Shown here: positions 1-25,188 of the stretch, piece by piece
Numbering within the stretch: position 1 is the first letter of the stretch
Layout of the letters: each line of letters opens with the position of its first letter
Source: a virus
Reading direction: 5' to 3' (one strand)
Length of the DNA: 25,188 bases
IMG/VR virus record: IMGVR_UViG_3300003629_000016
Span: 1-25,188 of that record
Position numbers and translations under genes: made by a program
The notes under the pieces: generated by a model
Database searches by the model: none
What the model saw: the letters and a program-made list of their open reading frames with translations, nothing else
What the model was told of the DNA's origin: nothing

Positions 1-254
1 GTCTTCAGGTAAATTCGGTAGTCTTGGTCGTCACGACCTTCTCGCTTACCGAGTCTGCCGAAGATTTTGCCTATTTCGTCAAGTTCATCACCAGTAGCAT
101 TGTCAATCTGGTGGCTGTCCATCACCTCATCGAGCTTGTCTTCGAACGTTTCGATTTCGTCGTCGTGTGCGTCAATGTACCGCTTAATCACACTGGCCGG
201 GTCCCGTGGAATAACGTAAGGGAAATTCTCGATGAGTTCACCTAAGTCCAACAT
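1..254 (-). CDS. Baseplate wedge / tail protein I-like, N-terminal part
   Basis: The gene starts with ATG at 254, directly after the stop codon of the gpJ-like gene (TAAATG), and runs off the left edge, so only about 84 residues are visible. The protein begins MLDLGELIENFPYVI. It has an acidic helical stretch followed by NATGDELDEIGKIFGRLGKR, a pattern typical of small tail proteins that follow gpJ and bind the baseplate wedge (P2 gpI, Mu gp48 and DUF2612/YmfQ-type proteins). The role inferred is to join the outer end of the J wedge to the tail fibres. Gene order W-J-I supports the call. The C-terminal part lies outside the window, so the exact family is not certain. Confidence 0.72.
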   Translation of the reverse strand, partial: MLDLGELIENFPYVIPRDPASVIKRYIDAHDDEIETFEDKLDEVMDSHQIDNATGDELDEIGKIFGRLGKREGRDDQDYRIYLK

Positions 255-2192
255 TTATACCACCTGTACCGTGATGTTACCGGCGTTAGCGACTTCTGTA
301 ATGTCAATCGGAATGTCTTCGTCAATCCTGTACGTCACAGCGAATCCTTCACCAACGTCAGGTGAACTACCACCGTTCAGCCACTTGATTGCTTCAGTTT
401 CCGTGTCACCATCACTGTTGAACTCTGTGAAGTCAGTTCCCTCAGTGTACGTGTCACCGCTGTCGTCTTCGACGGCGGTAATCGCATTATCTTGCTCCAT
501 GTATTCACCTTTATCGAGAACGTACACCAAGTCGTAGTGTTCAACGTCGTCAAAGGTCACGTTCACAGAGCCAGCAGAGGCAGTTGTGATGTTCGAGATG
601 TTGATTTCATCGAAGTCTGACACACTGTTTTGTAGTGCGAACGTGCCAGAGTTTCCACCGACAGTGACCGTCACCTCGTCGTTCGTGTAGTCAAACTCGA
701 ACTTCGGCTGATACTCTGTTCCTGCTGTCCAAGTTGTAATATTGTTGTCAGCACCATTGAACCAATCGACGTTACCGGCACCGTCAAATTCAAGGTATCC
801 GAATGTTGTACCACCGGATAGCAGTTCTATACGAACTGCGTCACCTGAATTGCCGGTCTGTGAGTCGATGTTGAGTGTCGTTCTGTAAGAGGTGCTATCT
901 GTTGTCGAAGAGCGAGTAGCTGAGATAGTGTTGCTCGCATTTGAAGAGGCGAGCTGACCACTGTAGCTTCCAGAGATTACACCGCTACTCACAGCCGTTA
1001 GAGCGCCCGTGTCTCCGTTCCAACCAGACCAGTCACTATCTGCAACAGTTATGTCGTTATCCTCGAAGTCGTCAACGGTTTCTCCAGTGAAGGTGTGTCC
1101 TTCTTTGTTAATGGAGATAAACGGCGCGTCTGCTGGCGTGATGTTATCAATATCAGGGTCGGCGTTCATGATAGTTTGAATAATCTTGTCCCTGATAACG
1201 TCGTCTCCGAGGAGAAGCTGGTCGAAGTATTCGGCAATATCATCCTCAACAGCCGTCGTGTTAATGTCGGTGCCTTCTACGTCAGCATCGACGTTGATAC
1301 CGAACTGTGTCGGCCTAATGAGGATGTGTTCGACGGCGCTCGGATGTGAGAAGTCGATGGCATCCTGAACCTCTTGGTCAGTCCCACCAAGCACAACTAC
1401 GTCACCGTGTGGGTAGTTGCCGTGTTCGCTGTCGCCAGTGAACTTCTCTTGCACAATAACGTCGATTGCTTCTGTATTGTCTTCGATGTATGACTCAACG
1501 CCAGTCTTTGTACCTCCACCAGAGCTTTCAATAACGGCGTTCTGAATGTCTTGGCGAAGACCATCGTTACTCTGGATGTCAGTACCACCAGTTGTTCCGC
1601 TCGGATTAGTCACACTGTCCACACCGACTGGTGGATTTGGCATATACGTGATTGTTCCAGCACCGACGTTGTATTCGTCGCCAACAGATTCGGCCTGAAT
1701 GGATGCTGTTACTGTCGTTGCACTGCCTGCGTTAACTGTCTCAGTTGTGAAGAAGCTTCGGAAATCTCCCTCAGAGCCGGGCTGTGTACCAAACTTTGTT
1801 CCTTCGTCAATCGTGACAGCAGAGTTTGTCGTAATCTCCACTTCACCGATTGCCTTTTCACCGGGGTCACGAGTGACACCCATCAACTTACCGAGTTCAT
1901 CGAGGTGGTCTTCATTAATGTACTCGTTTACCTCTTCAGGTGTCGCTCCAGTGATACCCAGTTCGTCAAGGTCTTCTTGGGTAATTTCCTTACCAGCGTA
2001 CTCAGCCCAACCAGAAAGTTGGACTGCAAGCGCGGCTACCTCTTCCTCGTGCTGTTCTTCTGCAAATGCTTGCGTCCAGACAAAGTTGAACGAGTTTTCA
2101 GCGAAGTTGGTAAGCTTATTAATCTTACCCTTTAGATTACTCTTCAGAGACTCGTAAACTTCGTCTGTCGTGCGTGGATTGATTGCTGTCAT
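255..2192 (-). CDS. Baseplate J-like wedge protein with a LamG-like insertion
   Basis: A 645-aa protein resembling P2 gpJ / Mu gp47 (Baseplate_J family), the wedge that surrounds the hub and transmits the contraction signal. Residues 1-360 carry the usual organisation: an acidic helical N terminus, a DELGKLMGVTRDPGEKAIG segment near 98, a repeated beta region (115-200), and the SNDGLRQDI and FSHPSAVEHILIRP regions near 208-294. Residues about 372-555 look inserted: a DDFEDND start, beta-rich Ser/Thr/Gly sequence, GYLEFDGAGNVDWFNG in the middle and VNVTFDDVEHYDL at the end, like concanavalin/LamG lectin folds. Residues 556-645 have a KWLNGGSSPDVGEGFAVTY tail. The start overlaps the stop of the gp25-like gene (TAATG). 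Fold assignment of the insert is inference. Confidence 0.85.
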   Translation of the reverse strand: MTAINPRTTDEVYESLKSNLKGKINKLTNFAENSFNFVWTQAFAEEQHEEEVAALAVQLSGWAEYAGKEITQEDLDELGITGATPEEVNEYINEDHLDELGKLMGVTRDPGEKAIGEVEITTNSAVTIDEGTKFGTQPGSEGDFRSFFTTETVNAGSATTVTASIQAESVGDEYNVGAGTITYMPNPPVGVDSVTNPSGTTGGTDIQSNDGLRQDIQNAVIESSGGGTKTGVESYIEDNTEAIDVIVQEKFTGDSEHGNYPHGDVVVLGGTDQEVQDAIDFSHPSAVEHILIRPTQFGINVDADVEGTDINTTAVEDDIAEYFDQLLLGDDVIRDKIIQTIMNADPDIDNITPADAPFISINKEGHTFTGETVDDFEDNDITVADSDWSGWNGDTGALTAVSSGVISGSYSGQLASSNASNTISATRSSTTDSTSYRTTLNIDSQTGNSGDAVRIELLSGGTTFGYLEFDGAGNVDWFNGADNNITTWTAGTEYQPKFEFDYTNDEVTVTVGGNSGTFALQNSVSDFDEINISNITTASAGSVNVTFDDVEHYDLVYVLDKGEYMEQDNAITAVEDDSGDTYTEGTDFTEFNSDGDTETEAIKWLNGGSSPDVGEGFAVTYRIDEDIPIDITEVANAGNITVQVV

Positions 2193-2548
2193 TATTCTTC
2201 ACCTACTGGGATTACAAAGCTGTAGTTCGTCCCATCATCTGCAACAATGTCAACGTCGAGTGTAAGAATATCTTCGCCAGTCTGTCCGACTTCTACATCT
2301 TCGACGCTTGAAATCCGTGCATCCTCTTGAATGATGCGAGTAGCTTTCAGTTTTGTAATCTCTTTTTCTGTGTTTGTAATCTTGTGTCCAATTCTCACGT
2401 TGAGTCGCCTCTTCGTCTGAAACGCGAGGTCTTTTCCAAGCTCGTCAATTCCAGACTCGAAACCAATATCGCCCGTATTGTCGATAGCAAGGTCGAGGTC
2501 TTGGGTGAGTTCGATACCGCTCCCAAATGCTTCTTCTTCACTTGTCAT
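2192..2548 (-). CDS. gp25-like baseplate wedge protein (gpW type)
   Basis: A 118-aa protein with the length and layout of the GPW/gp25 family. It opens with a G-x-G-I-E-LTQDLDLAIDNTGDI segment, followed by a conserved helix containing LAFQTKRRLNVRIG, a RIIQEDARISSVEDVEV segment, and a beta C terminus. The family forms the inner wedge core next to the sheath initiation site in P2, Mu and T4. The gene lies between spike and gpJ, as in those phages. The ribosome site GAGGTAAT sits before the ATG at 2548, only 6 nt after the spike stop, and its own stop overlaps the gpJ start. Confidence 0.85.
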   Translation of the reverse strand: MTSEEEAFGSGIELTQDLDLAIDNTGDIGFESGIDELGKDLAFQTKRRLNVRIGHKITNTEKEITKLKATRIIQEDARISSVEDVEVGQTGEDILTLDVDIVADDGTNYSFVIPVGEE

Positions 2549-2554
2549 ATTTTA

Positions 2555-3505
2555 TTACCTCTGTAGCCGTTGAATCTGGAACAGCCCTTGATTTGCCACT
2601 GGGTGTAGTTCACCAGTTGCACCCTCTCGTTGGGTTTCCACACGGATTCTGTCACCCTGTTCAAATTCATAAACTTGTTTGTGATTAGTAGACGATTGTG
2701 TGTGATTACTCTGACCACTGATGAAACCGTTTCCTGCATATCCGTTAAGTGGATTTCCATTCTTTGTAAATCTCATTGTCACAGAGAGCCTATTGCTTTG
2801 TCCGGGTGCCTGATAATAAATATTAGCATAGACCTCGTATGTTCCAGCTTCATCAATTTCTATATATTCTCCTCCATAATTGTACGATGGGTCAGTAATA
2901 CTTGCTTCAGTATCCCACGGAACGACTGTCCACGTATCTTGGTTGTAATCAAACTCATTTGCTCCTCCTTCAGCAAGGTCTGCCGACTGGGTTAGCTGAA
3001 TGATTTGCTCAGAGTCCTTTATACGAACGCGAGTATCGCCAGTTATTACTACTTCCCCATTATTCTGTATTTCAACTTTTGCATTTGGTGTGCCATCGTC
3101 TTCATCCTTGTGGGACATACGCATCCAGTCCCCATCCTCGTGAGCCTCTAAGTAGAGGTTCCCACGCTTTAGTCGATACATTCCTGCTCGACCAAGGGGT
3201 GGTCGAGTAGCTACGTCGTAAATATTGCCAATGATTATTGGCGACTCACTTGCACTGTCGAGGAAACCAACAACCACCTTATCACCCATTTCTGGAGGTG
3301 CTATTTCTCCCTTCCGAGCCGTCATAACTGGTACACCACGGCGTTCCTTCTCCTCGTCTCGGAGAATAACGTTCGCTTCGAAGTTACTGTTATCGTCAAC
3401 TTCAGTGTGTTCGAAAACTTTAACCACTCGGCCAATCTGTAGCTTCAGGTTAAGGCTTTCGATTTTGTTTTCGACGTAGCTCGATTCTGTTCTGTCAAAT
3501 TCCAT
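2555..3505 (-). CDS. Central spike protein with C1q/TNF-like C-terminal domain
   Basis: A 316-aa protein. Residues about 20-98 match the OB-fold of P2 gpV / Mu gp45 / gp5 spikes: IGRVVKVFEHTEVDD, RRGVPVMTARKGEIAPP, GDKVVVGFLDSASESPII-IGNIYD. A short beta repeat follows (109-165: RLKRGNLYLEAHEDGDWMRM, VEIQNNGEVVITGDTRVRIKD). Residues about 185-315 look like a C1q/TNF-type jelly roll: YIEIDEAGTYEVYANIYYQ, RFTKNGNPL, QVYEFEQGDRIRVETQREG. Such domains bind receptors or glycans. The jelly-roll part is visibly AT-richer than neighbouring genes, suggesting separate acquisition. A strong GGAGGTGTGAT ribosome site precedes the ATG. The OB-fold is the firmer call; the jelly roll is inferred from its beta pattern. 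Confidence 0.83.
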   Translation of the reverse strand: MEFDRTESSYVENKIESLNLKLQIGRVVKVFEHTEVDDNSNFEANVILRDEEKERRGVPVMTARKGEIAPPEMGDKVVVGFLDSASESPIIIGNIYDVATRPPLGRAGMYRLKRGNLYLEAHEDGDWMRMSHKDEDDGTPNAKVEIQNNGEVVITGDTRVRIKDSEQIIQLTQSADLAEGGANEFDYNQDTWTVVPWDTEASITDPSYNYGGEYIEIDEAGTYEVYANIYYQAPGQSNRLSVTMRFTKNGNPLNGYAGNGFISGQSNHTQSSTNHKQVYEFEQGDRIRVETQREGATGELHPVANQGLFQIQRLQR

Positions 3506-3511
3506 GTGTAA

Positions 3512-4582
3512 TCACACCTCCACCGTGATTCTGTCAACGCCGTATCTCCCCGGAACAAGTCCCTCACATTCACAGGTAATCGTGTATCCGTCAGATGAAC
3601 TGATGTCGTGATTAACACGTCCGACGAAGTATCGCTCTCCTCCGAATGCTTCAGGAACTTCAATTACATCGAGGGCGTCAATTTCTGCGTCGTTGTTGCG
3701 TTGCGTTGCAACAAACTCTACCTTTCCACTTTTCACTTGCTTCAGAAGCTCCTCTGCCAGCTTGTTTGCGGCAAATTCTGCTTCTGTCTTCGTCCTAATT
3801 TGCTTGTCTTTCAACGTGAAGCTCGGCTCCTGCGCCTCATCAACAAAGAACCATTCTCCCCTTTCTTCGTCAAATACGATACCAACTTCAGCGATTAGCG
3901 GGAACTCTGACTTGAGTTTGGAAGCTTCCCATCCAAATTCTGAAACGGAACTGTCGCCAACGACGACAACTCCGCGATACGGTGGCAACTTGTCAGCGGC
4001 GTCAGAGTTGATGATGTATTGCACTTCGTGAAGTTGGCTGTCTGGTAGACCAAACTGAAGGACATTATCGTTGTCAAACCACCAGTCTGAATTAGACTTT
4101 TTTGCAAGTTTGTCCAATACTTTTGCGGCTTGTGTCTCCGTCTCTTCAATTTGGATGTTGAAGTCTACAGCGTTTCCGTCGTCGTCCTGTGTCTCCCATG
4201 TAAGGTTCACATTGTAATCTACATCAACATCCTCGCAGACCGTTCTAACGACCTCAGAGAGTGGTGTCTGCTCGTCCGTAATAGAGAGTGTCACTGTTCT
4301 ATTCTTCGTGTAGAACAGGTCGTTGAGTAGCATCAGTTCGAAGGAACCGTCTTCTTTGTACTTGACCTGATTGACCCACCCTTCAAACAACTTTTCATCA
4401 TTGACCCATACTCTGGCTCGGTCGTTATGACTTGGCTCATCTTCAAAGTCTCTGTCAACGACGACAGGAGATACTTTGTCAACTTCCGTATATCGGTTAA
4501 TATCAGAAGTCATTTCAATCAATTCGTATTCCACGCCGTCAATATTCACACGGGCTTCAACTTTGTCAGATACAATAGTCAT
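3512..4582 (-). CDS. Baseplate hub protein, gpD/gp27-like
   Basis: A 356-aa protein of the late-control D / Mu gp44 / T4 gp27 type, which forms the trimeric hub at the tail tip and carries the spike. The sequence shows a beta-rich N-terminal barrel (VDRDFEDEPSHNDRARVWVND, FEGWVNQVKYKEDGSFEL). A middle segment TPLSEVVRTVCEDVDVDYNVN follows, then QAAKVLDKLAKKSNSDWWFD, typical of hub proteins. The C-terminal barrel has AFGGERYFVGRVNHDISSSD and GYTITCECEGL. Its ATG at 4582 overlaps the previous stop (ATGA) and has GAGGTGAC upstream. The next gene encodes the spike, as in P2 and Mu. Confidence 0.85.
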   Translation of the reverse strand: MTIVSDKVEARVNIDGVEYELIEMTSDINRYTEVDKVSPVVVDRDFEDEPSHNDRARVWVNDEKLFEGWVNQVKYKEDGSFELMLLNDLFYTKNRTVTLSITDEQTPLSEVVRTVCEDVDVDYNVNLTWETQDDDGNAVDFNIQIEETETQAAKVLDKLAKKSNSDWWFDNDNVLQFGLPDSQLHEVQYIINSDAADKLPPYRGVVVVGDSSVSEFGWEASKLKSEFPLIAEVGIVFDEERGEWFFVDEAQEPSFTLKDKQIRTKTEAEFAANKLAEELLKQVKSGKVEFVATQRNNDAEIDALDVIEVPEAFGGERYFVGRVNHDISSSDGYTITCECEGLVPGRYGVDRITVEV

Positions 4583-5037
4583 ATTTCTGTCACCTCAACA
4601 AGCTCGATTGTGAAAGTGTGTATCCAACTACCATCACCGCGTTGTGTCCCACCTTCAGAGTGTGGACTCGTGTTTGTAGATGCAACTTGTGCAAAACCAA
4701 TCCAACGGTTGCTGATAAACTCTATATATGGGTAATCCTTCAATTGGTCTATCTTGTCAGCTTCCTCTTCTGTACAATGCCCATCAACGCTTATTTCGTC
4801 CGGTGATTCACCGAGCTTCTGCCTCACGGTAACATCACCAACAACGTCGTGAGTTACGTAACGAGCTGATGTATCAACAGCGATGTTCGGCTGTGAGTAA
4901 TCAAGTTCCAAGAACACGTCTTCAAGACTTACATCGAAGTTTAAATCTTCATTAGAAACGAATAGCTCTTGAAGTTCTTCGTCATCTTCTCCGGGTGTGT
5001 CAATAACAACGTGTGGTCTGTCGTCTCCAAATGCCAT
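4579..5037 (-). CDS. Tail protein at the gpU/gpX (Mu gp43) position
   Basis: A 152-aa acidic protein between the tape measure and the hub gene, the place held by gpU/gpX in P2 and gp43 in Mu. Visible features are a beta-rich middle (VTVRQKLGESPDEISVDGHC), a helix TEEEADKIDQLKDYPYIEF, an RWIGFAQVASTNTS strand pair and a terminal SWIHTFTIELVEVTEI. The pattern of a small domain that presents position-value rules ('gESPDEISvdG ... RWiGfA.V') resembles gpU/DUF6046-type proteins linking tube and hub. Assignment rests mainly on gene order and this weak pattern. The ribosome site GGAGGTGT lies in the end of the tape-measure gene; the two genes are 3 nt apart. Confidence 0.6.
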   Translation of the reverse strand: MAFGDDRPHVVIDTPGEDDEELQELFVSNEDLNFDVSLEDVFLELDYSQPNIAVDTSARYVTHDVVGDVTVRQKLGESPDEISVDGHCTEEEADKIDQLKDYPYIEFISNRWIGFAQVASTNTSPHSEGGTQRGDGSWIHTFTIELVEVTEI

Positions 5038-5040
5038 AAT

Positions 5041-8000
5041 TTATACACCTCCGTCTTGCATACGGCGTTCCTGATTAGCTTCCCTGATAGCCTCTTGAAT
5101 GAGGCCCTTGACACGAGCCTTCTCCTCAGGCTTCATGTTGAACTCGGAACCACTCAAGTCGTACTGGTGGTTCTCGATGTAATTCTGCGTAACAGTCTTC
5201 TCTTCTTCTTCCATACCGTCTTCAGCATCTCCTCCGGTAATAACGTCTGCGCCAGATTCACCGCTTTGGAAGTCCACTTTTCCAATCTTGCCGAGTGGAT
5301 TAACACCCGGAATAAGTGAATTAAGCAAACTAATTCCTTCGTTGATGATTCCAATGAAGCTGTTGATGAGGTCTTCAAAGCCTTGGACAAGACGATACCA
5401 TCCACGCTCCATAACCTTTACGAACCAGTCGATTAGATTAATCACGAAAGCGATTGCTTCTTGGACTGCCTGTAGGTTAACAACAGCGTCGATTAAGGCA
5501 CCAATAATCTTGAAGACTGCATTAAGTGCCCAAGCAATCAGGTCGAATGGTAGCCGAACGAGTGTGTAGACGATTCCAGCGAAGAAGTCTATCACACCTG
5601 CCGCCATGTCAATCACCCATCCAATTGCCTTGGCAATGCCCATAATCACAGCGCCGAAGAATTGTAATATTCCAATAAGTGGACTAAATGTTGCAAGTAC
5701 AGCTTTGATACCGTCAGCAACAGCGTACACTGGCGCAAGTATTAAGTCGAGCAATTCAAGGAGTAGGTTGAACGCTGGTCCAAGAATTGCCATAATGACA
5801 TTACCAGCCCACGCAATTGTTCCAGTGATTGCTTGCATGATAACATCGAGGCTCGTGAATAGCGCAAGCAATGCACCAAGGGCAATCACAATCGTCGCAA
5901 TTGCGGCTGTTACTGGGTTCGTGTACGAAGCAAGTAGTGCAATCGTACCCGACATTCCAGCCAGTGTCGTCCCAAGGCTTGATAGAGCAGTAGTCACACT
6001 GCTGAGTGTTGGCAGAAGACCAGCCAGTGTTCCGAGGATTCCAGTGCTTCCTCCAGCGGCACTTGCGGCGGCAGAGCCACCAGCCCTTGACGCAACTGCG
6101 CCAGCGGCACGTCCGGTTACTCCACCACTTCCAGCTACTCTTCCTGCCGCGCTTCGTCCAACAGTAGATAGCGTTGGACCACCAGCAGTTCCACTCAGGA
6201 AGCTTGCCGTAGTCAATGTGCTACCAGCACTGGCAACCTTTCCAAGAGTGCCACCCTGTCGTCCGTTATCCATTGCCTCGTTTACAACGGCTTGACGTTG
6301 TTCAGGCGACAGTTGGGAGGCCTCTTCAGAGGTTAAGACCTGTGAAGCAACTCTGTTCTCTTGGAAGTTCTGGAACGCATCGTTAAGCTCTTCCATGTTA
6401 GTACCAGCACCGGCAATTTCTTTTGCGAGTTGCGCGAAGTTACTTCCAAGTTCAGCAGTGCTGTCAACCATGCTCAGGAGCTTATCGGCAAGCTCTGAAC
6501 CCCAGTCAACTGCTTCCTTCAGAATGAACACGAACGCCGCGACCTTAATAATGTTAGACGCGATACCTTCTGGCAGAGCGTTGACAACCTGAATAATATC
6601 CGTCAAGACGCTCAGGAATGCACCAATAGCAGGCAGGATGCCTTTCAGAATCGTCACACCGAACTCCGAGAAAGCGGAGAGGAAGTTGACGATGTTGTTA
6701 CTCACATCTGCGATAACTGGCATGATGCGGTTCCCTTGTTTCCTGAAGAAGTTAAGCGCCTTCGGTAGCTTTTCGAAGAACCACACGAAGAAGTCTTCTA
6801 CGAACGGAAGCAAGTCTCGAATCAGTAGTTCGATATTTGCGAGTAGCGCCGGGAAGTTGTCGAAGAAAGCACCACCGATGGCGGCTTGGAAGCCACTAAA
6901 TACGTCCTGCATACTGGCAATCGCTTGAGCGAAGCCGCTGACGGCACGCACAATACCGTCCAAGAAGCGGCGTAGCATATTGAGCGATTGCTCGTTAACG
7001 AGTGGCTCCATTGCACCCTTCAGGTCTTCCTTGAATTGCTTCATCATATCCTGAAGGCTCATTCCCTGCTCCTGTAGTGCCATAACCCCGCCAGCGAAAA
7101 TTGCGCCCATAGCTCCAGCGGCGATGAGGGCGGCGGTAGCTACACCAAGGAGCGAAGCACTCAGGCCACCAAGCAGTGTGATAATTGCAGGTAGCTGAAC
7201 GGCAATGCTACTCAATGCGAAGTTGAACGGACCAAGGTTAAGCGAAGCGGCAAGACCGTCTCGGCCAGCACCACGCATCTCGTCACCAACTTCGTCAATA
7301 CGACCTTGAGCGACCTGCGCACTTGCGGAAATCTTCTTCAGTTCTTGGTCAAACTCGTCAGTTGCCTCTGCCGCAGTCATTGCGGCGGCGGCAGTCTCGA
7401 AACTCTCCATCTGCTGGTCGTCAAGCACGTTGTTAGCGGCTTTCGCCATTCGCGCAAGTTCTGTCTCTTCTCCAGCAAGATTATCGAGCGTTTGACCGGC
7501 GCTCTTTGCACCAGCCTTTGCATCCAAGAACGTTTCGCTCTCTTCTGCAATTTGACCGGCGGTTCGACTTGCACTACGGGCAAGCTGGACGTTAGCGTTC
7601 CGTGTGGCGTCTTTTGCTTCTTCGAGGCCCTTTGCGTCTCGGATAGCATTCGCCATCTCTGTGCCCTCCTCAGAGACGCCTCGCGCCGTTGTACGAGATA
7701 CCTGACCGAGTTCCGTGTTGACGGCCTTCATCTCCTTCAACTGGTCGAGGCGCTCCATTGCGTCACCTACGTCACGCATCTGGAAGGGACTTTGCTTTCT
7801 CTCGGTGACATTATCAGCGGCGTCGGATGCCTCTTGAATCTGTTGCTTAATGTCACCGAACATTGCGTCAGCGCCAGCTTGGTCCAAGTCCTGCATTTCG
7901 CTTTTCAGCTTTTCGGCGCTGTTACTGGCTTCCTGTAGATTATCAGATACACTTTCTGTCGGCTTTGCGTCGAAGTCGTCCATTGCTTCGAAAACTTCTC

Positions 8001-8997
8001 CGTCAAAGCCTTCAGCGAATGAGAAACGGCGACCATCACCTGTATCTTCTACATCTTCAATTGGGTCACGTTCGGTAAGCGGTCCAGAAATTCCTTCAAA
8101 GTCACGGCCCGCAAACTCTTCCATGTCGTCTTCGAGGCCACTGACCTTTTCACGAACTCCGTCTCCTACATCACCGACACCAGCAAGCCGTCTCTGGAAG
8201 TCGAAAGCGTTGGTTTCGCTGTCGTCAAAAGTATTATCAAGCTCTTGAACACTTTCTTGTGCTTCTTGAATTGGGTCAACGAGGTCGTCACCAGTAGTTC
8301 TACCGACATACTCTACCGATTCACCAACACCGTCTCCAGCTTCCATCAATCCTTCAGCACCTCTCTCGAAGTCGTGCATCTGAGACTTTGCACGAGAGAG
8401 GTCGTTGTTCATACCGTCGAGTGACTTACTCGCGTCACTCATTGACTCAGCGGCTTCGTCCGAGACACCTGCTGTGTTGGACAATTCATCACGCGCCCCG
8501 CCAAGCTCTTCTGTGGTTTGAGAGACAGAATACTTCGTGCTATCGACAGATTCTTTTAGATTGTCGAACCCGCCTTCGCTCTCGCCTGCTGTCTCTGTGA
8601 AGCGTTGCGCAGACTCGTCAAGAGACTGCATCGAGTCAGCAACGTCATTAATCTCGAAGTCGTCAATATTGCTATTAACGTCGTTTGTCGCGTGACTAAC
8701 ATCATCGAGACTTTCCTTAGCGTCGTCCATCGAGTTCTTGACGCTATCCATCTCTTCAGATGTTTCTCCGAATAGTTGCTTGGCTTCTTCAACACCCTCA
8801 GCAAGACCATCAGTAGAATTATTTAAGTCAGTCGTGCTGTCGTCAAGGTCGTTTGCGGCGGCGTCAACTCCTTCCAGAGCCGTCGCTGTTCCTGTCGCCT
8901 TGGCGGCAGTTTCTTCCAATTCGTCCTGAATCTCTTCCAACTTATCCGTAACGTTCTCAGTTACAGAAAAGTGGGCGCTGAGGGTCTTATCAGCCAT
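5041..8997 (-). CDS. Tail tape measure protein
   Basis: The longest gene in the window (1318 aa), placed right after the tail chaperone frames. Residues 1 to about 590 are almost continuous helix with heptad-like Asp/Glu/Ser/Ala sequence. Several hydrophobic segments follow: near 610-665 (around LPAIITLLGGLSASLLGVAT and AALIAAGAMGAIFAGGVMAL) and a long series at about 1030-1200 (for example AAIATIVIALGALLALF). This organisation is typical of tape measure proteins, which fill the tube, set tail length and leave first during DNA ejection. By the usual rule of about 0.15 nm per residue the tail would be near 200 nm. The ATG at 8997 is 6 nt after the stop of the frameshift frame, with no clear ribosome site, so translation is probably coupled. 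Confidence 0.9.
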   Translation of the reverse strand: MADKTLSAHFSVTENVTDKLEEIQDELEETAAKATGTATALEGVDAAANDLDDSTTDLNNSTDGLAEGVEEAKQLFGETSEEMDSVKNSMDDAKESLDDVSHATNDVNSNIDDFEINDVADSMQSLDESAQRFTETAGESEGGFDNLKESVDSTKYSVSQTTEELGGARDELSNTAGVSDEAAESMSDASKSLDGMNNDLSRAKSQMHDFERGAEGLMEAGDGVGESVEYVGRTTGDDLVDPIQEAQESVQELDNTFDDSETNAFDFQRRLAGVGDVGDGVREKVSGLEDDMEEFAGRDFEGISGPLTERDPIEDVEDTGDGRRFSFAEGFDGEVFEAMDDFDAKPTESVSDNLQEASNSAEKLKSEMQDLDQAGADAMFGDIKQQIQEASDAADNVTERKQSPFQMRDVGDAMERLDQLKEMKAVNTELGQVSRTTARGVSEEGTEMANAIRDAKGLEEAKDATRNANVQLARSASRTAGQIAEESETFLDAKAGAKSAGQTLDNLAGEETELARMAKAANNVLDDQQMESFETAAAAMTAAEATDEFDQELKKISASAQVAQGRIDEVGDEMRGAGRDGLAASLNLGPFNFALSSIAVQLPAIITLLGGLSASLLGVATAALIAAGAMGAIFAGGVMALQEQGMSLQDMMKQFKEDLKGAMEPLVNEQSLNMLRRFLDGIVRAVSGFAQAIASMQDVFSGFQAAIGGAFFDNFPALLANIELLIRDLLPFVEDFFVWFFEKLPKALNFFRKQGNRIMPVIADVSNNIVNFLSAFSEFGVTILKGILPAIGAFLSVLTDIIQVVNALPEGIASNIIKVAAFVFILKEAVDWGSELADKLLSMVDSTAELGSNFAQLAKEIAGAGTNMEELNDAFQNFQENRVASQVLTSEEASQLSPEQRQAVVNEAMDNGRQGGTLGKVASAGSTLTTASFLSGTAGGPTLSTVGRSAAGRVAGSGGVTGRAAGAVASRAGGSAAASAAGGSTGILGTLAGLLPTLSSVTTALSSLGTTLAGMSGTIALLASYTNPVTAAIATIVIALGALLALFTSLDVIMQAITGTIAWAGNVIMAILGPAFNLLLELLDLILAPVYAVADGIKAVLATFSPLIGILQFFGAVIMGIAKAIGWVIDMAAGVIDFFAGIVYTLVRLPFDLIAWALNAVFKIIGALIDAVVNLQAVQEAIAFVINLIDWFVKVMERGWYRLVQGFEDLINSFIGIINEGISLLNSLIPGVNPLGKIGKVDFQSGESGADVITGGDAEDGMEEEEKTVTQNYIENHQYDLSGSEFNMKPEEKARVKGLIQEAIREANQERRMQDGGV

Positions 8998-9003
8998 AAT
9001 AGA

Positions 9004-9297
9004 TTAGATATTATGTCCACGAGATGGGCCAGATGGACCCGGCCCGGATTGGTTCTGCTTCGCTTCCTCTGCCTTTTGTTTCTTGATGCGTTCACGCTCC
9101 TGCTTTCCGTAGAACAGGAACTTTAACTGACCGTCAGTTAAGTCGTCAGCATACGCTCTGCGCTTACGCTTGGGGTGTGGACATTCCTCGTTCGGTGGTG
9201 CGTCACTGTTAAAGCAATCGCACGCATACTCTGTAACAGAGAAGGGATGCCCATACTTGACAGCGTAATGTAGGGCTTGTCCTAACTCTGTTCTCGA
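9004..9297 (-). CDS. Tail assembly chaperone, -1 frameshift extension (gpT-like)
   Basis: This frame is open from just before the stop of the 150-aa chaperone to a TAA 6 nt before the tape-measure ATG, and has no ATG or GTG near its beginning. It would be reached by a -1 shift at the four-T run 9300-9297 (codons GGT TTT CGA), where the Phe tRNA on TTT can re-pair one base back. The extension is SRTE followed by 93 residues beginning LGQALHYAVKYGHPFSVTEY. It continues with a Cys-rich piece (ACDC, then EECPHPKRKRR) that could bind zinc, a DDLTDGQLKFLFYGKQERERIKKQ helix and a Gly/Pro tail. Full fusion would be about 243 aa. Such G-GT shifts just before the tape measure are well known in tailed phages. 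The slippery site is not a classical heptamer, so the mechanism is inferred. Confidence 0.7.
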   Translation of the reverse strand, partial: SRTELGQALHYAVKYGHPFSVTEYACDCFNSDAPPNEECPHPKRKRRAYADDLTDGQLKFLFYGKQERERIKKQKAEEAKQNQSGPGPSGPSRGHNI

Positions 9298-9734
9298 AAA
9301 CCTTGAACATCACCACTCTCTTCGATGGAAACCGAAAGGATTTCACTACCAAGTTCGAAGAGAGTTTCGAAGTTAAGTTCTCCTACAATCTGCTCCATCT
9401 GAGATGGGGACAGTTGTGGATGCTCAAGAGACTTGTTACAGAGTTCCTCGAAGCCTTGAACAACCTGCTTGTTAATAGCGCCAGCGCCACCGGAAGCCTG
9501 CTCTTCTGCAAGCTCCTGTGCTTCTTCTGCGCTAACGTCTTCGTCTTCTGCGGCCTCGAACATCTCGTCGGGCATATCGCTAACTGCATCACCAATATCG
9601 CCCTTACTCACAGCCGTCATCTGAACGTCTTCCAGTTCAGCGCCGCTGTTGTGTTCGAGGGTAATTGTCTTACTGTAGTCACTACCGCCAAGTACGCGCT
9701 CGTAAAATTCTTCTGCTTCTTCTTTTTGTGCCAT
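9282..9734 (-). CDS. Tail assembly chaperone, zero-frame product (gpG-like)
   Basis: A 150-aa acidic, helical protein between tail tube and tape measure, the position of tail assembly chaperones. Visible parts are an N-terminal AEEFYERVLGGSDYSKTITL with beta content, a central acidic helix rich in Ala/Glu (DEMFEAAEDEDVSAEEAQEL), and a C-terminal helical region (VQGFEELCNKSLEHPQLSPS and MEQIVGELNFETLFELGSEI). The chaperone is thought to coat the tape measure during tube polymerisation and is not part of the virion. A GGGTGA ribosome site precedes the ATG. The last codons (GGT TTT CGA GAA CAG AGT TAG) include the proposed slip site. Sequence similarity to a named family is not recognised; the call rests on position, size and the overlapping frame. 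Confidence 0.75.
   Translation of the reverse strand: MAQKEEAEEFYERVLGGSDYSKTITLEHNSGAELEDVQMTAVSKGDIGDAVSDMPDEMFEAAEDEDVSAEEAQELAEEQASGGAGAINKQVVQGFEELCNKSLEHPQLSPSQMEQIVGELNFETLFELGSEILSVSIEESGDVQGFREQS
9297..9302 (-). promoter_or_regulatory. Proposed -1 frameshift site (GGT TTT)
   Basis: On the minus strand the zero-frame codons GGT TTT CGA include a run of four T (9300-9297). The last stop in the -1 frame is the TGA formed across GGT GAT a few codons upstream. The zero-frame stop TAG is at 9284-9282. The shift must therefore fall between these points, and TTT is the codon in that interval that keeps perfect pairing after a -1 slip. A downstream pseudoknot was not worked out. Confidence 0.5.
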
Positions 9735-9776
9735 AAATATTCACCCGTTGTTACACGAAAATGCTATATTTATTGA

Positions 9777-9795
9777 AAGCGATTAGCTATCGCTT
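9777..9795 (-). terminator. Hairpin after the tail tube gene, possible attenuator
   Basis: Perfect 7-bp inverted arms AAGCGAT (9777-9783) and ATCGCTT (9789-9795) enclose a 5-nt loop. The hairpin begins within the tube stop codon (TAA at 9796-9794) and is followed in the reading direction by an A/T-rich run. It could lower transcription from the abundant tube gene into the chaperone gene or mark an RNA processing point. Archaeal terminators often need only U-runs, so the function is a guess. Confidence 0.35.
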
Positions 9796-10264
9796 ATCCG
9801 CTACTTGTTTGCTTGTACATTCGCTCGGCAACGAAGTCGTAGCTCGTACTCGTCATATCGTCAGCCGGAATGTCACGAGAGCGAGTCTCGATACCGACGT
9901 TCTTGAAGATGAGGGTTCGAGTTGTCGTACCTCCACTGCCGTTATCTACTTCTTCGTTAAACTGAATCTCAACGTTTGTCGGAGAGACGGGAATCTGGTA
10001 AGTCCCGTCACTCGCACTCTGATAGAGGGCGTCACGAAGGTCTTCGCTGGAACCGTCAAACTCGAAGGAACCAGAGAAGCTGACACCAGTTAGTGAGATT
10101 TCAGCGTGGAACGAGTCGTTGAAACGAGACTCGGCCCATTCAGCGGACTCTTCGTAAGAGCCGCTGGTGATGGCGATTTCTTTCGCACCATCTTGACCGT
10201 TCACGATAAGACTGCCATCGTGCCCTGTCTCGTCTCGATTCTGACCGTATTCTCCTGTTGGCAT
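9794..10264 (-). CDS. Tail tube protein
   Basis: A 156-aa protein directly after the sheath gene, as in P2 (FII after FI), Mu (gpM after gpL) and XkdM-type phages. It is predominantly beta, with a GHDGSLIVNGQDGAKEIAI start that resembles tube proteins. A central region has FNDSFHAEISLTGVSFSGSF and SEDLRDALYQSASDGTYQIP, followed by RTLIFKNVGIETRSRDIP. The C terminus contains STSYDFVAERMYKQ, in keeping with the gp19/tube fold where the strands face the channel. Tubes of this family stack as hexameric rings inside the sheath. A strong AAGGTGATT ribosome site precedes the ATG at 10264. Confidence 0.83.
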   Translation of the reverse strand: MPTGEYGQNRDETGHDGSLIVNGQDGAKEIAITSGSYEESAEWAESRFNDSFHAEISLTGVSFSGSFEFDGSSEDLRDALYQSASDGTYQIPVSPTNVEIQFNEEVDNGSGGTTTRTLIFKNVGIETRSRDIPADDMTSTSYDFVAERMYKQTSSG

Positions 10265-10286
10265 AGTTTAAATCACCTTGTTAATT

Positions 10287-11636
10287 CTATGTGTTGATTG
10301 TAATGGATTCGTCAATCCGCTTGGCGATTCCATACGGCGTAATTCCTACGTCGATATTCACTTGGTCAGAGTTTGTCGAGTCTTCGTACACGTCAACGAA
10401 CCAGTTTGTCTCCTCGTCGTCGTTCGGTTTCAGGAGACGGTCGTTGACAAGCTCTGCAATCTCTGAGAACAACTGCGTCTCAGCAATGTTGCGTGTACGT
10501 TCGTCGTTAATTCGACCAATTGTGGAATCACCAACCTGCTTGGCCAGCAAGATAACTCTGTCAACAATCCGACGACGCCAGAAGTCGCGCTCCCAGTCCG
10601 TCGAACTGGACGTGGAACGGTTGTCCTTGACCCGGATGGACCCCTGCTGACGAATAGGGATAACCTGTTCGTCACGGAAGTCGTCTGCCTCAGACTTGAG
10701 CAACTTCTGCTCAAGGTCGAGGAAGCCGGATAGTACGTCGTTGTAAATCGGATTGTCGATAGCGTGACCAGCCATGAGGCCAGCCACACCAGCTACAATC
10801 GTCTTCTCGCTGTCCTGAGTACGAGCCGGAGCTACGAGGAAGTACGAATCGTCGTCGATTGCGTCACTGTAAGTAGCTGGGTCGTACTGTGCGTCAGGCG
10901 GGGACTCGCTGGAGTTGATGTTCGGCTGTGCGCCGGAGACGCCCATAACCATCTGGTACTGACCACGAAGAGTCGTGACCTTTCCAGACAGGTTACTGGC
11001 TACGCTCTCTGCATCAGAGAGTGCGGCGTAAATGCCAGTCTCTCCCTCTTCGAGAACGGTGTCTGCGGCATCAAATCCGTTGCCCCATTCCTGATATTCA
11101 TAATCGAACTCGTAATCACTGCTGGAGTCAGCCGCCCACTCACCGCTGAGTGGGTTAATTACCACGCTATCAGTCTCACTGCCTTCAAGTGAAGGCTGTG
11201 TTGGTGGAGACTCATACGTGAACTCCAGAGCGAAGTCTGCGTCAGAGGAGCTTGTACCATCAGTGGTGTCGCTAACAGTGATTGTAGAAACGTCTTCTAC
11301 AATCGGTGCATTAGCGAGCGTGCCACTGCTTGTACCACCGAAGGCTTCTGCTGTAACTGCTGAAGTTTCCAACATCACTCCGTATAGGAAGTTGATGTTG
11401 GCACCATTCGCCAGCGCGTCTTTCATCGCTGTAGCGAGTTCGGAATCTTCACCGAACTTTGTATCAGCCTCGCCACGAGCGCCAATCTGAGTTGGCTCGT
11501 TGACGCTGGCTGTAGCGTTAGCAGTGTCGCCTTCACCGAAAATTACAAGCTTCTCCTCAGCACCGACTTGGACGCCAGCAATGCCGCCGCCACGAGTCGT
11601 AACCTTTACACCGGGGAAGCTTCCATATGTTGCCAT
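10287..11636 (-). CDS. Contractile tail sheath protein
   Basis: A 449-aa protein whose N terminus (ATYGSFPGVKVTTRGGGIAG, then EEKLVIFGEGDT) and C terminus (WFVDVYEDSTNSDQVNIDVG, then ITPYGIAKRIDESITI) fit the conserved ends of phage sheath proteins, which form the interlocked beta strands of the contracting lattice. The middle (about 140-250) is the variable domain. A helical RDFWRRRIVDRVILLAKQVG and a RTRNIAETQLFSEIAELVND segment near the C-terminal third match the conserved core. It establishes that the virion has a contractile tail. AAGGTGAT precedes the ATG at 11636. Tail terminator lies upstream and tail tube downstream. Confidence 0.9.
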   Translation of the reverse strand: MATYGSFPGVKVTTRGGGIAGVQVGAEEKLVIFGEGDTANATASVNEPTQIGARGEADTKFGEDSELATAMKDALANGANINFLYGVMLETSAVTAEAFGGTSSGTLANAPIVEDVSTITVSDTTDGTSSSDADFALEFTYESPPTQPSLEGSETDSVVINPLSGEWAADSSSDYEFDYEYQEWGNGFDAADTVLEEGETGIYAALSDAESVASNLSGKVTTLRGQYQMVMGVSGAQPNINSSESPPDAQYDPATYSDAIDDDSYFLVAPARTQDSEKTIVAGVAGLMAGHAIDNPIYNDVLSGFLDLEQKLLKSEADDFRDEQVIPIRQQGSIRVKDNRSTSSSTDWERDFWRRRIVDRVILLAKQVGDSTIGRINDERTRNIAETQLFSEIAELVNDRLLKPNDDEETNWFVDVYEDSTNSDQVNIDVGITPYGIAKRIDESITINT

Positions 11637-11652
11637 GTTTGTATCACCTTAA

Positions 11653-12294
11653 TTAAATCGTTTTGTTGTCGTTGCCCGACATATCTCCGTTATTCAGCAT
11701 CATGATTATGTCGCTCGTATCTCCACCACTGAAGTCACCAGACTGCGGGTAGTTAACTCCCGCAACAGCGTCTTCAGTCGTGTCAAAGCGTTCGTGTGAC
11801 CACATCGACGCTTCTTGCCGCCATCGGCGGAGGGTCGGCGTCATTGTGAGGTCGTCACGGCGCTCACCATCTCCAAGATGGAAGCGCCATACGTCAGCCA
11901 TATCCTGACCATTTTCATCGCGGAGCGTTCCGCCCGGTCCTGAATCGTCGTAGTTGTACAGGACTTGGCGAAGTTCCGCTCCAAGTTCATCAGGGTTATG
12001 CTTCGAACCTTGGGCAACCCACAGGTCGATTTGCACATCAAGCCGGTATCGGCTCTCATATATGCGTCCGACGTTGTTCCCGTTGCTGTCAGTAATCACA
12101 CCAGCCAAGTCCGTGTTGAAATCACGGAGATTGATGGTGCCGATTTGCTGAATCGAGCATACCGGAAGCTTTATATTGCTATCTGAGCCGGTCACATCAG
12201 GCTCTTGTGTTAGATAGCTAACATCGTCCGGTAGTTCGGGAGCGTTGTCGAGCGTGTGACCAATTGCCTCGACAATTTCTTGTGGGTATGCCAT
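11653..12294 (-). CDS. Probable tail terminator / head-tail joining protein
   Basis: A 213-aa protein between the HK97 gp10-like gene and the sheath, where tail terminators (gpU of lambda, Mu gp37 type) usually lie. It has a helix near the start (PQEIVEAIGHTLDNAPEL) and a beta region YESRYRLDVQIDLWVA with a following helix NPDELGAELRQVLYNYDD. Next is a WRFHLGDGERRDDLTMTPTL segment and an Asp/Asn-rich tail. The 'R.R..V.idLWv....' pattern before a helix resembles the small alpha/beta fold of tail completion proteins. The start overlaps the previous stop (TAATG). Position is the main support. Confidence 0.6.
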   Translation of the reverse strand: MAYPQEIVEAIGHTLDNAPELPDDVSYLTQEPDVTGSDSNIKLPVCSIQQIGTINLRDFNTDLAGVITDSNGNNVGRIYESRYRLDVQIDLWVAQGSKHNPDELGAELRQVLYNYDDSGPGGTLRDENGQDMADVWRFHLGDGERRDDLTMTPTLRRWRQEASMWSHERFDTTEDAVAGVNYPQSGDFSGGDTSDIIMMLNNGDMSGNDNKTI

Positions 12295-12818
12295 TAGTCG
12301 AATGCCTCCTGTAGTTCGTCTGCAAACTCTTCCTCCACTATGTCTGCAAAGATTCCGCCTTCGTCCATCTCGTTGAAGGCGTTGGTGAAGTAGAAGTACG
12401 CCTGAAATCCGGGGTGTTCCACGCGCTGGTAGAACACTGTCCCGTCAGTAGGTGCTTGTGGGTTAGTCCCATCAGTCATTGCACCTCTGTATCCGTCCCA
12501 ATCTCCTACGTCGATGGCGAGTGGATTACCCTCGATTGTGTACGGCTCTGCACCGTACTCGAAGTATGGGGCGTAGTGCTTTTCAGTGTAGACTTCTACT
12601 TCACCGTGCTTCGCTTTCGTGTACTTCCAACTTTCACGAAGGCTCTGGAGATTGTGAGGAATCGTGTCGATATTGTCTTGGAGTAGGTCAATGAACTCTC
12701 TACGTACACGGCTCATGGCGCTCTTCTTGGCCTGCGTTACGTCAGGGTCGTCCATCTCGTCAGCCCATTCCGTAAGCTCGGCTGTAAACTTGCCAAAGCC
12801 GTCTACGTCGAAGCTCAT
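12294..12818 (-). CDS. HK97 gp10-like neck / tail completion protein
   Basis: A 174-aa protein with the layout of the HK97 gp10 family. An N-terminal helix is followed by KSAMSRVRREFIDLLQDNID. Then comes PHNLQSLRESWKYTKAKHGE, which fits the family's G..L..SW core, and EVEVYTEKHYAPYFEYGAEP, the Y.EyG segment typical of this fold. A HPGFQAYFYFTNAFNEM helix and an acidic C terminus follow. These proteins join adaptor and tail at the neck. The start overlaps the previous gene (ATGA). Confidence 0.78.
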   Translation of the reverse strand: MSFDVDGFGKFTAELTEWADEMDDPDVTQAKKSAMSRVRREFIDLLQDNIDTIPHNLQSLRESWKYTKAKHGEVEVYTEKHYAPYFEYGAEPYTIEGNPLAIDVGDWDGYRGAMTDGTNPQAPTDGTVFYQRVEHPGFQAYFYFTNAFNEMDEGGIFADIVEEEFADELQEAFD

Positions 12819-13255
12819 GTTGACATATCCTCCAAGTCAAGTTCGTCTTGTAGGTCTTCCCAATCCTCCCACTCTTCGGATGGGCTTGTCGTGTAGACAT
12901 ATGCCCCCGTCTCGGGACTTTCAATGAAGGCCTGTATCTTACTCACAATCTCCTGATACCTCTCACAGAAGGCTTCTGCCGCATATTCCGCTTTGGTGTC
13001 ACCCGAATCCTCTAAGTCTCCGAGCGCAACATCGTCGGGATGCTCGGAGCCTTTCGCAAGCTCACACGTTGCCTTCTGCTTAATGGCGGCAGTGTGAGCG
13101 GCAGTGACTTCCTGTAGCTCTTCGCCGTCATTGAGTTCAATCTCAATGAGGGTTTCAGCGAACTCCAGCGCGTCACGTTTTTCACTCGGCTCGTAATCGT
13201 CAGGTATTTGGACCGGAACTGAGTCGAGTGTAATGTATTTTGGTTCGTAAGCCAT
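12815..13255 (-). CDS. Head-tail adaptor (gp6-like connector)
   Basis: A 146-aa acidic, mainly helical protein just after the capsid gene, where adaptors of the HK97 gp6 / SPP1 gp15 type sit beneath the portal. It starts with a short beta part, then SEKRDALEFAETLIEIELND, a helix AAHTAAIKQKATCELAKGSE and another helix AEYAAEAFCERYQEIVSKIQ, so it has the expected bundle of long helices. The C terminus is Trp/Glu/Asp-rich. Similarity is structural in pattern, not in motif. There is no clear ribosome site before the ATG at 13255. The 58-nt gap to the capsid gene (13256-13313) shows a CCGCA direct repeat and AT-rich sequence but no strong terminator. Confidence 0.65.
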   Translation of the reverse strand: MAYEPKYITLDSVPVQIPDDYEPSEKRDALEFAETLIEIELNDGEELQEVTAAHTAAIKQKATCELAKGSEHPDDVALGDLEDSGDTKAEYAAEAFCERYQEIVSKIQAFIESPETGAYVYTTSPSEEWEDWEDLQDELDLEDMST

Positions 13256-13313
13256 TATTGTAAACTGAATAACTTTAGAGTGTCGGGCAACGAAACAATG
13301 CGGTTAAGTGCGG

Positions 13314-14141
13314 TTATCCGTCAACGCGCACTGCGGCGTCACTGAAGATGCTCTTCCACGCCTTGCGGGTGAAAATCTGCATCATGTCAGCCTGCCGCTC
13401 AGGGTCGTTGTACTGGTTCGTGGAGACGGGAGTACGAGTAAGCTCGTATCCGAACTTCGTGGAGTCAACGATGAAGGCTCCGTTACCGAGGCCACCACCG
13501 TTGTCGTCACCGATGTCGTGGGTGTTGTCAACGATGACGTTCATTCCAGCGATTTCTCCAATCTCACCAGTGTTAACCACGTCGTCTCCTTCCTGCGTTG
13601 CGCGGTTGAAGTTGGAGTCAGTGAGAAGGTCGCCGTATCCATCAAGGTCGAGGATGATGGTGTCGGGACTGTAGTTGTTCTCACGAACACCAATTACACC
13701 GTCACGGATGTCAGCGAAGGAAAGCTGGTCGTTGGAGTCACCAACTGTCGTGCGGTAGTTGTTGTCAAGCTCGGTGTACGCCTCGTCGTTAAGGCGCTCG
13801 TCCATCGCGCGAGCGAGGTCTTCGATTTCACGAGCCTTCATGTCAATCATGCCGTCTTCCTGAGCCTCCATCGTGATGGAGACTTCAGCGGCGTACTTGT
13901 CGAAGTTAACGACGACTTCCTTGACCGTGGACTGAGTGCGCGGAATCTCTGCACCCTCAGGAACCACGCTCACGCGGCCCATGTCGTCTTCGGCCACGTT
14001 GAACTGGTATGCGTTCGAATTGATACCAGTGGCGGAAATCTGGTCGTAAACTTGTCGGTAAACGAGGTCTTCCTCCACGAACTCTTCAACTGTGTCGCGG
14101 ACGAAATCCTCAGTAATAACGTCGGAAACTGTTAGTGCCAT
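13314..14141 (-). CDS. Major capsid protein, HK97 fold
   Basis: A 275-aa protein placed after protease-scaffold and decoration genes. The sequence matches small HK97-fold capsid proteins: an N-terminal helix, a spine-type VVVNFDKYAAEVSITMEAQE, a helix REIEDLARAMDERLNDEAYT, an LSFADIRDGVIGVRENNYSP helix, then DTIILDLDGYGDLLTDSNFN, the GEIGEIAGMNVIVDNTHD A-domain strand and a C-terminal ADMMQIFTRKAWKSIFSDAA. No separate delta domain is visible, which fits scaffolding being supplied by the upstream fusion. A strong GAGGTGATT ribosome site precedes the ATG at 14141, as expected for the most abundant virion protein. Confidence 0.88.
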   Translation of the reverse strand: MALTVSDVITEDFVRDTVEEFVEEDLVYRQVYDQISATGINSNAYQFNVAEDDMGRVSVVPEGAEIPRTQSTVKEVVVNFDKYAAEVSITMEAQEDGMIDMKAREIEDLARAMDERLNDEAYTELDNNYRTTVGDSNDQLSFADIRDGVIGVRENNYSPDTIILDLDGYGDLLTDSNFNRATQEGDDVVNTGEIGEIAGMNVIVDNTHDIGDDNGGGLGNGAFIVDSTKFGYELTRTPVSTNQYNDPERQADMMQIFTRKAWKSIFSDAAVRVDG

Positions 14142-14153
14142 AAATAATCACCT

Positions 14154-14576
14154 CTAAAGCTTGAGTACCTCTGCGTAGTCTTCACTTGCACCGTCACGGG
14201 GGTCGTCCTTCGTACCGAGGTCGAGGACGAGGTATTCGTCTCCATTAACGGAGAGTTCACCTGCGTCAACGTTCTCAGCCGCGCCATCGTGAGTACCCAC
14301 AGTGCCACCAACCGTCGCGTCAGATTCGACGCGGGCGATGTGAGTACCGAATGTCTTAATCGTGACGTTCTTCGTACCGGAAGCGTCAGCGCCCTTCCAG
14401 ACGATACCGGCAACTTGGTCGGAACCGTTAGCGGAAACCCGCTCAACAGTCGGACCAGTGCCGCTTACATATACTGCTTCACCCGGATACAGCTCTTCGC
14501 CTGCGTCAACCGCAGGGTACTGACCGTACCGGCGTGTTTCATCTCCGGGGCCGTTGGAGTCAAATGGTTCTGCCAT
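14154..14576 (-). CDS. Head decoration-like protein (DUF2190-like)
   Basis: A 140-aa, Gly/Asp-rich beta protein directly before the capsid gene. It shows ELYPGEAVYVSGTGPTVERV, QVAGIVWKGADASGTKNVTI and KTFGTHIARVESDATVGGTV. This 'G.aVyv...g.v......... GIv..g.....v.v...G' pattern is that of DUF2190 and lambda gpD-like proteins, which stabilise the capsid surface. It was probably named for position as well: protease-scaffold, decoration, capsid is a common order. GAGGTGACT precedes the ATG at 14576. A different head role is possible. Confidence 0.68.
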   Translation of the reverse strand: MAEPFDSNGPGDETRRYGQYPAVDAGEELYPGEAVYVSGTGPTVERVSANGSDQVAGIVWKGADASGTKNVTIKTFGTHIARVESDATVGGTVGTHDGAAENVDAGELSVNGDEYLVLDLGTKDDPRDGASEDYAEVLKL

Positions 14577-14589
14577 AAATAGTCACCTC

Positions 14590-15135
14590 TTAGTTAATAC
14601 CCATCTTTGCTCGAAGCTCTTCCTGCTTCTCAGCCTTTTCTTCCTCAAGCTCTTCTTCCTCTTCGGCTTCGCCGGAGGCTTCCTCAAGCTCTTCTTCGGA
14701 TTCAGGGTCTTCGCTCTTCGGGTCGGGAGTAAGCTCTTCCTCGACCTCATCTTCGTCGTCTACCTGTTCCTCAAGGCGCTGACGAAGCTCGTCAATGCTG
14801 TACCGCTCTTCGAGGTCTTCCTCACTGACCGCAGGGCCAGTGTACTCAGAGAGTGCGGCGGCATAAGCACTGCGTGCCTCGTCAACGTTCTGTTCAAGTT
14901 CCTCGAAGCGGGACTCTTCCAGTACAACTGGGTTGTCCTTCTCCGTAAGCTCTTCTACAAGCTCACGGTCTGCGTCTTCGAGAACAGCCGTGCGGTCCTT
15001 TAGCTCCGCAAGGTCCTGAGAGAACCCCTCTCGGAGTTCCTCAAGCTCTTCCTCGCGCTCGTCAGCCTGCTCGGCCTTTGCACGAAGTTCGTCAAGTTCG
15101 TCTTGGTCGATTTCGACCGTATTATCATCTGTCAT
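14590..15135 (-). CDS. Nested scaffold product from internal start
   Basis: Residue 542 of the protease-scaffold reading frame is an ATG at 15135 preceded by GAAGGTGATT, a ribosome site of the same kind and spacing as those before independent genes here. Starting there gives a 181-aa protein: an acidic coiled coil (DQDELDELRAKAEQADEREE onward), a middle helix near VEEARSAY-like VDEARSAYAAALSEYTG, and a very acidic Glu-rich tail. This mirrors lambda gpC/Nu3, where scaffold is made from an in-frame internal start of the protease gene. It is inferred from sequence and not shown by expression data. Confidence 0.55.
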   Translation of the reverse strand: MTDDNTVEIDQDELDELRAKAEQADEREEELEELREGFSQDLAELKDRTAVLEDADRELVEELTEKDNPVVLEESRFEELEQNVDEARSAYAAALSEYTGPAVSEEDLEERYSIDELRQRLEEQVDDEDEVEEELTPDPKSEDPESEEELEEASGEAEEEEELEEEKAEKQEELRAKMGIN

Positions 15136-16758
15136 GTTTGAATCACCTTCGTTTTCAGAAAGTTCGTCTTCGGAAGTGCTTGGGTCAGGCTCACTTCCCT
15201 CGCCTGCCTCCGCCTCTGCCTCTTCGTCGCGGGCGTCATCGCCGGAGGAACTCTCTTCGGATACCGCATCGAGATAATCTTCGTGGCTGGAACCGGGAAC
15301 CCACATACCGTCCATCTGGTGGACTCCCTCAAGGCCCATATCCTGAGCCTTGTCCATAGCCGCGTCCTTGTCGTCAAACTTATGGTCGTCGGGGACGCTC
15401 ATTCCATCATGTTTGCTCATTTCTTCTTCCTCCTCCTCGCCAAATGAAACGTCGAAGTTTTCATTAGCAAGGTTATCAATCATGCCTTCAACTTCATCAA
15501 GTGTATCACCGTCAAGACCTGATACTTGTCCAGCACGAGCCTTCGCATTCTGAAGAGCATTGACGTTCAATTCACCATCAGTCTCAACGACTGGTAGTGC
15601 AAGGTCGCCAAACTCTTCAGGCGGGAAGCCCGACTTGCTCACGATATAGTGAGACGCAACCATCGACTGTTGCTCTTCAGTGAGGTCGTCCCACTGTTCA
15701 GCATCAGCATCCATCGCGCTCACAAATTCGCTCATCGACGGCTCGGACCATTCTCCATCACGAGTACCGTCAAAGTCGGGCGTGTGAGTAGACATACCTT
15801 CGAGTTCTTCTGCTTCCGCTTCTTCGGAAGCTTCTTCGTTCTCGAAGTAGTCGTCTTCATCTGGTCCGTCGTGCATACCCTCGCTGTCTTCAGGAGGCGT
15901 ATTGTCTCCTTCAGGATAGCGGGAAATGTCTTCGGAATATCGGTCTGTGTCAGTCTGCCGTTCTTCTTCGGAGCCTTCGCTTGGCCCACCAGAACGAGCA
16001 TTTTCTTCAGTCACCATCTCGCGTGGCATAACGTCGCTGTAACCAGCAGAAATGGTGTAACCAGACTTCATCATCTCACCGTCTTCCTCTTCCATCACTT
16101 CTACCATCAGAATACTGCGGTTCTCGTCAACATGGACAATTTGCCCAAACATATTGGGGTTTACTTGCCAATGAACCATCATCCCCTCTTCAAATTCAGG
16201 GGCATTAATAAGTTCTTCTTCCTTGGCATTAGCCATAAGTTCCGCACATTCTGCTGGACTTAATTCTTCGGATGGACCGATTTCAACGGTGTTGCTGGGT
16301 GCGGCACCCATTGGGACGATGCTCAGGTTGTCGAACCGAAGTTTTTCAACAACCTTCGCGCCTTCGTCCGATTCGTCCATTTCAGACACATCACCGTGGA
16401 AGCCACGGATACTTACTTCGAGGAGGCCGTCTGCAATTTTATCTGCAAGTTCCTCGTCAAAAAGCTCTGCTTCGTAAAGTACGCCAGTACCTTCTTTGTA
16501 AAATGCTTCAGTGACCTTCCCAACGACAGCATGGCTGTCATTTTCGTGGTCAACTACAAGCGGTCGTCCTGCAAGCGTCTCCGCCGCAGGTTTGAGAGCT
16601 TCTCGTGGCCATTTCTTCTCAATGCCTGAGCTACCACGGGTGATGTCTCCTTCACCGATAGCTATACCGCTAACAGTGTAGGGAGGCTCACCGTCTAATT
16701 CGCTTGACAAGTGAGCGGCGTGTTGCTCAATAACCGTGGCTTCCTGTGCTACAGACAT
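14590..16758 (-). CDS. Prohead protease-scaffold fusion, multidomain
   Basis: A 722-aa protein. Residues 1-160 are a prohead serine protease: SGIAIGEGDITRG, RPLVVDHEND with likely catalytic His71, LLEVSIRGFHG with likely catalytic Ser116, then LSIVPMGAAPSN. Residues about 188-245 form a separate domain (GMMVHWQVNPNMFGQIVHVD, YTISAGYSDVMPREM) resembling tudor-like DUF2945 modules. Residues 336-436 hold a helical domain (WDDLTEEQQSMVASHYIVSK, LALPVVETDGELNVNALQNA). Residues about 448-500 have a small FDDKDAAMDKAQDMGLEGVH ... WVPGSSHEDYLDAV module. Acidic linkers join these. Residues 545-722 are coiled-coil scaffold. Most single proteases are near 200 aa, so this is a strong expansion. AGGAGG lies before the ATG, and a conserved promoter array lies upstream (16780-16817). 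Confidence 0.83.
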   Translation of the reverse strand: MSVAQEATVIEQHAAHLSSELDGEPPYTVSGIAIGEGDITRGSSGIEKKWPREALKPAAETLAGRPLVVDHENDSHAVVGKVTEAFYKEGTGVLYEAELFDEELADKIADGLLEVSIRGFHGDVSEMDESDEGAKVVEKLRFDNLSIVPMGAAPSNTVEIGPSEELSPAECAELMANAKEEELINAPEFEEGMMVHWQVNPNMFGQIVHVDENRSILMVEVMEEEDGEMMKSGYTISAGYSDVMPREMVTEENARSGGPSEGSEEERQTDTDRYSEDISRYPEGDNTPPEDSEGMHDGPDEDDYFENEEASEEAEAEELEGMSTHTPDFDGTRDGEWSEPSMSEFVSAMDADAEQWDDLTEEQQSMVASHYIVSKSGFPPEEFGDLALPVVETDGELNVNALQNAKARAGQVSGLDGDTLDEVEGMIDNLANENFDVSFGEEEEEEMSKHDGMSVPDDHKFDDKDAAMDKAQDMGLEGVHQMDGMWVPGSSHEDYLDAVSEESSSGDDARDEEAEAEAGEGSEPDPSTSEDELSENEGDSNMTDDNTVEIDQDELDELRAKAEQADEREEELEELREGFSQDLAELKDRTAVLEDADRELVEELTEKDNPVVLEESRFEELEQNVDEARSAYAAALSEYTGPAVSEEDLEERYSIDELRQRLEEQVDDEDEVEEELTPDPKSEDPESEEELEEASGEAEEEEELEEEKAEKQEELRAKMGIN

Positions 16759-16779
16759 GATAGACCTCCTCTGGCGCTC

Positions 16780-16817
16780 TCATATATACTTGTAATCAGA
16801 GTCCCCCTTATAAAAGG
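16780..16817 (-). promoter_or_regulatory. Promoter/operator array P2 before protease-scaffold
   Basis: Read on the minus strand: a 12-bp box CCTTTTATAAGG (16817-16806), a 7-nt gap, TGATTAC (16798-16792), 2 nt, then GTATATATGA (16789-16780), and 21 nt to the ATG. The same elements with the same spacings occur before the small terminase gene. Either GTATATATGA is the TATA box of a nearly leaderless message, or the upstream box is the TATA box and the message has a leader of about 25 nt holding the AGGAGG site. The second reading explains the ribosome site better. Confidence 0.72.
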
Positions 16818-16822
16818 ACCTG

Positions 16823-17032
16823 TCATTTTTGCATTTTGTACGCGATACCAAACAGTATGATTGCTAATAGTGGCCATAATATCAACTCCGAAATCGCTAT
16901 TTTTGCCGCAAGGATGACCAGCAGTGACTCCATCCAGAAGACGGTAATCACACCGGCCACTGTCATGATTGCGGCGAGGATAGCGTTGTCCTCTAAATCT
17001 TCTTCGAAATCTTCGTATTCTTCGTCGTCCAT
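16823..17032 (-). CDS. Small membrane protein, acidic N terminus
   Basis: A 69-aa protein with a strongly acidic start (MDDEEYEDFEEDLEDN) and two hydrophobic segments: AILAAIMTVAGVITVFW and LLVILAAKIAISELILWPLL continuing to IILFGIAYKM. It ends in a short basic tail. A GAGGAG ribosome site precedes the ATG, 4 nt after the previous stop. The gene is paired with another membrane protein (88 aa) and sits just upstream of the P2 promoter. Small two-segment membrane proteins in tailed viruses are often holin-like, but archaeal tailed viruses have no well-defined holins and the position within head genes is unusual. No function is claimed. Confidence 0.72.
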   Translation of the reverse strand: MDDEEYEDFEEDLEDNAILAAIMTVAGVITVFWMESLLVILAAKIAISELILWPLLAIILFGIAYKMQK

Positions 17033-17036
17033 TGTT

Positions 17037-17303
17037 CTACTCCTCTGTCAATTCATTTGCCTTCTCTTCGACAACATCCCAGTACATCATTAGTAAGATG
17101 ACAGCAATCGTTGCGAGAAGGCCAATGATTGCTTTAAGCAGGAGAGAGCCTGTGATTAGCCCTACGATTACCGTAAACTCGAAGCCTACCGTTGCTCCAA
17201 GTAGTGCAGAGCCGAACACCCGTTTGCTAAGGATGTTGTCGAGGCGTTTCCTCCAGCCTTTCTCACCGATGAACGGCGAGCATCTTACCAAGAAGTCTTT
17301 CAT
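17037..17303 (-). CDS. Small membrane protein
   Basis: An 88-aa protein. A longer reading is possible upstream, but the ATG at 17303 lies one base after the stop of the previous gene with GAAGGA upstream, so the short form is chosen. After a basic start (MKDFLVRCSPFIGEKGWRKR) there are two hydrophobic segments, about 35-52 (SALLGATVGFEFTVIVGLIT) and 55-75 (LLLKAIIGLLATIAVILLMM), then an acidic tail DVVEEKANELTEE. The paired membrane genes are probably co-expressed. They may act at the cell membrane during assembly or release, but no family is recognised. Confidence 0.72.
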   Translation of the reverse strand: MKDFLVRCSPFIGEKGWRKRLDNILSKRVFGSALLGATVGFEFTVIVGLITGSLLLKAIIGLLATIAVILLMMYWDVVEEKANELTEE

Positions 17304-17304
17304 T

Positions 17305-17517
17305 TTAGTATCCTTCTTCTGTTGACATACCGAACGGTTGTGCGTCTGTGGCGTTTGCACCCGGCGCAAGTGCTACTGTTGCAATAGCCGTTGCACCGAG
17401 CGGTACTTGGCTTGTTGTGTCTCCAGCAAGCTCAAGCGATGCATCGTTCTTACCTGCTCTAATCAAGTCGTTTACTTCGTCGGGGTCAGTTGAATCTGAA
17501 CCGTATGGGTCTGGCAT
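17305..17517 (-). CDS. Hypothetical 70-aa protein in head module
   Basis: A small protein with an acidic N terminus (PDPYGSDSTDPDEVNDLIRA) and a hydrophobic beta-like stretch (LGATAIATVALAPGAN). The gene has a strong GAGGTGAT ribosome site before its ATG and fits tightly between the 207-aa gene and the first membrane protein, so it is judged real despite its size. The N-terminal and hydrophobic parts could form a small virion or connector component. No family is recognised. Confidence 0.65.
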   Translation of the reverse strand: MPDPYGSDSTDPDEVNDLIRAGKNDASLELAGDTTSQVPLGATAIATVALAPGANATDAQPFGMSTEEGY

Positions 17518-17528
17518 AAATTATCACC

Positions 17529-18152
17529 TCAGAAACGATTTCTCCAAGCTTCGGTTTGAAGTACCTCGTCCTTCATTGAAGCACAGAAGGCGCTTGGTCT
17601 GCTTATTTCCCCAGCCATGTCTGCACGGCACGTTGTAAACGTACCACCGAGTGACGACCACGCATCAAGAAGGATTAACCGTGCTGGCTTCTTGGCATCC
17701 TTCCAAGAGTCAGGGTAATCATCCCAACCAACACCGGGGTCATCAACACCCGGAATATTGATAAGTTCCTCCATCGAGTATGGGTCGTCCATCTTACTGT
17801 AGACAGAGGCTTCTTCACCATTTTGTGCAAGGTCCTTTGCGGCATCTTTCCCACCGGGACCATCAGGGAAGCTACCCTCACCTCCAATGTCGTCTTCAGA
17901 GACAGCACGAAGGCCGTCTTCAGTTCCGACAACATAAATAGGCTCTTCCTCAGAAGCCTCAAGCTCCTGAACACCATCGGATGTTGGGAAGTCGAAATTC
18001 TCTGTCATAAGTGAGGTAATCACAGCGGTTCCGCCGGGGTCGATTTCCACAATGTCTCCCTCACTCCATTCGGCCAATTCTGCAATACCGTACCCGTAGC
18101 TGAGTTCTTCAAAGAACCCGTCAGGGAATCCGGTAATCGTAACGTTTGTCAT
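17529..18152 (-). CDS. Conserved-looking 207-aa head-module protein, function unknown
   Basis: The ATG overlaps the portal-MuF stop (ATGA). Residues 1-95 are beta-rich: WSEGDIVEIDPGGTAVITSL, then EEEPIYVVGTEDGLRAVSED, which could be a small beta-barrel. Residues about 96-207 form a different, helical module with many Trp, Cys and aromatic residues: GKDAAKDLAQNGEEASVYSK, GWDDYPDSWKDAKKPARLIL, LDAWSSLGGTFTTCRADMAG and EISRPSAFCASMKDEVL. Two Cys (175, 190) and the WSSLGGTF and PSAFCASMKD segments are plausible signature residues. I do not recognise a named family. Genes in this place in other tailed viruses encode minor head or portal-associated proteins. Confidence 0.7.
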   Translation of the reverse strand: MTNVTITGFPDGFFEELSYGYGIAELAEWSEGDIVEIDPGGTAVITSLMTENFDFPTSDGVQELEASEEEPIYVVGTEDGLRAVSEDDIGGEGSFPDGPGGKDAAKDLAQNGEEASVYSKMDDPYSMEELINIPGVDDPGVGWDDYPDSWKDAKKPARLILLDAWSSLGGTFTTCRADMAGEISRPSAFCASMKDEVLQTEAWRNRF

Positions 18153-20494
18153 GTTTCTTCAACCTCGATTCCATATTTGTCTTCAAGTTGCTCAACTGTG
18201 TAGGATTCCCCACGCTTTGGTTCATAATCCTCAAGCTCTTCTTCAGTGATAGGAACAAGCTCTGTTCTGCAATTGAAGTGCCACGGTGGGGCGGCAGGCA
18301 TCGGCGCAAAGCCTTTGAACATCAATGCGTCAGGAACTTGGTCCTGCCACTGCTCAGACAAGTCTTCATCAAGGCGTGCGATGGCCTCTTGATGGACGCC
18401 ACAGCCTGCGAGATTTTCACAGAGTCGTGTCGTCTCAGGGCCACAGATGTTGATTGGTCGCACAGCCACTACGTCGTCATTCATCGAGAACTCGTTGAGC
18501 TTTGTGTTCTCAATGCTGTTCTGAATCTGCATCCGTGAAATTAAGTCACTGCGTTCACTAAGCTCGGCGTCATTGAAGTCGTTGCGGATGCGTTGGATAA
18601 TCGTATCGAAACTTTCTCCATTACCGACACCACGCTCAAGATGGCCACGCATACGTCGTCCAAACTCGTGTAGTGCATCACGAGTGGACTGCGTGACGTT
18701 CTGACCGTAGTTCTCGGCCTGCTGACGATGACGGAAGCCGAACGTCACGTCCATATCGACTTCCTGATTACGCTGTCCGAGCGTCTCTACAGTCTTTGCG
18801 ACGACAGCTTCCATAACAGCGTTGGACTTCTGTTGCGTCTCTTGCTGTCGTAGTGTCGTCTCAACTTCGGAGTTAGCCAAGTCGCTAAATCCAGCAAGTG
18901 CAGACTGTGGACTTCCCTGATAGCGACGTTCGACTTCTGACAAGACGTTCTCTCGGAACTCCATGAACGTATCCTGAAGTACATTAGAGAGGTCAGATTC
19001 CTCGTCACTCGTTGAGACGAATCGCGGGTCAGCAAGCTCTTCAGTGTCGTGGTCGTGTGATAACTCAGCTTCCCAAAGCTGTCGTGCCTGTTCAGAAGCT
19101 ACGTTATCTCCTTCTCCATCATCACCAGTCTGCTGGTTTCCTTGCGGATTCTGGTCATTTTGGCGACCCTGTGGGTTCTGGTCGTTCTGCCCGCCAGTCT
19201 TCGTGTCTCCGCCAACGTATCTAATCACATTGACGTTCTGTTGCTGAGGCATCTCATCTTCCTCAGGTGCGCCCACACGGAAGCGTAGGTTGCGTGCTTC
19301 CTCTTCACTGAGTCCGAACATCTGCTCTGCCTTCTGCTGAACAACCGGCGAGAGCTTGCTCTCAAACTCTCTGCGGCGTTCCTCAATCTGGCGTTGAGTG
19401 TCACGCTCTTGAGACTGCGTGACGAACTGGTTAATACTCGCCTCGTATGCACCAAGTGTGTACTTGGCCTTCGGCATGGCACTTAGAATCCAGTTCAAGT
19501 CGAACTCAAGATATTCAGCGATGTCAGCCACCTCGCCAGAGATGGTTTCAACGTCTACGTCGCCTCGAACACCTTGTTTCATGCCGGGGTGGAAATTGTC
19601 CATCTCGTGGGCCTGCATGAACGAGTCAATGTCGTTCCGGTCCCACGGAGCTTCTTCACTTCCGAACATGAAGAGCCAGAGCGGGTACGCCTTGCTGGAA
19701 ATGGCCTCGTCGTTGTCTCGGAGCTTCTTCTTCAGCCCTTCAATACGCTGGCTGACGCTCTCAAGACGGGACGTACCGAGTGCTTCACCAGTGTCTTCGT
19801 CTCTGGTAATCTTCAGCACTTCGTCCTTCGTGAAGTTAATCTCTTCAGAACCGCTTCCAGCGCCGCCTCCGCCGTATGCGGAGCGACTTGGACGAGTCTG
19901 CGTGTACGCCGCCGCAACGCCGTCTTCGGTCGTTGGAACGTCGTCAAACTCCTTCTCGTCGCCGGGCTGTAGAACCATATTCTGGTTCGGGCGCTTGTTA
20001 ATCTCCATCGTTTCAGCAGGAATGAACTTGAAGCCAAGAAGCTTCTCGCTATCTTCCTTTGCGTAGACCTTCTCGATAAAGACAGTACCCTTAACCTCAA
20101 TCTGGACAACAGCCTTCTTGATAAGCTCCGACATATTTTCATCAGTAAGACCACTGATGATAGCGGAACTGCGGAGCCAGTTAACAAGCTTCTTCAACTG
20201 CTCTTCGTCCAAGTCGGGAGACTCGACACGATAGCCCGGTTGAATTACTTCACGAGCGTAGCTCGTAATCGGCTCTCTAATAATCGGCGTCGTCTCGAAC
20301 TGCCGCCAGTACCGTCTGTACTGGTCTTTCGGCGGCTCGATGCTGTCAGGAGACGAATCAGATGAGAACGGACTCGAAGCGAACTTGTCTTCGCTACGTG
20401 GGTTCTTGTTAGTGGCACCCTCGTCCTGTAGAGATGCGACTTCTCGTGCCTTGTTCGCAATAAAGCTACTTAGTCGAGATTCTTTCTCACTCAT
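18149..20494 (-). CDS. Portal protein fused to MuF-like head morphogenesis domain
   Basis: A 781-aa protein. Residues about 55-415 match phage portals: YWRQFETTPIIREPITSYAR, helix VNWLRSSAIISGLTDENMSE, IEVKGTVFIEKVYAKEDSEK, the DEVLKITRDEDTGEALGTSR region, LESVSQRIEGLKKKLRDNDE and the long channel helix ending near 400. Residues 430-460 are a Gln/Asn/Gly linker with two copies of a NDQNPQG unit. Residues about 480-760 are helical and end in a MuF/minor head pattern: ERSDLISRMQIQNSIENTKL, CGPETTRLCENLAGCGVH and PPWHFNCRTELVPI. Portal is the entry channel for DNA, and MuF proteins are injected or assist capsid assembly. Usually the two are separate genes. Start overlaps the previous stop (ATGA). 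Confidence 0.85.
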   Translation of the reverse strand: MSEKESRLSSFIANKAREVASLQDEGATNKNPRSEDKFASSPFSSDSSPDSIEPPKDQYRRYWRQFETTPIIREPITSYAREVIQPGYRVESPDLDEEQLKKLVNWLRSSAIISGLTDENMSELIKKAVVQIEVKGTVFIEKVYAKEDSEKLLGFKFIPAETMEINKRPNQNMVLQPGDEKEFDDVPTTEDGVAAAYTQTRPSRSAYGGGGAGSGSEEINFTKDEVLKITRDEDTGEALGTSRLESVSQRIEGLKKKLRDNDEAISSKAYPLWLFMFGSEEAPWDRNDIDSFMQAHEMDNFHPGMKQGVRGDVDVETISGEVADIAEYLEFDLNWILSAMPKAKYTLGAYEASINQFVTQSQERDTQRQIEERRREFESKLSPVVQQKAEQMFGLSEEEARNLRFRVGAPEEDEMPQQQNVNVIRYVGGDTKTGGQNDQNPQGRQNDQNPQGNQQTGDDGEGDNVASEQARQLWEAELSHDHDTEELADPRFVSTSDEESDLSNVLQDTFMEFRENVLSEVERRYQGSPQSALAGFSDLANSEVETTLRQQETQQKSNAVMEAVVAKTVETLGQRNQEVDMDVTFGFRHRQQAENYGQNVTQSTRDALHEFGRRMRGHLERGVGNGESFDTIIQRIRNDFNDAELSERSDLISRMQIQNSIENTKLNEFSMNDDVVAVRPINICGPETTRLCENLAGCGVHQEAIARLDEDLSEQWQDQVPDALMFKGFAPMPAAPPWHFNCRTELVPITEEELEDYEPKRGESYTVEQLEDKYGIEVEET

Positions 20495-20847
20495 GCGAGT
20501 TGCTCCGTAATCTGAATTGTTACGTATCCATCACCGGGGAATGTGGTGATTTCACCGTCTCCATCTGTGATTTCTACTTCTCCTTCAAACGTACCGGGCG
20601 AATCCGTGTCGCTTCCATCGTCGGCCCACTCGTATTTGACCTTCCCTTGGTCTGCCGCCGTAACCGTCATGGTGGCATCGACCTTCGGTGAAGGTGCGCC
20701 TTCTTGACGCAAATGGAAACTGATGGACTGAACACTCGTCAAATCAACCGGCTTGTTTTCTCCGTCAAGCAACTTCGCACGGAAATTTGGTTCTGTGTCG
20801 CCCTCCTTGAGTACACTACCTCCGAGAATCTTAAGTGTTGTTGGCAT
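20491..20847 (-). CDS. Small Ig-like protein, BppU N-terminal-like
   Basis: A 118-aa beta protein between large terminase and portal. VDLTSVQSISFHLRQEGAPS, then VTAADQGKVKYEWADDGSDT and GTFEGEVEITDGDGEITTFP, ending in a DGYVTIQI strand, match the BppU_N-type pattern ('DLtg...v.f.l......G.v.Y.w.......G.Y..eve.....g....P'). In phages this Ig-like domain belongs to baseplate upper proteins and other surface attachments. Next to terminase and portal a capsid-surface or packaging-related role is also possible. A strong GAGGTGATTACA ribosome site precedes the ATG at 20847; its stop overlaps the portal start. Confidence 0.7.
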   Translation of the reverse strand: MPTTLKILGGSVLKEGDTEPNFRAKLLDGENKPVDLTSVQSISFHLRQEGAPSPKVDATMTVTAADQGKVKYEWADDGSDTDSPGTFEGEVEITDGDGEITTFPGDGYVTIQITEQLA

Positions 20848-20870
20848 TTGTAATCACCTCAAAACCACGC

Positions 20871-22298
20871 TTAACTTTGTACTTCCCCAAGCGTGAAGGG
20901 GCGCATACTCTCGCTGTCAGATGGTGTGGTGCGTGGTTTGTTCATGGCCCACACCGCAAGCGCAAGAGCGTCACAGTAGTCGTCGTGGCCGCTCTTGGCC
21001 GCCTCAATCTTCGTCTTATTAGTCGAGGTCTTACTGTACTCAAGCGAGAGAAGCTGTTCAACCATCTTTTCGTTGTCCGTATCAGACGTTGGAACGAACT
21101 GATACCGGATACTTTCGTTCTGGAATTTCTTCTTCAAATTGCTGTACAGATTTTGCTTCTTCTTGTTACTGGAGAACGCATACCCTTCGACCTTGCGGCC
21201 AAGCGAATCCTGTAATTCTTCAACAGGGTGCGCTCCAAGACCAGTCTCGTCAACCACAATTTTGTCGAAGTTCTGCGTTCGGTCGCGGTCCTTGATTTTC
21301 TGAATCGACTGTGATAGTGAAATATTGTATCCACTCACATCGTAGACGTTGCCGCTCCCATCAACTGAGATTAGCACTGTCTCGTCGTCGCCAGTGTGAG
21401 CAAGGTCAGCGCCGAGGTAACAGTCGTCTGTCTGCTTAGTCACAGCGCCACTCACAGCGATGTTATCATTACGAACCTCGTCGGCCTTGAAGTAGGCGTT
21501 CTCGGCGGAGACGAACTCTCCTTTAATCTCCTGTTCGAACTGAAGTGCTGTCAGGTCACGACGTTGTTCCTCAATCCAACTGTCCTGAACACGTTCGTTA
21601 TCCCACGTCGCGGCACGAGTAATGTGCCACTCGCCGGGAGCGTCCATCTTCTTCTTACAGTCGAAGCACGCTACGTGTTCGCCGCGCTTCGTCATGATTT
21701 CACCACATGACGGACAGTGCTGTTTAGAGTCCACAAAGCGTTCGTACAGATAGCCCTGTTGTCCACCGGGCGTCGAAGTCATGACGAATGTGTTGTCACC
21801 AACCGCAGTGAACTGAACAAGAACCTCTTGGAAAATCTGGTCCTTGATGTATGCCGCCTCGTCAACAATCAGCAAGTCGGCACCTTCTCCACGAATGGTA
21901 GAACCGTCTCGTCCAACCGGAAGGCACTTGATAATAGAGCCGTTACTGAAGTTAATCTCAGTTCGCGTCTGTCGGACAATTGAAGAGTCCCACTGTGCAT
22001 CATCGAGGTCGCTATTGCTGATTTGCTCCTTGACTGTACGGAAGAGGTTCATCGACTGGCGTTGTGCCCTTGCTGTAATGAGAACCTCTGCGTTCTTGTG
22101 AGTAAGCGCATACCACAGTGCAAGCCAAGCAGACGACAGTGACTTACCAACACGTCGCCCGGCGACGAACAGCCGCCGGTCTTCTCCACAATCGAGGAAC
22201 TCCTTCTGGTAATGGAACGGCTCCTCCCCGATAAACTTATTCACAAAGTAACTCGGGCTTTCAAGGAGTTTCTCGGCATCAAGTTCAGCAATATTCAT
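20871..22298 (-). CDS. Large terminase (ATPase and nuclease)
   Basis: Packaging motor subunit. With the GTG at 22307 it is 478 aa, but the ATG at 22298 is preferred because GTGTGATAACT lies at ribosome-site distance. Numbering from the GTG: Walker A at 49-56 (AGRRVGKS), Walker B LLIVDE at 145-150, and a coupling-type MTSTPGG at 176-182. A Cys4 zinc ribbon follows (C198, C201, C214, C217). The RNase H-like nuclease shows the Asp residues expected for metal binding: GADLAHTGDDE (D301), VVDETGLG (D353) and GHDDYCDALALA (D443/D446). The zinc ribbon between ATPase and nuclease is unusual but known in some terminases. Small terminase precedes it. Confidence 0.92.
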   Translation of the reverse strand: MNIAELDAEKLLESPSYFVNKFIGEEPFHYQKEFLDCGEDRRLFVAGRRVGKSLSSAWLALWYALTHKNAEVLITARAQRQSMNLFRTVKEQISNSDLDDAQWDSSIVRQTRTEINFSNGSIIKCLPVGRDGSTIRGEGADLLIVDEAAYIKDQIFQEVLVQFTAVGDNTFVMTSTPGGQQGYLYERFVDSKQHCPSCGEIMTKRGEHVACFDCKKKMDAPGEWHITRAATWDNERVQDSWIEEQRRDLTALQFEQEIKGEFVSAENAYFKADEVRNDNIAVSGAVTKQTDDCYLGADLAHTGDDETVLISVDGSGNVYDVSGYNISLSQSIQKIKDRDRTQNFDKIVVDETGLGAHPVEELQDSLGRKVEGYAFSSNKKKQNLYSNLKKKFQNESIRYQFVPTSDTDNEKMVEQLLSLEYSKTSTNKTKIEAAKSGHDDYCDALALAVWAMNKPRTTPSDSESMRPFTLGEVQS

Positions 22299-22322
22299 AG
22301 TTATCACACAAGACGACTTGTT

Positions 22323-22925
22323 CTACTCGTTCTCTTCCCGAAGTGCCGCAAGCTGTTCTGCAATCGACTTGTCTGCTTCAGCCTGTGCAGAGTCAGGGTC
22401 GTCAAGGATTCCGAGTTCCTTCATCTTCCGAGTCATCGTCCTGTCAAGACGGTCGTATGCCATGTTAACAGGATTCTCCTCGGCCTCTGTGACAAGCTCG
22501 CCGTTCTTGTCAGTTACAGGATTGCCGTCTTCATCGCGCACCATGTTTTCCTGAATGATGCCCTCTTCGGCAATGTAGTCATTGGCGTGGCGCTTCTTGT
22601 GCATATCAATCGCAATCTCACGCACCATCTGGAACTTCTGGAAGTTATCCTCGTCAAATGGTGCGTCGTCCATCATGGACTGCACAAGAGAGTCAACCCA
22701 CGCCTTTTGTTCAGCGGGCAAGTCGTTGTAGTAGTTGCTCCGCTGTGAATAAATACCATGCTTTTTCGCGTTCTGGTTTCCTTTCGGAGCGCCGCCTGCT
22801 CCTCCGTGGAACTTACACCGCCCATCGCCAGTGTGGTCAGTACCGTGGCCTGCGACAAGGCTACAGTACCCACCATCTCGGGTCTGAGCGTTACAGCGGC
22901 CCTCTACAGGTTCATCGTTGCTCAT
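22323..22925 (-). CDS. Small terminase subunit-like protein
   Basis: A 200-aa protein just before the large terminase. It starts with Cys/His residues (C11, C21, C37, H40) that could bind zinc, leading into HGGAGGAPKGNQNAKKHGIY, the HGG..kGN.NA.KHG motif found in many small-terminase-like and DNA-binding phage proteins. Helices follow (PAEQKAWVDSLVQSMMDDAP; FQKFQMVREIAIDMHKKRHA) and an acidic C terminus. Small terminase recognises the packaging start and loads the large subunit. A GGAGG site precedes the ATG at 22925, and the conserved promoter array P1 lies upstream, so this gene probably starts a late transcript. Confidence 0.83.
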   Translation of the reverse strand: MSNDEPVEGRCNAQTRDGGYCSLVAGHGTDHTGDGRCKFHGGAGGAPKGNQNAKKHGIYSQRSNYYNDLPAEQKAWVDSLVQSMMDDAPFDEDNFQKFQMVREIAIDMHKKRHANDYIAEEGIIQENMVRDEDGNPVTDKNGELVTEAEENPVNMAYDRLDRTMTRKMKELGILDDPDSAQAEADKSIAEQLAALREENE

Positions 22926-22946
22926 AAAATTGGCCTCCGTCGCTGT

Positions 22947-22984
22947 TCATATATACAAGTAATCACGACGACCCTTTTATAAGG
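22947..22984 (-). promoter_or_regulatory. Promoter/operator array P1 before small terminase
   Basis: Read on the minus strand: box CCTTATAAAAGG (22984-22973), 7-nt gap, TGATTAC (22965-22959), 2 nt, GTATATATGA (22956-22947), then 21 nt to the ATG at 22925. Elements and spacings match the array before the protease gene. The 12-bp box is the exact reverse complement of the one there, so it may be read by a symmetric factor or be a TATA box. The stop codon of the HNH gene (22979-22977) falls inside the box. Confidence 0.74.
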
Positions 22985-23618
22985 TCATTACTTCGTTGGG
23001 GTTGTTTGGTTCTGGACAACTAATTAGGCCTTGTTCAACTTTTCCGTGATGTTTTGGACATAAAGTAATCAAATTGCTCAGTTTATTTGATTCTTCTACA
23101 GTTTTTTGCTCATTTTCTCTAAATTTTCTGCGTGGGATTATATGATGAACTTGTGGATTTTGTTCATCTCCACAAATTCTACATTTTGAGTTATCTCTTT
23201 CAAGAGTCTTTTGTCGCTGTTCTTTCCAGTTTCTTCCAAATTCTCTTAGAGAATCTCCATCAATATAGAAGTGACATCTTTCTCCACTGTACCAATCTGT
23301 AAAACACTCATTGGAACAAAATTTACCTGAGTGTGGCGGTCTGTAAGAAAATCTTTCACCACAATTTTCACAAAGTGTGTGGCTAATATTCTTTGTCGTA
23401 CCTACTTTGTAGCAACTCCTCGAACAAAAGCGTCTATTCGGGTTTTGGCAACTGTAGTAAAAGAATAGTTCACCACATCTTTCACAGTGCCTATAATCTT
23501 GGTTCTCACTTTCTCGGCGGCTTTCTAACTCTTCCTGACACTCAAAACTACAAATAAGTATCCCTTCTGACTGAACAGTTTCGAAATCTGAGCCACATAT
23601 GTCACAACCTTTTATCAT
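22977..23618 (-). CDS. HNH endonuclease with three zinc ribbons
   Basis: A 213-aa protein, visibly AT-richer than the genes around it. Three CxxC...CxxxC modules lie in residues 1-105 (C5/C8-C23/C27, C45/C48-C65/C69, C83/C86-C101/C105). A linker helix (FGRNWKEQRQKTLERDN) leads to an HNH nuclease: CRICG (146-150), VHHIIPRRKF with catalytic-type H158/H159, NLITLC with N182, and CPKHHGKVEQG with H190/H191. HNH genes beside terminases can encode packaging cofactors (as in HK97-like phages), but the extra zinc ribbons and different composition look more like a free-standing mobile endonuclease. The gene reads into the P1 promoter box. ATG at 23618 follows CGGTGTC. Confidence 0.87.
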   Translation of the reverse strand: MIKGCDICGSDFETVQSEGILICSFECQEELESRRESENQDYRHCERCGELFFYYSCQNPNRRFCSRSCYKVGTTKNISHTLCENCGERFSYRPPHSGKFCSNECFTDWYSGERCHFYIDGDSLREFGRNWKEQRQKTLERDNSKCRICGDEQNPQVHHIIPRRKFRENEQKTVEESNKLSNLITLCPKHHGKVEQGLISCPEPNNPNEVMTL

Positions 23619-23633
23619 ATTTTTGACACCGCA

Positions 23634-24179
23634 TTAGAAGAATGACGTTCTCTCCCGAATAGCCTGCCTCATCTTCCGTAATTGTTTTGAGCCAACACCT
23701 GTCACTTCCATCAACTCCTTGAACTCGTCCTGTAAAATGATACGGTTCTCGTACTTCGTCGTGTTCTCGTCTCGTATGAGGCTGGCAGACGCCACCAGCA
23801 CTTGGTCCGTCGAAAAGGAGCCGAACTTCGTAAAGTCCACCTCACGAGCCATCTTCTTCAACTTCATGCGCTCGTGTTCAGCAAAATTAAGTTGGTCTGC
23901 AAAAAGTTTCGCGTCGTTCTGTTTTCCCGCCGCCCAATTCTGTGATGATTTGTCGCTATTTCGTTGCCCGTCAGCCAGTTGCCATAAATTGCGCCACTTC
24001 CCTTCTTGACTACTGGGTGCCTCCCAGTGATTGAATTTCGTGTGCATCATCGAACTGCCATTCTCCGCATCCGGCTGACTTTCATCAATCATTTCTGCAA
24101 TCTCCGAGGAGGTTCCGTCTCCCGGCTGTGCCTGTACATTCCGCTCTGCCAATTCCGCATATGCTTTATCAAGACTCAT
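23634..24179 (-). CDS. Hypothetical protein, possible cyclin-like DNA-binding C terminus
   Basis: A 181-aa protein, first gene of the leftward block. The N-terminal half is disordered-looking and Gln/Asn/Ser-rich. From about residue 100 it is helical: NFAEHERMKLKKMAREVDFT, FSTDQVLVASASLIRDEN, then ILQDEFKELMEVTGVGSKQL followed by RKMRQAIRERTSFF. The last part weakly resembles one cyclin repeat of archaeal TFB, with a helix-turn-helix-like ending, which would suggest a transcription or DNA-binding role. Position before terminase genes also allows a packaging role. No ribosome site is seen; TTTACAAA centred near -27 from the ATG suggests a leaderless message. Function is not established. Confidence 0.7.
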   Translation of the reverse strand: MSLDKAYAELAERNVQAQPGDGTSSEIAEMIDESQPDAENGSSMMHTKFNHWEAPSSQEGKWRNLWQLADGQRNSDKSSQNWAAGKQNDAKLFADQLNFAEHERMKLKKMAREVDFTKFGSFSTDQVLVASASLIRDENTTKYENRIILQDEFKELMEVTGVGSKQLRKMRQAIRERTSFF

Positions 24180-24200
24180 GTGTAAAAACCCGTTGGGTCA

Positions 24201-24306
24201 TCTTTGTAAAGGTGTGTTGGTAAAATTCACACTTACAAAGGGCAGGCGTGTGATTAAACCTGTTGACCGAGTGCGCCGCCCTTTGTAACGAACCAACCTT
24301 TGTAAA
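24201..24306. repeat. Four TTACAAAG boxes in direct and inverted order
   Basis: CTTTGTAA or its complement TTACAAAG occurs at about 24202, 24233, 24281 and 24299. TTACAAAGGGC (24233-24243) and GCCCTTTGTAA (24278-24288) form a perfect 11-bp inverted repeat. The first two boxes also pair through flanking GGTGTG / CACAC. On the minus strand TTTACAAA at 24210-24203 is centred 27 bp from the ATG at 24179, a typical TATA distance for leaderless messages. The boxes are therefore promoter elements, operator sites or both. Confidence 0.62.
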
Positions 24307-24382
24307 TAGGTATGCGTTCTACAGCTACTTAAAGGTTACTATCCTATAGCAAGCTGTAGCAGGCGACAGGACACTACAGGAT

Positions 24383-24589
24383 TCGGTAAATCCGGTTGCA
24401 TTTCTGAAGGGATTTTTATTTTCCAATGAAGCTTCATTCAAGGGTCGGTATATTATTTGAGAAGTAGAGAGTCGCCTTTGGTGAGTTGGCTTAGGTATTT
24501 TGGAAGTGGTAGTAATCACACGCGACAGGCTGGCCAGTGTGATTACCTGCCGTCTCGGAAAACCCGGTTGTATTTCAGAAATATTTTTA
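24383..24589 (+). repeat. Direct repeat pair with CCGGTTG core
   Basis: Copies at 24383-24418 and 24555-24589 start TCGG.AAA.CCGGTTG.ATTTC and end in a T-run with ATTTTTA. They agree in 22 of the first 26 positions and are 172 bp apart. Related partial cores AATCTGGTTG (near 24641) and TATCCGGTAG (near 24795) occur further right. They bracket the TGATTAC palindrome. Function unknown; could be binding sites of a replication or regulatory protein. Confidence 0.6.
24512..24546. promoter_or_regulatory. Operator-like palindrome GTAATCACAC ... GTGTGATTAC
   Basis: Perfect 10-bp arms GTAATCACAC (24512-24521) and GTGTGATTAC (24537-24546) are separated by 15 bp, so the arm centres are 25 bp apart on the helix. 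The TGATTAC part is the same heptamer found in promoter arrays P1 and P2, and GTGTGATTA occurs again near 24248. This looks like a binding site for a dimeric regulator, possibly the one acting at P1 and P2. Confidence 0.6.
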
Positions 24590-24616
24590 AAGCCGACCTG
24601 CGCAGCACGCGCGCGG

Positions 24617-24765
24617 CCATCAGATTTTGCATTTTAAAAAATCTGGTTGGGTGCGGGCAAAGAGATTTTCGTGATTCCCAAAGCAGATTTTTGCTTTTTG
24701 CGAAGGCAGTTTTGCATATCCACAAAGGATGTTTGCGATTCCACAAGGTTTGCCGCATGAGGCAA
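24617..24765 (+). repeat. Degenerate 21-bp-phased repeats
   Basis: AAAG/AAGG units begin at 24659, 24680, 24703, 24724 and 24745, giving spacings of 21, 23, 21 and 21 bp. A rough consensus is AAAGGAGATTTTGCGATTCC. Two weaker units fit the phase at 24617 and 24638, where CAGATTTT and AAAATCTG also form an inverted repeat (24621-24628, 24638-24645). T-tracts recur on one helix face, which favours bent DNA or cooperative protein binding, as in iteron-type origins or multi-site promoters. Function is inferred. Confidence 0.55.
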
Positions 24766-24843
24766 TGTTAGCTGATTGTCATTGAATATGGCTATATCCG
24801 GTAGCTGGGCTGTCTACCCTACAGATTCGGCGGAATTGGCCAC

Positions 24844-24884
24844 CCGACAGACTTATGGGTACGTATGCGTAAGAATTAGTCGCA
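24844..24884 (+). promoter_or_regulatory. Candidate promoter of the rightward gene
   Basis: CTTATGGGT (24852-24860) is centred about 29 bp before the ATG at 24885, and no ribosome site precedes that ATG. This suits the leaderless messages common in haloarchaea. The TATA match is weak. Confidence 0.4.
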
Positions 24885-25188
24885 ATGGCAGAAAGCCAAA
24901 GCGGATTGACGACGGTCGCACTGGATGAACAGGCACAGGCGTACCCGCGAAGGGTTATGCAGGCGGTCTTGACGGTCGGGCGAAAAGCCGGGTACAATGC
25001 AGGTACGATTGAGGATTACACTCCGCCTAAACACACCGACTTAGACGGGCGGGCGGTCATCACTCCCGAGTGGTACGACGGTCACATGACCGACGTTATG
25101 CACGACAGTGCCGGTGTTTTCGGTCACATGGCACTGGAAACCGAATTTGACGGTGTGTTTGGTGAGAATCACACCGGGAGTGAGTCAA
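24885..25188 (+). CDS. Rightward gene, N-terminal part, function unknown
   Basis: An open frame from the ATG at 24885 to the right edge gives 101 residues without a stop, beginning MAESQSGLTTVALDEQAQAY and continuing with PRRVMQAVLTVGRKAGYNAG, then ITPEWYDGHMTDVMHDSAGV. The base composition looks GC-richer than the leftward genes, and codon choice and length support a real gene. It is the only plus-strand gene and probably begins the early or replication block. Direction and isolation rest on the visible 304 bp. No family is recognised. Confidence 0.7.
   Translation, partial: MAESQSGLTTVALDEQAQAYPRRVMQAVLTVGRKAGYNAGTIEDYTPPKHTDLDGRAVITPEWYDGHMTDVMHDSAGVFGHMALETEFDGVFGENHTGSES

Follow-up and report, generated by a model that had tools for sequence, protein, structure and literature searches.

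The stretch of DNA analysed here (the window, a 25.2-kb viral contig of 25,188 nucleotides) carries two overlapping reading frames on its minus strand which together appear to encode a tail assembly chaperone. The putative short form, gpG-like and 150 aa long, is an open reading frame in the zero frame (9282..9734) and ends in a TAG stop (9282..9284) that lies 4 codons 3' of a TTT codon, as it does in most relatives. The second frame, -1 relative to the first, is an open stretch (9004..9309, minus strand) that begins immediately past a TGA, ends in a TAA at 9006-9004 and contains no ATG, GTG or TTG; counted from the slip it would supply a C-terminal extension of about 97 aa, found only in a fusion. 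The +1 frame is closed 23 codons past the zero-frame stop. In the zero frame the junction reads GAT GTT CAA GGT TTT CGA GAA CAG AGT TAG, the GGT codon occupying 9302-9300 and the TTT codon 9299-9297, and the candidate slip site T_TTT_C occupies 9296..9300 of the same strand. A -1 slip on TTT would give a 243-aa fusion, ...DVQGF-SRTELGQALHYAVKYGHPFSVTEYACDCFN... (junction VQGF-SRTELGQ). The original prediction had placed the end of the gene at 9282 and described a startless -1 frame open to 9004, and these coordinates are correct.

The gene order in the window is sheath, tube, chaperone pair and tape measure, all on the minus strand, and the genes for the terminase, the portal and the major capsid protein are found upstream of the pair. 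The tail sheath gene (10287..11636) and the tape-measure gene directly downstream of the pair (5041..8997) match PHROG families at E 3e-120 and E 2e-14, respectively, while the tail-tube gene upstream of the pair (9794..10264) is assigned from its position after the sheath and from a weak PHROG tail-tube match (E 0.019). Among cultivated viruses HGTV-1 is the closest, with a sheath DNA identity of 73% over a matched part that makes up 10% of the 7.3-kb query.

When the sheath, the short form and the extension were used as queries, 28 distinct short forms were recovered, that of the window among them, and one further locus (L140) was added as the 29th. Most of these loci were recovered via the sheath or the zero-frame protein, the extension not being the criterion by which they were selected. 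At three sheath loci (L009, L018 and L020) the stored DNA stops shortly after the sheath and holds no chaperone match, and a search of bacterial and archaeal genomes for proviral relatives found none. The -1 extension is kept in 29/29 distinct loci, running 53 to 131 codons past the zero-frame stop, and so is the zero-frame junction NNT TTT C; the overlap, the frame and the site are all kept in the cultivated HGTV-1. No locus encodes the extension fused in frame, and none lacks it; with such conservation the overlap is not a product of chance. Pairwise dN in the extension is far below dS (for example 0.055/0.70 and 0.073/0.84 in close pairs), and by this measure the extension is under purifying selection. 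The refuting condition set in the original prediction, relatives with the extension in frame or without it, was seen in 0/29 loci. The proposal of a -1 frameshifted tail chaperone is strongly supported by the 29 loci, by synteny and by selection, and on this sequence evidence the gene pair is very probably a -1 programmed frameshift tail assembly chaperone of the gpG/gpGT type.

Within the junction, the element T_TTT_C is invariant in 29/29 loci, and its surroundings vary. TTT is preceded by GAT in most loci, by GGT in the window and in L022, L030, L035, L037, L039, L040 and L041, by GCT in L004 and by AGT in L042, and the first base of the heptamer can be A, G or C. The window heptamer, A_GGT_TTT, does not follow the classical pattern X_XXY_YYZ, which is found only in L040 (G_GGT_TTT); many relatives have G_GAT_TTT. 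The original description of the site as a non-classical heptamer is accurate for the window. Aligned by codons, every sequence has TTT in the Phe column of the junction, whereas most of the other invariant Phe columns favour TTC (three of them contain TTC and TTT at 25/3, 19/9 and 24/4), and the junction is the sole conserved degenerate column that uses one codon; TTT makes up 26% of the Phe codons in the window. Because L007 has a -1-frame TAA immediately 5' of GGA TTT TCA, and because the zero-frame stop of L017 comes several codons later with TTTTC unchanged, the slip is bracketed at TTTTC. Pairs of the window/L004 type are saturated at synonymous sites, and therefore the fixed TTTTC is not simply inherited through closeness.

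We rejected two further candidate lines of evidence at this site. In-phase T_TTT is avoided elsewhere in coding regions, but a second phase shows avoidance of TTTT as well, and this genome-wide avoidance is therefore not specific to slippage. An upstream Shine-Dalgarno stimulator was dismissed by eye, the only purine-rich stretch being about 24 nt upstream and coding. A shared downstream pseudoknot or hairpin was not found either, the 70-nt folds having a mean z of -0.97 and differing between loci. In two of the three codon phases, TTTT runs in the coding regions of HGTV-1 and related loci occur at roughly half the frequency seen in synonymous shuffles.

The scheme that we infer, including the occurrence and efficiency of slippage, the single tRNA involved and the binding roles of the products, is that of a tail assembly chaperone made in two forms by an HGTV-1-related haloarchaeal virus with a contractile tail. 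The majority of ribosomes would terminate at 9282 and release the 150-aa short form. On a minority, the Phe-tRNA would slip back one base, which it can do because the base preceding TTT is T in 29/29 loci, and would re-pair with the overlapping TTT of T_TTT_C; translation would then run in the -1 frame to 9004 and yield the 243-aa fusion. If the parts work as in lambda gpG/gpGT, the common part may coat the tape measure and the rare extension may recruit tube subunits.

Slippage of one Phe-tRNA on T_TTT_C is the simplest mechanism common to all loci, and judging from the alignments we consider it reasonably likely. The same -1 frameshift might instead involve two tRNAs slipping in the classical manner on a relaxed heptamer, N_GNT_TTT, where re-pairing would be perfect for the Phe-tRNA in the A site and poor for the tRNA in the P site; this account differs in mechanism and not in the frameshift claim. 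Two-tRNA slippage is possible in members with G_GAT_TTT or G_GGT_TTT: the former, common among the relatives, has been reported as a -1 site in pea enation mosaic virus (PMC5009743), a plant RNA virus, unlike the haloarchaeal virus of the window with its A_GGT_TTT, and the latter is the canonical heptamer carried by L040. Against it, the P-site codon may be GAT, GGT, GCT or AGT, and P-site re-pairing is not conserved, T_TTT_C being the only invariant part. We favour slippage of the Phe-tRNA alone because the codon ahead of TTT is variable and in most cases would not allow re-pairing once the frame has moved by -1, as argued from the standard anticodons of the tRNAs concerned (Asp, Gly, Ala and Ser), and regard the two-tRNA mechanism as possible but rather doubtful.

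The Hafunaviridae (HF2, HSTV-2, HRTV-7, -8, -25, -27 and HJTV-2) share the gene order of the window, but their chaperone site is TTT CGN and their extension lies in the +1 frame, whereas that of the window group lies in -1. In 25 Hafunaviridae loci the extension is always in +1 (two of these loci have TTT CCG instead of TTT CGN), and TTT follows G, C or A and never T, the base found in the window group. Comparison of the fusion profiles of the two groups by hhalign gave an alignment of 181 columns with a probability of 94.7, a pairwise E of 6e-8 and a score of 60.2, against a best score of 21.1 among 60 column-shuffled controls, and the alignment spans the junction and pairs the shift-site Phe residues of the two groups. 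Matches were weaker when the short forms were compared by themselves (E 1.5e-5 to 1.9e-4), and likewise for the extensions (6.8e-5, 17 columns). By this profile comparison the fusion protein of the window group can be taken as homologous to the Hafunaviridae-type chaperone.

From TTT to the start of the second extension codon there are 2 nt in the -1 group but 4 nt in the +1 group, and because of this offset a 2-nt change at the site together with a reversed slip would keep the product, which reads FSETG in the one group and FAETG in the other. It is somewhat more probable than otherwise that the Phe-tRNA on TTT shifts in both groups, T_TTT_C directing -1 and V_TTT_CGN directing +1, with the direction flipped at a homologous codon by a 2-nt indel. 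The shift of the HF1 group (PMC7230728) and that of HSTV-2 (PMC5009743) have been called +1, while GenBank notes for three Hafunaviridae records (L080, L081 and L082) call it -2; Phe-tRNA pairing favours +1 over -2. The comparison suggests that the direction of slipping may be reversible at one and the same codon without loss of the product. If true, such a reversal would provide a clean test of the determinants of direction and would bear on the disagreement between +1 and -2 for the Hafunaviridae.

Among cultivated viruses, HGTV-1 (Halomagnusviridae) has direct homologues of the pair in gp19 and gp20, with 41% identity in the short form and 45% in the extension. Its junction, AAG GAT TTT CAC, leads into a -1 extension as in the window, but this extension has no Cys, unlike that of the window. 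In the GenBank record of this virus the region (8398-9059) is annotated as two hypothetical proteins, gp20 starting from an internal TTG, and the -1 fusion is not annotated.

The lambda shift site is the classical heptamer G_GGA_AAG. Like the window pair, lambda gpG/gpGT is encoded before the tape measure, slips -1 near the end of the short form and has a fusion as its long form (PMC5009743); the window extension differs in having no sequence match to gpT. HCTV-1, -2 and -5, HVTV-1 and Hardycor1 are likewise haloarchaeal tailed viruses with a -1 frameshift in a chaperone encoded before the tape measure. A frameshifted tail chaperone is a known kind of gene, archaeal viruses included, and it is the site that lies outside the classical heptamers. 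The original suggestion that archaeal ribosomes may use a simpler site was too broad, since classical heptamers have been reported for other haloviruses (PMC5009743, PMC7911831). A 2021 review counted one demonstrated -1 frameshift in archaea (PMC8211752), and the compact T_TTT_C, which 29 viral loci conserve, is a site testable in Haloferax.

The extension might also be a separate gene, expressed from an internal start or by re-initiation, as the two-protein GenBank annotation of gp19 and gp20 implies and as a TTG at extension codon 9 in three loci would allow. The -1 frame of the window has no start codon whatever, however, and in most relatives none precedes the conserved part (in 18/28 loci the first 45 extension codons include neither ATG nor GTG nor TTG); moreover, the conserved FSRT..GQ segment sits at the junction, 5' of that TTG. 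We regard a separate gene as very unlikely. Equally improbable is a +2 skip, in which TTT is read and the next two bases are passed over: it would reach the same frame as a -1 slip and give a product without the first Ser, but it lacks a pairing rationale and would not need a T before TTT, yet that T is invariant in the window group and absent from the homologous +1 viruses. Finally, although two adjacent frames can always originate from a pseudogene or from a sequencing or assembly indel that splits one longer gene, this reading is refuted by the comparison of the 29 loci, which come from many assemblies and one cultivated virus, are distinct, break at the identical codon and have dN far below dS on both sides of the break, and we give it practically no weight.

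AlphaFold2 models, each built on an alignment of 27-28 relatives, had a mean pLDDT of 72 for the short form and 79 for the extension. In the PDB the short form comes closest to 2ob9, the tail assembly chaperone of HK97 (Foldseek E 0.19; Z 5.4 over 93 residues, rmsd 3.7 A), a modest match with a Z below 8, and the next is YqbN (3klu, Z 4.3). Several matches among the viral models of BFVD are named tail assembly chaperone. Searches with the short form against Pfam, PHROG and PDB sequences gave chance-level matches only. The model offers supportive but modest evidence for a chaperone-like fold.

The extension is predicted to form a helix, a strand, a loop, a second strand and a long helix. Family and fold searches with it gave no match, gpT included, and structural alignments (VIA-align) reached Z 3.5 or less, mostly with single helices and winged helices. 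For the relation to gpT proposed in the original prediction, the basis is position, profile and fold searches having given no match.

The original prediction also pointed to Cys groups in the extension that may bind zinc. A Cys loop with the pattern C-x-C-x10-C-x-H lies at approximately 9171..9223 (minus strand) between the two beta strands predicted by the model, and the same spacing occurs only in L004 and L042, making 3/29 loci. In five others (L017, L045, L047, L048 and L049) there are two CxxCxGxG knuckles with a weak match to DnaJ PF00684, and the remaining loci have neither Cys type in the extension. Zinc groups are accordingly no general feature of the family: they are placed in the loop between the strands, outside the extension core, and metal binding by the extension would be at most a lineage-specific addition. 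In these five loci (L017 at 4361-4789) the DnaJ-like knuckle pair is likewise inserted between the two strands of the extension.

Two other genes of the window have features of their own. The portal gene (18149-20494) encodes 781 aa, of which residues 8-413 match portal and a part near the C-terminus (550-774) matches a minor-head/head-morphogenesis family, which suggests a fused portal-MuF-type protein. At 22977-23618, a 213-aa protein known from its translation only has several CxxC pairs, and its C-terminal part (CRICGDEQNPQVHHIIPRRKF) is HNH-like.
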